Made by a program: the position numbers and the translations under genes
The notes under the pieces: generated by a model
Told to the model about the DNA's origin: nothing
Databases searched by the model: none
The model's input: the letters and a program-made list of their open reading frames with translations, nothing else
Part shown: positions 1 to 64,000 of the stretch, piece by piece
Position numbering within the stretch: position 1 is the first letter of the stretch
Layout of the letters: each line of letters begins with the position of its first letter
Origin: Natrialba chahannaoensis JCM 10990
Lineage (GTDB): Archaea > Halobacteriota > Halobacteria > Halobacteriales > Natrialbaceae
Length of the DNA: 64,000 bases
NCBI RefSeq assembly: GCF_000337135.1
Contig: NZ_AOIN01000100.1
Coordinates: 50,111 to 114,110 of the forward strand
Direction: 5' to 3'

Positions 1-105
1 CTTGTAGGCTTGCTTTACAGTATTACCACTCAATCGTGGAACGTATTCTCTGCACTCGTATTTATTGGGGCCCTTCTCGCAATTCCGTTTACGCTCCTGA
101 CGTGA
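1..105 (+). CDS. C-terminal end of a membrane protein (partial)
   Basis: Frame 1 is open from the first base to a TGA at 103-105 and encodes 34 residues that are almost entirely hydrophobic, ending IPFTLLT. This looks like the last transmembrane helix of a protein whose 5' end lies outside the window. It is on the same strand as the DUF58 gene downstream but is separated from it by about 440 bases that hold a palindromic element, so an operon is doubtful. The family cannot be named from this fragment. Confidence 0.45.
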   Translation, partial: LVGLLYSITTQSWNVFSALVFIGALLAIPFTLLT

Positions 106-148
106 ATCGGTCAGTTCGCACGTGTAGTGTGCAGTAGATTCGCGTGAA

Positions 149-274
149 TTATAGTACCAACTGCAACTAGTTACACATTGATCGCACGTTCGCGGTTCTC
201 GCTCAGTTCACTCGCTCCGAACCGCGCTGCCGTCGTGCGATCAGGTGTGCAGTGACTTGCAGTGGCTACTATAG
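149..274. repeat. MITE-like palindromic element with about 41-bp inverted ends
   Basis: The left end (from 149, TTATAGTACCAACTGCAAC) and the reverse complement of the right end (to 274, CTATAGTAGCCACTGCAAG) align over roughly 41 bases. Both run inward into TGATCGCACG (179-188) and its complement (234-243). A second nested pair, GCGGTTC (192-198) and GAACCGC (219-225), closes the structure. There is no coding capacity. The same end sequence recurs in a shorter element at 13704-13752, which supports a dispersed non-autonomous transposon or REP-like family rather than a terminator. Confidence 0.6.
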
Positions 275-549
275 TTGCGGGAAGCGATCAAGCAACTGCA
301 GATGACGAAGAACTCCCCCGAAACGGCGTGATGAAGAAATCATCGTAGAGGAAGACCGGCCGTTTCTCGTACCCATCGTCCCCAAATCGGATCACACTCT
401 GTACCATCGTCGATCGTCACCAAGTGTCTGTTCGTTGCAGTCCTAGAGTTTCAGTTCTCTGTTGTGGGTCCGTATTTCGGTTTAGAATGTCGTTCTCCGC
501 GCGTTTAACAATCAGTACCTTCAACAGGCCCCCGGCGTATCGAACGCAT

Positions 550-2043
550 ATGCAACCCACGCGCCAGTTATGGGCAGCAATCGCACTGGCAGGTTTGCTT
601 GGACTGCTGGCAGTCATTGTTGCTCGGCCAGTGTTACTCCTTGGGAGTACACTTCTTGGTTCGTGGATCATCGCCCAGCAGTACTATTTTCTACGAACGC
701 TCAGAACAACAGTTGATAATCTCGAAGTGCAACAAGCACCAGTCCGTTCTGGGGTCCAAACTGACGATTCAATCCCAGTCACGCTGGCCGCAACACTCGC
801 TGACCCATCGTCGTTGTTGATTGAAATCGAAGCCGGCCTTCCAACAGCAACGGTAGCAGAGGCACAACCATCAGTGACGATAGACCCTGGCGAAACAGCT
901 GTCAGTCACACGACCACCATTTCATGGCCAGTTGCAGGCCATCACCAATTCGACACGCCGACACTGACCATCGAGAACGACTTCTTTCGGGAAACACTTC
1001 TGATCGGAACGACACCTTCAGTAACCGTCGAACCACGCGAACCTCGAGCCATTCACGTCGGTGAAGGCGGTGATCGCTTGGCAACGGCATACGGTGAACA
1101 CGATGGTGGCCGCCACGGATTCGGCATCGAGCCCGCAGAACTGCGAGAGTACATTCCGGGCGATACAATGGACCGAATCGATTGGAAGGCGACTGCACGT
1201 CTCTCCTCGCCACATGTACGAGAATACGAGGGTGAAACTGATCGCCGGACGCTGTTGCTTATCGACCAGCGATGTGACCTCATGACAGGCGAGCCTGGCG
1301 AGACGAAACTCGAGTACCTCCGTGAGGTTGCACTCGCGATCATGGGGAGTGCGCGTCGACTCGGTGACCCGGTTGGACTACTCGGTGTCGGCGATGCCGG
1401 AATCACGACGCATATCGAGCCGACAACGACGCCAGTAATGTATACTCGAATCAAGCACGAACTGCTCACTCTCGAGCCAACTACCGTCGAGCAGGAGACC
1501 CCCACTACAAAGCCACACACACCACACTTAACGCTGCCCGAGACACATAGCACGGATAGACGACAATCAAGTGTGAGAAACACAACTGCTGATGCGCGGA
1601 TGAAACTCGAGGCGATCACTGCTACCGGAGAGGAGGAGACATTTGTATCGACACTCCGACCGTTCTACGCAGCCCGTAAGAGCTACCAGACAAGAATCGA
1701 GTCAGAACCACTCTACGGCGCGGTCAGAACAGCGATACAACAGCACAATTCACAACAGTTGACGATTATCTGTACGGATGATTCGAATCCAGGTGAGCTC
1801 CGTGAGGCAGTGACGGCCGCTCGAAAGAACGGAAATGCCGTCATAGTGTTGCTTGCACCGACAGTACTGTATGAGTCTGGCGGGTTGGCAGATATCGAAC
1901 GAGCGTACGATCGCTATGTCGAGTTCGAATCGTTCCGGCGCGACCTTGCACAACTGAATCGTGTTACTGCCCTCGAAGTCGGGCCAAAAGATCGCCTCTC
2001 GAGTGTGCTGTCTGCTCGCCGGCCACGAGGTAAACCTGCATGA
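550..2043 (+). CDS. DUF58 family membrane protein
   Basis: A 497-residue protein. Two hydrophobic helices lie near residues 10-45, followed by a beta-rich segment and the DUF58 signature around residue 210 (REYIPGDTMDRIDWKATAR). The C-terminal half resembles a von Willebrand A fold (LLLIDQR near residue 235). DUF58 proteins usually work with MoxR AAA+ ATPases as putative chaperone systems for membrane or surface proteins, and a MoxR gene lies at 3747-4763. The open frame extends upstream to 424, but the ATG at 550 starts the protein just before its first membrane helix. The stop overlaps the start of the next gene (ATGA), indicating translational coupling. Confidence 0.88.
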   Translation: MQPTRQLWAAIALAGLLGLLAVIVARPVLLLGSTLLGSWIIAQQYYFLRTLRTTVDNLEVQQAPVRSGVQTDDSIPVTLAATLADPSSLLIEIEAGLPTATVAEAQPSVTIDPGETAVSHTTTISWPVAGHHQFDTPTLTIENDFFRETLLIGTTPSVTVEPREPRAIHVGEGGDRLATAYGEHDGGRHGFGIEPAELREYIPGDTMDRIDWKATARLSSPHVREYEGETDRRTLLLIDQRCDLMTGEPGETKLEYLREVALAIMGSARRLGDPVGLLGVGDAGITTHIEPTTTPVMYTRIKHELLTLEPTTVEQETPTTKPHTPHLTLPETHSTDRRQSSVRNTTADARMKLEAITATGEEETFVSTLRPFYAARKSYQTRIESEPLYGAVRTAIQQHNSQQLTIICTDDSNPGELREAVTAARKNGNAVIVLLAPTVLYESGGLADIERAYDRYVEFESFRRDLAQLNRVTALEVGPKDRLSSVLSARRPRGKPA

Positions 2044-2528
2044 ACACTCAGCCAACCACTGCGTCGTTGCCGGCACGTGATGTCTCCTCAGCCATTGCAG
2101 TGCTCGTCTGTGCGGGCCTGCTGACGCTGGCTGTTGGTCCACTGAGTCTTCTCATCGTACTCATCACCACTGGCATGTGGTATGCTCTTGGAACGCCATA
2201 TGCGATTGCAACTGGATTTGTTGTCCTTGCAGCACTGGTTCCAGCGGTCGATACAGTGATGGCTGTCGGAATCATGCTCGCATTTCTCCCAGTGACTCTC
2301 TTACCGACTCTTCGCCGAATATGGGGCCGCTTCGAGAGTGCTGTTCTGTTGGCCAGTACTGGCGTGTTTGGGAGTCTGACGTGGCTGGTAGCCCAGACAC
2401 AGCCAGTGTGGCTTACAGCAGGAACACTTGGTTTCTGTGTTGCCCTGGGAGCATATACGATGCACCGCTACGAACGTGTCCAGCTCGGACTCGTTCCTGA
2501 ACCGAACGTATCCGCGACAGAGGACTGA
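2040..2528 (+). CDS. four-to-five-helix membrane protein of the MoxR/DUF58 cluster
   Basis: A 162-residue, highly hydrophobic protein with helices at about residues 17-50, 55-85, 95-110 and 122-140 and a short charged C-terminus. The ATG overlaps the DUF58 stop codon by four bases, so it is co-translated with that gene. Haloarchaeal MoxR/DUF58 loci often carry small uncharacterised membrane proteins at this position, but no enzymatic motif is visible here. The next ORF begins three bases after its stop. Confidence 0.7.
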   Translation: MNTQPTTASLPARDVSSAIAVLVCAGLLTLAVGPLSLLIVLITTGMWYALGTPYAIATGFVVLAALVPAVDTVMAVGIMLAFLPVTLLPTLRRIWGRFESAVLLASTGVFGSLTWLVAQTQPVWLTAGTLGFCVALGAYTMHRYERVQLGLVPEPNVSATED

Positions 2529-2531
2529 TTG

Positions 2532-3404
2532 ATGAGTTCTTCCAAGACAGATACAGAAGCCGAAACCGACACTGAGGCCACCAATTCCGATCCTGAAGCA
2601 GTTAAACTCTCAGCACAAGTTGAACTCCTCACAGAAGAAAACGAACGGTTGCGAGAGGAATACGTCCGGGCACGTCGATCACAGTATCGAACAACGGCAT
2701 TTGGGTTAGCAGGTATCGGAATACTGGCTATCCTCGGTGGACTACTCTTTCCGGCCGCGCGTGAAGTGCTGATTGGACTTGGAGCAACGGGGCTCTTTGG
2801 TGCCTTACTCACGTACTATCTAACGCCAACCCAATTCGTCGCTGCTGATGTTGGTGAACGTGTCTACACCGCCACTACAACAAATCTGGCAGGAATCGCC
2901 GACGAACTTGGGTTGCACGATGAGCAAGTGTACGTACCAGGTGAGCGTGAGCCTGCACAGCTATACGTGCCCCAGCATGCTGAATTTACCATCCCCGATT
3001 CACGGTTGGGGCCGATTGTTGTCGACGAGGATAGTCGTGGATTACTGTTAACCCCAACCGGAACCGAACTCTTCCGCGAGTTCGAATGTGGACTGTCTGG
3101 CGAACTTGCAACCAGTCCACCAGTGCTTGCTGAACAGTTGACCGATGCACTCGTTCAGCAGTTTGAACTCGCTCGCAGCACCGATGTCGATAGCGACCCT
3201 GAGCACGATCGAGTAACGGTCGCCATTACTGGAAGTGCGTTCGGCCCTGTCGATCGCTTTGATCATCCAATTGGATCGTTCCTTGCCGTTGGATTTGCCA
3301 CGGGCCTCGACCGGCCAATTACGCTTGAAGTGTCACCAGACTCTGGCCAGGCAGACTGGCTCGTCACCTGTCGCTGGGGCAATGCTGAACGTAGCTCTGA
3401 TTGA
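2532..3404 (+). CDS. coiled-coil, two-helix membrane protein (DUF7982-like)
   Basis: A 290-residue protein. It begins with an acidic stretch and a short coiled coil (residues 22-50, LTEENERLREEYVRARR), followed by two membrane helices at about residues 55-100 and a soluble domain of roughly 190 residues. It closes the plus-strand operon that starts with DUF58. The ATG at 2532 follows an alternative TTG at 2529. The soluble domain looks like a conserved haloarchaeal domain of unknown function. The operon position suggests it serves the same MoxR-linked complex, but that is inference from context. Confidence 0.7.
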   Translation: MSSSKTDTEAETDTEATNSDPEAVKLSAQVELLTEENERLREEYVRARRSQYRTTAFGLAGIGILAILGGLLFPAAREVLIGLGATGLFGALLTYYLTPTQFVAADVGERVYTATTTNLAGIADELGLHDEQVYVPGEREPAQLYVPQHAEFTIPDSRLGPIVVDEDSRGLLLTPTGTELFREFECGLSGELATSPPVLAEQLTDALVQQFELARSTDVDSDPEHDRVTVAITGSAFGPVDRFDHPIGSFLAVGFATGLDRPITLEVSPDSGQADWLVTCRWGNAERSSD

Positions 3405-3682
3405 TTACTTTTCGAGAGTTGCGACAAGAACGTTTCTTCGAGAAAACACTCGGGTAAAACAGTACTATATTCTCGACTATAGTGATGAAATATATCGTTC
3501 TCGACAAGCACCCATCAAGTTGATCTCTTCTCCATCCTACCACACACATGCGAAGGAGAGTGTAGTTGGTCCCAAGAACAGACGACTAACGAGAGAGTCC
3601 TCTTCGCCCTGCTACCAGAGCAGTACAGTAGACACCTTGTTCGATTCATCGAGCCGTTGAATCTGGCACACGGCCGATTACG

Positions 3683-3717
3683 GGCTACAAGCTTGTCCCA
3701 CTACTCGGCTTGTAGCC
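3683..3717. terminator. bidirectional hairpin between convergent genes
   Basis: GGCTACAAGC (3683-3692) and GCTTGTAGCC (3708-3717) form a perfect 10-bp stem with a 15-base loop. The hairpin lies between the end of the plus-strand operon (3404) and the end of the minus-strand moxR gene (3747), where a two-way terminator is expected. The rest of 3405-3746 is AT-richer and shows no convincing gene. Confidence 0.5.
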
Positions 3718-3746
3718 TGAATTGGCCAACACAGATCTTTCGTGCC

Positions 3747-4763
3747 TCAACTACTGTGTGGCTGTATAGCACCGACATCCGAGCTCGGCGGCTCAACCGA
3801 ACTGACGATATCTTCGACGATATCCTCTGGCTGAACGTTGTTCAGATCAGCATCGGTACTCAATACAAGTCGGTGAGTGAGAATTGAGTCAGCGATTGTT
3901 TTCACGTCATCGGGGATCACATACTCACGACCATGGATTGCTGCGCGGGCTTTAGCACCTTCGAGGAACGCAAGTGCTGCGCGTGGTGAGCCGCCATGTG
4001 TAACATCGGGATGGGTTCGGGATGCAGAAACCAAATCTAGCACATACTCCTTGACCGGTACAGCGATATGGACACCAGCAACGATCTCGCGTGCTTCGAG
4101 TAGTTGCGCTGGCTCAACGACTTGTTCGACCGTTTCTGGACCCAAATCTGGATTCTCATCAAAGCGGTCAAGCAGTTCACGTTCATCCGCTCGCTCTGGA
4201 ATATCAATGTGCAGTTTGAACCGGAACCGGTCTCGTTGTGCTTCCGGGAGCTCGAACACACCCTCCATCTCGAGTGGGTTCTGTGTTGCGATAACCATAA
4301 ACGGCGTTGGGAGATCCAAAGTCTCACCTCCGATCGTCACCTTCTCCTCCTGCATCGCCTCAAGAAGGGCACTCTGTGTCTTCGGTGTTGCACGATTAAT
4401 CTCGTCAGCAACGACCAGATTTGAGAAGATCGGCCCGTGCTGGAGTTCGAATTCACCAGTATTCTCACGGTAGATGTGTGTCCCCGTGATGTCTGCCGGT
4501 AGGATATCGGGTGTCATCTGGATACGGTTGTACTCAAGCCCCGTTGCACGCGCAAAGAGATTTGCAAGCGTCGTTTTGGCGACACCGGGGACGCCTTCGA
4601 GAAGGACATGGCCACGCGTTAGCAACGCGATCGTGAGCTGTTCGACTGCCACCTCGTTGCCGATTAGAACCTGATCTACCGCCGACTGGATGTCGTCATA
4701 GAGGGCCTCTGGCAGCAGTTGGGTTGAATCGTCGTCGCTATCGTTCAGCTGGTCGGCGCTCAT
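3747..4763 (-). CDS. MoxR-type AAA+ ATPase
   Basis: A 338-residue cytoplasmic AAA+ protein. Visible motifs are Walker A (LLEGVPGVAKTTLA, near residue 55), Walker B (LVVADEINRATPKTQ), the MoxR segment LLEAMQEEKVTIGG, sensor 1 (FMVIATQNP) and the following GVFELPEAQRDRF. MoxR ATPases act with DUF58 or VWA partners to mature or insert client complexes. The start overlaps the stop of the upstream DUF4350 gene (4760), so it is the distal gene of a minus-strand operon (5949-6230, 4760-5911, 3747-4763) that runs convergently to the DUF58 operon. Confidence 0.93.
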   Translation of the reverse strand: MSADQLNDSDDDSTQLLPEALYDDIQSAVDQVLIGNEVAVEQLTIALLTRGHVLLEGVPGVAKTTLANLFARATGLEYNRIQMTPDILPADITGTHIYRENTGEFELQHGPIFSNLVVADEINRATPKTQSALLEAMQEEKVTIGGETLDLPTPFMVIATQNPLEMEGVFELPEAQRDRFRFKLHIDIPERADERELLDRFDENPDLGPETVEQVVEPAQLLEAREIVAGVHIAVPVKEYVLDLVSASRTHPDVTHGGSPRAALAFLEGAKARAAIHGREYVIPDDVKTIADSILTHRLVLSTDADLNNVQPEDIVEDIVSSVEPPSSDVGAIQPHSS

Positions 4764-5911
4764 TCGTTGTCCTCCTGTTCCAATCCAGTATGGTTAAGTG
4801 CTGTTATGATGCGTGAGATGCGTTCTTCGTCCCAGTCGGGATGTTGCTCACGAAGTATTGCTGCACGCTGCTCATCATCGAGTGTCGGTACTCGAGTACC
4901 GACGACAGCAGTACCATCCGAAGACATCGCCCGAGACGTGCCTGGTCTCTCCCGCGAATAGACAGCGATAACGACAGATCGGAGCCAATCACGAGAGCGA
5001 GTTCCGACTGCAATAAGGCCAATTCCTATTGCCCCCACGAGTACCTGCAATAGCGGTGTTTCTCGCAGCGTTAACGCTACCCCAGCAAGTGGTGGGAGAT
5101 CATCTGCGTGTGAGAGGTCGATCAGGACCTGGTCTGTGTCTGTATAGATGGCTTGAAGAAACGCTGCGTTATCTGGTTCGTCGATCATCGCATTAATAGC
5201 AATACTGGGGTCTCCGACAGTGATCACCTGCCCCGCTCCAACAGTTTCGACTGTTGCCACAGGATACGCACCGGGCTCTTCATCATCGTTGAGTTCGCCG
5301 TCTCGGTTGAGGTCACGGTATGCAGTATCGCTTGTTTCAACCAAGACAGTGCCCGTCTGTGACTCAACCGACGCAGCGTAGTTGAGCGTTAGTTGTTCAA
5401 CATCCGCAGTGTATGTGTGGTTCGCGACGCCGGTCGCAATCGGCATCGATGGGCCTCGATAATTGCTCCGATGATCACGAAGCAACTCACCATCAACGCG
5501 GGCCTCTGCACCGACGTCTGCAAGCAACTGGTTGCCGTTTGTTCCAAAGTTCTCGAGTACGACTAGCGTTCCCCCATCAGCAACAAACTGTGCAACACGC
5601 TCAGCATCGTCCCCAGTGTAGGGTTCATCCGGTGCAACGACAACTGCCACCGTTTCATTTGACTGGTGGTCTGTATACCGTGTTGTCTCTCGAATGAGGT
5701 CACTCTCGACGCCTGGCTCATCGTTGACCTGCGTATGCAACTCAGACATGCCGTTCCAGGATGGATTGAACGGACCGAACGCCACCGACGAGGTCGTTGC
5801 AGCGATGAGGAAGCCACTACAAACAACGACAAGGAGGCTTGCCAGTAGAACTCGAGGCCAATCAATCCCAGTTCGCGAGTTCCGATTACGGAACCACTCG
5901 AGTGGATTCAT
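4760..5911 (-). CDS. DUF4350 domain membrane protein
   Basis: A 383-residue protein with an N-terminal membrane helix (about residues 20-45) and an exported domain containing a segment typical of DUF4350 or glutamine-amidotransferase-like folds (DDAERVAQFVADGGTLVVLE near residue 120). A second helix lies around residues 282-302 and a cytoplasmic tail of roughly 75 residues follows. DUF4350 proteins are regular partners of MoxR and DUF58 genes; their biochemical role is unknown. It overlaps moxR by four bases and lies 37 bases downstream of a small membrane protein gene. Confidence 0.8.
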   Translation of the reverse strand: MNPLEWFRNRNSRTGIDWPRVLLASLLVVVCSGFLIAATTSSVAFGPFNPSWNGMSELHTQVNDEPGVESDLIRETTRYTDHQSNETVAVVVAPDEPYTGDDAERVAQFVADGGTLVVLENFGTNGNQLLADVGAEARVDGELLRDHRSNYRGPSMPIATGVANHTYTADVEQLTLNYAASVESQTGTVLVETSDTAYRDLNRDGELNDDEEPGAYPVATVETVGAGQVITVGDPSIAINAMIDEPDNAAFLQAIYTDTDQVLIDLSHADDLPPLAGVALTLRETPLLQVLVGAIGIGLIAVGTRSRDWLRSVVIAVYSRERPGTSRAMSSDGTAVVGTRVPTLDDEQRAAILREQHPDWDEERISRIITALNHTGLEQEDNE

Positions 5912-5948
5912 TGACTCACCTCAGACACGGTAATACAGTGTCTCAAGA

Positions 5949-6230
5949 CTACCATGGAAGCACCTCGGGTGGAAGAATCTCCAGGATTCGCTGGATAACG
6001 ATTATACCAAAGCCAACGAGACCAACGAGAATTATCCACCGAAGTCGGCGTCGCCAGTCTGGGGCGACAGCAAAGGGGGCCGTCAGTTCGGTGATGATTA
6101 ACAGGCCGATCAATGAGAGGACGAAAAACAACTCATAGGAGAACGATCCCAAGAGCGTAAGCGAGAGAACCATCGCGAGCATCCACGCTACTTGCCCGCG
6201 AATAAACTGCATCCGTCGGTGAGTCGCCAT
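5949..6230 (-). CDS. small membrane protein heading the moxR operon
   Basis: A 93-residue protein with two to three membrane helices (about residues 12-50 and 62-82) and no catalytic motif. It starts the minus-strand operon that continues into DUF4350 and moxR. The family is not recognised. Haloarchaeal MoxR clusters frequently include such short membrane proteins, and its regular spacing from the downstream gene supports a real gene. The 110-base gap to the divergent ABC transporter gene must hold both promoters. Confidence 0.65.
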   Translation of the reverse strand: MATHRRMQFIRGQVAWMLAMVLSLTLLGSFSYELFFVLSLIGLLIITELTAPFAVAPDWRRRLRWIILVGLVGFGIIVIQRILEILPPEVLPW

Positions 6231-6339
6231 CTAGTCAAATAGGATCACTCAGCCATCGTAAATGCTCGGGGTTTCTATGTACCCAAAACATACAAATCAT
6301 TGCGATAGTTTCATTTGTGAGCACACGACTGTTCCGAAT

Positions 6340-7113
6340 ATGTCACCCGCTGCCACGTCTTCCTCCCACCCCACTGAGGGTGATCGGTCACCCGTTGTCT
6401 ATGCCACTGATGTGACCAAAGTATACACACGCGGGTCGGGACCCGGTCGCGTTGGCAAACTGTTGGGTCGGCCAGAGCCGCCGTCGGTAACCGCCCTCGA
6501 TAAGATATCAGTCGCTATCGACGCCGGCGAAATTGTCGGCCTCGCTGGTCCAAGTGGCAGTGGCAAATCCACACTCTTACATCTGCTTGCTGGGCTTGAA
6601 ACCCCAACAGCTGGAACCGTTCAGTTTCAAGACCAGGATCTCGAAACACTCTCTCGACGAGAACGGATTCGGCTTCGACTCGAACACGTTGGCATTATCT
6701 TTCAACACTTCCACCTCGTCGATTCGCTCTCTGCGCGTGCAAACGTTTCGCTCCCGTTGGTCGAACTCGGGATGGGGACACGAAAGCGCCGTGAACGATC
6801 TGAGGCGCTCCTTACACGTGTTGGTCTTGAAGACCGAATCAGTCATCGTCCGGGTGAACTCAGCGGTGGTGAACAACAACGTGTCGCCATTGCACGGGCA
6901 CTCGCAACGGATCCAACACTGATCATTGCTGATGAGCCAACAGGCGAACTCGACACCGAAACGGGCCAGCGCGTTCTCGAGGAGTTCAAGCGGATTGCAA
7001 CCGATCGTGCAGTCGTTCTTGCATCTCATGACCAGCCCACCCTCGAGATTGCTGACCGTATCGTCCAGCTTCGAGATGGAACTCGAGTGGAGGCCACACA
7101 GGCTGACACATGA
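6340..7113 (+). CDS. ABC transporter ATPase, MacB/LolD type
   Basis: A 257-residue nucleotide-binding subunit. Visible motifs are Walker A (GPSGSGKST), Q-loop ([18 protein letters not shown]), signature ([16 protein letters not shown]), Walker B ([12 protein letters not shown]) and H-loop (VVLASHDQ). The GELD variant after Walker B is typical of the MacB/LolD/FtsE group, which drives extrusion of lipoproteins or peptides rather than import. The ATG at 6340 is preferred over an in-frame start at 6262 because it lies about 25 residues before the conserved core. Its last codon overlaps the first permease gene (ATGA), which fixes the operon order ATPase-permease-permease. Confidence 0.92.
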
Positions 7114-8321
7114 GTGTTCGGACGCGTCTCACCCGCTGGATTGGTCTGATTCGTGTCGGTGTTCGTCGGACTATCTCACGGACCGTTGGTACCGATCAGC
7201 GACGCATGCAGTTGAGTATTCTCGGTGTTGCTGCGATCATCGCATTACTCGTTGTCGTCACTGGACTCGGCCTCGGACTCGCTACTGGAACAACGGTCTA
7301 TGATGACGATATCGATTACTGGGTCGTACCTGAAGATAGCGGTAGTAGTTCACCGCTCCTTGCGACGGATAACCCACGCTTTGGGTCGGTGCATGATTCG
7401 ACCGAGCAATTCAGGACTGAGGAGGTTACGTTTGCAACGCCTGTTCTCTCACAGATACTCCAACTGGAAGCCGACGGAGAAACTGAGTTTATCCTCGTCG
7501 TCGGTGTTATCAATGAGCCCGGATTAGACGCTGTCACCGGCGTCACAACCGATGGCCTCTCCGATGGTGATCCGTACTACGCCGATGGCTCATATGATGG
7601 GCCCTGGACCGGTGATGTCGTCCTTTCTCAGAGTGCGTCCAATTTGCTTGAAGCCGGGTCGGGGACACAACTGACGGTCGCAGGCAACGAATCCTTCACT
7701 GTAACTGGTGTTGACGACGGTTCCGATACAGTGGGTAACGTTCCCGTGGCAGTCATGCAGTTGAGCGAACTACAGAGACTCACAGGCGCTGCTGAACACG
7801 ACCAGGCCGACCAGTTCATCGTGGGGACGAACTCACCAGCAGTCGAAACAACACTCAAGGATAGATATCCCCAATCAGAAGTCCTCACGCGAGGAGAATT
7901 AACCACCAACGAAGCAATGGACTCAGAACTCCCGCTAGCGCTTGCGGTGACTGCGTTTATCATCGCTATCTCGGTCGGCACTCTGTTTGTGTTGACGACG
8001 AACGGCCTCGAGGTGGTTGCCGACCAACGTCAACTGGCGACGCTCGCTGCGATCGGGATCTCAACCCGAAGCCAGCTGGTACTCGTCGGGGTCCAAACGA
8101 TGGTTGTCACAGGGATTGGTGGATTCCTCGGTGCAGTTGCAGGGATGGGTGGGATCTGGGCAGTCAATACTGGAGCCATGGAACTACTCACGACTGAACC
8201 AATCGCCCTCTCAGAATCGTGGTTTCTCCTCTATGGAGGGGGTGTGGGGCTGCTCATTGGCGTCCTTTCGCTTCCGTACCTGTTGGTACTGGCGCGGCGC
8301 GTTTCCGGAGGTGTCCCCTAA
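7110..8321 (+). CDS. FtsX/MacB-type ABC permease 1
   Basis: A 403-residue permease with the MacB layout: helix 1 at about residues 35-60, a large extracellular domain of roughly 200 residues, then three helices near residues 270-300, 320-350 and 370-395. The extracellular part contains YADGSYDGPWTGDVVL, and the sister gene contains the parallel YANGSYDGERTNEILL, so the two permeases probably arose by duplication and form a heterodimer. The end overlaps the next start (TAATG). The substrate is unknown. Confidence 0.85.
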   Translation: MSVRTRLTRWIGLIRVGVRRTISRTVGTDQRRMQLSILGVAAIIALLVVVTGLGLGLATGTTVYDDDIDYWVVPEDSGSSSPLLATDNPRFGSVHDSTEQFRTEEVTFATPVLSQILQLEADGETEFILVVGVINEPGLDAVTGVTTDGLSDGDPYYADGSYDGPWTGDVVLSQSASNLLEAGSGTQLTVAGNESFTVTGVDDGSDTVGNVPVAVMQLSELQRLTGAAEHDQADQFIVGTNSPAVETTLKDRYPQSEVLTRGELTTNEAMDSELPLALAVTAFIIAISVGTLFVLTTNGLEVVADQRQLATLAAIGISTRSQLVLVGVQTMVVTGIGGFLGAVAGMGGIWAVNTGAMELLTTEPIALSESWFLLYGGGVGLLIGVLSLPYLLVLARRVSGGVP

Positions 8322-9583
8322 TGACGGGGCGAGGAACACAGTGGTGGGTGGCGATCCGTCGATGGGCCGCTCGGGTGCGTGCTGCTACTGCCATTACAAT
8401 TGCCCAGCTCCGTCACCATCGGTTCCGGCTCGGATTAGCCATTATTGGTGTCGCGCTCGCTGTTTTGTCGATGACACTGCTTGCTGGCGCTGGAATGGGT
8501 GTCATCGATACCGGACACCAACAATTCGAGTCTGCGGACCGGGATCTCTGGGTAACTGCTGGTGAAACCCGGCTGACGACTGCTGGCGGTGGTGGCTTCG
8601 AAAACTCCCTCTATAATTCCCGGACCGTTGCCAGCGAGATGGAATCTCACGAAGATGTTCAGCATGCAATCCCAATGGCCTTCCAGACGATCTACGTTGG
8701 TACTGAGCCGACAGCAGACTTTGAGACGTTCGTCGGTGCTGGTGTCTCTGGGGGCGGGCCATCTGTCCAGGTAACCGAGGGAGAGCGCTTCAGCGGGGAC
8801 ACATACTACGCTAACGGAAGCTACGACGGTGAACGGACGAACGAAATTCTGCTTGATGAGGAAACAGCAGCGACCCTCGATGTCGATATTGGGGATACAC
8901 TATACGTTGGTGGAACCCTCTCTGCAGCCCGTGATACTGAAGTGACCGTCGTCGGATTCTCACCCACATTTGAGCGGATGCTTGGAACATCGACGGTTGT
9001 GATGCCGTTGAGTGAGCTCCACGAAGCAACCGGTGAGACCCGAACGGAGCCGGCAACGTTCATCACGATCACGCTTGCTGACGGCGCCGACGCAGAAACG
9101 GTCCAGGCCGATCTCGAGTTGTCCCACCCTGAGTATCAGATTCAGACAAATCAGGAGCAACTCGAGAGCGTCCTCCAAGAACAAGCCCTAGTGCTTGCTG
9201 CGGGTGCTGCGCTTGTTGTCCTCGCAATTGGTGCAGGTGTCGCACTAACGTTTAACTTGCTCGCACTGGTTGTCTATCAGCAACGAGAGGCTGTTGCTGC
9301 GTTGACTGCTCAAGGAGTCTCATCCTCACTTCTCATTGGTTCTATCATTGGGCAAGGACTGGCAATCGGTTTCGCGGGTGGACTACTTGGTGTGGTTCTT
9401 ACCACACCAGCAGTTGAGCTGTTGAACCAGATTGCCGCAGCAGTTGTTGGATTCGATGGCCTCGTCCAAACATCATCTGACATACTACTTGGTGGATTTG
9501 CCATCGCACTTGTTGTTGGAACCATCGCAGCGATCGTTGCAGGCTGGCGTCTGAGCAGGACAAAACCCCTGGACATTTTGTAG
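8321..9583 (+). CDS. FtsX/MacB-type ABC permease 2
   Basis: A 420-residue permease with the same topology as its upstream neighbour: a first helix near residues 35-58, an extracellular domain, and three C-terminal helices from about residue 290. The open frame reaches back to 8219, but the ATG at 8321 overlaps the previous stop (TAATG) and is the likely start. It is followed by two tandem hairpins (9601-9642) that end the operon. With the ATPase it should form an export-type complex; the cargo cannot be inferred. Confidence 0.85.
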   Translation: MTGRGTQWWVAIRRWAARVRAATAITIAQLRHHRFRLGLAIIGVALAVLSMTLLAGAGMGVIDTGHQQFESADRDLWVTAGETRLTTAGGGGFENSLYNSRTVASEMESHEDVQHAIPMAFQTIYVGTEPTADFETFVGAGVSGGGPSVQVTEGERFSGDTYYANGSYDGERTNEILLDEETAATLDVDIGDTLYVGGTLSAARDTEVTVVGFSPTFERMLGTSTVVMPLSELHEATGETRTEPATFITITLADGADAETVQADLELSHPEYQIQTNQEQLESVLQEQALVLAAGAALVVLAIGAGVALTFNLLALVVYQQREAVAALTAQGVSSSLLIGSIIGQGLAIGFAGGLLGVVLTTPAVELLNQIAAAVVGFDGLVQTSSDILLGGFAIALVVGTIAAIVAGWRLSRTKPLDIL

Positions 9584-9600
9584 AAAAGACAAGCAGGCTG

Positions 9601-9642
9601 CGAACCGAAGGTTCGCTTGATCACGGAAGACAACGTCTTCCG
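9601..9642 (+). terminator. tandem hairpins after the ABC operon
   Basis: Two perfect short hairpins follow the permease stop: CGAACC-GAA-GGTTCG (9601-9615) and CGGAAGAC-AAC-GTCTTCCG (9624-9642). The pair sits just downstream of the operon end, so a terminator or mRNA 3'-end structure is the simplest reading. The remaining bases to 9845 hold no gene but include AT-rich promoter sequence for the next regulator. Confidence 0.5.
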
Positions 9643-9845
9643 TATGGCCCCAAGTCGCTCGACCTGTTCCGTCTGCAGACAGTACTTTGACTGCCACAGT
9701 GAGATTCCTAATGGCTTCAACAACGATGCAAATTTTCTGTCTGGCCGTCGGTGGTGTAGAATATGTTCGGTCCCAGAATCAGCAGACAGGCCAATTAGCC
9801 AACAGAAATATTTGACACACCCATCTGCTTGCGGTTAAGGGTAGT

Positions 9846-10193
9846 ATGAAACTTCGCCAACCAACAGACTGTCTTATTCTAGCGACACTCGAGGAAACTG
9901 GTCGTAATGTAGCTATGAACCTCTCATATCATACCGGCAAGTCACGGGCGAATATCAACACGCGTCTCCCAATGTTTGCTGATTATGGACTCGTGCAAAA
10001 AGTAGGGCCGGCTGAGCGATCAGGACTCTACGAGAGTACGACTCTTGGAGAAAAGGCATTACTTCATCAGGAGCAGTACAACACTGTCGATGACTTTGAA
10101 GCGCTGCTTGTGACTGGATACTCGTCTAGCTCCTCAACACCTTACTCGCCAGTCAGTCTGAGTGGAGTGGTTCAATCTATCGATGAGTTGTAG
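9846..10193 (+). CDS. winged-helix regulator, phiH1-repressor-like
   Basis: A 115-residue protein whose first 75 residues form a winged helix-turn-helix: LILATLEETGRNVAMNLSYHTGKSRANINTRL with the recognition helix around residues 30-45, followed by a wing and the YESTTLGEKALL segment. This pattern matches the haloarchaeal PhiH1-repressor/MarR-like family. The C-terminal 30 residues are Ser-rich. It stands alone between the ABC operon and two surface-protein genes, which makes those genes reasonable but unproven targets. Confidence 0.75.
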   Translation: MKLRQPTDCLILATLEETGRNVAMNLSYHTGKSRANINTRLPMFADYGLVQKVGPAERSGLYESTTLGEKALLHQEQYNTVDDFEALLVTGYSSSSSTPYSPVSLSGVVQSIDEL

Positions 10194-10316
10194 TACTTGC
10201 TTGCGAATGAACACATTCGGCTTCGAATGAAGCTGTCGAGATTGCCCCGCCCACGTACAATATTGACAGACTTTACTAGGGGAAAGATTTTGTTTGTCCC
10301 TAATTGATTACGAAAC

Positions 10317-11393
10317 ATGAGACAGAGTATCGGACTGAGTGCCCTCCTCATAGCCGGTGTTTTCGCTGCTGCGGTAATTGGTGTAACAGCCGTCGCTGCG
10401 ACAACAGATACCGAGATGACTGCTGATCCAGCGATTGAGACACCGACTGAGACTGTGGATATTAGGGGGGATGATTATGAAATCGACCAAATTGCAGTTA
10501 TAGAACAGGGAGAGACACTCGAGGTCGATGTAAGTGGACCAACAGAGTATGACCTGTACTTATACAATACAGACACAAAACCAGAGGCTCAGAAGGATGA
10601 GGATAGCACACTGGAGTTCGAGATTGATGAGACGATCGAACCAGGTGGCTACATGCTCTCTCTCGAAACAGACGAGGGTCGAGAGGCAGTCATACCTGTT
10701 GTTGTCCAAGGATACGATATCTCACTAGAGTATCCCACTACAGTCGATGACACAGAGGACGTAACCTTCGAGGCGACAGTTGAATCAGCTGGTATTGATG
10801 GGCACCCTGATGAGGTCGAACTCGTTATCTGGAGCGGCGACACGGCAACAGAGCTCATGCTTGAGCATACAGATGGAACGAGTTACAGTGCAACCAAGTC
10901 GATGGCAGCACTTGGAACTGACTCCTACGAGGTCTACGGTGCTGTCATCGGTGATGACACGGTCGAAGGCTACGAAGTTCCCCACGCAGTTGTCGAAGGA
11001 AGCGAGCTAACGGTTACTGACTCAGCTGAGGAGGATGAAGACGACGATATCGGTGATAATGACAGCAACGGGAATAGTGAGGCAGATGACAGTGATAAGG
11101 ACGAAGCAGATGACGACAAGGGGGGAGATGACGATGACACGGAATCAAACGACGAGGAAAGCAACAAGAGTGATGACAAGGATAATACCGATGAGCAAAC
11201 AGATAAAACAGAAACCGATGACAGTGATGATGACGGCGACTCAAACGTAATTGTACCCAGCGAAACCCAAGAAACTGATGACACAGCCGGTTCCAGTGAA
11301 AGGAATGACGATGGTCTTGGGATGTCGACTGCGGTCCTCACTGTCCTCGCTATCGCAGCAATACTTGTCGCTGTGATCGCTCAAGACCGCTGA
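10317..11393 (+). CDS. secreted, C-terminally anchored acidic surface protein
   Basis: A 358-residue protein with a Sec signal peptide (residues 1-27, ending AVAAT), two beta-rich domains (about residues 40-130 and 135-235), then a roughly 95-residue tail made almost entirely of Asp, Glu, Ser, Asn and Lys. It ends with a membrane helix (STAVLTVLAIAAILVAVIA). The layout is a stalked cell-surface protein: ectodomain, charged linker, anchor. No PGF motif is visible before the last helix. The stop is followed by an AT-rich gap of 120 bases before the next surface gene. Confidence 0.75.
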   Translation: MRQSIGLSALLIAGVFAAAVIGVTAVAATTDTEMTADPAIETPTETVDIRGDDYEIDQIAVIEQGETLEVDVSGPTEYDLYLYNTDTKPEAQKDEDSTLEFEIDETIEPGGYMLSLETDEGREAVIPVVVQGYDISLEYPTTVDDTEDVTFEATVESAGIDGHPDEVELVIWSGDTATELMLEHTDGTSYSATKSMAALGTDSYEVYGAVIGDDTVEGYEVPHAVVEGSELTVTDSAEEDEDDDIGDNDSNGNSEADDSDKDEADDDKGGDDDDTESNDEESNKSDDKDNTDEQTDKTETDDSDDDGDSNVIVPSETQETDDTAGSSERNDDGLGMSTAVLTVLAIAAILVAVIAQDR

Positions 11394-11516
11394 GTATTGA
11401 GTTCGCTTTTCCATTTTACCGCCAAACACACTCTCAGAAAGAAAAAGACCTCCAGTGCAAACTATGCACGCATTCCCCCGAAACTATTAAATCAGTATGA
11501 TTTGATTAATTAATAT

Positions 11517-13520
11517 ATGAGTGGTTCAGAAAGACTGGTAAAGGTGACTTTCTTAGTCACAATCATGCTCCTCTCTCCATTTGCCGGAGTTGTAGGGGCC
11601 AGCGGAAATATAGGAACAGCGAATGAGGCAGAGCTCAATAGCAACCTTTCTGTGTGGGAGGAGGCACCGCTGGCACTTAATGCAGACACTGATCGCGCTG
11701 GTGTCTCAGTTAGTCTGCCAGACGACCTTTCTGCAGAGACAGATAACTACTACACACCCGTTGAGTGGGATGCTGTTGGCGTCTACAACGTCGATGACGG
11801 TGTGACCCTCAATTTTGGAGATCACATAAACGTCAATGCCAATCAGTATAGCGGGGATGACGTTCAAATTCTATCCGGGTATCTGACTGAAGATATTGAC
11901 AATGACGATGTTGATTTCAGTGACCTACCAACAAGCATCGGACAGTTGGAATCTGAACTCACACAAGAGAACCTTGAGAGCCTAAACGAGAACGTCACGT
12001 TTAGTATTGATAGTGAGAGGGTAGACGACGGTGAGTTCAGCCATGAGGCTGATTTCGATGAAGGAGCGGGAGCATACACGTACATCGCTGCAACTGATGG
12101 TACTTTCAGCGTAGACGAGAGTGAGGGAAAACTTGAAAGCATAGATGGTACACTCCTCGGTACAGAGCAAGTTATAGCTCACGAGGACCCATCTGATGTA
12201 GATGTAGATTCTTCGGCCGAGCCCGGTGACGATATCACGTTCGATGTAACCGCATCAGAGTTTGATGAGTCACTTGATGGAAGCGTCAATCACGGGGTTG
12301 TTCTGTACGATAAGGACAAATATGAGTCAGATGAAGGTGGGCTCTATATCGACGGAGATCTCGGTACGGACATCTCTGCTACGGATATCTATTTCAACAC
12401 CAGTATTGAATCACTACACGGCGTCCAGAACCTAGAGGAGGACGTTTCACTCTTCGGCAACGAACTCAACAACCAGGCACACTCTGGTGTTTTCACGGTT
12501 GAATCAATTTTCAGCTTCTTTATGGGCGAAGCTGATTTTAGCGACCGCCCTTCGGTTAATGAAGGCGATGTTCAGCTAGATGCTTCGTCAACAGCTATCG
12601 TCGGTGACACACGTGAACGGATTACGGTCGAAACCTATGACGACTGGGCCGAAACTGAATACCAGTGGATCCACGTAGCAACTGGTGTCTCGAGTGATGA
12701 AGTCCAAGTCAGCGAAGGGACGATCGAAATTGAAGAAGATGATAGCTCAGGTGGAGGCGGTGGCGGCGGAGGCGGTGGTGGCGGCGGAGGCGGCGGTGGT
12801 ACCTCTCCACCACCATCTGACCCAGATCCAGATGAACCCCAGTTTGATGTGGATGTGGGTATCAGTGACACAAAGATCTCGACCGGTGAGTCGGTCGATG
12901 TAACTGCAACGATCTCGGAAGTTAGCGGTGAAAGCGATGGAACGTATACTGCCAAACTCATGATCGGCGGCGAAACCGTCGATGAGAAGGACAGTCATGT
13001 GAGCGCAAACAGCACGGAATCCGTTACGTTCACTCACACGTTCGACAAGGCTGGTGAGTACGAGGTTGCAGTAAGCGAGACCACAGTTGGAACGGTCACT
13101 GTTGCTGATGACCATGACGACAAAGATGATCCAAGTGAGCCTGATGACGAAGCTGCCTTCGAACTTTCTGACGTGTCACTGAGTGACTCGGAAGTGGAAG
13201 TCGGAGACAGTATTGAAGCTAGTGCCACCATCGAGAACGTTGGTGGCGAAGCCGATAACTTGACCGCAGAATTGATTGTCGATGGTACTTCCGCAGACGA
13301 ACAGACCGTCAGCCTCAGTCCAGGTGAAGTGGAAATCATTACTTTCACCTACTCGTTCGACGAGAGTGGTCAGTTTGACATCGCAATCAACGATGCAGCT
13401 GCCGGTACCGTCACTGTTGAGGAAGACTCCAGTATGCTTCCAATCCCTGGCTTTGGAGTTCCCGCAGCAATTGCTGCCCTACTCGCAACAGCGCTGATTG
13501 GGGTTCGGTTCAAGAACTAA
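11517..13520 (+). CDS. CARDB-type surface protein with PGF-like C-terminal anchor
   Basis: A 667-residue exported protein. It has a signal peptide (residues 1-29), a unique N-terminal region of roughly 380 residues, a run of 17 glycines (about residues 412-428), a Pro/Asp linker, and two CARDB-like Ig domains (about residues 440-525 and 545-635) with the NVGGEADNLTAELIVDG pattern. The end is PIPGFGVPAAIAALLATALIG plus a basic tail, a PGF-CTERM-like signal for archaeosortase processing and lipid anchoring. An AT-rich promoter region lies just upstream (11485-11510). It is likely an S-layer-associated or adhesive protein. Confidence 0.8.
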   Translation: MSGSERLVKVTFLVTIMLLSPFAGVVGASGNIGTANEAELNSNLSVWEEAPLALNADTDRAGVSVSLPDDLSAETDNYYTPVEWDAVGVYNVDDGVTLNFGDHINVNANQYSGDDVQILSGYLTEDIDNDDVDFSDLPTSIGQLESELTQENLESLNENVTFSIDSERVDDGEFSHEADFDEGAGAYTYIAATDGTFSVDESEGKLESIDGTLLGTEQVIAHEDPSDVDVDSSAEPGDDITFDVTASEFDESLDGSVNHGVVLYDKDKYESDEGGLYIDGDLGTDISATDIYFNTSIESLHGVQNLEEDVSLFGNELNNQAHSGVFTVESIFSFFMGEADFSDRPSVNEGDVQLDASSTAIVGDTRERITVETYDDWAETEYQWIHVATGVSSDEVQVSEGTIEIEEDDSSGGGGGGGGGGGGGGGGGTSPPPSDPDPDEPQFDVDVGISDTKISTGESVDVTATISEVSGESDGTYTAKLMIGGETVDEKDSHVSANSTESVTFTHTFDKAGEYEVAVSETTVGTVTVADDHDDKDDPSEPDDEAAFELSDVSLSDSEVEVGDSIEASATIENVGGEADNLTAELIVDGTSADEQTVSLSPGEVEIITFTYSFDESGQFDIAINDAAAGTVTVEEDSSMLPIPGFGVPAAIAALLATALIGVRFKN

Positions 13521-13623
13521 CTCACAGGCGAGACTTCAGTAACAAACACTCGTTTGTGTGGCAGAGGTAGAGTGACCGCATTTTGATCAGCGTTTTAGCT
13601 CGTATCCACGTACGCAGCCAACC

Positions 13624-13709
13624 GTCGACCTGACTGTCGAGAACACTGGTACTAATTGGAGTTTGAGCTGACGCTGACTATCGACGCACCTGAGGCGTGG
13701 GAACTATAG
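13624..13709 (+). pseudogene. remnant of a CARDB/NEW3-type surface-protein gene
   Basis: Frame 13624 reads VDLTVENTGTNWSLS and then stops. A second frame from 13665 reads ELTLTIDAPEAWEL and stops at TAG 13707-13709. Together they form a continuous Ig-like strand pattern of the kind found in CARDB or NEW3 domains, broken by a frameshift. The final stop lies inside the left arm of the palindromic element at 13704, which suggests the element truncated the gene. No start or further domain survives. Confidence 0.4.
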
Positions 13710-13752
13710 CAGCCACTGCATTGACTTGCTTGACTTGCAGTGGCTACTATAG
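13704..13752. repeat. short copy of the palindromic element
   Basis: CTATAGCAGCCACTGCA (13704-13720) and TGCAGTGGCTACTATAG (13736-13752) are 17-base inverted arms with one mismatch, separated by 15 bases. The right arm is identical to the right end of the element at 149-274, and the identity extends four bases further inward. The two therefore share an end sequence but differ in core length, like deletion derivatives of one mobile element. Confidence 0.6.
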
Positions 13753-13938
13753 ACACTACCCTCGCGATCATCTGGTTCATCGCGGTGAGTTACAGCGCCC
13801 TCTGGCTTGCACGAGCACTCGACCCCGAGAGCGGCCAACTCAACGCAGAACAGGCCGCACAGGCACAGCAAGCACGCCAAGAGCAGGAACTCCAAGACGC
13901 ACGAAGCGTTACGTATCCAGAAAACGAGAAAATTCGGC
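13753..13938 (+). pseudogene. fragment of a small membrane/coiled-coil protein
   Basis: Immediately after the palindromic element an open frame encodes a membrane helix (LAIIWFIAVSYSALWLARAL), a Gln/Ala/Glu-rich helix (about 30 residues) and RSVTYPEN, after which the composition changes and the frame runs antisense into the siroheme decarboxylase gene. The helix-plus-amphipathic-tail look is protein-like, but the only start is a GTG inside the palindrome. It may be the C-terminal end of a gene cut by the element, or a short intact protein. Confidence 0.35.
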
Positions 13939-13998
13939 TGAATTGCGATCAGGTGCTGCGGTCAGATCGTGGCGGTCCGCCGCTGCGATGGTGCCCCG

Positions 13999-15099
13999 TT
14001 ATTCGTCGGCAGAACCAACGATTTCCTCGTACCGCGCACCCGTCTGTTTCAGCGTCTCTGTCGAGTAGAGTCGATCGTGGTCGACCGGCAGGTAGTCTGT
14101 CGCCAACTCGTCGATCTTTTCGTCGACGGCATCGGAATCTCTGCCGTGAATCATCGTGAACAGGTTGTACGGCCAGTCCTGTTCAGGCCGTCGCGGGCGG
14201 TGGTAACACAGTGTTACGTACGGCAGCCCGCCCGCGCGCTCACCCCACTCGTCGAGGCGCTCGTCCGGCACGTCCCAGACGACCATACAGTTCGAATCGA
14301 AGCCGGTCACGACGTGGTTGATGATACAGCCGATGCGCTTGATGCAACCGTTCGCGTGCAGCCGCTCAATTGCACTCAAGACATCCTCGACGCCTGCGCC
14401 GAGTTCGTCGGCCACATCTCGGTACGGGGTCGCCGACAGCGGGAACCCGTCCTGGATTGCGAGCAAGAGGTCGGACTCGAGTACCGACAGTGAGCCCGTC
14501 GCGGATTCGCTGATCCGGGTCGCCGACGCGTCGGTCTGTGCGGTGAGTGACTCGCGGGCGAAGCGATCGGTGTTGACGACGGGGAACTCGAGGTCGATGT
14601 AGTAGTCGGTGAGCATCGGGAGGATGAGCACGGGGCAACCCGTTTCCGCCTCGATTTCGTCGAGGATCGCGTCGCGTTTGGCCTGTGAGCCGGCGGTGAC
14701 GACGAACCACATGTTCCACTCGTGGTCGCGGGCGTAGTTGTGGTTGACCTGCCGATAGCCGTTGATCGTCGCAGCGATGTCGTCGAACTGCTCCGCTGGG
14801 GCTTTAACGGCTGCGAGCGTCGAGGAGCCGATCACGGGTGGGTTGAGCACGGCACCGAACCGGCGGACGACGCCAATGTCCATGAGTTCGCGGACGCGGT
14901 CGACGGCCTCGTCCGCCTCGATGCCGAGTTCGGACCCGACCCGCTGGAACGGGCGTTCCTCGATGGGGAAGCCGCTCTGGTAGCCGTCGATGAGCGCTGC
15001 GTCGACGTCGTCGATGGCGTCGCGCCAGGTCCCCGCCGATGTGGTCATTGGCGGCTCTAGGGAAACGGGTGCCGTATCGCTTTCGGGTTGGTCGGACAC
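13999..15099 (-). CDS. ahbAB: siroheme decarboxylase, fused AhbA-AhbB (Lrp/AsnC type)
   Basis: A 366-residue protein made of two consecutive AsnC/Lrp-like units. Each has a winged helix (GVVRRFGAVLNP in unit 1, GCIKRIGCIINH in unit 2) and a ferredoxin-like domain (ARDHEWNMWFVV in unit 1, DSNCMVVWDVP in unit 2). Fused copies of this kind decarboxylate siroheme to 12,18-didecarboxysiroheme in the alternative heme pathway used by archaea, rather than acting as transcription factors. The GTG at 15099 is 9 bases from the upstream gene; an internal ATG at 15048 is a possible start. Older annotations may call it an AsnC regulator. Confidence 0.82.
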   Translation of the reverse strand: MSDQPESDTAPVSLEPPMTTSAGTWRDAIDDVDAALIDGYQSGFPIEERPFQRVGSELGIEADEAVDRVRELMDIGVVRRFGAVLNPPVIGSSTLAAVKAPAEQFDDIAATINGYRQVNHNYARDHEWNMWFVVTAGSQAKRDAILDEIEAETGCPVLILPMLTDYYIDLEFPVVNTDRFARESLTAQTDASATRISESATGSLSVLESDLLLAIQDGFPLSATPYRDVADELGAGVEDVLSAIERLHANGCIKRIGCIINHVVTGFDSNCMVVWDVPDERLDEWGERAGGLPYVTLCYHRPRRPEQDWPYNLFTMIHGRDSDAVDEKIDELATDYLPVDHDRLYSTETLKQTGARYEEIVGSADE

Positions 15100-15107
15100 A
15101 CCGGCCG

Positions 15108-16478
15108 CTACTCTGTCAGCCGGTCACCGATCGCTGCTGCCGCACGCTTGCCCGAGCGAACGGCCCCTTCCATGTAGCCGCTCCACTCACGTGCGGTCTC
15201 CGTGCTCGCCCAGTGGAGCCGCCCAGTCGGCCTCGACCGCGCATCACCGTAGCTCGTTAGCGTCCCCGGCGTCATGTTGCCAGCATACCCCCCACGTGAC
15301 CACGGCTGGGTCGACCACGAACAGTCGACGTACTCGAGTGTATCGCCCGCGTCGGGACCGAAGTAGTCCTGGAGTGCTGAGAGCACGCACTCGCGTCGTT
15401 CGTTGGTCGGCCGGTCGCTCCACTCGACGGCGTCGTCTGCTGTGAGAAAGCCAACGAGGACGCCACACTCTCCGTTGGGTGGCGTACTATCAGCGACCAG
15501 TCTGACAGGACCGTCGGCGTCGACCACCGTGCCGGAATAGCCGTTGGCACGCCAGAACGCGTCCTCGTACGCGACGACGAACTTGATAACCTCACCCATC
15601 GGCATGCGCTGGTGAAGCCCGTCCCGTCGGACGGGGAGCGGCGGCGAGTACTCGATCTGTCCGGCCACCGCCGGTGGGACGGCAACGATGGCGTACGATC
15701 CGGTGATCTGAGTGTCATCAGACCGAACACGGACGCTGTCGTCGCTTCGCTCGATCGCACGGACGGGTGTCTCAAGACGAACCGCGTCACCGGGCTCCCC
15801 GGCCAGCTGTTTCGCGAGTTGCTGGCAGCCGCCGACGAGTCGGTACGACTCGGTTGTCGCAGTTTCGCCGACTAGTCGTTCGATGCCGCCGACGCTGTCG
15901 AGAAGTGTGAGGAAGTACAGCACCGAAATATCGGTTGTCTCGACGGGGAACTCAGACTGGAAGAACGCATCGAACGCCCTGCGAGCAACTGTCGAGTCGA
16001 TCCGATCTCGCTTCCACGACTCGAGTGTCGTTGCATCCAGTGTTTCGGCCTGGGGTGTCGCAGATGGATCGTTAGAGACGAGCTGTGCTGTGAGGGTTTC
16101 AAGCTCGTCAACCGCTGCCGTCAACTCCGCGTCGGCTTGTGACGGGAGCGCCTGGGTTGCATCTGCCGCTGCCAGACGGTCGCCGTCGATCACGAGTTGG
16201 TCGTGGCCGTCCTCGTACTGCGCCGTCAGTTCGAGATCGAACGCCTCGACGAGCGACATGACGGCGTCGTGTGACACCCCGATCCACTGGGCTCCAAGAT
16301 CGGCAACGGTGCCATCCGGGAGTTCGTGGGCAGCGAGTCGTCCGCCAACGCGGTCACGAGCCTCAAGTACAGTTACCTCGTGGCCGTCGGCCGTCAATTC
16401 TCTCGCTGCAGTGAGGCCGGACAGCCCAGCACCGACGATAACGACATCGACATCGGTTCGGTCGTCGTGGGCAGACAT
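15108..16478 (-). CDS. flavin-dependent amine oxidase
   Basis: A 456-residue FAD enzyme of the monoamine oxidase/phytoene desaturase superfamily. The Rossmann motif VIVGAGLSGLTAARELTADG starts near residue 13, followed by VLEARDRVGGRLAAHELPDG and DLGAQWIG, and the C-terminal FAD motif GRLHWASTETAREWSGYMEGAVRSG. The ATG at 16478 is preferred to an upstream TTG at 16499. It probably oxidises an amine or related substrate with production of H2O2; the substrate is not predictable. It shares a strand with, and lies just upstream of, the siroheme decarboxylase gene. Confidence 0.88.
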   Translation of the reverse strand: MSAHDDRTDVDVVIVGAGLSGLTAARELTADGHEVTVLEARDRVGGRLAAHELPDGTVADLGAQWIGVSHDAVMSLVEAFDLELTAQYEDGHDQLVIDGDRLAAADATQALPSQADAELTAAVDELETLTAQLVSNDPSATPQAETLDATTLESWKRDRIDSTVARRAFDAFFQSEFPVETTDISVLYFLTLLDSVGGIERLVGETATTESYRLVGGCQQLAKQLAGEPGDAVRLETPVRAIERSDDSVRVRSDDTQITGSYAIVAVPPAVAGQIEYSPPLPVRRDGLHQRMPMGEVIKFVVAYEDAFWRANGYSGTVVDADGPVRLVADSTPPNGECGVLVGFLTADDAVEWSDRPTNERRECVLSALQDYFGPDAGDTLEYVDCSWSTQPWSRGGYAGNMTPGTLTSYGDARSRPTGRLHWASTETAREWSGYMEGAVRSGKRAAAAIGDRLTE

Positions 16479-16728
16479 AGGTATCTCGTACACTGGCAAT
16501 AGCGTCCGGAGCGAAATAGATCTTATCGGATCAGCATGCCTGAGAGAGTGTAACAGGACCTCTCATCTAGTGTCGTGGTCGAATACTTCGTCGTCTGCTG
16601 CTTGCGATCGCCCTCCGGCTTCCCTATGATCGTCTTTCCCATTGCTGGCGTGGTGCCGGTCGGTCATGATCGAATCGCCGACCGCTAGCAGGGTCTAGAT
16701 CCGGACGAACACGTCGCGGTTGATGTCG

Positions 16729-17405
16729 TCAATCATCTGCATGGTAGGCCACTGCAGTTGTCTCAACGAGGTCCGCTCGCTGAGCGATGCTCACGGCAGC
16801 ACTCCGGTCGCGACACACCGTGTTGACGGGACAGTCTTCAATTGTACACTCCAGCGTCTCGCGCTCGAGGTGTCCGAGCTCGCCACAACTGTGACACTGC
16901 TGAGTCGTGTACTTCGGATCGACGTACCTCATGGGAACGCCCGCGTCGTGTGCTTTCACCGCGATGGCGTGCTGAAGAGCCGGGAGCAACCACGACCCCA
17001 CGTCGTCAGTCGTCCGGCGTTCCCACAGTGTCGCTTCGCAGAACGACAGATCCTCAAGCACGAGCGTCGGCGCGGGGAACTCCTGGGCGTAGCGAACGAC
17101 GCGGACAGCGGCATCGTAAACCTGTGGACGGATCTGGTGCCAGAGTGCCGCGAACAGCTGAGTCTGTCCATTGGTGGTGTCGAACTTCGCGCCCTGAAGC
17201 GCCTGCATCGCCTCGACGAGGATTTTGTGACCTTCTGAACGTGGTCACCTTCTATCACGACTGCCGACTCCGGAGCAGCATCCACTGGGGCCGCGGCGAC
17301 GAGGTTTTTCACCCCAATATCCACACCAACTGGCGTGGGTTTCAGTGTTCGATCCCGGGAAATAGCCGCTGGGAACGGTATGCTGCTCATCGGCTGCTCA
17401 CCCAT
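16729..17405 (-). pseudogene. broken TnpB gene (IS200/IS605 family)
   Basis: Two frames together cover the C-terminal half of a TnpB RNA-guided nuclease. The upstream frame (from 17405) has the first catalytic aspartate in TPVGVDIGVKNLVAAAP. The downstream frame (from 17208) has the glutamate in LVLEDLSF, the zinc ribbon (CHSCGELGH, then CTIEDCP) and the last aspartate in CRDRSAAVSIAQ. A one-base shift near an A-run at about 17226-17236 separates them. No tnpA is nearby. It is a decayed element, not related in detail to the intact TnpB at 49404. Confidence 0.72.
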
Positions 17406-17614
17406 TCGCTGTCGGCTGGATCGGAGGTTACAATCTCGTCGAGTGTCTCCTCGAATTCGCAGACTGTTCGGAAGGCATCAAGATTCAGTGACTTGATCAG
17501 CGGCCCGTCCTCCGCGGGGACGTGCCAGACACTCGTCGGTGTGAGAAAGTCGACAGTCACGTCCGGGATGTTCTCATGGGACGTGATCATATCCGTCGAA
17601 TCGAGGGAACTCAT
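17387..17614 (-). CDS. 75-residue ORF of unknown origin, upstream of the tnpB remnant
   Basis: An ORF beginning MSSLDSTDMITSHENIPDV and ending just inside the tnpB remnant in a third frame. Its composition (acidic, few rare residues) is haloarchaeal, but it has no recognised motif and does not resemble the basic N-terminus of a TnpB protein. It may be a small gene, or the leftover of another gene into which the TnpB element inserted. Confidence 0.3.
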   Translation of the reverse strand: MSSLDSTDMITSHENIPDVTVDFLTPTSVWHVPAEDGPLIKSLNLDAFRTVCEFEETLDEIVTSDPADSEWVSSR

Positions 17615-17812
17615 CGTGGTCCCTCCTTGCCGCAGTAGTTTTTGTTGATGATTCGAGTATCGTTATCTGCGTCGCTGCCGGAATCCTGAAGTCCAGTGCA
17701 GTCTAATTCCTTCATGGGTTACCTCGTTTGTAGCGTGGGGACCCGGTCCGCCTGTACCAGCAGGCGGGCGTTTCCTCGAATAGTCACGCCCCAAGGGTCC
17801 GGATTTCCACAT

Positions 17813-17867
17813 CCAATGCACTAGCCTGCATTGGTAAAACGTTTTCCATTGCACTAGTATGCATTGG
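17813..17867 (+). promoter_or_regulatory. paired operator-like palindromes upstream of the HTH gene
   Basis: Two 22-base sites share the plan CCAATGCA-CTAGNN-TGCATTGG. Site 1 (17813-17834) has perfect 8-base arms; site 2 (17846-17867) has one mismatch (CCATTGCA). They begin 33 bases apart, three helical turns, so a dimer on each site would lie on the same DNA face. A separate perfect palindrome, ACTTGTACAAGT (17893-17904), overlaps the first possible start of the HTH gene. The pairing and position suggest autoregulation by that gene's product. Confidence 0.55.
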
Positions 17868-17902
17868 TGCTTAGTAGATGTGGTCAAAACTAACTTGTAC
17901 AA

Positions 17903-18166
17903 GTGAACGAAATGGGTGAAGTAGTGCCGAAAGAACGTGACGAAGAAAGCGGGAAGTACACCGAGACGTATCCACTGGGATCGTTCACTGAGGCGTTACA
18001 ATCACTCTCTAGCGCAGCCAGTACACAAGAAGTGGCCGATGAAGTGGGATGCGCGTATCGGACGGCGTTTGCCAAACTCTCTGAATTAGAAGACAAGGGT
18101 GAGGTGACTTCCCGAAAGGTCGGAAATGCACGACTCTGGCAACTACCATCCACCAAACAGAGATAG
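17903..18166 (+). CDS. small winged-helix DNA-binding protein
   Basis: An 87-residue protein. Residues 28-80 form a winged helix: FTEALQSLSSAASTQEVADE, the recognition segment GCAYRTAFAKLSELEDKGEV, and a wing SRKVGNARLWQL. The fold is of the ArsR/MarR type and small enough to be a complete repressor. The start is GTG 17903 or ATG 17912. It is preceded by two near-identical palindromes (17813-17867), its probable operators, and by the decayed TnpB region, so it may be cargo of a degraded mobile segment. Confidence 0.7.
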   Translation: MNEMGEVVPKERDEESGKYTETYPLGSFTEALQSLSSAASTQEVADEVGCAYRTAFAKLSELEDKGEVTSRKVGNARLWQLPSTKQR

Positions 18167-18426
18167 TATTGGAAACGGCCCACAATGCAACTGAGGGCGA
18201 GAGATGACTAATTCAGACGACGATGAAAGCGAATTTGAGGACTATTACCCATGACTATTGGAGTTACGCAGAGATATAAGCAGGAATTCATACCGCAGGC
18301 TGAGGGTGTACTTAAATAGGGTGAAAGAAAGGTGATTTTGATTTGCGTCCGCCCCTAAATAAAGGAGTTGCAGTCACAACCACTGATAGGCAGGAGTTTT
18401 ACTAGTTCGCGTGTGAGTATTCGTCA

Positions 18427-19353
18427 ATGTCGCGTGGCATCGGTGAATTCGGACCGATTCAAGAGTACATTCCCGAGTGGGCAGCCGTCATCATCGCCCT
18501 GCTCACCCAACTTGGCGATATCTGGTTTCTGGCGCTCGTGCTCACCGTCGCGTACTGGGTCGGGTCGCCAAACCGCGACGATATCGGGGCCGTCGCGGGC
18601 GTCTGGCTTGCGGGGATGGGACTCTACAAGGGGCTGAAGGAAATCTTCGGCTTCCCGCGGCCAGACCAGCCACTACTCGATCCGGAGTTGCTTCCGTTCG
18701 GTGTCCAACAACTCTACGAGGCGACCGCCTTCGCATCCGGCTACGGCTTTCCGAGCGGCCACGCAGTCAACACCACGATCGTCTTCTTTGGCCTGGCGTC
18801 CGTGCTCACCGTGAGTACACGCCGCCGTCGGTTCGCCGTGGCGGCTGGCCTGGTCGCAACCGTTTCCTTCTGTCGCGTCGCACTCGGTGTCCACTACCTC
18901 GTCGACGTGGTGGCCGGTGTTGCCGTCGGCGCGCTCTTGCTTCTCGCAGTGCAGGCGCTCGCGAGTCGGCAGGGTGTCGACCGGCCAACAATTGCGTTCG
19001 CCGCAGCTATTGTCTTCAGCGGCTTCTTCGTCACGACGAGCGACGCAATGATGGAGTCAATCCTCATTCTTGCAGCCTCGCTCGGCGCGTTCGCCGGCTG
19101 GCAGTTGATCGTACTCGGCCGCCGGCTCGTCGCCGCCGATCTGCCCTCGCAGGCAATCCGTCTGTTGGCAATTCGCGCCACTCTCGCTGCACTTGCGCTC
19201 ACTCCGCTGGTCGCAACGTTTGAACTGTTCCCACTCCTCTCGATGTACACGGCGGCGGGCCTCGCCGGACTCGTGACCGCACTCGTCGTTACAATTCCTG
19301 TAGTCCGTCACTCCAAGCACGCCAGCCGTGTCGCCGCGGTGTTCCTGTCCTAG
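18427..19353 (+). CDS. PAP2-family membrane phosphatase
   Basis: A 308-residue integral membrane protein with eight or so helices. The three PAP2 motifs are present: KEIFGFPRP near residue 60 (KX6RP), GFPSGHAV near residue 112 (PSGH) and CRVALGVHYLVDV near residue 152 (SRX5HX3D, with Cys in place of Ser). These catalyse dephosphorylation of lipid phosphates such as phosphatidate or polyprenyl diphosphate. The protein continues about 150 residues beyond the catalytic core with additional helices. It is monocistronic, with no coupled neighbour. Confidence 0.88.
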   Translation: MSRGIGEFGPIQEYIPEWAAVIIALLTQLGDIWFLALVLTVAYWVGSPNRDDIGAVAGVWLAGMGLYKGLKEIFGFPRPDQPLLDPELLPFGVQQLYEATAFASGYGFPSGHAVNTTIVFFGLASVLTVSTRRRRFAVAAGLVATVSFCRVALGVHYLVDVVAGVAVGALLLLAVQALASRQGVDRPTIAFAAAIVFSGFFVTTSDAMMESILILAASLGAFAGWQLIVLGRRLVAADLPSQAIRLLAIRATLAALALTPLVATFELFPLLSMYTAAGLAGLVTALVVTIPVVRHSKHASRVAAVFLS

Positions 19354-19641
19354 CTACGGGGGACACTGGCTGGACTGCGATAGGCTCGCTCGTCACACTC
19401 GTGATGTGACGACTTGCTGGTCGATAGAGCGGAGGAGATGGAGACAGGAGTAGAGAGATAAATAGATAGAGGTAGAAACGTTGGACGACCCACGGCCCTG
19501 GTCAGCGATGTACGCTGCACCAACACACCAGCCACTGGCGCACCACCCGACTGATGCACCGACAACCGTACCCGTTTGTGTTCGAACGGTGCCCCCGCCG
19601 GAAACGGGAGGCTTTTGCGCCGCCCGTCCCAAGCAGTTCGC

Positions 19642-20724
19642 ATGGCTCAGGCATCCCAAGAGTTCGGTGAGTGGCCGCTCAAACGGCTGATGACGGAAGT
19701 CGTCGGTTCGGGACACAAGTCCGCCGACGACATGACCCGCGAGCAGGCACGGGAAGCGTTCCAGCGAATCCTCGCAGGCAAACCCGACGAGACAACGCTC
19801 GGCGCGTTCTGGCTGGCGAACCGCTGGAAGCGAAACAACCCCGAAGAGCTCGCGGCCTACACCGACGTGATGCGCGAAGAGGCCGTGATCACCGCCGAAC
19901 CGGACTGTGATCCGGTCGATTGCGGCGCGAACTACGACGGCAAGCACACCTCCGCCCTGCTCGGCGTCGGTGCTGGCATCGTCGCCGCGGCCGCGGGCAC
20001 CCCCGTCGTCGTCCACTCCGGCGACGGCGTCCCGACGCAGAAGGAAACGGCCTACAAACACGTTCTCGACGAACTCGGTGTCCGGACCGAACTCACACCC
20101 GAAGAGAGCGCCGACATGGTCGACGAGACCGGCTTTGGCTTCTACTACCAGCCCGAGTTCAACCCCGGCGTCCACGACCTCTTCGACCGGCGCGACCAGA
20201 TGGGCGTCCGAACCTTCGTCAACTCCATTGAAACCGTCGCCAACCCCGCAAACGCCGACGTCCACCTCGGCTCGTTCTACCACCTTGCGTTCGCGAAAAA
20301 GATGACCGACCTACTCAAAGGGAGCGAGCAACTCGAGTTCTCCCGCGCGATCTTCTTCCAGGGGATGGAAGGCTACGACGACATTCGGCCGGGCTACACG
20401 AAGGTGGCCGAGTGGGACCAAACGGGTGCCGACGGCGAAGAGGGCTTCGAGGATTACGAGATTGAAACCGCCGAGTACGGCATGGAGATGGAGGGCGACG
20501 ACCTCGCCGTCGACGACGTGACCGCCGACTCCGCGGCCATCACCGAGGCCGTCCTCGCCGGCGAGCGCGACGACGAGTTCGCCGACGCTATTGCACTCAA
20601 CGGCGCGTTCCGGATGTACGCTCGTCAGGATGTCGACAGTCTCGAAGCCGGACTTGACCGCGCCCGCGAAGTCATCGACGACGGCAGCGCCGCAGCGGTA
20701 CTCGAGGACCTCCGGTCGTTCTAG
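19642..20724 (+). CDS. TrpD-like family 3 glycosyltransferase paralogue
   Basis: A 360-residue protein with the anthranilate phosphoribosyltransferase/nucleoside phosphorylase fold: an N-terminal helical domain (TREQAREAFQRILAGK, then LGAFWLANRWKRNNPEELAA) and an alpha/beta domain. Where TrpD has the PRPP loop GTGGDGSNT this protein has GANYDGKHTS, followed by GVGAGIVAAAAGTPVVVHSG. The conserved loop is altered, so it is better called TrpD-like (compare TrpD2/YbiB) than TrpD. No other trp gene is adjacent. The ATG at 19642 lies after non-coding leader codons in the same frame. Confidence 0.75.
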   Translation: MAQASQEFGEWPLKRLMTEVVGSGHKSADDMTREQAREAFQRILAGKPDETTLGAFWLANRWKRNNPEELAAYTDVMREEAVITAEPDCDPVDCGANYDGKHTSALLGVGAGIVAAAAGTPVVVHSGDGVPTQKETAYKHVLDELGVRTELTPEESADMVDETGFGFYYQPEFNPGVHDLFDRRDQMGVRTFVNSIETVANPANADVHLGSFYHLAFAKKMTDLLKGSEQLEFSRAIFFQGMEGYDDIRPGYTKVAEWDQTGADGEEGFEDYEIETAEYGMEMEGDDLAVDDVTADSAAITEAVLAGERDDEFADAIALNGAFRMYARQDVDSLEAGLDRAREVIDDGSAAAVLEDLRSF

Positions 20725-21206
20725 CTCCGCAAAGAACCACCCTATAAGTTGATTTGTTTAGCATCATCCCTACATTCTGGGGTGTTGTTCTTCTCCGAAG
20801 GGATTCTGTCAGCCCCAGTGTTGGTCTCGTCTGTCGCGGTGTGAGACGGCCCGAATACCGTCGTTTTCGTGTCCCTAGCCACGTTTGCGGCTTTTGGGTT
20901 CCTCGCTGTGGGCCGAACGATTTCCACCCACAGACGGCGACAAGATAGAGCAGTCTCGACTCGAGTACCCCGCCTCGAGAGCTACGTCATCTACAGCGTC
21001 ACGGGTATTGTCTCGCCGTCGGATGACGAACAGACAGCCTTTGCTGGCTGAGACGCCACCACTCAGACTCCAAAACCTATCTGCGTGGGAGAATAGTTCG
21101 GTATGTGTTACGTCAGGGCCCGAGTGCCAGTTTCGTCACCCAGCATGATCGCTCAGCATCGCCGTTCGCTGCTCGCCACTCGAGTACCCTAGCGACCGCC
21201 GCGTTA
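20725..21206. other. intergenic, no supported gene
   Basis: Only short ORFs on both strands are present (for example 20742-20927 minus and 20869-21051 plus). Their codon use is not haloarchaeal and they have no domain. The plus-strand reading LATFAAFGFLAVGRTIS hints at a membrane helix but lacks a credible start. The region separates the TrpD-like gene from the chemotaxis cluster; no hairpin or repeat stands out. Confidence 0.5.
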
Positions 21207-21923
21207 TCATGCCCCCTCGCCCGACCCCGACGTGGACCCACCGCTGCCGTCGCTCGATGACGAACTGGACGACGGTCGCTTGCCACCATTCGAGTCCGTC
21301 CTCGATTGGCGCGACGAACTCGAGTCGGTGGCTGGTGGCTCGTCGCTGCTACCAGCCTCGTCGGTGTCGTCCGATGGGTCATCGCCATCCCCACTATCCC
21401 CGTCCTCGTCGTCGCCTTGCGAGTCCGGTTGTGACTGGGTCCGCCTGATCTTGGCCATCGAGCGTCCGAAGATCGACCGACCGTCACCGAACAGACTCTG
21501 AACGCCGTCCTCCGACTCACCCTGTGTTGCACGGTGGCGTTCCAGCAGCCCGGGTCTGCGAAGACTCTCAGTGCTGTCAGCAGGCGGACTGTCGATGTCG
21601 ACGCCGCGAATCGCGTCCGGAAGCGTGTCGTCGGTTTCCTCCGTCTCCTTGGCCTCGATGATCGTCTGATCCTCGACCAGTTCCTGCCAGATCTCCCTGG
21701 GTGGCTGGCTCGACAAATTCGCCGCCTCGTCGCGCCCCTTCTGATAAGCAAGATTGACGAAACTCTCGTCGTAGGTCGTCTCTACCTGATTCGTCAGCCG
21801 ATCGAGTTCGTCGGTGTACGTGTCGCCAAGGCGCACTGCGACGCCGAGGGCGTAGGCCCGTTCGACGACCTCTTCGCGGCCGTCGATCGACTCCCAGTCC
21901 GTACCGAAGCTTTTGTCGTACAT
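21207..21923 (-). CDS. conserved-looking protein at the end of the che operon, unknown function
   Basis: A 238-residue protein. The first 120 residues look globular and helical (DGREEVVERAYALGVAVRLG, then ELDRLTNQVETTYDESFVNL), while the rest is a low-complexity Ser/Asp/Gly/Glu tail with a basic patch. No catalytic motif is seen. It starts 5 bases after the stop of the RecA-like ATPase gene, so the two are probably co-expressed as the last genes of the cheB-cheA-cheD operon. A role with that ATPase or with transducers is inference from context only. Confidence 0.7.
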   Translation of the reverse strand: MYDKSFGTDWESIDGREEVVERAYALGVAVRLGDTYTDELDRLTNQVETTYDESFVNLAYQKGRDEAANLSSQPPREIWQELVEDQTIIEAKETEETDDTLPDAIRGVDIDSPPADSTESLRRPGLLERHRATQGESEDGVQSLFGDGRSIFGRSMAKIRRTQSQPDSQGDDEDGDSGDGDDPSDDTDEAGSSDEPPATDSSSSRQSRTDSNGGKRPSSSSSSSDGSGGSTSGSGEGA

Positions 21924-21928
21924 CGAAC

Positions 21929-22639
21929 TCAGGTCTGGATCTTCGTGCTCGGATCGACTCGCAATCCGCGGTCCGTGAACTCGACCTGCCGAATGTCACA
22001 GTCAATCTCCGTCCCGCGCATCTTGATGATCTGTACCCCGCGTGTCATCCCGCCGGCCTCCAGATAGTTGTGCATGAAGACCACCCCGTGGGCCAGATAG
22101 TGGCCGTCCGAGTAGGAAGACGGATCCGTCATCTCCGAAATCAGGACGACCGTCGCGTCGGCGCGTTTTAACTTTGTCAGGAACTTGATTAGCGCGTTCA
22201 GATCGTCAGAGAAGTAGTACTCGAGTAGCATCGTCGAGTCGATGACCAGCCGGTCGACGTCGCGTGATTCGACGAAGGCGACGAGCTGGTTCGAGAGGTT
22301 TTCGACGTTCGAGGGGAAGTCTCCGGAGCTTCGTGAGGACGACGAGAAGAGTCGCTGTGCTTCCTTATCGAAGACGTTGAGCACCTTCACGTGGCCGGAG
22401 CTGACTGCCTTGTCGAAGCCAAACTCGTAGTTGGCCATGTCCGAGACGAGTTCCTGCTGGGACTCGTGGAGGGTCAGAAACAGCGTCGTCTCCCCGTCAA
22501 TCGCACCCTTGGTCACGAACTGTGAGCAGAACGTCGTCTTCCCGCTGCCGGGCGGGCCGCTGATGACGTACAGGCGGTCCTTCAAGAGCCCGCCGCTGAG
22601 CAGTTCGTCGAACCCCGGTACACCCGATGGAATTCGCAT
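21929..22639 (-). CDS. RecA/KaiC-like ATPase (RAD55 family, 'HTR-like')
   Basis: A 236-residue single-domain RecA-fold ATPase. It has Walker A (ISGPPGSGKTTFCSQF near residue 27), a KaiC-type start (IPSGVPGFDELLSGGLLKDR) and Walker B (VDRLVIDSTMLLEYY near residue 130). It resembles GvpD/ArlH/KaiC-like regulators; haloarchaeal homologues are often annotated HTR-like or RAD55 family. ArlH, which shares this fold, is encoded separately at 41846, so this is not the motor component. Its place beside cheD/cheA and a 238-residue partner suggests a signalling or assembly role. Confidence 0.8.
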   Translation of the reverse strand: MRIPSGVPGFDELLSGGLLKDRLYVISGPPGSGKTTFCSQFVTKGAIDGETTLFLTLHESQQELVSDMANYEFGFDKAVSSGHVKVLNVFDKEAQRLFSSSSRSSGDFPSNVENLSNQLVAFVESRDVDRLVIDSTMLLEYYFSDDLNALIKFLTKLKRADATVVLISEMTDPSSYSDGHYLAHGVVFMHNYLEAGGMTRGVQIIKMRGTEIDCDIRQVEFTDRGLRVDPSTKIQT

Positions 22640-22734
22640 TGTCGGGAATCAGGAACGTACCCACTAAATAAATTCTGGCGGCTGTGTTTCACGCCGCTCT
22701 ACGGCGTTTCTGTCGCGAACAGCACCGACAGCCC

Positions 22735-23352
22735 TCACAGCCGCCGAACATCGCCGTTCGCACTCGATACCGTCAACGTCCCCGTCGCCGGGTCGAATTC
22801 GAGTGACCGGCCGTGGTAGCCACCGACATCGGTCTCCCGGATCTGAATGCGGGCGGCCTCGAGTTCGGCCGTAATCGCGTTGATGTTCCGCTCGCCGATA
22901 GTAGCGGTGAGTTGGGTGTCGAGCATCGCTGCGCCGCCGGCGATTTTGGCCCACGAGCGGGCAGGGGTGCCCCCGAGGTCGCGAAAGGACTTGAGCATGG
23001 ACTCGAAGCCGGTATCGGCGAATTTCGCGTCGGGGTGGGTGCCGTTCGTGTCGGCGGCAGCCGGGAGCATGAAGTGGAGGAGACCGCTGACGCCTGCGTG
23101 GTCGTCGTGGATTGCGACGCCGATACAGGAGCCGAGGCCGCTGGTTTTGAGCGGCGTCTCGTCGTCGGTGAGCGCGTAGTCGGCAATGCCGACGGAGATA
23201 GCGCCGGTTTCGTCGCGTGCTGTAGACGGGTCTGTCGAGTCAGTGTCCGCACGCAACGTGGCGATGATTTCTGCTGTAAGGTCGCCGGTCCCCGGTGTCT
23301 CCGCTTGTTCCGACGTGCTTTGGTCCCGACCGAGTCGGTTTTCATCCGTCAT
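22735..23352 (-). CDS. cheD: CheD chemoreceptor deamidase
   Basis: A 205-residue protein. An acidic N-terminal extension of about 50 residues precedes the CheD domain, which contains the catalytic Cys76 in SGLGSCIGVAIHD and His93 in SGLLHFMLP, plus WAKIAGGAAML. CheD deamidates glutamines in transducers and forms a complex with CheC; the cheC gene here is 14 kb away (37773). The gene lies downstream of cheA with a 110-base gap that could hold a weak promoter or a processing site. Confidence 0.92.
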   Translation of the reverse strand: MTDENRLGRDQSTSEQAETPGTGDLTAEIIATLRADTDSTDPSTARDETGAISVGIADYALTDDETPLKTSGLGSCIGVAIHDDHAGVSGLLHFMLPAAADTNGTHPDAKFADTGFESMLKSFRDLGGTPARSWAKIAGGAAMLDTQLTATIGERNINAITAELEAARIQIRETDVGGYHGRSLEFDPATGTLTVSSANGDVRRL

Positions 23353-23462
23353 ATACTGAAGTGCTGTCTGTTCGGGTACCGCGGTGTGTCACCAGCCACA
23401 CCAGCCACGCACCCACACCTGTCGTCTACAGTTCCTGTCAAATTCGAGTACGTTGGTACTTG

Positions 23463-25484
23463 CTACAGCGTATCCACGTCGAGGATCATCACGACTTCAC
23501 CCTCACCGAGCACCGACGCGCCGCTGATCCCGGGTGCGCCGCTCAGGACGCCCTCGAACGGCTTGATGACGACCTCTTCCTGCCCCATGACGTCGGAACA
23601 GCGCAAACAGACCTGTCTGACGCTGTCTTTGATACGAACGACCATGTCGTCCTCGTCGGGTTCGCTGTCGGGGACATCGAGGCGGTTGCCAAGCGACAGC
23701 AGCGGGTAGACGTTGCCGTCGTGGGTGACGGTCTGACGCCCCTCAACGGATTCGATATCGACGTCCTCGAACTCGGAGATTTCGTCGATATTCTTGATCG
23801 GAACGCCGTAGGTCTCGTCGCCGACGGTAACGAACAGGACGCGGACGATCGCAACGCTGACGGGCAGCATCAGCGTAATCTCGGTTCCCTCGTCGGGTTC
23901 GCTCTCGACGTTGATCGAACCATCGACGCCGCGGACGACCTGGTTGACCACGTCCATGCCGACGCCACGGCCGCTGACCTCGGTCACCTCGTCGGTCGTC
24001 GAGAAGCCGGGGTGGAAGATGAGGTCGTACACCTCGGAGTCGTCGAGCAACTGGACCTCTTCTTCGGACATCACGCCCTTCTCGATCGCCTTCGAACGAA
24101 TCTTCTCCACGTCGAGGCCGCCACCGTCGTCTTTCACCGTCACGGAGACGCGGTCACGTTCGCGCTCGCCGATAAGCTTGATCGACCCTTCGCGAGGTTT
24201 GCCTTTCTCCTCGCGCTCTTCGGGCGGCTCGATGCCGTGGTCGACCGCGTTCCGGATAAGGTGCATCAACGGATCGCCGAGCTCGTTCAGGATCGAGCGA
24301 TCCATCTCGATGTCGACGCCCTCCATCTGGAAGTCGATCTCCTTGCCCTGATCGCGCGAGATGTCACGGACGACCCGCGGGAAGTTGCCGACGATCTTCT
24401 TCAGCGGCACCAGGCGGATCTCGAGAACCGTATCCTGGAGACTGGCCGTGATCTTGCCGTGCTCCTCGAGTTCATCTTCAGCTTCGACCAGCTCGTTATC
24501 TTCGATGATTTTGCGGAGCTTGATCCGGCTCGTGACCATCTCCTCGACCTGGTTGTACAGCTGGTCGACCTGTTCGACGTCGACGCGGATCGACTCGACT
24601 TCCTTGCTACTGTGGGTGACACTCGAACTACCCCCCGCCGAATCGTCGGACTCGGCGTCTGCGTCGTCCGAATCGTCTGCATCTGCCGTCACCTCGTCGA
24701 GAATGTCGTTCGTTACGTCCGTGACGCTGGCACCCTCCACGTACCGGTTGTCGTCGAAGAACGCCTCCACGGTGTCGCTGTCTGCGTCGTCGCCCGTCGC
24801 CGTCACGTAGGCGTCGAAAACCGCGTCGAACTCGCCTGCCTCGATCGTCTCGTTCGTCGGCACCGTCCGCAGTAACTCGTACTCGTCACCGGCCGCGTCG
24901 ATGACGAACATCGCATCGACCTGCGGCGAGCCACTGTCATCTAATTCGAGTGCCGCCCGGTAGACGGCGGTGTCGGACTCGAGTGCCTCGAGATCGATGT
25001 CATCGGCGAGGCCCTCGATTGGGATGTCGCGGCCGGTATCGACGGCATCGTCACCAGTCGCTTCGTCGCCCGCCGCTGCGGTCTCGGCCGAAGCGGACTC
25101 GCCGCCCTCGATCGACGCGCGGATCGCGTCGATCGTCTCCTCGGGATCGGTGCTCGTCTCGCCGGAGTCCGAGATTTCCTCGACCATCTGGGCGAGGTGG
25201 TCGACGCCGTTGAAGATGAGATCCATCCGTTCGGCGGTGACCGCGAGTTCGTCGTCGCGGATGCAGTCGAGCAAGTCCTCGATAGCGTGAGCGAGGTTGC
25301 TCGCCGTGGTGTAGCCCATCACGCCAAAGTTGCCTTTCAGGTTGTGCGCAACGCGGAACACTGTCTCGATGGCGTCGGAACTCTCGGGGTCGTCCTCGAG
25401 ATCGAGCAATGCGTTGTTTAATTTCTGGATGTCTTCCTGGCTTTCTTGGACGAAGGTGCTGGTGGCGTCGCTCACGCGGACCAC
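23463..25484 (-). CDS. cheA: chemotaxis histidine kinase CheA
   Basis: A 673-residue kinase with the full class II layout: a P1 HPt domain with phosphorylation site His47 (RVAHNLKGNFGVMGY), a long acidic linker holding a P2-like region (about residues 130-290), P3 dimerisation helices (about 315-370), a P4 ATPase domain (LIRNAVDHGIEPPEE; VKDDGGGLD; SGRGVGMDVVNQVV) and a P5 CheW-like domain at the C-terminus. It phosphorylates CheY and CheB. Its start overlaps the end of cheB by 13 bases, so the two are translationally coupled. Confidence 0.96.
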   Translation of the reverse strand: MVRVSDATSTFVQESQEDIQKLNNALLDLEDDPESSDAIETVFRVAHNLKGNFGVMGYTTASNLAHAIEDLLDCIRDDELAVTAERMDLIFNGVDHLAQMVEEISDSGETSTDPEETIDAIRASIEGGESASAETAAAGDEATGDDAVDTGRDIPIEGLADDIDLEALESDTAVYRAALELDDSGSPQVDAMFVIDAAGDEYELLRTVPTNETIEAGEFDAVFDAYVTATGDDADSDTVEAFFDDNRYVEGASVTDVTNDILDEVTADADDSDDADAESDDSAGGSSSVTHSSKEVESIRVDVEQVDQLYNQVEEMVTSRIKLRKIIEDNELVEAEDELEEHGKITASLQDTVLEIRLVPLKKIVGNFPRVVRDISRDQGKEIDFQMEGVDIEMDRSILNELGDPLMHLIRNAVDHGIEPPEEREEKGKPREGSIKLIGERERDRVSVTVKDDGGGLDVEKIRSKAIEKGVMSEEEVQLLDDSEVYDLIFHPGFSTTDEVTEVSGRGVGMDVVNQVVRGVDGSINVESEPDEGTEITLMLPVSVAIVRVLFVTVGDETYGVPIKNIDEISEFEDVDIESVEGRQTVTHDGNVYPLLSLGNRLDVPDSEPDEDDMVVRIKDSVRQVCLRCSDVMGQEEVVIKPFEGVLSGAPGISGASVLGEGEVVMILDVDTL

Positions 25485-26521
25485 CCCCGGAAGGCGTTGG
25501 TGATGCCCTCGGCAATTCGGTCCTTCGGGAGCACCATGTCGAGGTCGACTTCCTCGGCTGCCACCTTCGGCATGCCGTAGACGCGTGAGGTTGCCTCGTC
25601 CTGGGCAATCGCCTTCCCGCCGGCGTCTTTGATCTCGGCGAGGCCGGCTGCGCCGTCGGCACCCATCCCGGTCAGAATCACACCGGTGAGATTCCCGGTG
25701 ACCGTTTCGGCTGCGGTTTCCATCGTTACGTCGATGGCGGGCCTGACGTTATGGCGTTTGGGGCCGTTATCGTGGGAGACAGTCAGTCGTCCGTTCCGTT
25801 CGTTGGTCACCAGTAGGTGTGAGCCTCCCTTCGCCAGGACACCCTCGCCAGGGCCAACTGTGTCTCCCTCTCGGGCCTGTCTGAAGTCGTACGTCGTTCG
25901 TTCGTTGAGCCGTTTCGCGAATCGTTCTGTGTAGTGATCTGCCATGTGTTGTACCACGAGCACTCGGAGGCCTGCCCGCTGTGGAAGCTCGGACAGCACT
26001 TGTTCGACGACTCGCGGGCCGCCGGTCGATGCGCCGATGACGAGCGTCGGATCGCAGGGGAACTCGGAACTGACGCTGATCGTCTGGGACTGGTCCTTGC
26101 TGACCCGGCCAGTCTCCATCCCTGCGACATCTGCCTCTGCGACCGCCCGGACGCGGTCGACGATCGTCTCCTGCTGAGACCAGATGTTGACCGAGCCGTC
26201 GCCGGACGGCTTCGCCAGAAAGTCGACTGCACCGGCGTCAAGCGCGTCGAACGTCGCATCCGCGTTGCGCGTCGTCTGCGAACTGATGACGAGCATCGGG
26301 ATCGGGTTCTCGGCCATCACCTGCTCGATCACTTCGTGGCCCGTCAGTCTGGGCATCTGAATGTCGATCGTCGCCACATCGGGATCGTGGCGCTCAATGA
26401 GTTCGACCGCCTCGACACCGTCTTTGGCACGGGCAACGACGGTGATCCCGCCGTCCTCCAGAATCTTTCCGAGCGTCTCACGCATCACCGCCGAGTCGTC
26501 TGCAATTACTGCATCGACCAT
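25472..26521 (-). CDS. cheB: CheB methylesterase response regulator
   Basis: A 349-residue protein with a receiver domain (IADDSAVMRETL; phospho-acceptor Asp53 in VATIDIQMPRL; LAKPSG) and a C-terminal methylesterase domain with catalytic Ser in IGASTGGPRVVEQ, His in VVQHMADHYTERFA and Asp in GMGADGAAGL. It demethylates or deamidates transducers when phosphorylated by CheA. The start codon shares a base with the stop of a small upstream ORF (TGATG), and the 3' end overlaps cheA. Confidence 0.95.
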   Translation of the reverse strand: MVDAVIADDSAVMRETLGKILEDGGITVVARAKDGVEAVELIERHDPDVATIDIQMPRLTGHEVIEQVMAENPIPMLVISSQTTRNADATFDALDAGAVDFLAKPSGDGSVNIWSQQETIVDRVRAVAEADVAGMETGRVSKDQSQTISVSSEFPCDPTLVIGASTGGPRVVEQVLSELPQRAGLRVLVVQHMADHYTERFAKRLNERTTYDFRQAREGDTVGPGEGVLAKGGSHLLVTNERNGRLTVSHDNGPKRHNVRPAIDVTMETAAETVTGNLTGVILTGMGADGAAGLAEIKDAGGKAIAQDEATSRVYGMPKVAAEEVDLDMVLPKDRIAEGITNAFRGWSA

Positions 26522-26742
26522 CAGGTGTCCTCCCGCGTCTCGGCGGAGTAGCCCCGTGGAGTTACTACTCGTTCGGTGGGCCGTCCGGAGGTATCTCCGA
26601 CATCACAATCTTGTTCTCCAGTACGCTGTGCCAAAGCGCTGAGCGCCCCCGCCTCGATTCGCCTCGCGCGACGACCGCCAAGACAATCCGTCGCGTAGCC
26701 GGCGTCGACGGCGTCGGCGCTCGATCCGTTCACTGCCATGGC
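26521..26742 (-). CDS. possible small ORF coupled to cheB
   Basis: A 73-residue ORF (MAVNGSSADAVDAGYATDCL...) whose TGA shares its last base with the cheB ATG (TGATG), the arrangement typical of coupled genes. The same frame is open back to 26793, giving up to 90 residues. Composition is Ala/Arg/Thr-rich with no domain recognised, so it could also be leader sequence. It occupies the space between cheB and the divergent parA-like gene. Confidence 0.35.
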   Translation of the reverse strand, partial: AMAVNGSSADAVDAGYATDCLGGRRARRIEAGALSALAQRTGEQDCDVGDTSGRPTERVVTPRGYSAETREDT

Positions 26743-26877
26743 ACTGGTTTGTAATGATCTCCGCATAAAGCGTTCGGCCGAACCGGCCGGCAAGAGCCGC
26801 TCGATCCGACGAAGACCACACTATCACCCGTGCTGGCCGTGTGAGTTATGTAGGCAGAGTTGAAACGACTCACTCGA

Positions 26878-27672
26878 ATGGCGGGAGCTGCTCGGCTGTG
26901 TGTGACAAATCAGAAAGGAGGCGTCGGCAAGACGACCGTCGCGATCAACCTCGCGGGTGCGTTGAACGAACTCGGACGTAACGTCCTCTTCGTTGACCTC
27001 GATCCGCAAGGGAACGCGACCGAAGGACTCGGCCTGCTCGAGGCCTACGACGCCGAACCGCCGTCGCTACTCGACGCGCTCGTCGAGCCGACGGCCGTCG
27101 AGCTCGAGGACCTCATCTCCACTCACCCGGAGATGGATGTCATCACGAGCAACGTCGATATGAACGCCGCCGAGTCCACGCTCGTCCAGGAACCCGACGG
27201 CGAGACACGACTCGACGCACTCCTCGACCGACTTGAGGCCACAGGTGAGTACGACGTCACCGTCGTCGACTGCTCGCCACACCTCGGCCTCCTGACCGAC
27301 AACGCATTGTATGCGACGGAGAACCTCGTGATTCCCGCGCTCGCCGAACCGACGAGCAAGCGGTCACTCGAGTTGCTCTTCGATTACGTCGGCGCGCTAG
27401 AGATGGACCACGACGTGACGATTGAGCCGCAGGCGCTGGTAGCGAACCGGATCGAGAACACGCGAGCGGCGACGGAGATGCTCGAGTGGTTCGACGAGGC
27501 GCTGCCGGATGTGCCGCTGTATCGGGTCCGGAAGCGCGTGGCGTTGCAGCGGGCGTTTGCCTCGGGGAAGTCGGTGTTTGCGGTGGAAGAAGAGACAGAT
27601 ATGAGCGCGGTGTTCATGGCGATGGCCGAGCAGGTAGACGAGCAGTTGCCACGACAGGAGATTCCAGCATGA
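26878..27672 (+). CDS. ParA/MinD-like ATPase of the chemotaxis cluster
   Basis: A 264-residue deviant-Walker ATPase: KGGVGKTTVAINLAG at the N-terminus, VLFVDLDPQGNATEG and VTVVDCSPHLGLLTDNAL. There is no DNA-binding extension and no ParB gene beside it. The ATG at 26878 is chosen over an upstream TTG at 26860. It overlaps cheW by four bases (ATGA), so it is co-translated with an array component. ParA/MinD homologues position chemoreceptor arrays in bacteria and archaella and arrays in haloarchaea, which makes polar positioning the likely role. Confidence 0.85.
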   Translation: MAGAARLCVTNQKGGVGKTTVAINLAGALNELGRNVLFVDLDPQGNATEGLGLLEAYDAEPPSLLDALVEPTAVELEDLISTHPEMDVITSNVDMNAAESTLVQEPDGETRLDALLDRLEATGEYDVTVVDCSPHLGLLTDNALYATENLVIPALAEPTSKRSLELLFDYVGALEMDHDVTIEPQALVANRIENTRAATEMLEWFDEALPDVPLYRVRKRVALQRAFASGKSVFAVEEETDMSAVFMAMAEQVDEQLPRQEIPA

Positions 27673-28874
27673 CTGACGACAGAGCACGTCGACTTCGAGA
27701 GATGCGCAACCGTGCGGCTGGGGGAGCACGTGAGACAGCGGAGCAAGACGACCCAGACGAGACAGCGCCAGAGTCTCCGTCCACGGACGACGACAGCGCG
27801 GATAGCGGTGACGAATCGGCGAGCGAACCCGACGAGCCAGTAGCGAGCAGTGACGAGGGTCCGGATAACGGTGACGGTGACGGCGTCGACGAGCAGCAGA
27901 CAGCAGACCCCCGTTCTGAGACCGAACAGGAATCGGACGTGACCGATTCGGAGGCCAATGAGGTGGAGACTGCGGATGCAGCGGGCGAATCTGACGCCGC
28001 TGGTGAGGGTAAGGGTGGGGCTGTTTCCCCCGCCGAGGAGACTGCCGAGACTACAGATACCGAAGTGACGGAGACGGACGACACCGACGTGTCTACAGAC
28101 GTGATCGACGACGATAGCGGCGCTGGCTCCGAGCACGACCCTGACGCTGGCACCGATTCCGACACCGACGCCGCCGTCACGCTCTCGTTCGACGAACGCG
28201 AATCCGGACCCGACGCAGACGGCCCGCTCGCTGCACTCGGCGGTGCAATCGCCAGCCAGTCGACCGTCGCCGAACTCACGGGGACTGGTGCGGAACCGAC
28301 CGTCGATGGCTCTGCGACAATGGCGGACACCGAGGGCTACGGCGACGCGACCGCCGCGCGAAAGGACGCCATGTTCGATCAGGGGAACACGCTGATCCAC
28401 TCGGCACACGACAGCGAGTCGACGATTCAGATGCTCGAGTTCTACCTGAACGAGAATCGGTACGCCATCGAAATCGACCGGATCAGCGCCATCGTCGAAA
28501 TGAAAGACATCACGCGCTTCCCGCGCGGTCCGACCGCCATCGACGGCGTGACGGACCTCCGCGGCGAGATCACGGGCGTCCTCGATCCGACGACGATGCT
28601 CGACGTCGAGCACAACGAACTGTCTGACAACCAGTACATCGTCGTGCTGGAACGCGACGACGATAAGCAGAAACTCGGCGTCCGCGTGACCGACGTTTCG
28701 CAGGCCGTTACCTACCACGACAGCCAGATCGACGAGACGGGCAGCGTCATGGACGCCGCCGGCGACCACCAACACGAGTGCGTTCGCGGCATCATCAAAA
28801 AGCAGGACGACGACGACCGAACGACGCTCGTCGCCTGGCTCGATATCGACGAACTCATCGCGAACATCGACTGA
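27669..28874 (+). CDS. cheW: CheW with long acidic N-terminal extension
   Basis: A 401-residue protein. About 235 residues of Asp/Glu/Ser/Thr-rich, probably disordered sequence precede a normal CheW domain (about residues 256-400: LEFYLNENRYAIEIDRISAI; VTDLRGEITGVLDPTTML; QYIVVLERDDDKQKLGV). CheW couples transducers to CheA. Typical CheW proteins have 140-180 residues, so the extension is unusual. It opens with a basic helix (RARRLREMRNRAAGGARE). The overlap with the ParA-like gene suggests the extension may be a landing site for that ATPase. Confidence 0.9.
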   Translation: MTDDRARRLREMRNRAAGGARETAEQDDPDETAPESPSTDDDSADSGDESASEPDEPVASSDEGPDNGDGDGVDEQQTADPRSETEQESDVTDSEANEVETADAAGESDAAGEGKGGAVSPAEETAETTDTEVTETDDTDVSTDVIDDDSGAGSEHDPDAGTDSDTDAAVTLSFDERESGPDADGPLAALGGAIASQSTVAELTGTGAEPTVDGSATMADTEGYGDATAARKDAMFDQGNTLIHSAHDSESTIQMLEFYLNENRYAIEIDRISAIVEMKDITRFPRGPTAIDGVTDLRGEITGVLDPTTMLDVEHNELSDNQYIVVLERDDDKQKLGVRVTDVSQAVTYHDSQIDETGSVMDAAGDHQHECVRGIIKKQDDDDRTTLVAWLDIDELIANID

Positions 28875-29077
28875 CGCCTCGCTCACCGATTCGGTCGTCT
28901 TTGCGCTTGTTTTATTCACCGATCCTGAGTGACCGTTCACCAGAGGCTGCATTTCGCATCGATCGATGCGTGTGTCCCGGCTCTCAAACCACCGTATATG
29001 ATTGTTGTGGCCGCCAAACCTCCCGCTTGTTCAAATCTGCAAAAACACTTATTTAGCTGACTCTCACTGTCACCACT

Positions 29078-30718
29078 ATGCCCAGAACAGACGGTGGAGC
29101 GTCCCGTCTCGAGGCCGCTACCGACCCAACGGGAACCGGGTCGGCGTCGGTCACGAACGCGGACGTCGACGCCATTACGAACGCCGGCGTCGATCCCGCG
29201 AGCGTCGAGCGCGCGAGCGACCTCGTGTCACTGGACGCCGACGACGAGGCCCGACTCGAGTCGCTCTCGGAGATCCTCGCCGACAACCGTACAACCCTCG
29301 CCGCAGCATCCGCCGACGCTGCCCGCAGCGATCCTGCCGTTTCGAGTGCACTCGAGAACCAGCGAGCTGCGAGCGCCGACCAACTCGAGTCAGCCCAGGC
29401 CGCGCTCGTCGACGCCGCGGCGGCGGGGCGGACCGATGCGGACGCGTTCGCAGAGCGATTCGAGTCACCGGCTGTCGGAACCCTTCTCGCGGCAGGCCCC
29501 GAGGTGTACATCGGCTCGTTCGGTGCGTACTACGAGGAGGCACTCGAGGCGATTGCTGCGGATGTGAAAGCGGAAGTTGGGGATGCGGTCGACTCGGAGG
29601 TTGCAGCTGCATTCGAATCCGATACCGACACTGACACCGAAGTCGATCCCACAGACGATGTTGAGGCGGCAGTAGACGACGCCGTCGCCAACGTTGTCGA
29701 ACGGACCCTCTCGCTCCTGCGTCACAGTCTCGTCGACCAGCAGCTAGCGATGGAGTCCTACGCCAGCACACAGCGCACGCAGCGGGCAGCCGACAAGGAG
29801 CGTATCGCAGAGTACGAAGCGCAGCTCAAGGACCAGTTGGAGACGAAGCGAAACCGTGAGTCAGTCGGTGACCGGATTCAGGAGACGCTGAGCGAGGTTG
29901 CAGCCTCGACGGACGACGTGACCGATCGGACCGCAGCAATGACCGATCTCGCGGCCGAGCAGTCGAACTCGATGAACGAAATCGCGAGTGAGGTCTCCGG
30001 GCTGTCGGCGACGGTCGAGGAGATCGCCTCGAACGCAGAAGAGGTCAGCGCTACCAGCGAGCGCGCTGAGGAGATCGCGAACGATACGACGGAGACAGCC
30101 GAGGAGGCTATCGACCAGATCGAGGATGTCGAATCGGCAACTGATAACGTAACTGAGGACGTCGAGGATCTCCGCGAGAGCGTCCAGAAGATCGACGAGA
30201 TCGTCGACGTCATCAACGACATCGCCGACCAGACCAACCTGCTCGCGCTCAACGCCTCGATCGAGGCGGCGACCGCTGGTGAGGCCGGTGACGGCTTCGC
30301 GGTCGTCGCGAACGAGGTCAAATCCCTGGCCGAAGAGTCCCAAGAAGAGGCCAAGAACATCGAGCGGATGATCGACCAGATTCAGGCAGACACCGAAGAG
30401 ACGGTCGACAGCCTCGATACGGCAAACCAGCGCGTCTCTACCGGTGTCGACCTGGTCGAAGAGACGGTCGACAACTTAGAGCGCATCGAGGAGTCCGTTC
30501 AAGAAGCGAGTACGGGCATCCAGGAGGTTGCAACGGCGACCGACGATCAAGCCGCAAGCACCGAAGAGGTCGCGAGCATGACCGACACTGCGATGGACAA
30601 ATCCCAGCAGGTCGCCACCGGTCTCGAGGCCATCGAACGCCACGCCGAAACCGTCGACGAACTGATCAACGACATCGAAGGCGACGTTCGTCGCCTCTCG
30701 ACGGACGATCACAGCTAA
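29078..30718 (+). CDS. soluble transducer with degenerate (heme-less) protoglobin domain
   Basis: A 546-residue methyl-accepting protein without membrane helices. The sensor (about residues 30-235) aligns with the HemAT protein at 31453: RFESPAVGTLLAAGP-EVYIG matches [18 protein letters not shown], and both are followed by YYE and a VDQQ-AM segment. At the heme-ligand position there is Gly134 instead of His, and the distal FY pair is missing. The signalling domain (about 260-540) has the canonical hairpin tip [23 protein letters not shown]. It should signal through CheW/CheA but probably does not bind heme through the usual ligand. Confidence 0.85.
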   Translation: MPRTDGGASRLEAATDPTGTGSASVTNADVDAITNAGVDPASVERASDLVSLDADDEARLESLSEILADNRTTLAAASADAARSDPAVSSALENQRAASADQLESAQAALVDAAAAGRTDADAFAERFESPAVGTLLAAGPEVYIGSFGAYYEEALEAIAADVKAEVGDAVDSEVAAAFESDTDTDTEVDPTDDVEAAVDDAVANVVERTLSLLRHSLVDQQLAMESYASTQRTQRAADKERIAEYEAQLKDQLETKRNRESVGDRIQETLSEVAASTDDVTDRTAAMTDLAAEQSNSMNEIASEVSGLSATVEEIASNAEEVSATSERAEEIANDTTETAEEAIDQIEDVESATDNVTEDVEDLRESVQKIDEIVDVINDIADQTNLLALNASIEAATAGEAGDGFAVVANEVKSLAEESQEEAKNIERMIDQIQADTEETVDSLDTANQRVSTGVDLVEETVDNLERIEESVQEASTGIQEVATATDDQAASTEEVASMTDTAMDKSQQVATGLEAIERHAETVDELINDIEGDVRRLSTDDHS

Positions 30719-30751
30719 GACCGCCCGACAACCTATCGACACCGAACTGCC

Positions 30752-31279
30752 ATGGTATCCACGAACCAGACCAACTCCACACGATCGAACGCGACCGACG
30801 AGATGAATACCGACGCTAGCACCAATACCAGCACGAACACCAACACCAACACAAACACAAACACACCCGACGACATCTCCGTCCACGTACTCGAGTTCGA
30901 CCTCGGCGAAAACCGCTACTGTGTCGACATCGGCTACGTCGCGGAGATCGTCAACACGGACGAACTGACCACGATTCCGAACACACCCGACCACGTCGAG
31001 GGCGTGATGGACCTTCGCGGCGAGACGACGAAAATAGTCAACCTGCGAACAATCTTCGGCGAGAACGAGGACGACGAACTCGGGAATCGGATCATCGTCT
31101 TCAAACGCAAGCGTGATTCGACCGATCGAATCGGTTGGCTCGCTGATGAGGTGCGCCAGGTGCGACAGATCGACGCGACGACGGTCGACACCGCCGTCGA
31201 CGGCGAGGGAATCGCTGGGATCGTTCGACAGGAAGAGGAGTTCGTGCTGTGGATTGATCCGACGGACGTTCGCGTCTGA
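30752..31279 (+). CDS. cheW: CheW coupling protein, second copy
   Basis: A 175-residue CheW. A 40-residue low-complexity Asn/Thr stretch (repeats of NT encoded by a hexanucleotide-like run at about 30818-30864) precedes the CheW domain (VLEFDLGENRYCVDIGYVAE; VMDLRGETTKIVNLRTIFGE; VDGEGIAGIVRQEEEFVLWID). It lies between two transducer genes on the same strand, 33 bases after the first. Two CheW proteins of very different N-termini in one cluster suggest different array partners. Confidence 0.92.
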   Translation: MVSTNQTNSTRSNATDEMNTDASTNTSTNTNTNTNTNTPDDISVHVLEFDLGENRYCVDIGYVAEIVNTDELTTIPNTPDHVEGVMDLRGETTKIVNLRTIFGENEDDELGNRIIVFKRKRDSTDRIGWLADEVRQVRQIDATTVDTAVDGEGIAGIVRQEEEFVLWIDPTDVRV

Positions 31280-31452
31280 GGCGGTTGACGGTTGTTACGT
31301 GTTTTGACTGCGGTGACGCACGGCCAACTGCGCGTTCTTCCAACGTCCTCTCAGGACCCGGAGTTGTCGAAACGGCCAGCAGGCGCTTGGATGGCCCGTG
31401 AGATATATCGCCGCCAACAAGTATATAGTTGGATCGACGGAACATTGAGTTA

Positions 31453-33027
31453 ATGTCTAGCAACCAGGAGGAGCGTCAGTCGCAGTTCAAAATCGACGCG
31501 AACAACAGACGGCACGTCGACGGAGAAGCACTCGCCGCACGGATCGGGCTTGATCGACGCGAAATCGAGTGGCGAAAAGAGTTCGTCGGCTTCGACAGCG
31601 CAGACGCGGACCGACTCGAGTCGATGGCACCACTCTTCGAAGAGATTGCTGACGACCTCGTCGACGAGTTCTACGCCCATTTGCAGTCGAACGCTGATGC
31701 GACCGCCGTTCTCAATTCCTCGTCGAAATCTGTCGATGCACTCGAGAAGACCCAGTACGAGTATCTCCTGGATCTCGGACGCGGTGCGTATGGAGCCGAG
31801 TATGCTGAGCGGCGTGCCAGAATTGGCAAGATCCACGATATGCTGGATATGGGGCCGAAGTTCTATCTCGGCGGCTACTCGATCTACTACGAGGGAATTC
31901 TGACGGCGCTTGCCGAGGACGCGATGGACGATCTTGCCAGTGAGGCCGTCGGGAGTGTGCCCGAAGCGGAGGCGGCCGAGGTGGACGGAACGGACACGTC
32001 GCAGGACGAGCCACTCGTTCCCCTCTCCGAAGCACAGGCGATGGTCGACGATGTCGTCGAGCACTCGCTTTCCACACTCAAACTGCTGAACGTCGATCAA
32101 CAGATTGCGATGGATACCTACATCGACGCCTACGCCGATGTCGAGGACGAACTCGAGCACCGACGCGAAGTCTCGAAGAACGTCCAGTCGTCGGTCAGTG
32201 ACCTGCGCGAGAGTTCGACGGAGGTCTCAGAGCGCTCCGACGAGATCAGCGACCTGGCGGCGAAGCAGTCCGACGCGATGGGCGAGATTTCGAGCGAGGT
32301 TGCCGGGCTGTCGGCGACGGTCGAGGAGATCGCTTCGAACGCCGAGGAGGTCAGCGCTACCAGCGAACGCGCCGAAGAAATTGCGAACGATACGACGGCG
32401 ACGGCCGAAGAAGCCATCGACAAGATGGGTGTCGTCGACGACGCTGCCGACGAGGTGACCGACGACGTCGAGGATCTCCGCGAGAGCGTCCAGAAGATCG
32501 ACGAGATCGTCGACGTCATCAACGACATTGCCGACCAGACCAACCTGCTCGCACTCAACGCCTCGATCGAGGCGGCGACCGCCGGCGAGGCGGGTGACGG
32601 GTTCGCGGTCGTCGCAAACGAGGTCAAATCCCTGGCCGAAGAGTCCCAAGAAGAGGCCAAGAATATCGAGCGGATGATCGACCAGATTCAGGCAGACACC
32701 GAAGAGACAGTCGACAGTCTCGAGACCGCGAACGAGGAGATCGAGAGCGGTGTTGGCCTGGTCGAGGAGACGGTCGACAACTTAGAGCGCATCGAGGAGT
32801 CCGTTCAGGAGGCGAGTACGGGCATCCAGGAGGTCGCAACGGCGACCGACGATCAAGCTGCGAGTACTGAGGAGGTCGCGAGCATGACAGATACCGCGAT
32901 GGAACAGTCACACGAGGTTGCGACCGAAATCGAGGCAATCGTCGATCAGAACGAGCAGGTTGAAGGCATCGTCGACGAGATCGAGTCCGAAGTCGACCGG
33001 CTCGCCGACGACACGCACTCGACGTAG
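31453..33027 (+). CDS. hemAT: HemAT-type aerotaxis transducer
   Basis: A 524-residue soluble transducer. The protoglobin domain (about residues 30-160) has the proximal heme ligand His128 in [20 protein letters not shown] and the distal Tyr74 in DEFYAHLQ, as in HemAT proteins that bind O2. An acidic linker leads to the signalling domain (about 230-510) with the hairpin tip [20 protein letters not shown]. The ATG at 31453 follows a TATA-like stretch at about 31421. The signalling half is nearly identical at DNA level to the transducer at 29078. Confidence 0.93.
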
Positions 33028-33144
33028 CTGCCAGCAGTACGTTCGCTGCTCTGTTCGTCAGTCGCGTAGAAATATCAGGACCCGCCCGCAGTCACTCACA
33101 TATTCTTCGCTCGCTCTCGAACCTGAACACCGACACCGCACCGA

Positions 33145-33897
33145 TCAGTCCGTAGACTGCACCGCCCCGGACGTGGCATGGTCGGTACTCGAACTCGAGT
33201 CCGTCTCAGTTGTCGCGGCTCGGTCGTCTTCGGCATCAGACAGCGCGTCCGTACTCCGGAGCACCAGTCCGCCGAAGCCGGCGAGCCAGACGAAATCAAG
33301 GTAGGTCGCGAGCGTCTGTCCGACGAAGGCGTCGGTGAATCCGAGATTCTGTGCGGAGAGCATCCCGGTTGCGAGGAGGCCAACGAAGACGAGGACGGTC
33401 AGGTTCTTGAGCCGCCCGTACAGGAGCGTGCGCTCGCTGCTTACGGTTTGTGCCTCGCGTGCAAGCGGACCGTACAGGGTGGCCACCATCACACCGACGC
33501 CAGCGATGATCGCAAGCGAGGCAACGGTGCCCGCCGCGCCGGCAAGTATCCAGCTTCCAACAGTCGCCCAGAGGCTCAGCAGAATCCCACCGAAAGTTGT
33601 GAGCGTGTACCGTCGTTCCGCTCCCGAGACGGTCTCGATCACGTAACAGACCGCGCCCCAGGCGACAGAGTAACCGAGGAATCGTACGAGAGACTCGTCA
33701 CGCCCGGTCGTCGATACGGGCAGGACACCTGCGGCCATGAGCAGGTACGCGGCGCTCATCGCACCACAGGCAACGACGACCGCATACCCGCAGGCCCGCG
33801 ACTCGACCTCAAGTCGACGGGTCCAGAGCAGAAAGATGGCCGTCATCACTGCAAGAATCGTGCTCGTTAGTACGAACGTCGTCGTGTGTTCGATCAT
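33145..33897 (-). CDS. sensory-rhodopsin-II-like seven-helix protein lacking the retinal lysine
   Basis: A 250-residue, seven-helix membrane protein that can be aligned without renumbering to NpSRII (alignment made from memory). Homology is clear in YGRLKNLTVL (start of helix F), in YLDFVWLAGFGGLVLRS (helix G) and in Arg72 of helix C. The residues that make an opsin photoactive are gone: Lys205 is Leu, Asp75 is Gly, Trp76 is Tyr, Trp171 is Phe, Tyr174 is Leu, Trp178 is Gly and Thr204 is Trp. Only one lysine (residue 164) exists in the protein. Tyr199 and Asp201 remain. It lies 87 bases downstream of an HtrII-like transducer, on the same strand, in the usual htr-sop order. Confidence 0.85.
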   Translation of the reverse strand: MIEHTTTFVLTSTILAVMTAIFLLWTRRLEVESRACGYAVVVACGAMSAAYLLMAAGVLPVSTTGRDESLVRFLGYSVAWGAVCYVIETVSGAERRYTLTTFGGILLSLWATVGSWILAGAAGTVASLAIIAGVGVMVATLYGPLAREAQTVSSERTLLYGRLKNLTVLVFVGLLATGMLSAQNLGFTDAFVGQTLATYLDFVWLAGFGGLVLRSTDALSDAEDDRAATTETDSSSSTDHATSGAVQSTD

Positions 33898-33984
33898 TAG
33901 TAAGTATGAGTCTGTTTCGTGGAATCGTCAGTGAGTGTTGCTGGTTGTTGCTCGACCCGCTCAAGGAGACGCGTCCCCGCAGCG

Positions 33985-35625
33985 CTAGTCGTCTCCGACT
34001 CCCGCCGGGGCCGCCACCTGAGAGTGCGCCTGGCGTTCGATTGTAAACGTCCTCATCAACTCGTTCAGCCGCTGTGCCTGCTCGTCAAGGTCGCCCGCCA
34101 TCGTCGAGACGCTCTCCGTCGTCGCCGTCGTCTCCTCGGAGGCCGCTGCGACCTGCTCGGCCTGGCTGCTCGTCTCTGCCGAGACGCTCGTCACGTCGTC
34201 GACGATCGTCGCGAGTTCCTGGGCCGAACTGGCCTGATCGTCCGCCGTCTGCGTAATCTCCTGGATACTCGCGTCCATCTGATTCGCCTCCGAACTGATC
34301 GTCTCGAGTTGGGACTGTAGCTCCTCGACGCGCGTCGCCGTCGTCTTAATGTTCGAGTCAACCATCGTGATCTCCTCTGCAGTCGTCCCCGTCCGGTCAC
34401 GGATGGACTCGAGTGTCCCTTCGATTTCGTCGACGGCATCCATGGTTTCCTCGGCGAGCGATTTGATCTCGTTTGCGACGACTGCGAAGCCGTCGCCGCT
34501 CTCGTCGGCGCGGGCGGCTTCGACGTTTGCGTTGAGCGCGAGCAGGTTCGTCTGGTCGGCGATGTCGTCGATGAGTGAGATCACTTCACCGATCTGGTCG
34601 GCTTCTTCGGTGAGTTCCTCGACCGTTTCGACGACAGTTTCAGTGGTTTCGACGAGTTGGTCGATGTTCTGTGCGGCGTCGGCTGCCGCGTCCTGGCCGT
34701 CGTCTGCGAGTGTCGCCATCCCTTCGGACTGGGTCGCAATCTCAGAGGTCGTCGCCGCGACTTCCTCGGTGGCCGCCGAGAGATCGCTGACCTCGCTGGC
34801 GGCGAGTTCGAGATCCTCGGTCTGGCTCGTCGCGCCGTCTGCGATTTCCTGGACTGACTCGGCGACTTCCTGACTCGCTGTGCGGATCTGCTGGCTCGAA
34901 CCCTGCAGATCGGCGGACATCTCGTCGACCGATTCGCTTGCGTCCTGGACTTCGGCGACGACGTCGCCGATGCGGTCTAACATCCGGTTGAACGATTCGG
35001 CGATGGCCTGCATCGCCTCGTCGTCAGTCTGTGGCTCGAGTCGTTGGCTGAGGTCCCCGGCGGCACACTCGTCCATCACGTCGGAGAAGCGCTTGGCTTC
35101 GGCGACGAGTTCCTGATTCTGCTGTTCGGCCTGGTGCTGGAGGTCCTGAATCCGCTCGCGCTCTGCTTCGAGCTGGGCGGCTTGCTCCTCGGCCTCTTGC
35201 TGAGCCGTCTCGGCGCGGTCTTGCTCTGCCTCGACCTCCTCGAGTGTCGTTTCAAGCGAGTTACGCATCGCACCGACCGAGTCGTAGAGCTGGCCAATCT
35301 CGTCGGCCCGATTGGTTTCGAGGTCGACGTTGAACTCGCCATCCCCGATCCGCTCGGTTTGCTCGCCGAGCTGGCGCAGCGACAGCGCGACGTTCCCACC
35401 GAGAACAATGCCGACGAGTCCGAGGTTAACCGAGAAAATCACGAGCAGACCGGTCAGGCCGGCGATTGCGCGCTCTTGGAGGCCCTCGGACGGGCCGTTG
35501 ACAATGTGCAGTCCGAACAGCACACCGAACCCAATGGTCACGACGGCGACGAAGCCGAGCGCGACTGCTATCTTGACACTGTACTGGTGCCGAATCCATG
35601 CTGGTAGTAGTGAATCGAGTTGCAT
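33985..35625 (-). CDS. HtrII-like membrane transducer
   Basis: A 546-residue transducer: two membrane helices (about residues 18-40 and 55-78) joined by a loop of only 15 residues, a HAMP domain ([20 protein letters not shown]), a coiled coil, a second HAMP-like unit (about 205-245) and a signalling domain with [19 protein letters not shown]. The start ([13 protein letters not shown]) and TM2 ([15 protein letters not shown]) closely follow NpHtrII (PSRVRHSYTGKMG; INLGLVAATLGGD), including the Asn (residue 67) that contacts SRII Tyr199. There is no large extracellular ligand domain, so input must come from a membrane partner, presumably the opsin-like protein encoded next. Confidence 0.9.
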
Positions 35626-36128
35626 CCCAGTCTCTCCCCTCGTTGGTATCGTCGGAGACAGTTCCGCTGGCCGGTCAGGCCACCGACTCCAATCCTGCAA
35701 GTAATATCTCACTGCGCCCACATAACCGTTATTGCCATCACGGCCGCTCATTCCCACTCCGTGGCCACGTAGTTACACGTTCGGACGACCGACAGTGTGA
35801 TCGGTGATCGGTCATCACCCACGCCCACCACAGACCACTGCCCACCTCGCCTACCGTATCGCGGGTCACTGAATGCTGTCTGAGAAACCCATCTCTTTGA
35901 GAGAGATGTCAACACATATAATAGTTTGGAAGGCTATACGTTCTGCCCGATTTACCTCCACCGATGACTCAACATTCGTTTCTCCCCGATGCCTGCCTGG
36001 GATTTTCCAGAGCTTCAGCACAACCATAATGAGAAACACATATTCGAATTAACTACTGTAAAGACGTAAGAGAGCTAAACAGTGTCGTAAGGTTATTATT
36101 GCACGGAATCTGAAAGTTGTGTAGAACC
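35626..36128. other. divergent promoter region between the transducer and cheR
   Basis: About 500 bases without a supported gene. An in-frame extension of the transducer ORF reaches 35757 but lacks transducer character. TATA-like stretches occur for the minus strand near 35705-35715 (GATATTAC on that strand) and for the plus strand near 35915-35925 (TATAATAG) and 36092-36100 (TTATTATT, about 30 bases before cheR). The 35870-36120 part is AT-rich. No tandem repeat is seen. Confidence 0.45.
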
Positions 36129-36938
36129 GTGCCAGCCGATGACTCGTTCCGCGCTCTCCTCGATTACATGGAAACCGAACTGGGATTCTCGACCAGCCAT
36201 TACAACGATAGTTACCTCGACCGACGAGTCACGGCCCGACTTCGCCGGACGAAGTGTGACGACTACGGCGAGTACTTCGACCAGCTCCGAACCGACCCCG
36301 ACGAGCAGGCGGCGCTGCTCGACTCGATGAGCATCAACGTCACTGGCTTCTTTCGCAACCCCGAGGTCTGGGACGGCATTCGCGACGTTCTCCGAACGCT
36401 CTCTGCTCGCGAACGTCGCGTCTCGATCTGGAGTGCCGCCTGTGCCGACGGCCGCGAACCCTACTCGCTCTCAATGCTCGTCCACGCCGATCCACAGATC
36501 AACGAATCCGCCGTCGAGATCCTCGCCACCGACATCAGCGAGGACGCCCTCACAGTCGCCCGCGACGGCGTCTACGAGGAATCACGAACCAGCGATCTCG
36601 GCGGGGAACTCGAGTACCTCTCGAACTACGAGCAGTACGTCGACCACGACCAAGAAGAAGGGGTCTATCGCGTGCGCGACCGGGTCAAGCGGCCGGTGAC
36701 GTTCGAACGCCACGATCTGATCAGCGGAGCGTCGAAATCGGGGTTCAACCTGGTGACCTGCCGTAACCTATTCATCTACATTGATACGGAGTACAAGCGG
36801 TCGATGCTCGAGACGATCGCCCGATCGCTTGAGGAGGACAGCTATCTGGTGATCGGCAAGAGTGAGACGATTCCGCCGTCGCTGAAGTCGACGTTCGAGG
36901 CGACGGATAATCGCCATCGGATTTACCAGCGAACGTGA
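36129..36938 (+). CDS. cheR: CheR transducer methyltransferase
   Basis: A 269-residue SAM-dependent glutamate methyltransferase. It has an N-terminal helical domain (YLDRRVTARLRRTKCDDYGE) and the conserved start of the catalytic domain (SINVTGFFRNPEVWDGI). SAM-binding elements are IWSAACADGREPYSLSML (where many CheR proteins have CSSGEEPYS), ILATDISEDALTVAR, FERHDLI and LVTCRNLFIYI. The GTG at 36129 is preferred over TTG 36117. It methylates transducers opposite CheB and is transcribed alone, 470 bases before cheY. Confidence 0.93.
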   Translation: MPADDSFRALLDYMETELGFSTSHYNDSYLDRRVTARLRRTKCDDYGEYFDQLRTDPDEQAALLDSMSINVTGFFRNPEVWDGIRDVLRTLSARERRVSIWSAACADGREPYSLSMLVHADPQINESAVEILATDISEDALTVARDGVYEESRTSDLGGELEYLSNYEQYVDHDQEEGVYRVRDRVKRPVTFERHDLISGASKSGFNLVTCRNLFIYIDTEYKRSMLETIARSLEEDSYLVIGKSETIPPSLKSTFEATDNRHRIYQRT

Positions 36939-37409
36939 TACGGACCGTTGTAGCGTCTTCCCGATAATCGCGGCCCCGTCGGACCGACCACTGGTAACGG
37001 ACCGTATGAGTTGATGCGCTGTTAGTGGTGGCTGAACGAGTACTGCGTTGCAATCGCTGAGCAAATCGGCTTCGTGAACGACAGAGCTATTTGTTTTCCA
37101 GCCGTTGTAGATGTACCAACGACAGACACCTTCGTATTATCAGATTTGAAACTGATTTATGGCCATACGGTTGTAAAGCTTGTGGCCGATTTTCGAGTCA
37201 AACGAACACCATTAATCGGTTACAGACACTGTGGACCCAGTTTAGACGTAATCTACCCGTGTGGATCAGTAAACAGGCAGTGGGACGCCTTCGTGACCAA
37301 CTCTCGTCTTGTCCCGTTCGTCGACCGCCACGCTGTCAGTGGATTCCAGTCGCCGAGTGTCATCATCTTGGTCAATATTATTAAGTAATCTGCGTGTATT
37401 GACTCGTTC
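36939..37409. other. intergenic region with cheY promoter
   Basis: No supported gene; the ORF at 37074-37388 has unusual composition for this genome and no domain. A TATA-like box (TATTATTAAG, 37376-37385) lies 25 bases before the cheY ATG, implying a leaderless or very short-leader transcript. At 37172-37190 there is a partial match to the archaellum promoter motif (GTAA-N8-GCC-GAT), opposite in orientation to cheY transcription. Confidence 0.45.
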
Positions 37410-37766
37410 ATGGATGTGCTGATCACGGACGACTCCGGCTTCATGCGGGATCTTCTCCGTGAAATCTTGGAAGAAGACCACACCATCATCGGTGAGGCCG
37501 AAAACGGGGTCGAGGCCGTCGAGCTCTATCAGGAAGAACAGCCGGACATCGTCTTTATGGACATCGTGATGCCGATCAAAGATGGTATCGAGGCGACCGA
37601 CGAGATTACGGATATGGATCCGAACGCGAAGGTCGTCATGTGCACCAGCGTCGAGCAGGCAGAGCAGATGAAAGACTCGATCAAGGCTGGTGCCGAGGGG
37701 TACATCACGAAACCGTTCCAGAAGGAGAGCGTCCTCGAGGAACTCAACAGCATCGCAGCCGGGTAA
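37410..37766 (+). CDS. cheY: chemotaxis response regulator CheY
   Basis: A 118-residue single-domain receiver. Acidic pocket LITDDSG, phospho-acceptor Asp51 in VFMDIVMPIKDG, conserved Thr/Ser in VVMCTSVEQ and Lys in YITKPFQKES are all present. Phosphorylated CheY controls archaellum rotation; in haloarchaea it acts through CheF and ArlCE because FliM is absent. The cheC-like gene starts 7 bases later, an arrangement that pairs the regulator with its phosphatase. Confidence 0.96.
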   Translation: MDVLITDDSGFMRDLLREILEEDHTIIGEAENGVEAVELYQEEQPDIVFMDIVMPIKDGIEATDEITDMDPNAKVVMCTSVEQAEQMKDSIKAGAEGYITKPFQKESVLEELNSIAAG

Positions 37767-37772
37767 TCCTCC

Positions 37773-38993
37773 ATGGAAATCGATATTCGCGAGCTCGAAA
37801 CCTACCAGGAGCTCGCTCACGACGGCGCACAATCGGCTGCCGAATCGCTCTCGCAACTGACGGGGATCAGCACGAGCGTGCAGGTGACGAACGTCTCGCT
37901 CATGTCCTCCTCGGACCTCCAGTACGAGTTCATCGGCAACGAGTTCGCCGGCGTCAACATCGATCTCACTGGCGAAATTTCGGGTGAAGTCGTCCTCGCG
38001 TTCGACGAACAGGGACGGAAAGCGATCACCGACAAACTCGTCCCGGCCGACGATCCCGAGAAGAAAAAGAGCAGTATCGAGGAGGTCGGCAACATCATGT
38101 CCAGCGGCTTCGTCGACGGCTGGGCGAACTACCTGAACGCGAAAATAAAGAGTTCGCCGCCGACGTACATCCAGGGCACCGGCACCGACGTGCTGCCAAA
38201 GTCTGCAACGACCGAAGACAACTACCTGTTCGTCTTCCGCAGCCGCGTCGAAGCCGCCGATGAAGGGGTCAACGAACCAATCGACTTCCGGATCCTGCTC
38301 GTGCCCGAATCGAGTTCACTCGAGCGCGCCTTCGAACCGCGGACCGAAGACATCGTCTCGGTGGAGAAGCTCAAGGTCTTCAACGACATGACCAAGGAGG
38401 GCGCAGAGAAGGCTGCAACCAATATCACGTCGATGACCGGCATCGATACGACGGTCGAGATCAGTCGCCTGACGCTGGTCCCGATCGAAGATATTCCGGC
38501 GGAGGTCGGCAACAAGCGCTACGTCGGGACCGTCATGCCGTTCGACGGCAAGTTCAGCGGGAACCTCGTCATCCTGTTCGACCAGCCGTCTGGGCGGGCG
38601 GTCGTCGACTCGCTCGTCCCGATGGAGACCGACGAACAGTGGGGCTCCGTCGAACAGGGCGCGCTGAAGGAACTCGGCAACATCATGACCAGCGGCTTCG
38701 TCGACGGCTGGGCGAACGTGCTGAACGCCGAAATCAAGCACGAACCGCCCCAGTTCGTCGCCGATACCGGCTCGTCGATCATGACACCGATCACGTCCAA
38801 GATGGCCGAAACCGACGATCACGCGTTCATGCTCGACTCGAACATCCAGACCAACAGCGACCAGGTGTTCACCTGCCAGATGCTTGCACTCCCGCGCCGA
38901 TCCGAACTCAAACAGGCACTTGACGACCTGCTGATCGAGAATTCAGAGAACACGAGCGTCGACCCAGCGGACCTGTTCGACCGCCAGCAGTAG
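37773..38993 (+). CDS. cheC: CheC phosphatase, two tandem CheC domains
   Basis: A 406-residue protein made of two CheC units (about residues 1-195 and 200-400). Each has the active-site helix pattern E-x-G-N-I-M-x-S-G-F-V-D-G-W-A-N (EVGNIMSSGFVDGWAN in unit 1, ELGNIMTSGFVDGWAN in unit 2). CheC dephosphorylates CheY-P and binds CheD. Single-domain CheC has about 200 residues, so this is an internal duplication with both active sites kept. It is coupled to cheY upstream. Confidence 0.92.
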   Translation: MEIDIRELETYQELAHDGAQSAAESLSQLTGISTSVQVTNVSLMSSSDLQYEFIGNEFAGVNIDLTGEISGEVVLAFDEQGRKAITDKLVPADDPEKKKSSIEEVGNIMSSGFVDGWANYLNAKIKSSPPTYIQGTGTDVLPKSATTEDNYLFVFRSRVEAADEGVNEPIDFRILLVPESSSLERAFEPRTEDIVSVEKLKVFNDMTKEGAEKAATNITSMTGIDTTVEISRLTLVPIEDIPAEVGNKRYVGTVMPFDGKFSGNLVILFDQPSGRAVVDSLVPMETDEQWGSVEQGALKELGNIMTSGFVDGWANVLNAEIKHEPPQFVADTGSSIMTPITSKMAETDDHAFMLDSNIQTNSDQVFTCQMLALPRRSELKQALDDLLIENSENTSVDPADLFDRQQ

Positions 38994-39196
38994 CGCGTCT
39001 CGATCCTAGCTGTTCTATTCGGCTTCTGTCTCGCTCCACAGCAAAGCGACACCCGACGCAACCGAAGCGCACAGCCGCGACTCAGTTCAGTTCAGTTCTG
39101 ATTTGGATCGAGGAGGAGTGCTGGACAATCGTAAGTACAAGGAGAGACAGCCACCACACCACCACACCACCACTGCAGAACGCACACTGGCCAGAC

Positions 39197-40081
39197 TCAG
39201 GCGTTCACGTCCTCGATCCGCTCGCTCACGATAATTCGCCCCTTCGAGGTCAGCGACAGACCGCTGGCGTTCTCGAGTACCAGGTCCTTGTTTTGCACCG
39301 AATTCAGGACGTTCGTGACGTACGCCGGGTCGCCGTCGAGCATATTCGTAAAGTCAATGTCGCCGCCAGTCGCGTGAATACCGACCAGCACACGCTTTTC
39401 GGGGTTCGTCAGCTCGATGTCGGCGACCTCCTCGCGCAGGTCGTCGAACTCAAGTCGGAGGAAGCGCCCGAGCAGGTTGACGTACTGGCTCTTGGCGGGG
39501 GAGATGAGTGACGTCTTCGTCAGGCCGGCGTCGGTGTCCGTGTCGATGTACTTGACGACCAGCGTGACGCGGTCTGCGCTGTCGCCGAGTTTGTTCGAGC
39601 GCTGGATTCGCATCACGGTTTCGACATCGAAGCTGAAGGTTCCGCGCTTGCTCGCGACTTCGATTCGTCGATTTTTGATACGGATCTTGCCGGGCACGAC
39701 GGGCGTCTCTTTCACGCGGCCACCGACGCGTGCGGGGTGTTTGACCGCCGCTTTGCGGCCGTTGAGGAGACAGCGAAAGAGAATTGCGACGAAGGTGTCG
39801 ACGGTTTCGCCCGTGCTCTCGATGACAGCGCTGCGGGTCTGACCGTCGTCGTTGTAGCCAATCGTCACGGTGTCGTCGAAGAACTGTTTGACGTGACTGG
39901 GGACGTTTCCGACGTTGACGTCAATGACTGTGGAGAGCGGAATCGTCGTCTTGTCGTTGTTCGTCGCGAGGACTAGGCGGCGTTTCGTCATGATGATTCG
40001 CCCCGACGTTGGCGTGCCCGGTGACTCCCCGTGATTGCGGAAGAACCGGCCGGTAAAGTCGGCAACGACGTCTTCTGACAT
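39197..40081 (-). CDS. cheF1: CheF1, adaptor between CheY and the archaellum (DUF439)
   Basis: A 294-residue soluble protein of the DUF439/CheF family: N-terminal GRIIMTKRRLVLATNNDKTTIPLS, a central domain with KIRIKNRRIEVASKRGTFSFD, and a C-terminal winged-helix-like segment (RVLVGIHATGGDIDFTNMLD...YVTNVL). In Halobacterium salinarum CheF proteins link CheY-P, CheD and CheC to the archaellum and are needed for switching. The gene follows arlI on the same strand after a 76-base gap. A paralogue is encoded at 56292. Confidence 0.9.
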   Translation of the reverse strand: MSEDVVADFTGRFFRNHGESPGTPTSGRIIMTKRRLVLATNNDKTTIPLSTVIDVNVGNVPSHVKQFFDDTVTIGYNDDGQTRSAVIESTGETVDTFVAILFRCLLNGRKAAVKHPARVGGRVKETPVVPGKIRIKNRRIEVASKRGTFSFDVETVMRIQRSNKLGDSADRVTLVVKYIDTDTDAGLTKTSLISPAKSQYVNLLGRFLRLEFDDLREEVADIELTNPEKRVLVGIHATGGDIDFTNMLDGDPAYVTNVLNSVQNKDLVLENASGLSLTSKGRIIVSERIEDVNA

Positions 40082-40157
40082 GACAGTTCCTTCTCGTCGA
40101 AATCTCTTAGCTCTTTACACGTTTTCGCCGGCGTGGTCGAAATCAAGAACGGGTACC

Positions 40158-41831
40158 TTAGTCCGGCCGCGTCACGTGGAACGGCAGACCCTCGACACCG
40201 TCGCGCTGGAACGAATCGATGGTGTCGTTCACCTCGTGGTAGGCCAGGATGTTCTCCTGGATCATCCGTTCGATGATGTCCGAACGGAACTGCAGGTCGT
40301 CGTAGATGTCGCGCGTGTCCGCGTAGCCGAGCAGGGTCGCGATCTGCTCTTCTAACACGTAGGAGTTGTTCATCCCCTGGAAGACGATCTCGTCCTCGAC
40401 GGGGTCCCAGTAGAACACCTGTCGGGTGACAACACCGTCCATCTGCTCGGAGTAGCCCTCGATCTCCTGAACCGAGGTCACGCGACGCAGGACATCGTCG
40501 CCCTGCTTGACACGGTTCTGGAACAGCGCCACGTCAGCGTTGTCCATGAACGTCTCGGGGACGTTGATCGGGTCACCCGTAAATCGCTGAATCATCGAGA
40601 CGATATCACTCGCGTGGAAGGTAAGCATGACCGGGTGACCGGTCTGTGCCGCCTGGAACGCCATCCGACCCTCCTCACCACGAACCTCACCCACGACGAT
40701 GTACTCAGGACGGGAACGCAGCGCGGCCTCGACCAGGTTGAACATGTCGACATCGGCGCTGTCCTCGCTGCGACTCTCACGGGTGAGCAGTTGCTGCCAG
40801 GTGTCGTGTGGCGGGAGCACCTCTGCCGTGTCCTCTGCGGTGTAGATCTTCGAATCCCGCGGAATGAACGACATAATCGAGTTCAGCGTCGTCGTCTTCC
40901 CGGACGCCGTCTCCCCGACGACGAACACCGTTCGCTCGTTCTCCAGACAGAGCCAGAGGTACGCCGCCAGCTCGGGCGAGAGCGTCCCCCAGTTCGTAAT
41001 CTGGGTGACCGACAGGGGCACCTCGTCGCCCTGACGAATCGTCAGGGAGGGCCCCTTCACGCTCACGTCGTCGCTGTAGATCACGTTCAGACGCGAGCCG
41101 TCGGGCAGCGTCGAGTCGACGATCGGCTCGGCGTCGGTCATCGGATTCCCAATGCGTTCACCCATGTTCGAGAGCCAGCGGTCGAACTCCTCTTGCGTGC
41201 CGAAGTCAACCGTCGTCTCAACCATCCCGTAGACGCCGTGATCGACGTAACACTCGTTGGGGCCGATCACGTGAATGTCCTCGTTCGCCGGGTCGCGCAT
41301 GACCGGCTCGAGTGGCCCCAGACCGACAATGTCCCGGTTCAGCCGATACCGAATGTTCTCGTAGGTTTCCTGTGGGATCTCCTGAATGCCCGGATGGAAG
41401 CGGACCTTGAGCCGCTCAACGAGGTTTTCAACCTCGTCTCCCTTGATGTGGGTCGTCTCGCTCAGCAACTCCTCGATCCGGTCGCTGTACTCTGCGTCCT
41501 TCTCGGGTGCTGCCTTGGTCGCACTTCGGCGAAGCAACGAGTCTTTGACCGTCGAGAACACCGACTGCTCTTCGTCCGACAGCGTCGGCTCGACCGCGAA
41601 GTACTGCATCTTCGTCCCTACGTCGCCGTAGACGTGACTGTAGATCGGGCCACCAACCGGGTACAGGACGTTCGGATGCGGTGTCTCGTACTCGCCCGAC
41701 GGTTCGTCGATCAACAGCGGGAACTCGCCTGTGATCTGCCTGAACTTCTTCAGGTGCTCACGCAGGTGTGGACGGCGTGCAGCCAGCTCCTGAAGCTCGT
41801 CCGACGGCTTCGGCGTCCCCATTTCCGTCAT
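40158..41831 (-). CDS. arlI: archaellum assembly and rotation ATPase ArlI (FlaI)
   Basis: A 557-residue secretion-superfamily ATPase. The N-terminal domain precedes the catalytic core with Walker A (VVGETASGKTTTLNSIMSF), Asp box (IYTAEDTAEVLPPHDTW), Walker B (YIVVGEVRGEEGRMAFQAA) and His box (GHPVMLTFHASD). ArlI hexamers, with ArlJ and ArlH, power filament assembly and rotation. It follows arlH after 14 bases. Canonically arlJ would come next, but here cheF1 does. Confidence 0.96.
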   Translation of the reverse strand: MTEMGTPKPSDELQELAARRPHLREHLKKFRQITGEFPLLIDEPSGEYETPHPNVLYPVGGPIYSHVYGDVGTKMQYFAVEPTLSDEEQSVFSTVKDSLLRRSATKAAPEKDAEYSDRIEELLSETTHIKGDEVENLVERLKVRFHPGIQEIPQETYENIRYRLNRDIVGLGPLEPVMRDPANEDIHVIGPNECYVDHGVYGMVETTVDFGTQEEFDRWLSNMGERIGNPMTDAEPIVDSTLPDGSRLNVIYSDDVSVKGPSLTIRQGDEVPLSVTQITNWGTLSPELAAYLWLCLENERTVFVVGETASGKTTTLNSIMSFIPRDSKIYTAEDTAEVLPPHDTWQQLLTRESRSEDSADVDMFNLVEAALRSRPEYIVVGEVRGEEGRMAFQAAQTGHPVMLTFHASDIVSMIQRFTGDPINVPETFMDNADVALFQNRVKQGDDVLRRVTSVQEIEGYSEQMDGVVTRQVFYWDPVEDEIVFQGMNNSYVLEEQIATLLGYADTRDIYDDLQFRSDIIERMIQENILAYHEVNDTIDSFQRDGVEGLPFHVTRPD

Positions 41832-41845
41832 GCCACAATCACCCT

Positions 41846-42604
41846 CTAGGCAACACTCCGGTTCTCGATCACGATCCCTGTTCCGGACCGAACCGAGTAA
41901 CCGATCCGGTCACCGACCTGTTCGCCCATCCCCGCAAAGCGCTTGATGAACAGCTGCCGGCGGATGTCGTTCCCGACCTCGATCATCTCGAGTTCGATGA
42001 ACACGTCCGCGATCGAGCGGAACGGACCGATTGCCTCCTCGCCGACCGTCGACGGGTCGACCGTTAGCACGACGATTTTCCCCTGAGAGATCACGTCTCG
42101 CAGGAACGAGATGATCTCCAGGGCGGCTTGACGCTCCTCGTTCTGTCGAACCAGCGCCTCGAACTTCGGGTCATTTCGCAAAATGGCGTCGAAGGTGTCG
42201 ATAATGATGACGTCCGCAGACCAGAGGGTTTCCTCGTCCATCAGGTCGGTCAACAGATCCTGGCGCGTCTGCTCTTCATCAGTCGCAGAGAGCACACCGC
42301 CGCTGTCGAGGTCGCCGTGGAGGAACAGCATGTTCTCGAAGAGGAGATGTTCCTCAACGTTGTAGTTCAGCGAGTCCATCTGGTCAACGAAGCCCTTGAC
42401 TTCGAGCTCTGTCGAGAGAAACGTCACGGACTTTTCCGTTTGACAGAGGCCGTACGCAAAGCGCTGTGAAATCGCGCTCTTGCCGGCACCGTAGTCGCCT
42501 TCCATCAGTACGATACTTCCAGTCGGGATACCGCCCCCGAGCTCCTTGTTCAGTCGGTCGCGGTCGTCGAGACCGAGTGAGAAGATATTTTTAAACTGAC
42601 TCAT
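41846..42604 (-). CDS. arlH: archaellum ATP-binding protein ArlH (FlaH)
   Basis: A 252-residue RecA-fold protein with Walker A ([18 protein letters not shown]), the ArlH start [20 protein letters not shown] and a Walker B region ([16 protein letters not shown]). ArlH forms a ring on ArlI and gates motor assembly through ATP binding. It sits between the arlCE-like gene (73 bases upstream) and arlI. Confidence 0.95.
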
Positions 42605-42677
42605 CGTCTCTCGTCTTGCCTCGTGGCTCGTTCTCCTGGCTCTTCAGTCTACTTGCTCGGTGCTCGTCCACGGGTGG

Positions 42678-45119
42678 TTACTGCTCACGCTCACGAGCCT
42701 GTTCGTGCTCGTCAGCCGCCTCCTCGTGGTCGGTTCCATGTTCACGGTCAATGTCGAACTCTTCCGGGGCGAGCAAGAGCTTGATCCGTTCGACCTGCCA
42801 GCCCTCGAGATCGGCTGGTTCGTCCGAGACAACGAGCGGCTTTGCGATTTCGGCTCGCGCCCCGCGGTCGACGCCACCGGCAGTGGTACGCGTGTTACAC
42901 AGTCTGGCACCGGACTCAGAGAGCACGACATCCGAATCGACCCAGATCATCTGTCCGCCGTCCGTGACCTCCGCTTCCGGCTCGACTCGGTCGGCGGCCG
43001 GGTCGTTGCGGTGGTCTGGGCTCGGCGTGTCCGCCTCCTCCTCTGCCTCCTCGATGAAGATTTTCTGTGCCCCGCTGGACTCGAGTTCGTCCGCGGTTGC
43101 GGTCGCAGCTGCCGTCTCCTCGTCACCCACACCCAACTCCGAGCAGTCGTCTTCACTGTGCTCAGTCGAGCCGTGCTCGTCGCCCTCGACCGCGAACGGA
43201 TCGAGCGATTCGTCCGTAGTGAACTCGAGTTCGATGTCGTCATCATCATTATCGTTGACATGGTCGTTCGCATCCTCCTCGAGTGCACCGTCGGGAGAGT
43301 CGTGGGTATCGAGTGACCCAGCAGCGTGCTCGTCGGTATCCGCCACCGCAACCGGTTCCGACTCTGGGTCTGGCTCTGGCTCTGGCTCCGGTGACGACTC
43401 GTGTTGGCGCGTGGTAGCTGCCGATTCGTCGAACGTGAGTTCCTCGCTGGGAGCGCCAACAGCGGGCTCTTCTCCCGCGGTTGTGGCCGGCCTCTCGTCG
43501 TCGATTGTCGCTGCTGCGTCCGTTTCGCCGACGTCCCCCGTGGTCGGCGTAGCGTCGTCCGCTGTGGCAGCTTCTGGCTGGTGTTGCTCCGCGGCGGCCA
43601 TCGCCTGCTCGATCATGATGCCTTCGTCTGCGACCCACACGTCGAACGGGCGGCGCTTCTTTTCCGGAGTGGCGATCTGGCTAATCCACCAGAGGCTTCG
43701 CTTGTGCTCGACGCCAAGCGAGGAGTGGGGTTCCGGGTCACCGATGTCAGGACCGCCACCAAATCCGTTCAGCACTGTCTGGAGGTGAGATTCGACCGAA
43801 GTGCTCACCCAGTGGATCGACTCGTAGAAGCGAAGCGTCCGAGCCGCGCCGTTGAGCCCCAGTTCGCTGACCAGGTACTCGAGCCAGTCCATGACGACGA
43901 ACTCGGTGTCGTACTCGGAGGGGATGGTTTCGAGGTAGGGTCGACCGCCGTCGTCCCACGTGGGGTGTTCGAGGCTGGCATCGGCCTGTTCCGTAGCGTC
44001 GTTCGCCGCGGCATTGGCGTCCGCGTCGTCGATCAGCGAGGCGGTTTCGTCAACCGGTTCGTCCTCGACTGTGAGGTCGTCGTCGAACGAGTCGTCTTCC
44101 AGATCGTCACCGAACGAGTCGTCCTCGAGGTCGTCATCAAGTGGACCCGCGACGTCCTCGGCATCCTGGGAGCCTCCATCATCGAGGTTGTCGTTGGCCG
44201 CCTTATTGGCGTCCCAGTCGGCATCGCCGGAGTCGTACTCGGATTTCAATTCATCGAACGACAGGTCATCGTCACCACCGGAGTCAGCGTCTGCATCGAG
44301 GTCGCTGTCTGCATCTGCGTCCATGCTCATATCGTCCTCCAGATCGTCGAGGTCGTCATCGCCATCGTCGAAACCGTCGTCCTCGTCGATGATACTCTCG
44401 TCCAGAAAGTCATCGGCTTCGGCGTTTGCGATGTCCTCGTCGATCGCTTCGTCCTCCTCGCCGTCGTCGTTGCTGTCGAAGAGACTCTGGCCGCCGAAGT
44501 TCCCACTTCCTGCGGCACCGCCGGCGGTCATCGAATCGGCGAGGGTGTCTCCCTCGACGAACGGGTTGACACCCTGGGTTACCATCTCGTAGACTTCGAG
44601 TAGTTTCCGGATGTTCTCCTCGATATCGTCGAGCGATTCGCCGATCTTTTCGTTCTCGCTCTGGACGGTGTTCACCGTCGACGAAAGCGAGCCGACGCTG
44701 TTCTCCATCTCTTCGACGCGTGCTTCGATCTCGCTCGAGACGGTGGTGCCGTCGTCCATTCCGTCCATCGACCCCATGTCATCCATATCGCCCATCTCGG
44801 ATATCTCACCCATGTCGTCCATCGACATCGAGTCGTCATCGAGGAAGTCATCGCCACCGCCATCGAGATCACCGTCAAGATCACCACCGAGGTCGCCGTC
44901 GTCAAAGAGGTCGTCATCGCCAGTGCCATCGCCGCCAGTTCCGCCGTTGCTACCGCCGGCGCTCTCCGATCGCGCCCCAGGTAGCAGTTCGTCGTCGCTC
45001 ATACTGCCGGTGAGGTCACCACCGATGATGTCGTCGCTATCGTTCTCGGAGCTCGAGCGGCCACTACCACCGTCGCCATCGCCATCTCCGAGTATGTTTC
45101 CGATTATCGAGAGTACCAT
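42678..45119 (-). CDS. arlCE: oversized ArlC/ArlE (ArlCE-like) archaellum stator/switch protein
   Basis: An 813-residue, extremely acidic protein. An ArlC-like region lies at about residues 130-200: coiled coil SSTVNTVQSENEKIGESLDD, then VTQGVNPFVEG. It is followed by roughly 180 residues of Asp-rich linker. An ArlD/E domain lies at about 395-500 (VVMDWLEYLVSELGLNGAAR; RFYESIHWVSTSVESHLQ; NGFGGGP; KRSLWWISQIATP). About 310 more residues end in a conserved-looking segment (GGQMIWVDSDVVLSESGARL). ArlCE receives the CheF signal in haloarchaea. The usual fused ArlCE is around 400 residues, so this copy is about twice normal size. Assignment to CE rather than D is not certain. Confidence 0.8.
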   Translation of the reverse strand: MVLSIIGNILGDGDGDGGSGRSSSENDSDDIIGGDLTGSMSDDELLPGARSESAGGSNGGTGGDGTGDDDLFDDGDLGGDLDGDLDGGGDDFLDDDSMSMDDMGEISEMGDMDDMGSMDGMDDGTTVSSEIEARVEEMENSVGSLSSTVNTVQSENEKIGESLDDIEENIRKLLEVYEMVTQGVNPFVEGDTLADSMTAGGAAGSGNFGGQSLFDSNDDGEEDEAIDEDIANAEADDFLDESIIDEDDGFDDGDDDLDDLEDDMSMDADADSDLDADADSGGDDDLSFDELKSEYDSGDADWDANKAANDNLDDGGSQDAEDVAGPLDDDLEDDSFGDDLEDDSFDDDLTVEDEPVDETASLIDDADANAAANDATEQADASLEHPTWDDGGRPYLETIPSEYDTEFVVMDWLEYLVSELGLNGAARTLRFYESIHWVSTSVESHLQTVLNGFGGGPDIGDPEPHSSLGVEHKRSLWWISQIATPEKKRRPFDVWVADEGIMIEQAMAAAEQHQPEAATADDATPTTGDVGETDAAATIDDERPATTAGEEPAVGAPSEELTFDESAATTRQHESSPEPEPEPDPESEPVAVADTDEHAAGSLDTHDSPDGALEEDANDHVNDNDDDDIELEFTTDESLDPFAVEGDEHGSTEHSEDDCSELGVGDEETAAATATADELESSGAQKIFIEEAEEEADTPSPDHRNDPAADRVEPEAEVTDGGQMIWVDSDVVLSESGARLCNTRTTAGGVDRGARAEIAKPLVVSDEPADLEGWQVERIKLLLAPEEFDIDREHGTDHEEAADEHEQAREREQ

Positions 45120-45258
45120 GGTGAACCTGTTCCGCTGGCGTCTACCGCGCGTTCGCTCGTTGCCATCCCTAATCGGCCACCGATCGGAACCTGCCTGCTG
45201 GCTCGACGCTCCGGATGGCTACGAGTCGTCATTCAGGAAAACTATGACAACCTACGTA

Positions 45259-45277
45259 TTAAGTAATTGTGGCCGAT
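45259..45277 (-). promoter_or_regulatory. GGCC-N9-TTAA motif upstream of arlCE
   Basis: Read on the minus strand, the site is ATCGGCCACAATTACTTAA, matching the element found at the archaellin and arlF promoters. It lies 140 bases before the arlCE start and 150 bases before the divergent 45425 gene. It could serve as a TATA-containing promoter for arlCE with a long leader, or as a regulator site for both genes. Confidence 0.4.
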
Positions 45278-45424
45278 TGGCCCGTGACGCTCCGAGCCGC
45301 CAGATCACTGGAGTCACACCGAGCGGATGCGTTCGTCCACTCGTCGATTTCACCGTTCTCACACGGCTCACCCGAACAAAGGTTTCTTTTCGATTGCCCC
45401 CGAACACCGACTATCGATCGTTCC

Positions 45425-46231
45425 ATGACAGATCGTAACGAGGGTGGCGACCCAGACTCGACGGACGACGCCGACGTACCCCCCGTGCTCCCGAGCGAGC
45501 AACCCGGCGGCAACAACGGCGGTGGCGTCCTCTCGCCCGACGAACTGGACTTCACCGAGAGCCCCTACGTAGCCGAGGTTTCAGAGAGCCGGTACGTCGT
45601 TTCGGCCGACCACAGCCCGCCGAACGTCCCTGAGGAAACACAAACACAGCGGGCCACTCGTGAGGAGGCCGCCAGCGCACAGACACAGCCCACTGCAGAC
45701 GCTGCAGGTGGACACAACACGGACACTGGGACAAACCGCGGGGCACGCCCGTCAGAGCACGCACCAACGCAAGGACAAGACGACCCCCGTCAGGAACGAG
45801 CGCACCAAGAGCAGGGTGGGCAACAGCAACAACAACGGCGGCAGCGACAACAGCAGCCACAGAACCAGCACCAGCAACAACAACCCACCCCACAACCACC
45901 CCAGAGCCCCGAACACGCTCGCTCCATCCTCGCCGACGAACTCGAGCGCGCCGACGCCCGGCTCGCAATCGATATCGTCTCCCGCTTCGGCAGCGACACC
46001 GTCCGCCACCGTACCGCCTCCGACGATGTCGTCGGTACCTTCGACAACCTCGTCCTCTGGTATGCCCAACACGTCGCCCGTAACACACCCACTATGCGAA
46101 CCGCCTCCCTCCTGTTCGCCAAATCCGAATTCACTCCTGAACTCTCCGAGACACAACTGCGAAAAACCGCCGCCAAACACGGACTCGACGAAACCGATAC
46201 GATTGGCGACCTGCGTGACGCACTCGAGTAG
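45425..46231 (+). CDS. Gln-rich linker protein embedded in the archaellum locus, unknown function
   Basis: A 268-residue protein divergent from arlCE. The N-terminal part carries DELDFTESPYVAEVSESRYV, a central stretch of about 100 residues is low-complexity with many glutamines (QQQQ runs), and the C-terminal 100 residues are globular (SILADELERADARLAIDIVS, then LVLWYAQHVARNTPTMRTAS, ending RDALE). No known domain is recognised. Its place between arlCE and arlJ, against the direction of the archaellum genes, suggests a lineage-specific motility factor. The ATG at 45425 is the first after the promoter region. Confidence 0.7.
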   Translation: MTDRNEGGDPDSTDDADVPPVLPSEQPGGNNGGGVLSPDELDFTESPYVAEVSESRYVVSADHSPPNVPEETQTQRATREEAASAQTQPTADAAGGHNTDTGTNRGARPSEHAPTQGQDDPRQERAHQEQGGQQQQQRRQRQQQPQNQHQQQQPTPQPPQSPEHARSILADELERADARLAIDIVSRFGSDTVRHRTASDDVVGTFDNLVLWYAQHVARNTPTMRTASLLFAKSEFTPELSETQLRKTAAKHGLDETDTIGDLRDALE

Positions 46232-46350
46232 GTTTCCTCACGATCTCAACGGTTGGTCACGGGAGGACAGCGAGAGCGTACAGCTGGTTTCGAACGGCTC
46301 ACAGCGACAGCGACAGCGAAAGCGAAAGCAACAACGTCAGCGCCAGCCGG

Positions 46351-46488
46351 CTACCCGCCGTTCATGAAAATAACCGTCCCCATAAAGAACGAGAGAATAA
46401 GCGAGAAGCCAAAGAGGAGCGCGCCGCTCTGGACAGATTCGATGCCACGTGTCGCCGCGTAAAATCGCTGCTCTCGGTCGAAACGCAT
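46351..46488 (-). CDS. 45-residue membrane protein downstream of arlJ
   Basis: An open frame from ATG (46486-46488) to TAG (46351-46353) encodes a basic/aromatic N-terminus (MRFDREQRFYAATRGIES) and a single membrane helix (GALLFGFSLILSFFMGTVIF) ending in NGG. The residue pattern is too orderly for chance. A promoter-like GGCC-N10-TTAA motif lies 33 bases upstream (46521-46537). The rest of the 46232-46753 gap consists of short purine/pyrimidine repeats (CAGCGA and GATGAC-like) and no other gene. Confidence 0.6.
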   Translation of the reverse strand: MRFDREQRFYAATRGIESVQSGALLFGFSLILSFFMGTVIFMNGG

Positions 46489-46520
46489 GGTTGTCTACGT
46501 CACCGATTTCGACGCAGTCA

Positions 46521-46537
46521 TTAATTGTCTTGTGGCC
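46521..46537 (-). promoter_or_regulatory. promoter-like GGCC-N10-TTAA motif
   Basis: On the minus strand the site reads GACTGGCCACAAGACAATTAA, with TTAA 33 bases before the 45-residue membrane protein. The sequence ACGACTGGCC is shared exactly with the site before arlF (53511-53527), and the spacing to TTAA is the same ten bases. Confidence 0.45.
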
Positions 46538-46753
46538 AGTCGTCTGGAGCCGTCCAACCGCTGATCGGGGTGAGCTGTCCAGTGGGCTATAGTGTTAGTC
46601 AGCAGGAAACGAGCCACAGCGATGGCCGTGACGACAACGATAGCTATGACGATGATGTGACGATGACGATAACGATGACCACGTCACCTCCATATCCATG
46701 GAACACCCGCCCAGACAAAGTGATGCAAACGGCGAGCAATTACGACCAGCCAA

Positions 46754-48478
46754 TCACAGATCGACCGTGATGAGGACATCGACGAGTCGCTCCGTCAGCG
46801 TTCCCGTCACCGCGCCAATCCAGAGCAGTGCTGTGAAGTGAATGTACGAATTCCCGAAATGGCCGCCATCTGCCACCCGAAGCACCAGCGACGAGATGAA
46901 CGCGTTGAAGATCAACACCAGCACGATCAGGAATCGGAGCACCGGCACGTTGTACTCGTTCGTGTGAATGAGCGAACCGCCCATCTGGCCGTCGAGATCG
47001 ATATCGAAACTCGAGAGCATCAGGGCCAACTCGAGTCCGATGAAGAACGCGAACGCCGAGGCGGCGGTGATACCGTACATGACACCGACGAGCGTGGTCG
47101 TCTGTTGCTTGCGCTCTTCGCGCAGGTTGATGATCTCGCTCATGTTCGTACTGATAAGTTCCCCGAGTCGCTTCGGCCCGCCGCCCATCTCGCGACCGAC
47201 CAGGTACATCTCGCTGAATTTCTGGATCAGGAAGGTGTTCGTCTCGCCGGTGAAGTAACGCCAGGACTTCTCGGTGCTCAGGCGCATGTTTAGCCGCCGA
47301 TAGAGGTCGTCGACGTTCTCGGTGAGTGGACCGAAGTCCTTCGAGCGCAGCGTCGCGAGCACTTCGGAGGTGGTGCTCTGTTTTGCGCTCTCGCTTGTCC
47401 CGAGTGCACGGATGAAGTTCGGGAACGCCCGATCGCGCTCGAACGCGCGTCGCTCTTCGTACCAGAAGACGAGTCCCGGGATCAACAGCGGGAGGGTCGC
47501 GATAGGCATGTGGAGCATCGAGGGCAGGTCACGAAGTGGGAGTCCACCCGGTTCCGGAATCACGTCGACGAAGATCAGCCCGAGCAGGAAGACGGTGAGA
47601 ACGCTCAATCCGACGCCGACGACGGTCGAAGCGAGCATTCGCTTCTTTGTCGCCGTACGATAGCCGTCTTCGAGATACCAGATCGGATCGTCGGGCACGA
47701 CCGCGCGGATGACGAAGAAGAACCCGATCTGGATGAAGACGAACAGGACGATGACGATGCTAGTCGTTAGCGTCGGATCGTTCCCGGTCAGCAGCGGCAG
47801 CACGATTGCAAACACCAGCGCGAACGTCATCGAAATGATCAGCGAGAGGTAGAGGTCCTTCAGCACGTCGAGGTTGCCAAGTGACTGCTTGTACACCGTC
47901 GAGTACTTCTCCACGAGGACGTCCTGTTCCTGGTGCAGGAACTCATCGAGTTGCTGGCCAGCACCGAGCGTGTAGGCCATCCGTTCGAAGAGGTCTGCAA
48001 CGGATTCACTCGGTACTGCCTTCGCCCGACGGCGACAGGCGTCGCCGAGACTCAGGTGCCAGACATCGACGAGGTCGACAACGCGCTGGACTTCGTCTGC
48101 CAGTTCGCCGTACTCCTCTTCCTGGGCGAGCTTGCGCAGCACCTCCATCCGGTCGATGTTCGTCGTCGACAGGATGGTCATGTGGATGATGAACAGATGA
48201 AACCGGTTTTCCATCTCGATGCGACGCTGGTCGACCGCCAGCCGTGGATAGCCCACTGCCGCGAGAAAGATCACAAGTCCGAGGACTGGAATCAGGAGTT
48301 TGACCAGCAAGAAGACATCGAGAATCACCGCGATGACGATCGTCGCAAGGAAGAACAGGAACGCAGGCAGCAGTACCCCCGGAACGTACAACCGTGCCGG
48401 GAGATCCATCTCGTCGTACGACCGAATGATGGACTTGCTGAGGTCGTTGATCGCCGCTGTGTTATCCGCAATACCCAT
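46754..48478 (-). CDS. arlJ: archaellum membrane platform protein ArlJ (FlaJ)
   Basis: A 574-residue polytopic protein of the TadC/GspF superfamily: two T2SSF-like cytoplasmic domains (about residues 90-190 and 355-460, the latter with LYRRLNMRLSTEKSWRYF and LVGREMGGGPKRLGELIS), each followed by membrane helices. ArlJ anchors ArlI and is the core of the motor. The ATG at 48478 is chosen over an upstream extension. In most haloarchaea arlJ follows arlI; here it is placed upstream of arlCE and separated from arlI by 5 kb and a divergent gene. Confidence 0.94.
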   Translation of the reverse strand: MGIADNTAAINDLSKSIIRSYDEMDLPARLYVPGVLLPAFLFFLATIVIAVILDVFLLVKLLIPVLGLVIFLAAVGYPRLAVDQRRIEMENRFHLFIIHMTILSTTNIDRMEVLRKLAQEEEYGELADEVQRVVDLVDVWHLSLGDACRRRAKAVPSESVADLFERMAYTLGAGQQLDEFLHQEQDVLVEKYSTVYKQSLGNLDVLKDLYLSLIISMTFALVFAIVLPLLTGNDPTLTTSIVIVLFVFIQIGFFFVIRAVVPDDPIWYLEDGYRTATKKRMLASTVVGVGLSVLTVFLLGLIFVDVIPEPGGLPLRDLPSMLHMPIATLPLLIPGLVFWYEERRAFERDRAFPNFIRALGTSESAKQSTTSEVLATLRSKDFGPLTENVDDLYRRLNMRLSTEKSWRYFTGETNTFLIQKFSEMYLVGREMGGGPKRLGELISTNMSEIINLREERKQQTTTLVGVMYGITAASAFAFFIGLELALMLSSFDIDLDGQMGGSLIHTNEYNVPVLRFLIVLVLIFNAFISSLVLRVADGGHFGNSYIHFTALLWIGAVTGTLTERLVDVLITVDL

Positions 48479-48823
48479 TGTTCGTTCTGCGTTCCTCGGT
48501 CCGCACCGCGTGTCTGCAGCAGTTTCGTCGATCGCGGTCACGCGTCGACAGCCGCCACGGCTACCGACAACCGGCGTCGACTGCGACCGCGTACGTGTCG
48601 TAGAGACTCCTTTGAAAGCTCAGCATACAAAACTTCTGGCTGGTACCGTCAACCCGACGCACACTGGCACATTCGGTGTGTACAGTGCTCCCGGTGTAGA
48701 CGCCATTATCCACCGATCAAAAGAGAAGCATACAGAGCCGCTATCGCCTCCGGTCAGTTGGTAACGTCCAGCACGCTGTGACGACGAACGGTAATATTCG
48801 GGCGCAAACTAAGACTCTGACCT

Positions 48824-48942
48824 TTATTCTGGTCCTGGCCCGGACCCGGATTCGGGTTCAGACGTAGACTCACCGCACCGCACATCTGCTGTCGAGTCCT
48901 GTCCCGACTCCACCCACGATTCTAAAGTAAGCAGCGAGAGTT
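48824..48942 (-). pseudogene. possible severed 3' end of the arlD-like gene
   Basis: On the minus strand an open frame leads from the left hairpin of the insertion element to a TAA at 48824-48826 and encodes TLESWVESGQDSTADV, then an acidic, Ser/Glu/Pro-rich end (ESTSEPESGSGPGPE). That composition matches the SESES tail of the arlD-like protein on the other side of the element. The simplest explanation is that the element split the last codons of that gene. The short low-complexity match makes this tentative. The rest of 48479-48823 has no gene. Confidence 0.35.
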
Positions 48943-48984
48943 CCCCGGGTCACCTGGCCCGGGGGTGAATCGCGTAAGCTCTCC

Positions 48985-49383
48985 TCAATGAACCGTCGAC
49001 TCGATATACCGCTGAACAACCTCTTCCGAAACCTCACCCGTCGTCCCCACGTAATACCCATCCTTCCACAACCCGCTCCCCCAGAAGAATGCCTGCTTGA
49101 CATTTGGATACCTCCGTAGAATCTCGTGACCCGAATACCCCTTGAACTGCTTCGCAATCTCAGCGGGACTCCACTTCGCGTCGGCCGCCACGAACAAGTG
49201 AACATGGTCAGACGCAATCTCCAGTGCCACAATATCATGCCCGAACCGCCCAGCCGTCCCATGGAACACGTCTTCGAGGTCATCTCGTACCATGTCGAGG
49301 ACACTGTGCCGGTACTTGGGGCACCAGACGAAGTGATACTTGCACAAACTAATTGAATGCGCATGACAGCGGTACTCTGGCAA
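48985..49383 (-). CDS. tnpA: IS200-type Y1 transposase TnpA
   Basis: A 132-residue HUH single-strand transposase: CKYHFVWCPKYRH near the N-terminus, the HUH motif in SDHVHLFVAAD, and the catalytic tyrosine region in VQRYIEST near the C-terminus. It excises and inserts the element as single-stranded DNA by recognising the end hairpins. It is of normal length with all motifs, so probably active. Its start is 20 bases from the divergent tnpB start. Confidence 0.93.
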   Translation of the reverse strand: MPEYRCHAHSISLCKYHFVWCPKYRHSVLDMVRDDLEDVFHGTAGRFGHDIVALEIASDHVHLFVAADAKWSPAEIAKQFKGYSGHEILRRYPNVKQAFFWGSGLWKDGYYVGTTGEVSEEVVQRYIESTVH

Positions 49384-49403
49384 GCCGAAACACCAGTTCT
49401 ATA

Positions 49404-50756
49404 ATGGCTCGCAACGATAGTCAAACTATGGGTGTCGAAGAAGCTACTCGCACTATTCAATCCCGCCTCTTCATCGAGTCGGGCAACCCCGAGTGGCTTC
49501 ACGACGCTCGACTCACAGCCCGCGAGATATTCAACGAAACCATCGACCTCAAACGAGATGGGTACAATCGAACGGAGATTCAACGCGAAGTTGACCGCGA
49601 CGACTTCCTCCGCAACAACAAGTGCGCCGTCGTTGGCAAAGCCCTCGGTACGTGGACGTCATACAAGCGCCTCCTCGACTGGTGGCACAACCAAGACGAC
49701 ACTCGCGCCGGAAATCCATCGCCGCCATCTACGGATAAGACGGGTGCGTACCCGATCGTAATGGCACACATGGAAGGATACGAGCTTTCCATCGATGAAG
49801 AGGAAGACCGCGTTGACTTCCGTATCAGTCCGAAGCCGTACAAAACGGTCCGAGGTCACTTGCGGGCTCGAAAAACCGATATTGACCAACTCAAGAACGC
49901 ACTCGATAACGATAACTGGTCAGTGGGACAAGCTGAACTCCTGTACCGAGATGGCGTGTACCACCTACACGTCACGGTCACTACGGAGTTCACCATCCCC
50001 GACCCCGAGGAAGAAGCAGACACGCTCGTCGGCGTTGACATCAACGAACGCAACGTCGCACTCACCGCACTCGACCGTGAGTCACACGAGACGCTCGGCA
50101 CGCTGGTCATTGACTACGGTTCGGTGAAAGCCCGTCGCCAATGGTATCACACGGTGAAGAAACGATGCCAAACCCACGGGCAAACCAGCATCCACCGCAC
50201 GTTCAGCGACAAGGAGGAACGCTACACCGAGTGGGTTCTCCATCGCATGTCGCTCGCCGTCGTCGAATTCGCTGAGCAATTCTCGAACCCGGTCATCGTG
50301 TTCGAGGATTTGAGTGGTATCCGCGACGCTATCGAGTACGGCACGTATATGAATCGACGGTTGCACAAGCTCCCGTTCCACAAGTTCGAGGACTTCGTAC
50401 GTTACAAGGCGTTGTGGCGGTCGATTCCGTGTGATACGGTTGACGCGTATCATAACTCGAAGACGTGTTCATGTTGTGGTGAGCGCGGGTATCGACAGGG
50501 CCGCCGATTCCGTTGCACGAATGGGGAGTGTGCCGTCACGCAAGACCACGCTGACAGGAATGCGTCGGTGAACGTGGCGTGGCGAGCGTGGGCGAAGTAT
50601 CGGGGTATCGAAGATGTAGACGAGGTAAATTACCGGACTCACAAAACCCAACCGCAAGTTAGGTTGGTGCGTCTGTTCGGGTCGGGGCGAGTTGTAAGCC
50701 GCCCATCCTCATCCGCGCGTATCGCAGAGCGCGGAGTGCTTGAACTGCAGGGCTGA
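49404..50756 (+). CDS. tnpB: TnpB RNA-guided nuclease of the IS element
   Basis: A 450-residue TnpB with RuvC-like residues Asp in LVGVDINERNVALTA, Glu in VIVFEDLSGIRDA and Asp in DHADRNASVNVAW. The zinc ribbon is CSCCGERGYRQ and RCTNGEC. The ATG at 49404 is chosen; the frame is open back to 49353. The guide RNA of such proteins normally derives from the tnpB 3' end and the right end of the element, here about 50650-50800, which would overlap antisense to the arlD 3' end. All catalytic residues are intact, unlike the remnant at 16729. Confidence 0.92.
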   Translation: MARNDSQTMGVEEATRTIQSRLFIESGNPEWLHDARLTAREIFNETIDLKRDGYNRTEIQREVDRDDFLRNNKCAVVGKALGTWTSYKRLLDWWHNQDDTRAGNPSPPSTDKTGAYPIVMAHMEGYELSIDEEEDRVDFRISPKPYKTVRGHLRARKTDIDQLKNALDNDNWSVGQAELLYRDGVYHLHVTVTTEFTIPDPEEEADTLVGVDINERNVALTALDRESHETLGTLVIDYGSVKARRQWYHTVKKRCQTHGQTSIHRTFSDKEERYTEWVLHRMSLAVVEFAEQFSNPVIVFEDLSGIRDAIEYGTYMNRRLHKLPFHKFEDFVRYKALWRSIPCDTVDAYHNSKTCSCCGERGYRQGRRFRCTNGECAVTQDHADRNASVNVAWRAWAKYRGIEDVDEVNYRTHKTQPQVRLVRLFGSGRVVSRPSSSARIAERGVLELQG

Positions 50757-50761
50757 GGGAA

Positions 50762-52372
50762 TCAATAAAGCCGCGGGTCACCCGACCCGCGGTCGTTTAC
50801 TGCTGATTCCGACTCAGACTCAGACTCCAACTCAGGCTCAGGCTCAGACGCCGACTCAGACTCAGACTCCGACCCCCCCTCAGCCACCTCCGAAGCTGCC
50901 TGCTCTTCCTCCTCTAACCCGTGCCTCCCTCCAGACTCATGCTCAGGACCTCCCGCACCGTTCTCCATCACCCCTCCACTCGACTCGCTCGCAGCGGCGT
51001 CCACTGAATTGGACTCGAGTGACGCGTCCGGTGCAGGTGCCGTCTCTGCGCTGGCCGCAGCGACTGTCTCATCGCGATTATCAGGCACAGAGGCGGTATC
51101 AGTGCCAGTGTCAGCACCAACGGCAGGCGCTGTCGTAGTTTCTGCACCCGAGACAGGCTCAACCCCTTGCACAGGTTCAGTGCTTGGTACAGCCTCAGCG
51201 TCCGGCATATCACGCTCTGGCGTCGCAATTCCCGCAATATACCGCAAACTCCGCTTGTGCTCATCGTTTCGCAGCACCGACTTCGGCTCAACCTCACCAG
51301 CCGCAGACGGCGTTTCGTCGCCACCAAACCCGTTCAACAACCGCTGTAAGTACGTCTCCACCGGCGACGAGATCCACCCCACCGACTCGTAGTACGCAAT
51401 CGTCTGTGCCGCCCCCTCGAGTCCTACCGCATCCACGAGGAACTGGAGCCACTCGAGTGCCGCCAGTTCGGCGTCGTTTCTGGCAGGGACGGTGACGAGG
51501 TACGGGAGGTCGCCGTCCTCGCCGTTCGTTCCGTCGGGCGCTGAGGCGGATGGATCCTCGGCTGCTGGGTCTGGCTCAGGAGCAGTGGAATCTGGGTCTG
51601 CGTCACTGGTCGACTCGGTGGAGCCCATCTCAATCTCGTCGTCGTTCTCGTCGTCATCTTCGGCGGCTTCGTCGAGGGGTTCGTCGGATAGCTCCGACTC
51701 TGCGTCCATCTCGACGCCAAGCTCGTCGTCGAACGAATTCTCGTCTGCAGCTAACTCGTCATCAAAGTCGGTGCCGTCGTCGCCAACATCGTCGTCATCA
51801 TCGTCATCGTCGAACTCGTCTTCCAGGACATCCTCGTCGCCGTCTTCGAAGGTGTCGACCTCGTCGAAATCGTCGTCTGTAGGCTCCTCATCGAGGTCGT
51901 CGTCGAGAAAGTCCTCCGCCTCGGAGTTCATAATATCGTCGTCGATATCGTCGGCGGGGTCGTCCTCGCCGCCGAAGACACCACCCTGTCCCGCGGCAGT
52001 CTCGAACGCGTTGCCGAGTTCCTGGTCGCCAACGAAGGGGTTGATTCCCTGGGTGACGATCTCGTACATGTCGACGAGCTTGTCGACGTTGCGTTCGACG
52101 CTCGTGATTGAGTCGCTGATCTGTTCGTTCTCACCGCGGACGGTTTCGACCTTGTTCTCGAGGGAGTCGACCTCCTTTTCGACCTCGTCGAGGCGGTAGG
52201 TGAGCTCGTCGTCCATCGAGTCTTCGTCGTCGCCGCCGTCCTCGAAGCCGAGGTCGTCACCGATCAAGCCGTCGTCGCTGCCGAGGAGGTCGTCGCCCTC
52301 GTCGGCGTCGGTATCGTCAGCGTCGTCCGAGTCGTCGCCGCCACCGAGTTGGCTGAATAGCAGTAGTGTCAT
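50762..52372 (-). CDS. arlD: ArlD-like archaellum protein with ArlD/E domain
   Basis: A 536-residue acidic protein: coiled coil (about residues 55-105), the ArlC-like VTQGINPFVGD, an Asp-rich linker, an ArlD/E domain at about 285-385 (LAALEWLQFLVDAVGLEGAA; YYESVGWISSPVETYLQRLL; NGFGG; KRSLRYIAGIATP) and a low-complexity tail of SE repeats. Its layout parallels the 813-residue protein at 42678, so which is D and which CE is uncertain. The last residues (DRGSGDPRL) are encoded by the right-end hairpin of the IS element, so the present C-terminus is insertion-derived. The ATG at 52372 replaces an upstream extension. Confidence 0.83.
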   Translation of the reverse strand: MTLLLFSQLGGGDDSDDADDTDADEGDDLLGSDDGLIGDDLGFEDGGDDEDSMDDELTYRLDEVEKEVDSLENKVETVRGENEQISDSITSVERNVDKLVDMYEIVTQGINPFVGDQELGNAFETAAGQGGVFGGEDDPADDIDDDIMNSEAEDFLDDDLDEEPTDDDFDEVDTFEDGDEDVLEDEFDDDDDDDDVGDDGTDFDDELAADENSFDDELGVEMDAESELSDEPLDEAAEDDDENDDEIEMGSTESTSDADPDSTAPEPDPAAEDPSASAPDGTNGEDGDLPYLVTVPARNDAELAALEWLQFLVDAVGLEGAAQTIAYYESVGWISSPVETYLQRLLNGFGGDETPSAAGEVEPKSVLRNDEHKRSLRYIAGIATPERDMPDAEAVPSTEPVQGVEPVSGAETTTAPAVGADTGTDTASVPDNRDETVAAASAETAPAPDASLESNSVDAAASESSGGVMENGAGGPEHESGGRHGLEEEEQAASEVAEGGSESESESASEPEPELESESESESAVNDRGSGDPRLY

Positions 52373-52409
52373 GTGTGGGTTGAGTTCATTGCAGTTCTGT
52401 TCGGTCCGT

Positions 52410-52892
52410 TCAGTCGTCGTCTTCGTCCCAGTAGAACGTGATCGTGTCTTCACTGCCCGTAACGAGCACCGCCACGTCCGTGTCGCCACTTACTTGATGG
52501 GTTTCGATTGTGAGTTCGACAACGCCACCGGCGTCCCAGGTGTTGCTGTCGTAGTCGATCCGTTCGACGTTCGTCACGGGGGAATACGTCCCGTCAACGA
52601 GCGCATCGACGGCGCTCTGTTGTGCTGGGATATCCCCACTGCCGATATTCTTCACGAGAACCGTGATTTCGTATACGTCGTCACCGTCGGGTGCAGTAAC
52701 CATCGCCTCAGCCTGGGATTCGTCGCTGATAATCGCGATGTCGGTCTCAATCTCCTCGGCGACCGATGAACCGCGCATTTCGATCGAGTCGCTCACGTTC
52801 CCGACCTCCATGATGACCGTTCCCGCGACCGCCGAGGCGATCACGAGACTGCCAATGAACATGATCAGGTGGGTCGCCGAGACGCTCGACAT
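52410..52892 (-). CDS. arlG: archaellum stator protein ArlG (FlaG)
   Basis: A 160-residue protein with an N-terminal membrane helix (SATHLIMFIGSLVIASAVAG) and an extracellular beta-sandwich domain (TVLVKNIGSGDIPAQQSAVD). The start MSSVSATHLI is characteristic of ArlG. ArlG and ArlF bind each other and the S-layer and act as stator. It lies 86 bases downstream of arlF and 37 bases upstream of arlD. Confidence 0.9.
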   Translation of the reverse strand: MSSVSATHLIMFIGSLVIASAVAGTVIMEVGNVSDSIEMRGSSVAEEIETDIAIISDESQAEAMVTAPDGDDVYEITVLVKNIGSGDIPAQQSAVDALVDGTYSPVTNVERIDYDSNTWDAGGVVELTIETHQVSGDTDVAVLVTGSEDTITFYWDEDDD

Positions 52893-52978
52893 TTATTCGT
52901 GCTCCATTCGTTGTGGTTCGTCCTTGGTTTGTCTTCTGGCCCGCGTTCGTCTGCAACCGCCGCGCGCTTGCGCCGGGT

Positions 52979-53485
52979 TCACTCCGATACCGTAATCCAC
53001 GCCGTCTCAGCAACACCGCGTTCAGTCGTCATGCGAATACTGTCCTCGTCTTCGTCGCCGGCGAACTCGAGTTCGCCGTTCGCGTCGCCGCCGTCGGAGA
53101 GTTCGACTTCGAGCTGCGTGCCGGGGGCCCAGACGTCGCTCTCGTCTCGTTCTGCGTCACCGTCGATGATCGTGGTCTCGTCGTCGTAACCGTGCGTGGG
53201 GTAGAAGTGGCCGTTGACGACGAGGTCGGTCTTGTCGACGGAGAGCGAGGTCGACCCGTCGTTGGTCACGACGACGAGAGCGTCGTGTTCGTCATCGTCA
53301 CCAATGTACTCGAAGGTGTCAATCGAGAGCGCGGTGTTCTGTTGATCCCGCAGTTGGTCGTTCTGGGCGGCGAACGCGTCGCCGGTCGCCGCGCCGACGC
53401 TGAACACCGTGGGGACGATGACACTGACGGCAACGAGGAAGCCAACCAGGATGACGAGAACAGCGCCGCTCGTACTGAACCCCAT
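52979..53485 (-). CDS. arlF: archaellum stator protein ArlF (FlaF)
   Basis: A 168-residue protein starting MGFSTSGAVLVILVGFLVAV, the typical ArlF anchor, followed by an extracellular beta-sandwich (LVVVTNDGSTSLSVDKTDLV; WAPGTQLEVELSDG). ArlF binds the S-layer and ArlG. A TATA-like TTAA lies only 26 bases before the ATG at 53511, so the transcript is probably leaderless and arlF starts a unit separate from the archaellins. Confidence 0.9.
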   Translation of the reverse strand: MGFSTSGAVLVILVGFLVAVSVIVPTVFSVGAATGDAFAAQNDQLRDQQNTALSIDTFEYIGDDDEHDALVVVTNDGSTSLSVDKTDLVVNGHFYPTHGYDDETTIIDGDAERDESDVWAPGTQLEVELSDGGDANGELEFAGDEDEDSIRMTTERGVAETAWITVSE

Positions 53486-53510
53486 TACGTCTCTTTGAGG
53501 TCTCAGATTC

Positions 53511-53527
53511 TTAAAAGCGCTCTGGCC
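53511..53527 (-). promoter_or_regulatory. arlF promoter with GGCC-N10-TTAA motif
   Basis: On the minus strand the site reads GACTGGCCAGAGCGCTTTTAA. TTAA is 26 bases before the arlF ATG, the right distance for a TATA box on a leaderless transcript. The upstream ACGACTGGCC is identical to that before the 45-residue membrane protein at 46488. The remaining bases to 53732 contain no gene. Confidence 0.5.
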
Positions 53528-53732
53528 AGTCGTGTCTTCAGGTGTCGATTACTCGGTTTCGGTGTGGAGTGGTGTACTCGAGTAACGATGCGCTGGGTAG
53601 CAGTCTTCACCCTGTCGGTTTGGGACAGTCCTGCACTGCACAGTACTGTGCTTGCTGTTGCTCTTCGCTTGTACTGTGGTTTGAGCACGCACCGGCTAAA
53701 AAATAAACTGCAATGCGGTCAGCTGTGCCGAC

Positions 53733-54371
53733 TTAGAGTCGAACTGCTTCGCCGTCCTCACTGAAGAGGTCAGGCGCAGTCAGCGTGACCTGGGTCGTTG
53801 CGGACGATGGCGAGACGATGTCGAGTGTCGACTCGTCTCCCTCACCGAACGGTTCACCATCTCCGAACGGCGTGTCCTCTGGGTTGAAGACGAGCGTGAA
53901 GTCGTTCTCGTCGTCGAGGACTGCGTCAGATGGGGTGACGTATTCGTCGTTGTCATTTTCAGCGACGAACGCTCCCTCGAGATCTTCGACTTCGTCAGCA
54001 TCGTGGTCGAATTCATCGTCGGCGTAGACGAGGTTAGACTGTCCGTTTGGACCGACAGCCTGGATTATCGTATCTTCGAGAGAGATATCATCTGCCCCTG
54101 GTGCGGCAGTAATGCCAACGCGGATCTCTTCGAGGTGTCCATCCTCTGCACCGCCATCGTTGTCTACGATACCGACAGCACTCGTGGCATCAATCCGCTC
54201 GGAAACGAGTTCAGTACTCTCTTCACCTGTCGCTTCGGCCTGCGACTGCAGGAGACCTGCAGTGTTGATCAGGACGCCCGCAGCGATTGCGGCGACCAGC
54301 ACCATTGCGATGAACACAATGAGGGTACCGATCCCAACCTGACCGCGGTCGTCATTGTTGGTTTCGAACAT
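53733..54371 (-). CDS. archaellin (type B), short form
   Basis: A 212-residue archaellin. The class III signal ends in NDDRGQ and is followed by the mature start [20 protein letters not shown], cleaved by PibD/ArlK. The hydrophobic helix packs in the filament core, and the outer domain (about 130 residues) is acidic. It starts two bases after the stop of the longer archaellin gene, so the pair is co-transcribed. Its N-terminal 50 residues are nearly identical to those of its neighbour. Confidence 0.93.
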
Positions 54372-54373
54372 TG

Positions 54374-55669
54374 TTATAGCCTCACCGATTCGTCATCGTT
54401 CGTAATGGTCGTTGGAACACGAAGTTCCGCTTCCGTCGTCGCACCGGAGTCGGTCGTGAAGATAACCGACAACCGCTCACCTTCGGTCAGACGGTCGTAG
54501 TTATCAATCTCACCGACGACACGGAACGTCACTTCCGCTCGGTCAGTGCTGTCCGTCAGCACACCGTCAGTGACACCCTGAATGTTCTCGACGTTCCGGG
54601 CTTCACTGATTGCAACACTGTCTGCGCCCTGCTCGCCGATGAACTGAACAGAGGTCTGTTCGAGGTCAATCGGGTTCGATCCAGGTGCCGTTGCAGTGAC
54701 GAACTGGACTTCACTCACGCGGTTTTCGAAGTCACCGAACTCAAGAGATTCAGTCGGGATGATGTCGACTGGTCCAGCTGCGCCGTCTGTAATCACATGA
54801 TCGTCGCCCGTGTCATCAACTGCAAAGGTGTCGACGGCTTCTTCATCGAGGCCGATCAATTCGAGGACGTAGTCTCCCTCGTCAAGTTCGCCTAGGTCGA
54901 AGACTGCCACGTCATCGTCGTCGAGGTTGGCGTCATCGAGTGCAGTTTCAACTGCAGCAGTCTCGAAGTCAGCAGCCTCGTTGGCTTCGAAGACAACCTC
55001 TTCAATGATGCCCTGGCTGCGGTCACTATCCGTTGCACGGACAGCTAATTCGTTTTCGATTTCCGACTCATCGAAGTCTTCATTGGTTCCGTCTGGCAGC
55101 TCGATCGCTGCGAAGACCTGCGAACTGTCGGCTGGTGCGTCTGCTGCTTCGAGAGCGCCGAAGTCATGTTCTGGATCAGCGACAGTCGTGTCCACTTGTG
55201 CAGTCTCTGCAGCGAACGAGTCACCGTCGATAGTGACTTCCAGATCAGCAATTTCAGGAAGCCCATCGAGGACAAACTCACCTTCAACTCCCACTTCTTC
55301 TGGGAGTTCACCAAGCTGCGTGTCTTCGATCCCATCAGCAGCACTGGTGCCCACAGAAATTGTTATATCTTCCCCAGTATGCGCCTCATCGTCTGGCGTC
55401 ACTGTGACTGTAAGTTCACCATCGTTAGACCCATCATGGATACCTAACGTAGTGGGAGCGACGCTCCCCGACTCACTCACGATCTGCAGGCGATCGCTCA
55501 CCTGACTCGTCGATTCCTCACCGGTGGCTTCAGCCTGCGTCTGCAGGAAGCCAGCCGTGTTGATCAGCACGCCCGCGGCAATCGCAGCGACCAGCACCAT
55601 CGCGATGAACACGATGAGGGTGCCGATCCCCACTTGACCGCGGTCGTCGTCTGTAATTCGTTCGAACAT
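54374..55669 (-). CDS. archaellin (type B), long form
   Basis: A 431-residue archaellin, about twice the length of its neighbour. Signal ITDDDRGQ and mature start [20 protein letters not shown] are canonical. Residues 60-330 form an enlarged acidic outer region, while the last 110 residues ([20 protein letters not shown], ending [12 protein letters not shown]) resemble the C-terminal core of ordinary archaellins. Extra outer domains can decorate filaments. It is the first gene of the archaellin operon, downstream of a four-copy promoter motif. Confidence 0.92.
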
Positions 55670-55681
55670 TGGTATTATACA

Positions 55682-55696
55682 CCCGGCGATACCGGG
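55682..55696 (-). promoter_or_regulatory. hairpin in the archaellin 5' leader
   Basis: CCCGG-CGATA-CCGGG forms a perfect 5-bp stem 13 bases before the archaellin ATG. The TATA-like box CTTAATAA (minus strand, 55723-55730) predicts a start near 55700, so the hairpin would be at the 5' end of the mRNA, where it could stabilise this abundant transcript. Most haloarchaeal transcripts have no leader, so a structured leader is notable. Confidence 0.4.
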
Positions 55697-55725
55697 CAGT
55701 GGACACAGGTTCAGAGTGATTGTTA

Positions 55726-55833
55726 TTAAGTCTACTTGCCAAACTTTACACTCTTAACTCTAACTGCCGATACCTGTATATCTTAAACCTAATGGCCGAG
55801 CTGCTGGACAGGTAGTTAAACTTAGTGGCCAAT
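55726..55833 (-). promoter_or_regulatory. four tandem TTAA-N8-GCC motifs upstream of the archaellin operon
   Basis: On the plus strand TTAA is followed by exactly eight bases and GCC at 55726, 55754, 55783 and 55816, spaced 28, 29 and 33 bases. All four share TA at positions 4-5 of the spacer and A or G plus A after GCC: consensus TTAA-NNY-TA-NNK-GCC-RA. The copy nearest the gene contains the TATA-like box. Regular spacing of about three helical turns suggests a regulator binding cooperatively on one DNA face to control archaellin expression. Confidence 0.6.
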
Positions 55834-55904
55834 TTCCCTGTTCCAGCTCGATCCACCACCAGTCGGCCGGGAGACTTATCTCCCCGCTCGAACGAATTTG
55901 CGGC

Positions 55905-56099
55905 ATGAATATCGTTGACGGCGACAAGATCGAGTGTAGCCGCTGTGATGACATCGTCTCACTCGACGACGCCAATATTCTCGGCAAGACGAACAATCGC
56001 ACCTACGCGAAGCCACTCTGTAACGACTGTCTGGAAAACGTCGGCGTCCCGCGTGGCTACGAGCTCGAACGTGACGTGAGCTACCTCAAGACCGAGTGA
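55905..56099 (+). CDS. small zinc-binding protein
   Basis: A 64-residue protein with CSRC near residue 11 and CNDC near residue 39, two CxxC knuckles that should bind one zinc ion. Sequence between them (LDDANILGKTNNRTYAKPL) is typical of short haloarchaeal zinc-ribbon proteins. A TATA-like ACTTATC lies about 30 bases before the ATG. It is divergent from the archaellin operon and shares the control region, so it could be a regulator, but this is speculation. Confidence 0.7.
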   Translation: MNIVDGDKIECSRCDDIVSLDDANILGKTNNRTYAKPLCNDCLENVGVPRGYELERDVSYLKTE

Positions 56100-56291
56100 G
56101 GGCCGGCTGACGACACACTGCGCACGACAGGCGAGACGACACAACTGGGGATGGGGAACACGCTGGTTTCCCACACTATTCTCTCGATTTGCTGGACAAC
56201 TAGTCGCACCTACCCGCTCTAATCTCAGTATAGAAAGTGCCGGAAGTACCGCTGCGAACGTTGCCGACCGCCCCCGTGCCCGTGTCAGTCC

Positions 56292-57155
56292 TCACTTGCT
56301 GTTCATCGCTTCACTCGCAATGTTCCGCCCACGCGGCTTCAATGCGACCTCCCGTCGAACGCGAACCTCCTCTAACACCTGTAGCTCGATCAGGCGCTCG
56401 TAAATCTCCTCGACCTCGTCCGTATCGATATCCAAAAATTCCGGCACCTCGAACGGCGAGACACCCGAGTAGATCGCCATCAACACTTCTTCTTCCTTTC
56501 CGGAGAGATCGATCTGCGAGGCGTTCTTCTCTGCCCCGCGATCCAGCACGGACTTCAACATCGCACAGTTCTGGCTCGAGCCGGAAAGATACGTCTGGAC
56601 ACTTGAGCCGTCCTCTGTGTGCTCGGCTTCGATCACGGGCCGCTCCTGTGAGCGAACCGTCCGTTCGTCGCTCTCGACAGTCCCCACGTCGTCAACCTCG
56701 ATCTGGACGAATTCGCCGCTCTCGATGGCGAAGTTCGCGACACCCTCGTTGATCTTTACGCGCGCCTTGCGCCACGAGGAGTCCTGGACGACCCCGCCTT
56801 TCACCGCGGGATGTCTCACGAGGACGATTTCGCCGTCCAGCACCGCCTTCTGGATCTGGAGTTCGAACTCCTGAACGTCGCCCATCGAGATGAGGTAGAC
56901 GTTCGCCCCGTAGTTGATGCTGATGTAGTTCGAGACCTTCGCGACGGTCTGATTTACGTCGTACCGGCCGCGGATCGACTGCACCTTCCCGAGCGGAATC
57001 GTCACCTTCCCGTCGTTGCTGACAATCACGATTCGCTTGTTCGAGAGGACGATGCGGCCGTTCGACCAGTTCGTATCCGAGAGTTTGCGGCCCTCCCGGA
57101 CGACCTGTGTAAACTTCCCCGTTACGTCCGCCAGCTTCTGTTCTCCACTGCTCAT
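56292..57155 (-). CDS. cheF2: CheF2, second CheF paralogue (DUF439)
   Basis: A 287-residue DUF439 protein: GRIVLSNKRIVIVSNDGKVTIP at the N-terminus, KARVKINEGVANFAIESGEF in the centre, and a C-terminal winged-helix-like domain (LMAIYSGVSPFEVPEFLDID). It is the counterpart of the second CheF in Halobacterium. Its ATG overlaps the stop of the HEAT-repeat gene, so the two proteins are made together. The Halobacterium set of two CheF proteins and a HEAT protein is reproduced here, but split to the two ends of the archaellum locus. Confidence 0.88.
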   Translation of the reverse strand: MSSGEQKLADVTGKFTQVVREGRKLSDTNWSNGRIVLSNKRIVIVSNDGKVTIPLGKVQSIRGRYDVNQTVAKVSNYISINYGANVYLISMGDVQEFELQIQKAVLDGEIVLVRHPAVKGGVVQDSSWRKARVKINEGVANFAIESGEFVQIEVDDVGTVESDERTVRSQERPVIEAEHTEDGSSVQTYLSGSSQNCAMLKSVLDRGAEKNASQIDLSGKEEEVLMAIYSGVSPFEVPEFLDIDTDEVEEIYERLIELQVLEEVRVRREVALKPRGRNIASEAMNSK

Positions 57156-58438
57156 ATTGGGTCACCAGCCACTGTACCGACACCACCTAACTTCGAGAGC
57201 GCGGAGAACCCACGCTTTCGCAGCCGATCGCTGTCGGTTCGTTCGACGAAACTCGAGAGCCGTCGCCGTGAGGTATCCGTGCCGATCTTCCCCAGTACGA
57301 ACAGCGCCTTGACGCGCAGCTCCTCGTCTTTCAGCCCGTCCTCAACGAGCTCGAGTAGCCGCAGCTCCAGGCCGTCGCTGTCGAGCAACGAGAGGCTCGT
57401 CGCGGCGAACTTCGAAGTCATCTCGTCGTCGTCGCCCATCGTCTCAATGAGCGCATCCTGTGCGCCCTCCGTCTGGCCGTCGTTGTCGTTCGCGACGCGT
57501 CCGAGAAGCCACGCGGCGTTGCGCCGCTGTGCCGTCTCGGTACTCCGATCCAGAATCTCGATCAGTGGATCGATCACCTCGTCGGTGTCTGCCGCCTCGA
57601 GTTCCCCGACGATTTTCTCGCGCACCTGGTGGCTCGCGTTCGAAGGGGCCTCCGAGAGCAACTGGACGAGCGAGAACATGGCCGTCCGGCGAACAATGTC
57701 CGTCTCGTCGCTCAGCGCGTTCGCGAGGACTTCAACGGCCTCCGTACTGCCGAGGCGACCGAGTGCGTCAACCGCGATCCGCCGGAGCACCTCGTCCTCC
57801 GCGTCGGCGACATCGATGAGTTCGCGAAGCGCGTTGTCCGTCCCGATATCCGCGAGCGCGTAGGCAATCTCGATTCGGACGGCGTAGGTGTCGGCGTGAA
57901 ATCGCTTCGCAAGCGCTGGGACACTCCCTGCGGATTCGATACGCCCCAATGCGCGGGCAACGCGTTTCCGAACTCGCGGATCAGGGTCGTCCAGTCGGTT
58001 GACAAGCGCCTTCACGACGTTGTCCTCGCCGATCCGTCCGAGGCCAGTTGCAGCGGCCATCCGGAGTTCAGCCCGGTCGGCCGACAGGCCGCGTGCAAGC
58101 ACCTTCGCCTTCTTCCACTCTGCAAGATTCTCGAAGTCCTGCCCCGAGAGCTCGCCGATGAACGCCTCAAGTGCGTCCTGGCCGTACTGGTCCAGCGCGT
58201 CGATCGCTGCGGCCCGGACCTCGTCGCTTTCGTCGTCCTGTGACGCCGTGATGAGTGCGTCGACGACATCGTCCCGAACAGATCGGGGCTGTCCCTCAGT
58301 GACCGTATCATCCGCACTCGTCTCGAGGCTACCGAGGATCTCGGCAGCACGACGGCGGATGTCCGGGTTCGAGCTGGCTTCGAGGTGCCGAATGAGTTGT
58401 TCGAAGTTCGCGTTGCGCTCGAGTTCGAATAACGCCAT
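57152..58438 (-). CDS. HEAT-repeat protein of the CheF module
   Basis: A 428-residue protein built of about ten HEAT/PBS-lyase-type repeats, for example DPDPRVRKRVARALGRIESA, YAVRIEIAYALADIGTDNAL and EDEVLRRIAVDALGRLGST. No catalytic motif is visible. In Halobacterium a HEAT protein encoded next to cheF interacts with CheF proteins in the pathway to the archaellum. The ATG at 58438 is preferred to an upstream extension. It overlaps cheF2 by four bases. Confidence 0.88.
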   Translation of the reverse strand: MALFELERNANFEQLIRHLEASSNPDIRRRAAEILGSLETSADDTVTEGQPRSVRDDVVDALITASQDDESDEVRAAAIDALDQYGQDALEAFIGELSGQDFENLAEWKKAKVLARGLSADRAELRMAAATGLGRIGEDNVVKALVNRLDDPDPRVRKRVARALGRIESAGSVPALAKRFHADTYAVRIEIAYALADIGTDNALRELIDVADAEDEVLRRIAVDALGRLGSTEAVEVLANALSDETDIVRRTAMFSLVQLLSEAPSNASHQVREKIVGELEAADTDEVIDPLIEILDRSTETAQRRNAAWLLGRVANDNDGQTEGAQDALIETMGDDDEMTSKFAATSLSLLDSDGLELRLLELVEDGLKDEELRVKALFVLGKIGTDTSRRRLSSFVERTDSDRLRKRGFSALSKLGGVGTVAGDPI

Positions 58439-58548
58439 AGCTACGGGATCACCGGTGGGAGCCAGCAACCCGTCGCCACGGTGCGGGTTCTGGCTGGTCG
58501 CTCACGGGGGCGATTCTGGGCTGCTTGTGATGGCTCTGCTCAGTGCAC

Positions 58549-59463
58549 TTACTCGTCGCTTTCAGTGCCATTTGTGGTTTCAGTGTTGGTTGCGTCATCC
58601 GACTCGTCAGTCTCAGTGCTGTCGTTGCTGTCCTCCTCCGCGGTATCCGTTTCTGTTTCGTTGTCTTCCTCCGCAGTGTCCGTTTCCGTGCCGTCGTCTC
58701 CGTCGCCTTCCGAGCCTTCCGAATCGTCCTCAGCACTGCTCTCGTCGTCTTCAGCAGTCTCGTCGGATTCTTCGTCACTCCCCGTCGTCGACTCGTCGGA
58801 CTCGTTCCCCCCATCGCCCGGCCCTTCACCGTCTTCGTACTGCTTCGTTCCAGCAATCGCGTTCCACAGTTCGATATCCGAGGCCTCTCCATCAAGGTGC
58901 TCTTGGGCCCACTGGGCGCTGACCGCCCAGCCTTCCACCTGCCCATCGAACCGATCCTCAACTTCGGTGTAGAGGTGGTTGACCTCCGCACCGCGGTCAA
59001 CCAACCCCTCGCTGAACACGCGGTAGATGAGCGCAATCTCGTCGTCTGATTCGACCGCATCCGACGCAGCAGACTCATAGAACAGAATCCAGTCGTCGTC
59101 CTCCGTATCGTGATAGAGTTCGTTAACCGCAATATCGTTCTCCTCAAGAAGGTGGTAGAACTCACCCGGCGTCGCATCCGGATCGTCACCGGGGTCTTCG
59201 GGATCGACCGGAACTCGTGTCTGCCCTATGTGGCGGATCGAATCGAGACAGCCCGCCGTTAGTCCAACCGCGGCGGTCGTCATCGCACTCAGCGCAGTGC
59301 GCCGAGTCAGACCGTTGCGTCCGGTACTCGAGTGGGGGGTCGAACTCGAGTCGGCGTTGGCAGCGGTCTGTGTTGTCGGTGAGGCAGTCGGTGATCGGTC
59401 TCGCAAAGGGTCCCGGTCACTCTCGTCGTCACAAACAGAGCGCCCCCCAGGATATCGTGGCAT
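58549..59463 (-). CDS. Tat-exported lipoprotein with acidic tail
   Basis: A 304-residue protein. A long Ser/Thr-rich leader precedes a twin-arginine signal with lipobox (GLTRRTALSAMTTAAVGL, then TAGC at about residues 68-71), so it is exported folded and lipid-anchored. The domain at about residues 90-200 (YHLLEENDIAVNELYHD; DDWILFYESAA; LIYRVFSEGLVDRGAEVNHL) looks conserved but is of unknown function. The last 90 residues are Asp/Glu/Ser/Thr-rich. The ATG at 59463 is used; an in-frame extension to 59604 exists. Confidence 0.75.
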   Translation of the reverse strand: MPRYPGGRSVCDDESDRDPLRDRSPTASPTTQTAANADSSSTPHSSTGRNGLTRRTALSAMTTAAVGLTAGCLDSIRHIGQTRVPVDPEDPGDDPDATPGEFYHLLEENDIAVNELYHDTEDDDWILFYESAASDAVESDDEIALIYRVFSEGLVDRGAEVNHLYTEVEDRFDGQVEGWAVSAQWAQEHLDGEASDIELWNAIAGTKQYEDGEGPGDGGNESDESTTGSDEESDETAEDDESSAEDDSEGSEGDGDDGTETDTAEEDNETETDTAEEDSNDSTETDESDDATNTETTNGTESDE

Positions 59464-59755
59464 CGTTACGATGCCGTCACACCAGACCGTGAAAAATTCG
59501 TCGGCCGTTCGGTGTGTATAGGTAACTGTTTCGGCCCCCTCTCGCTCGAATACACCTCGCGGGGCCGGCAATATGATATGAATGGATTTCCTACTGCTCG
59601 TCAAGAGCGACTCGACTCGAGTTGGTTCGAGGCGACGCGGAAGAAGAAACTATGACAGAGCAGCACAGGGACGCTGGCGAACAGCCGACGATGAGTTGTC
59701 CCGTCGAACGAGATGGAACCGAACCAGCGACAGCAATGCACGGAGCGAACACAGC

Positions 59756-62476
59756 ATGACGAACGGGGACGTGACTTCGGGCGCTGGATCGGGTTTGTGC
59801 TTCAGTCGGCGTGTCCCTCGATCACTCGGGGTGGTGCTCGTGTTGACAGTCCTGCTCGTCGCTCTCGGTGTTGGTACAGTGGGTGCAATCAATGTGGCCA
59901 ATGGGCCGACAGCAGAGACGAGCGGATCGACGACGACTCTCGATGGCCCCCCACCATCGATACTGTCGACTGTGACACAGCAGTGTACCGATTCGTCGGA
60001 CGACTACTCAAATACGGTAGTCGTTACGTTCGACGATGAGTACGTTATCACGGGTTCGAGTGCGGATGTAGAGTCGCTGCCACCGGATCCCGTCGTTTCC
60101 GCTGGTGGTGACGCGCTGGTCGTCGACCTCGAGAGCGGCACCGTTGTGACAGAGTCGTGTGAACCAGTCATGGTCGGTGACAACGAAGTCCGCGTCGCGG
60201 AGAACGACCCTGATCTCGTCGTCACAGATGGAGTCTACCTCAACGATACACTCGAACTCACCAACGACGGCACGGTTCAGACTGTCAACGGCGGCTCGAC
60301 AGTCGAAGCGGGCAACGATGTCGTCGAGTATACCGAACACGATACGGTCGACTTCCAGCCCAATATTACCGAGACGAACAGCCCTGGAGAAGGGGAGACG
60401 CTCTCTATCACTGTCGAAGTCACGAATCCACACTACGGGTCAGATGACCAGGAACTCGAGCTCTTCCTTCGTGATGGCAACGACGAGATCAAAGAGACAC
60501 TGACAGACTCGATCTCACTAGATGGTGATGACTCGGGGACGGTCACATTCGAATACGAAACCGAAGAAGGTGACGACATAATCGAGAGTGCTCGTGTACG
60601 TACCGAGGATGGGAGTACTGACACGACCGATATCACCGTCAACGAGGCCAGCGTCGATGTCGAAATCACCGACGACTGGACGCGATTCCCTGCTGCGGGC
60701 GACGAGCTTGAGGTTCCTGTAGAAATTACTCGCCACGGGAACATCCCCGACGGTGAACAGGACTACATTATCGACTTCTTGATCGACGATTCGCACGTGA
60801 CTACGAGACCAGTCGCACTCAGCCCCGGCGAGCAGACCGTCGAGACGTTCACGTATCAGACCGATGAGAACGACTCACCATCCGTCGACGCAACGGTTAA
60901 GAGCGGCTATAATTCACACACCGCATCTGTCGATGTCATCGGCCAGGCAACACACGAGGAGAACGTTCAGGCTACGTTTGTCGACCAGAACAACCCCGAT
61001 GAAGGCGAGACACTTGAGCTCATTGCCGAGATCGAATACGATCGCTCGGACCGCATCCCGGACGAACCACAGGAATATCCGATTCAGTTCTACGTCGACG
61101 GTGACCACATCGAGAATCGGACGGTCGAACTAGACGGTGCCGAGACACTCACCGAGACGTTCTCGTACGAGACGAAACAGGGAGATGCACCGCGTGTCGA
61201 CGCCGAACTGATTACACCTGGTTCCGGAGACACCGACGAGCCCCGAATCACCGGAAGCGGTTTCGAGGTAACGATCGAGGAGGTCAATGACCCGGTCAAC
61301 GCGAGCGAAAAACTCGTCACAACCGTCGTCATCGAGAATACTGGCGAAATCGCCGGCCAGCAGGAGGTCCGACTGCGGACCGATAGCGGAATCTCCGATT
61401 CGGATCGGACGTTGAGACACATTCGTGACCGGGAGAACGTCTCGCTCGATGTTGGTGAACGGACAACTGAACAGTTCTTCTACCGTCCCAGTGAGACCGA
61501 CGTTCCGATGATCGAGGTTGCAATCCTCAGCAACAACGACGAGGCGCTTGCGAACGCCACGGTTCGATCCAAAAGCACCCATTACGAGCCACAGAATCTG
61601 ACCGGCGACTACACCAACGACACCGATCGCGAACTCACGCTCACTGCAGAGATTAACAACACCGGTACTGAACCCGGCGACCAGTACGTCGAGTTCATGC
61701 TCGATGACGAACTCGTCTACGTCGACCGGGTGACGCTCGGCCCATGGGAATCGACGACCGTTTCGACGACGATCGACGCCCCAGAAGAGATCGGTGCATA
61801 CGACTTTGCCGTTGAAACGGACAACGCAACCACCGCTTCGACAGTCGGTGTCGGTGTCGAGATTATCGACGACGAACCGGTCGATGAGTCCGGTGGTTCG
61901 GACGACCCAGACGAGCCATCGTCCAACCAGTCCGACTCAGGTTCGACTAACGAATCCGACTCGACGACTGAGACACCGGAAGAGGAGGCCGGACTGCCGT
62001 GGTTCCTCATCCTCCTTGGACTGCTCGGTGTCCTCGTCTCATCGCTCACTCTACTCGTCTACCGCAACGATCCAGAGAACTTCCCACCGGAACCGGCCGC
62101 GGTTCCCGATGCACTCGAGGAAGAGTTCACTAAAATCGGGAATCAGATTCGTGCGACGAACCTCTCGATGCTCGTCGCGACCGTGAAGGGACTCGTCGGG
62201 CTTGGGGCAGGGACGCTAGTCGTCCAGAACAAACTGCCACGGGCCGCGACGGTTCGTGTGCGCTGTCAGGCGGGCGAGGAGACGGTTTTCCTGCAGGATC
62301 TCGAGTTACAGCCGGAGGAACGACGGACGCTTGCATCCCTGCCGGACGTAGAACAGTTCCGTGTTGGTGCCGGTGTTGACGATATTACCTCGCACGAAGA
62401 AGTGTTCGAGGGTGACAACGGCGACGTGGGTGTTGTTCTCCGTGCTGAAGGGCTCGTTATTTCAAACGTGTCCTGA
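59756..62476 (+). CDS. large surface protein with Ig-like repeats, membrane anchor and cytoplasmic domain
   Basis: A 906-residue protein. After a signal-anchor helix (about residues 20-45) come several Ig/CARDB-like domains with recurring patterns (GETLSITVEVTNPHYGSDDQ; EPQEYPIQFYVDGDHIENRT; TEPGDQYVEFMLDDELVYVD), a Ser/Asp/Glu linker, a membrane helix near residue 750 (LPWFLILLGLLGVLVSSLTL) and about 140 cytoplasmic residues (TVKGLVGLGAGTLVVQNKLP; RTLASLPDVEQFRVGAG). Most haloarchaeal stalk proteins end at the anchor, so the structured-looking cytoplasmic part is unusual. The ATG at 59756 is one of several possible starts. Confidence 0.72.
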   Translation: MTNGDVTSGAGSGLCFSRRVPRSLGVVLVLTVLLVALGVGTVGAINVANGPTAETSGSTTTLDGPPPSILSTVTQQCTDSSDDYSNTVVVTFDDEYVITGSSADVESLPPDPVVSAGGDALVVDLESGTVVTESCEPVMVGDNEVRVAENDPDLVVTDGVYLNDTLELTNDGTVQTVNGGSTVEAGNDVVEYTEHDTVDFQPNITETNSPGEGETLSITVEVTNPHYGSDDQELELFLRDGNDEIKETLTDSISLDGDDSGTVTFEYETEEGDDIIESARVRTEDGSTDTTDITVNEASVDVEITDDWTRFPAAGDELEVPVEITRHGNIPDGEQDYIIDFLIDDSHVTTRPVALSPGEQTVETFTYQTDENDSPSVDATVKSGYNSHTASVDVIGQATHEENVQATFVDQNNPDEGETLELIAEIEYDRSDRIPDEPQEYPIQFYVDGDHIENRTVELDGAETLTETFSYETKQGDAPRVDAELITPGSGDTDEPRITGSGFEVTIEEVNDPVNASEKLVTTVVIENTGEIAGQQEVRLRTDSGISDSDRTLRHIRDRENVSLDVGERTTEQFFYRPSETDVPMIEVAILSNNDEALANATVRSKSTHYEPQNLTGDYTNDTDRELTLTAEINNTGTEPGDQYVEFMLDDELVYVDRVTLGPWESTTVSTTIDAPEEIGAYDFAVETDNATTASTVGVGVEIIDDEPVDESGGSDDPDEPSSNQSDSGSTNESDSTTETPEEEAGLPWFLILLGLLGVLVSSLTLLVYRNDPENFPPEPAAVPDALEEEFTKIGNQIRATNLSMLVATVKGLVGLGAGTLVVQNKLPRAATVRVRCQAGEETVFLQDLELQPEERRTLASLPDVEQFRVGAGVDDITSHEEVFEGDNGDVGVVLRAEGLVISNVS

Positions 62477-63276
62477 GACGACAGCCTCGCCGAACTATCT
62501 GAATTCAGTTATACATCGCACAAATATATTAGTATCTCTATTAGTTTCGCTGAAAGCACTGTTGAACCCTTGAAACACAGTTAACAGGCAAGAAATTAGC
62601 TACATTCGGGATTTCTTCGCACTCTACACCAACTACATAATATTTAAGAATACACGCTCTATTATCCTCGATTCGAGGATATATTGCAATATCCGGCGGG
62701 ATCATTATTGTGTGATAGAATGTTCTACTTGGAAGAACTCTCTCATACCTACTACTTACCTGATATTCTTATCACACCTGTCCGTCGCATGTGTGGTGGA
62801 AGTCGCTAGGAACTGGGCACTGTGCACTGTGGCGTACTCGAGTACCACCGAGATGAAGCAAAGCAGTGAGTGGTTTCCTGTGAGAACAGAGACGCAACAA
62901 GGACCGCGTTGCACGCGGTCATCGATGGTGTCGAATATATCGGATTCTTAGTTGCACGGATCAGCAGAGTGTGGCAGACATCACTTGTAGCGAAGTTCGA
63001 AGACGAGTGTAGAGTACGTTGCATCGAGAGCATGAGTGGATAGCTGTAGCTGTAGCTGTGGCTGTGGCTGTGAACGGATAGCTGTGAGTTCCCGAAGACA
63101 GGTTCACTCGTTATGTTCGCAAATTTGTCCCGGCGAGAATATGGGTGACTCGGGTTTGAAATTTGAACCACCTGGAAACGGCCTTACTCGCTGCGCTCGT
63201 GAGCGTGCGTCTTCCGTCATTCAAATCCTCGCGGCAGCACGCACCTGCGGCTCACGAGTTTGTTCGTCGCAAGAAG
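62477..63276. other. AT-rich intergenic region with hairpins and simple repeats
   Basis: No supported gene. Composition is clearly more AT-rich than the neighbours to about 63000. Palindromes CCTCGATTCGAGG (62666-62678) and ATATTGCAATAT (62681-62692) could be terminators. A TGTAGC/TGTGGC hexamer repeat occupies about 63042-63071. From 63140 to 63270 the sequence resembles tRNA-adjacent ORF fragments common in haloarchaea, possibly scars of integration at the tRNA gene. No integrase gene is present. Confidence 0.5.
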
Positions 63277-63350
63277 TGGGCCAACTCGGATTTGAACCGA
63301 GAGCCTCCACCTTATCAGAGTGGCGCTCAACCTGATTGAGCTATTGGCCC
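63277..63350 (-). tRNA. tRNA-Ile (anticodon GAT)
   Basis: Read on the minus strand the 74 bases fold as a cloverleaf: acceptor GGGCCAA/TTGGCCC with discriminator A, D stem GCTC/GAGC, anticodon stem CCACT/GGTGG enclosing CTGATAA (anticodon GAT), and T stem CTCGG/CCGAG with loop TTCAAAT. No intron and no encoded CCA (CAC follows the acceptor). The gene lies between the AT-rich gap and fxsA. Confidence 0.95.
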
Positions 63351-63418
63351 GCGTCTGCACTCGTTAGTTGCTCGGTGGTATGTTTAAGCGTTTCTTTCTC
63401 TTCGTCCTGTGAGACGCG

Positions 63419-64000
63419 CTACCGCGCGTGCTGACTGTCTTCGTCATTGTCATCCGCGTTCTCTGTCTCCTCGTCTGTCCCGAGATCGATCGTGGTGTCG
63501 TCGGTGGCGCTATCTCGGCTGGACCTTGCTTCCGATCCGGAGCTGGAACCAGTATCGACCGAGTAGTCGTCAGTGCCGAGGTCGTACGTACCACCTGCGG
63601 TGCCGGTTCCGACACCAGTTCCGGTGGTCCCCTGCGTTGTGCCAGCGCCGCTTGCGTCTGGGTGATCACCATCGGGGAAGCCGAATGTCCAGACTGCACC
63701 GCTTGCGAGACCGCCGGTTTTCTTGTCGGCATAGGGAACGATTATGTACCGCTTGAGACCAGTTCTGATCGGGATCCGGGTGAGCGGAATCGCGATCAGG
63801 AAACCGATAAGGTCCGTGACGAGGCCGGGCGTGAGCAAGAACGCACCGGCAGCGATCAAGAGTGCCCCATCGAGGAGCTGATTCGTCGGGGGATCACCCC
63901 GGGCAAGCGAGCGCTGCATCTTTCGAAGCGTTCTGCGGCCCTCTGCGCGGACGAGGAGCATACCGATGAGGCCTGTGAGAACGACGAGAAGCACCATACC
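63419..64000 (-). CDS. fxsA: FxsA family membrane protein (partial, 5' end missing)
   Basis: The visible part has 192 residues plus one codon at the window edge. It contains the FxsA core (VVLTGLIGMLLVRAEGRRTL; RGDPPTNQLLDGALLIAAGA; FLLTPGLVTDLIGFLIAIPL) and a long Gly/Thr/Asp/Glu-rich cytoplasmic tail. FxsA proteins normally begin with a membrane helix before VVLTGLIG, so the true start lies beyond base 64000. The function of FxsA is poorly known; in E. coli it relieves F-exclusion of phage T7. Confidence 0.85.
   Translation of the reverse strand, partial: GMVLLVVLTGLIGMLLVRAEGRRTLRKMQRSLARGDPPTNQLLDGALLIAAGAFLLTPGLVTDLIGFLIAIPLTRIPIRTGLKRYIIVPYADKKTGGLASGAVWTFGFPDGDHPDASGAGTTQGTTGTGVGTGTAGGTYDLGTDDYSVDTGSSSGSEARSSRDSATDDTTIDLGTDEETENADDNDEDSQHAR

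Follow-up and report, generated by a model that had tools for sequence, protein, structure and literature searches.

Globin-coupled sensors are treated by definition as heme gas sensors, and in surveys an archaeal receptor that has a protoglobin domain is counted as sensing O2. The closest described system is HemAT (HemAT-Bs and HemAT-Hs; PF11563 + PF00015), a soluble receptor with an N-terminal protoglobin fold, dimer helices that end in VDQQ and an MCP hairpin; a recent review assigns the binding of heme and O2 in HemAT-Bs to His123, Tyr70 and Thr95 (PMC13401364). The HemAT of B. subtilis, an ethanol receptor that still holds heme, offers a precedent for small-molecule signalling without use of the heme, its globin domain binding ethanol without involving the heme (PMC7542364). 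Non-heme globin sensors are themselves already known from RsbR of Gram-positive stressosomes, which lacks the heme and O2 residues that its heme-binding relatives have (PMC4976288). Among chemoreceptors we found none reported: a search of openly available papers returned no report of Nmag_2884 or of a His-less HemAT-like chemoreceptor clade.

Here we describe such a receptor (hereafter the target) from the core chemotaxis cluster of a 64,000-nucleotide stretch of Natrialba chahannaoensis JCM 10990 DNA, the whole of which we refer to as the window. The cluster runs CheD, CheA and CheB on one strand, then a ParA-like ATPase, CheW1, the target, CheW2, a HemAT, a retinal-free opsin homologue and a HAMP-MCP, and then CheR, CheY and CheC. 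As the initial annotation had stated, the target frame is intact with a full signalling domain: there is no internal stop over 546 aa, and the MCPsignal domain (Pfam PF00015) is complete at 160.9 bits. The ATG start is backed by an N-terminus, M[PS]R[TS]DGG, that is common to orthologues. The protoglobin profile (PF11563) matched residues 42-231 at 22.4 bits, which falls below the Pfam cut-off of 25 and compares with 105.9 bits for the neighbouring HemAT; an architecture of protoglobin fold plus MCP signalling domain was nevertheless recovered from Pfam, PDB profile alignment, AlphaFold2 and Foldseek together. The target resembles RsbR in having a globin-fold signalling domain without heme residues, as judged for the target from its model, and differs from it in that RsbR is bacterial, a separate case, and signals through a stressosome STAS domain; the target has neither a STAS output nor stressosome partner genes, its output being MCPsignal and its neighbours che genes.

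Table. Coordinates within the window of the target, its parts and the neighbouring genes.
Feature	Coordinates	Strand	Remarks
Target ORF, soluble chemoreceptor; protoglobin-like input domain without the heme ligands	29078..30718	+	546 aa
Protoglobin-like domain, ~residues 29-231	29162..29770	+	alignments, PDB profile, AlphaFold2 model, fold match
Gly134 codon, column of the proximal heme His	29477..29479	+	position computed from ATG at 29078
Four-helix-bundle end of globin domain (VDQQ) and extended coiled-coil linker	29732..30001	+	sequence comparison
MCP signalling hairpin of target	30002..30718	+	83% identical to neighbouring HemAT's hairpin
CheA (23463-25484) and CheB (25472-26521)	23463..26521	-	divergent from target row
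ParA/Soj-like ATPase, first in row ParA-CheW1-target-CheW2	26860..27672	+	
CheW1, long acidic N-terminal region	27669..28874	+	
CheW2	30752..31279	+	34 nt after target
Canonical HemAT, proximal His128, comparison protein	31453..33027	+	
Opsin homologue, Leu at retinal lysine	33145..33897	-	best PDB match sensory rhodopsin II

Evaluating the heme site of the target, we found that His128 of the neighbouring HemAT (numbered from its ATG at 31453) shares its column in HemAT alignments with Gly134 of the target, and that HemAT-Bs His123 falls in the same column in an independent PDB profile alignment, in agreement with the annotated replacement of the heme histidine by glycine. The distal FY pair of the B helix (Phe69-Tyr70 in HemAT-Bs), likewise first noted as absent, is Ser78-Ala79 here, with Ala79 in place of distal Tyr70. 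Two further losses had gone unmentioned: Thr95 of HemAT-Bs is Ala106, and the F-helix signature RARIGK is missing, with R116 kept in the clade and most other HemAT-invariant F-helix residues gone. Judging from these alignments, both the proximal and the distal sides of the heme site are lost in the target, which is otherwise homologous to HemAT over the entire domain and retains GPxxY (GPEVY at 140-144, ending in Tyr144), G146, YYE (151-153) and VDQQ, the motifs that the initial annotation had listed as kept. Orthologues occur in six further Natrialba genomes and in four other genera, which rules out a sequencing error or lone mutation.

Relatives were gathered from 392 genomes of the order and 125 of the family, plus named contigs, and yielded 129 protoglobin-domain matches, of which 95 carry His at the heme column and the remainder with a residue there carry Gly, Ala, Glu, Pro or Asp. 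A tree of 96 rows revealed that the orthologue search proposed at the outset leads to one supported clade: the 23 His-less sequences group together (bootstrap/SH-aLRT 100/100) and the other 73 rows are haloarchaeal HemATs, such that His occupies the heme column in 73 of 73 HemATs and in 0 of 23 clade members, a pattern that is more than chance. Two branches make up the clade, a target type of 15 rows with Gly, Ala, Glu or Pro at the His column (support 100/98) and an Asp type of 8 rows with an invariant Asp there (98/92). Because every other protoglobin that we examined, bacterial HemAT among them, has the His, outgroup logic indicates a single loss of the proximal His.

Clade members were found only in the family of the window, Natrialbaceae, with the target type in at least 15 and the Asp type in at least 9 of the 125 family genomes when the best candidates per genome were scored (one of the nine Asp-type genomes, G393, being assigned by score alone). 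When the whole order was searched by profile, the sequences confirmed as target type or Asp type outscored all other matches, bar one partial Asp type at 138 bits, and no genome outside the family came within the score band of the two types. The target clade spans five genera, and the named loci nearest to the window are those of Natrialba sp. SSL1, N. hulunbeirensis, N. asiatica and N. aegyptia. The genome studied here holds one target type, one Asp type and two normal HemAT-like receptors. Its Asp-type paralogue (L003; contig C44, L136:5616-7124) clears the Pfam Protoglobin cut-off at 43.3 bits, and Asp stands at the heme-His column in eight of eight of its relatives.

Structure prediction and fold comparison, the first check that had been proposed, agreed with a globin fold. 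AlphaFold2 on an alignment of 15 sequences gave a monomer model of the target domain with a pLDDT of 89.1 and a pTM of 0.79, whereas the same protocol gave 80.1 and 0.70 for the HemAT of the window, with the surroundings of the F helix less certain, possibly because heme is missing from the model. The top Foldseek matches of the target model were HemAT-Bs 1or6 and 1or4, with a probability of 1.00 and TM-scores of 0.77 and 0.76 by target length, although E-values were weak (0.037-0.04) despite the high probability and TM-score. Mean residue volume at the lost HemAT-invariant columns drops from 156 A3 in HemAT to 127 A3 in the clade (118 in the target), while at kept columns it is steady (150 to 148 A3). 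Alanine accounts for 8% of the domain in HemAT versus 20% in the target clade (25% in Natrialba), and aromatics for 14% versus 7%. The pocket of the target therefore looks rebuilt with alanine, and these shifts would be more easily reconciled with helices that pack more closely in a fold free of heme than with a heme cavity left vacant. In the Asp type, volume and aromatic content stay close to those of HemAT, and a cavity may persist there.

The globin domain of the target is under purifying selection, with dN/dS between Natrialba species of 0.24-0.45 versus 0.14-0.27 for HemAT in the same genomes, a roughly twofold difference that reflects some relaxation. Measured from VDQQ to the hairpin (LSATVEE), the linker is ~13-39 aa longer in the target clade than in HemAT and comes to 90, 97, 104 or 111 aa in orthologues, lengths that are all 6 mod 7 and hold for 15 of 15 target-type members, the target itself having 90; the corresponding lengths are 72, 73 or 77 in HemATs and 73 in the Asp type. 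On the tree, the linker changed length at least three times independently, each time by a multiple of 7, and the added residues form YE-rich heptads such as EYESRLEEYESKLEEYE. The chance of all changes being heptads under random indels is ~1/340, a rough guide given that the pattern was sought after the sequences looked heptad-like. We read this pattern as a probable sign that selection preserves the register of the coiled coil and, with it, signal transmission.

Regarding the hairpin, dS between the target hairpin (30002-30718) and that of the HemAT in the same genome was ~0.40-0.53, and dS of orthologues between species was 0.52-0.77. As the within-genome value is as low as or lower than that between species, it suggests gene conversion or exchange between target and HemAT hairpins. 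In draft genomes the target gene sometimes appears shortened (471 aa in L006/L035 and 429 aa in L009/L036) within the stretch that is nearly identical to HemAT, and a run of unread bases coincides with the L009 truncation; this suggests assembly trouble rather than genuine truncation.

From these comparisons, we consider it fairly probable that the target is a heme-free globin-fold chemoreceptor that answers another cytoplasmic signal and is still wired to CheA. The initial description, of a globin fold reused as a heme-free sensor, stands as regards loss of the ligands, the fold and an intact transducer kept under selection; that no heme is bound is strongly indicated by the sequences and the model, and that something other than O2 is sensed is plausible. 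The proximal His would have been lost once in a HemAT-type ancestor within Natrialbaceae and the distal O2-binding residues would have eroded too, making O2 sensing in the HemAT manner presumably impossible. On the target branch, as sequence and AlphaFold2 model suggest, the helices would have been repacked with alanine such that the domain folds without its cofactor. The dimer-forming C-terminal helices, the heptad-phased linker and the CheA/CheW-binding hairpin all appear to be retained, so that the CheW of the adjacent gene should still relay shape changes of the input domain to CheA. The most likely trigger would be a small amphipathic molecule lodging between the helices, for which ethanol in B. 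subtilis HemAT offers a lead, or else the cytoplasm's physical state; we infer both the signalling competence of the target and the nature of its signal.

Positions of the former pocket differ between species, and the clade has no conserved polar residue that would point to a new site for a ligand; this argues against one pocket ligand common to all members and fits a sensor-less role equally. Such a role is the main rival to our reading, unlikely in our view and yet deserving real weight: the domain would bind nothing, and the receptor would play a structural or tuning part within the array, setting the CheA baseline together with CheW2 and mixing with HemAT or other receptors in trimers of dimers or forming a heterodimer via the shared helices. 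The alanine-rebuilt pocket also agrees with it, as do a hairpin 83% identical to that of the same-genome HemAT, with the exchange that the low within-genome dS suggests, and a constant pairing with cheW2, which lies immediately 3' of the target gene at each of the 10 loci whose flanks extend far enough, including those with ParA-CheW1 inverted. A passive domain need not, on the other hand, hold a full globin fold under purifying selection across the clade, nor a heptad-phased linker. The target loci of three genera (L127, L128 and L134) also have no HemAT within ~10 kb, other protoglobin receptors lying elsewhere in those genomes, so that the target is not tied to a neighbouring HemAT partner. 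At three loci whose genomes lack the target gene at this place (L124, L125 and L126), CheW1 and CheW2 are followed by HemAT.

We regard as distinctly improbable that the target is still a heme sensor, with heme held through Tyr144 or a partner His, or with a different tetrapyrrole bound. Of the residues near the pocket that might supply an oxygen ligand, only Tyr144 (Tyr133 of HemAT-Bs, near the heme) is conserved; it is Tyr in 14 of the 15 target-type members and Phe in one and could in principle coordinate iron. Site-swapped ligation is known in another globin-coupled sensor (PMC4476040). An alternative heme histidine, which the initial annotation had named as grounds for rejecting its claim, was sought and none is conserved: the column table of the 15 target-type rows contains no conserved His, Cys or Met column, and the L012 orthologue has neither His nor Cys within the domain. 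Against retained heme there further stand the joint loss of Tyr70, Thr95 and most HemAT-invariant F-helix residues and the shrinkage in volume where heme would sit. The histidine of LLRHS in the target was rejected as a ligand, as it is confined to a subgroup made up of the target and three relatives (L006, L007 and L008), with other residues elsewhere.

That the target is a HemAT duplicate being lost is very improbable and already disfavoured, for its relaxed constraint relative to HemAT, patchy presence (at least 15 of 125 family genomes) and truncated draft copies are outweighed by a dN/dS well under 1, intact copies where the genome is nearly complete, as in G071 (taken to be N. magadii), an old clade of five genera, linker indels in heptads only, and truncations that lie within a hairpin near-identical to the neighbouring gene and, for L009, at unread bases, pointing to assembly trouble.

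Extended to the clade as a whole, our heme-free reading becomes more tentative: it is possible, though short of probable, that these sequences make up an archaeal chemoreceptor class in which a globin was converted once to a heme-free receptor for another cytoplasmic signal, and in which the Asp-type sister moved to another ligand or metal via its invariant Asp. The clade is in any case a subset of protoglobin receptors that very probably cannot be O2 sensors, and it provides a single mapped His loss with His-bearing neighbours in the same cluster as controls, a natural test of globin dimer signalling once heme is removed, and a second case, besides stressosome RsbR, of globin reuse without heme.

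Lysine-less opsin relatives (ORPs) were described in N. magadii in 2012 (PMC3403918), and an N. magadii ORP tested for retinal binding in 2016 showed no retinal absorption (PMC4915679). By its sequence, the opsin homologue of the window is a group-B ORP in the sense of the latter study, a group with Leu or another hydrophobic residue at the retinal-lysine site (PMC4915679). Like the target, ORPs are related to sensors but lack the cofactor, and they sit in the same gene cluster; their fold is unrelated. The initial annotation had joined the two as sensors that shed their cofactors together, a pairing that did not survive comparison across loci, where they occur separately: the opsin homologue is absent from ~10 kb around the target genes of the three other genera named above, it is present in G232 (L124) at a locus without the target gene, and its association with target-bearing loci, among those examined, is confined to Natrialba. 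The pairing is thus incidental, and a functional tie between the two was rejected by gene order. A second copy of the opsin homologue is present in the clusters of L135 (taken to be N. magadii) and G232, the window having one.

Among minor observations, CheW1 carries a very acidic extension of ~250 residues ahead of its CheW domain. The gene beside or near the Asp-type gene is mutS in three genera, a neighbour that was uninformative as a ligand clue. The R[TS]DGG motif, located in the target N-terminus (29078-29098) as part of the conserved M[PS]R[TS]DGG, recurs as RTDGG in the disordered G-H loop of four orthologues (L012, L015, L017 and L019), and TDGG is present in the G-H loop of one HemAT (L020).

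Follow-up and report, generated by a model that had tools for sequence, protein, structure and literature searches.

Archaellin locus and repeat array

The window analysed here is a stretch of 64,000 nucleotides of Natrialba chahannaoensis JCM 10990. Its archaellin operon lies on the minus strand and starts at 55669. The first gene of the operon (54374..55669) encodes an archaellin of 431 residues (PF01917, E = 2.2e-31) and is followed, after a 2 nt spacer, by a second archaellin gene (53733..54371, minus strand; 212 residues), which is not preceded by an array of its own. A pair of 431 and 212 residues with a CA spacer agrees with the table row given for Nab. chahannaoensis in PMC7349177. A 236 bp intergenic region separates the operon from a divergent gene on the plus strand (55905..56099), the conserved neighbour of the array; it encodes a 64-residue zinc-ribbon-like protein with two CxxC pairs, for which Pfam returned only DUF2197, below the cut-off.

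The intergenic region houses all four copies of the motif TTAA-N8-GCC. Read on the minus strand, towards the archaellin genes, the sense word is TYGGCRANTAGRNTTAA. Searching both strands of the window with TTAANNNNNNNNGCC gave exactly four matches, at 55726, 55754, 55783 and 55816 on the plus strand, as listed in the original prediction, and all four also have the TA inside the motif and the RA following GCC that it described. Copy 1, the proximal copy (55726..55742, minus strand; sense TTGGCAAGTAGACTTAA; PWM score 29.6), lies partly over the presumed archaellin BRE/TATA. Copy 2 (55754..55770, minus strand; sense TCGGCAGTTAGAGTTAA; PWM score 23.9) lies 28 bp upstream of copy 1, copy 3 (55783..55799, minus strand; sense TCGGCCATTAGGTTTAA; PWM score 26.7) 29 bp upstream of copy 2, and the distal copy 4 (55816..55832, minus strand; sense TTGGCCACTAAGTTTAA; PWM score 19.7) 33 bp upstream of copy 3. 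The presumed archaellin TATA box, TTAATA (55724..55729, minus strand), lies within and just past copy 1 and is kept in the copy-1 consensus, so the coincidence of the proximal copy with a TATA-like box holds as described. On the start-site side the window has CACTCTGAA (55710..55718, minus strand), its form of the element yAGTywGAA, which is conserved downstream of copy 1 and belongs to the same consensus.

Chance expectation and archaellin specificity

Dinucleotide shuffles of the whole window gave 1.76 ± 1.40 scattered matches, and four or more anywhere in 8 of 100 shuffles; the evidence is therefore the clustering of the matches, their number alone being weak evidence. Three or more copies within the 236 bp region were never obtained, either in 200,000 mononucleotide shuffles or in 100,000 first-order Markov sequences, and a chance origin of the array was rejected on this basis. 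A generic motif scattered over the genome was likewise rejected, as the loose pattern is rarer in the genome of N. chahannaoensis (4.31 Mb; 40 matches) than its reversed control (195 matches). With the stricter word TTAANNCTANTNGCCRA and at most one mismatch, five matches were found in this genome: the four array copies and one at C99:83698, which has one mismatch and sits upstream of a 128-residue reading frame.

In ten whole array genomes, 27 of the 29 exact matches to TTAANYCTANTYGCC fall within archaellin clusters and the other two represent a repeated element of G126; the many matches at random genomic positions against which the original prediction had warned did not occur. In 23 array-positive sequences, 41 motif chains had a hit of at least 17 bits, and 40 of them lie upstream of an archaellin start, the scanned loci having been picked around archaellins. 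At least three copies are present in 29 of these chains, and all 29 are different.

Array geometry in related genomes

Copies in relatives were located using a matrix of 19 positions built from 52 distinct copies at arl loci, which finds up to four archaellin-sense copies; because its training set consisted of exact TTAA copies, it overstates how well TTAA is conserved. All copies within each array lie on the archaellin sense strand at conserved steps, with two long exceptions. Counting close relatives separately, 78 distances between successive copies were obtained (28 bp, 25 times; 29 bp, 27 times; 30 bp, three times; 32 bp, seven times; 33 bp, 14 times; 62 and 64 bp, once each), of which 76 are 28–30 or 32–33 bp. 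Standard arrays keep a fixed order of steps: 32/33 bp between copies 4 and 3, 29/30 bp between copies 3 and 2, and 28/29 bp between copies 2 and 1. The copies had been described as evenly spaced; the steps of 28, 29 and 33 bp in the window are unequal, and it is this inequality that is conserved among relatives. At a helical repeat of 10.5 bp, copies 1–4 take phases of 0, 240, 154 and 206°, with no clean pattern; as these are not whole turns, a simple cooperative row on one face of the DNA is not favoured.

Copy 1 ends in TTAATA and is followed by yAGTywGAA, which occurs after this copy only; copy 2 is followed by TGTmAGwT, and the spacers between copies 4 and 3 and between copies 3 and 2 are poorly conserved. 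The 3' half of the copies varies between TTAA, TTAT and CTAA. Copy 1 stands alone in G118 (at 8896) and at two G072 genes, copies 1–2 are present at six genes and copies 1–3 at four, so that the missing copies are mostly distal ones. Clusters with several archaellin genes have separate arrays for individual genes (G019, G118 and G025), with five such genes in G019. Exceptional arrangements are found in G073 (contig C5), with copies 98, 126 and 190 bp from the ATG, and in G126 (contig C8), with two copies 33 bp apart.

Likeness to core promoters

Several one-mismatch matches elsewhere (L104 and L105, L110, L111, L115 and L117) are in the sense orientation roughly 25–45 bp before a gene start. 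As this is the distance of a core promoter, the copies were scored with a promoter matrix that was derived from 98 upstream regions in N. chahannaoensis and shows TTAWGTA preceded by AC. Median scores of copies 1–4 were 7.3, 9.2, 7.2 and 6.9, whereas ordinary promoters scored 4.9 and background −4.7 (95% point 1.8), and copy positions had median ranks of 0–2 among about 130; the matrix is a weak one, since training placed its motif in 99% of the 98 upstream regions and AT-rich sites generally score well. A TATA-like box of the TTWT/TTAW kind (TTAWRTA), by sequence likeness, is present in each copy. Copies 2–4, although far upstream, thus look like core promoters too, and the proximal one is apparently the actual core promoter.

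Two features distinguish the copies from ordinary promoters: a GGC placed eight bases ahead of TTAA, and AG instead of AC before TT. Of the 98 ordinary promoters of the genome, 17 have AG as the first two of the four bases preceding TT. The non-TATA upstream half TYGGCRANTAGR is conserved in all copies; at the place of the BRE, copy 1 has CGART or CAAGT, with AG where this genome commonly has AC. The haloarchaeal core promoter has been described as a BRE of CGAAA, a TATA box of TTWT and a −10 element WW (PMC4983044). Each array copy resembles it in its TATA-like TTAWRTA and its core-promoter score; the array differs from that description in being fourfold, with near-fixed steps and with GGC and TAGR replacing the usual upstream half.

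Distribution among genomes

A sample of 117 genomes of the family Natrialbaceae, to which Natrinema also belongs, was searched at a completeness of at least 90%. The forward tandem pattern gave 48 hits in 19 genomes and the reversed control 19 hits in 14 genomes. G064 was dropped as an array genome because its single, dissimilar pair was counted as chance, leaving 18 genomes found by the pattern; the matrix added G071, G072 and G131, with arrays in TTAT variants, for a total of 21 of the 117. The scan upstream of archaellin genes in relatives that the original prediction had proposed therefore finds the array conserved. Archaellin loci inspected directly in 15 other genomes of the family showed no array (G018, G023, G013, G034, G008, G010, G012, G015, G024, G026, G028, G031, G033, G035 and G021); the rest of the 117 were covered by the pattern search. 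According to a tree, the array genomes belong mostly to related genera.

A related tandem pattern was applied across the order to 392 genomes and found arrays in 11 of the 96 family genomes, including G407, and in none of the 296 genomes of other families. This pattern misses TTAT variants and recovers 11 of 21 array genomes in the sample (20 known and G407), so that the zero outside Natrialbaceae is weak, the pattern finding about half of the known arrays.

Neighbouring genes

The zinc-ribbon gene is present in 28 of the 117 genomes, including all 21 array genomes, where it is usually adjacent to the array. Of these 28, 21 have the array but lack an archaellin-linked winged-helix gene, and the other seven have that gene without the array, so that the two never occur together; shared ancestry lessens the weight of the 21:7 split. 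An archaellin-linked winged-helix gene (at least 55% identity) was found in eight of the 117 genomes (G023, G018, G034, G085, G083, G084, G028 and G013) and in none of the 21 array genomes, and a more distant match, mostly of about 45%, occurs elsewhere in every one of the 117. In G018 the zinc-ribbon gene is on a separate contig and the winged-helix gene adjoins the archaellins.

At six array-less loci a two-gene cassette sits between the zinc-ribbon gene and the archaellins. Its first gene encodes a winged-helix protein of about 119 residues (HTH_20, E = 2.9e-7) and its second a 92-residue membrane-type protein (DUF7521), possibly acting as sensor partner to the winged-helix protein. The cassette adjoins the archaellins at the array-less loci L097, L096, L102, L103, L068, L095 and L067.

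Both states occur within single genera: in g29 the array in G086 versus the winged-helix gene in G034, G084 and G085, and in g8 the array in G071, G072 and G073 versus the winged-helix gene in G013. A tree of CheF, the HEAT-repeat protein and the zinc-ribbon protein from 26 genomes, with some low internal support values (down to 0.41), groups the array genome G086 with its winged-helix congeners; it follows that the promoter changed there and the neighbouring genes stayed. Relatives of the winged-helix gene lie near archaellins at five loci of other families (L082, L083, L086, L088 and L090), which suggests that the winged-helix-linked state is the ancestral one. Among the loci compared, no regulator was found that is linked to the array and absent beside array-less archaellin loci.

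General transcription factors were compared pairwise using the six TFBs of N. chahannaoensis and 35 TFB stretches from G034, G085, G086, G013 and G023, leaving aside two weak or partial loci of G023 and the TFBs of G071 and G030; a few of the translations compared are possibly in the wrong frame. An ortholog of each of the six was found in array-less genomes, at no less than 84% for five of them and at 63–65% for the remaining one, and a dedicated TFB paralog gained with the array was accordingly rejected among the genomes compared. A TFB common to all these species could still read GGC/TAGR.

Relation to CsmR and other systems

Haloarchaeal archaellum regulation has so far had one well-described regulator, CsmR. 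It regulates the archaellin genes of Haloferax volcanii through the site TATCA-N4-TGATA, and csmR is stated in the 2026 account always to occur with archaellin genes in Halobacteria (PMC13286277). The array shares with the CsmR system, as described there, the control of haloarchaeal archaellin transcription and sites beside the TATA box of the target promoters (PMC13286277). The CsmR site is presented as a semi-palindrome (PMC13286277), in contrast to the four non-palindromic direct repeats of the array, so the array site is distinct from that of the published haloarchaeal regulator; the array genomes also differ from the CsmR system in having no archaellin-linked winged-helix gene.

Exact TATCA-N4-TGATA is absent from the window and from every array locus scanned, and one match was found in L084, which belongs to another family. 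With at most two mismatches, the site occurs in three of 47 AT-rich archaellin upstream regions at array loci, in three of 16 upstream regions at Natrialbaceae winged-helix loci and in six of eight at the five other-family loci. The array as a CsmR site was rejected on the absence of an exact match and the three of 47. By its size, winged-helix fold and position, the linked gene is probably csmR (HVO_1209); this identity is one that we infer, because the CsmR consensus is not evident at its Natrialbaceae loci. If it is correct, the array genomes are exceptions to the rule that csmR accompanies archaellin genes.

According to the CsmR account, Haloferax volcanii has no EarA-like regulator, and recruitment of TFB is the step suggested at EarA-dependent promoters (PMC13286277). 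The array resembles the EarA-dependent promoters of Methanococcus and Pyrococcus, as reported, in placing a control region upstream of the archaellin operon (PMC5512572, PMC10665913). Intergenic repeat promoters of 58 and 29 bp have been reported in halovirus HF2, and these too repeat AT-rich promoter words, one HF2 promoter having several TATA boxes through a repeat (PMC8707807). Unlike the array, the HF2 repeats are described as dispersed between genes, each forming a promoter, and they differ in sequence (PMC8707807). A further haloarchaeal promoter with multiple cis elements upstream, direct repeats among them, is that of Natrinema sptA (PMC6085418). It differs from the array, as described, in belonging to a protease gene, in its sequences and in having no near-fixed four-copy geometry (PMC6085418). 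No description of the array was found in a search of open-licence full texts.

Proposed mode of action and alternatives

As judged from sequence, the array has four sites in one orientation at near-fixed steps, is specific to archaellins, resembles core promoters and excludes the linked winged-helix gene. We consider it reasonably probable that the array is a control promoter for archaellin genes, made of four head-to-tail modules that one factor fills cooperatively, and that it is specific to this lineage, where it replaces a CsmR-type switch. Each module would combine a TATA-like box, TTAWRTA, with the unusual fixed upstream half TYGGCRANTAGR. Copy 1 would be the working core promoter, and copies 2–4, at 28, 57 and 90 bp upstream of it, would be extra sites for the same factor; the sites would be filled cooperatively from the promoter outward, and their occupancy would set archaellin transcription. 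In part of Natrialbaceae the array would have taken the place of an archaellin-linked CsmR-like gene.

Cooperative binding, a net positive effect and functional replacement of CsmR are the three components that we infer from the sequence comparisons. Cooperative filling from the promoter seems the most likely arrangement because orientation and steps are conserved while the spacers between copies 4 and 3 and copies 3 and 2 drift. Near-fixed steps in a single orientation argue for contacts between neighbouring bound factors, and loss mostly from the distal end argues that filling begins at the promoter and moves outward. Upstream copies shed from the far end would seem to fit enhancement better than repression, and copy 1 over the TATA box would fit a repressor too. 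Because the modules resemble core promoters, TBP together with a TFB has to be taken seriously as a candidate for the factor. We give almost an even chance to a basal factor, TBP with a TFB common to all these species, loading every module, and a slightly smaller one to a separate, unlinked regulator; the balance falls to a factor of neither kind. A fuller form of the basal reading is rather doubtful: that no dedicated DNA-binding regulator is involved, four tandem TBP/TFB-type modules acting cooperatively at a near-fixed pitch, and that this arrangement replaced a CsmR-type gene within one family, in one genus with the neighbours unexchanged.

The original prediction regarded the repeats as probable operators of a regulator. 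Their place in archaellin control stands; the operator reading has to be qualified, as every copy has the score of a core-promoter module too, the proximal one is apparently the core promoter, and the array occurs where a CsmR-like gene is missing. A classical operator array is nevertheless quite possible. A dedicated, unlinked, non-basal regulator would then bind all four direct repeats, with copy 1 serving repression over the BRE/TATA or with the upstream copies recruiting TFB. Conservation of the non-TATA half TYGGCRANTAGR in all copies, unlike the promoters of the same genome, agrees with this, as do the near-fixed steps, and archaeal repressors are reported to bind over the BRE/TATA (PMC6085418). 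Against it stand the TATA-like variation of the 3' half and the finding that every regulator gene linked to the array is also found beside array-less archaellin loci.

It is improbable that the copies are independent tandem promoters, four start sites that arose by duplication of one promoter and act without cooperativity. Every copy does score as a core promoter, and repeated TATA boxes have been described at a haloviral promoter (PMC8707807). Such promoters do not need conserved steps, yet all but two of the 78 distances fall into the two narrow classes; nor do they account for the mostly distal losses or for yAGTywGAA after copy 1 only.

The divergent 64-residue zinc-ribbon protein is very unlikely to be the array-binding regulator. 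Its gene accompanies the array in 21 of 21 genomes, usually as its neighbour, and Brz, a zinc-finger protein encoded beside its target bop, provides a precedent (PMC2253796). The gene is equally present in seven array-less genomes, however, and thus does not track the array, and the protein is short, with no recognised DNA-binding domain. That the repeats, which lie between both genes, serve the zinc-ribbon gene rather than the archaellin operon is largely refuted, since arrays occur at further archaellin genes away from it (G019, G118 and G025), their orientation follows the archaellin gene, and array-less genomes have the zinc-ribbon gene at the same place.

With the array read as an archaellin control promoter, array and linked gene would provide an example from nature of how the control of one operon is rewired among close relatives, even within one genus. 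The array is also a compact DNA element for asking whether archaeal basal factors cooperate on tandem modules.

Additional observations

Single copies of 27.4–27.6 bits were observed outside archaellin upstream regions at L066:7694 (minus strand), L101:1683 (minus strand) and L109:1530 (plus strand). They share TTTGAAATrGC after the copy and possibly belong to a repeated element using the same promoter word. L104 and L105 (in G019 and G118) are apparently orthologous promoters with a single copy, CGGCAATGAGATTTAAG, at the core-promoter position, preceding a presumed membrane protein of roughly 400 residues. In the window, a weak sense match, TTGGTCAATATTATTAA, lies at 37368–37384 in the presumed cheY promoter, about 25 bp before the gene start, and a putative IS200/IS605-type pair, recognised by eye from a short transposase-like frame and a TnpB-like one, lies at 48985–50756 inside the arl gene cluster.

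Outside the array, the presumed 5' UTR of the archaellin operon contains a hairpin, CCCGG(N5)CCGGG (55682..55696, minus strand). Hairpins of the CCCGG..CCGGG type occur right before the archaellin ATG in Natrialba, and array-less relatives have a hairpin of different sequence there. Hairpin z scores reach −6.7 (L095) and −6.5 (L097); for Natrialba, G029 and G030 they lie between about −1 and −4. The hairpin does not depend on the array and may influence how well the mRNA is translated or how stable it is.
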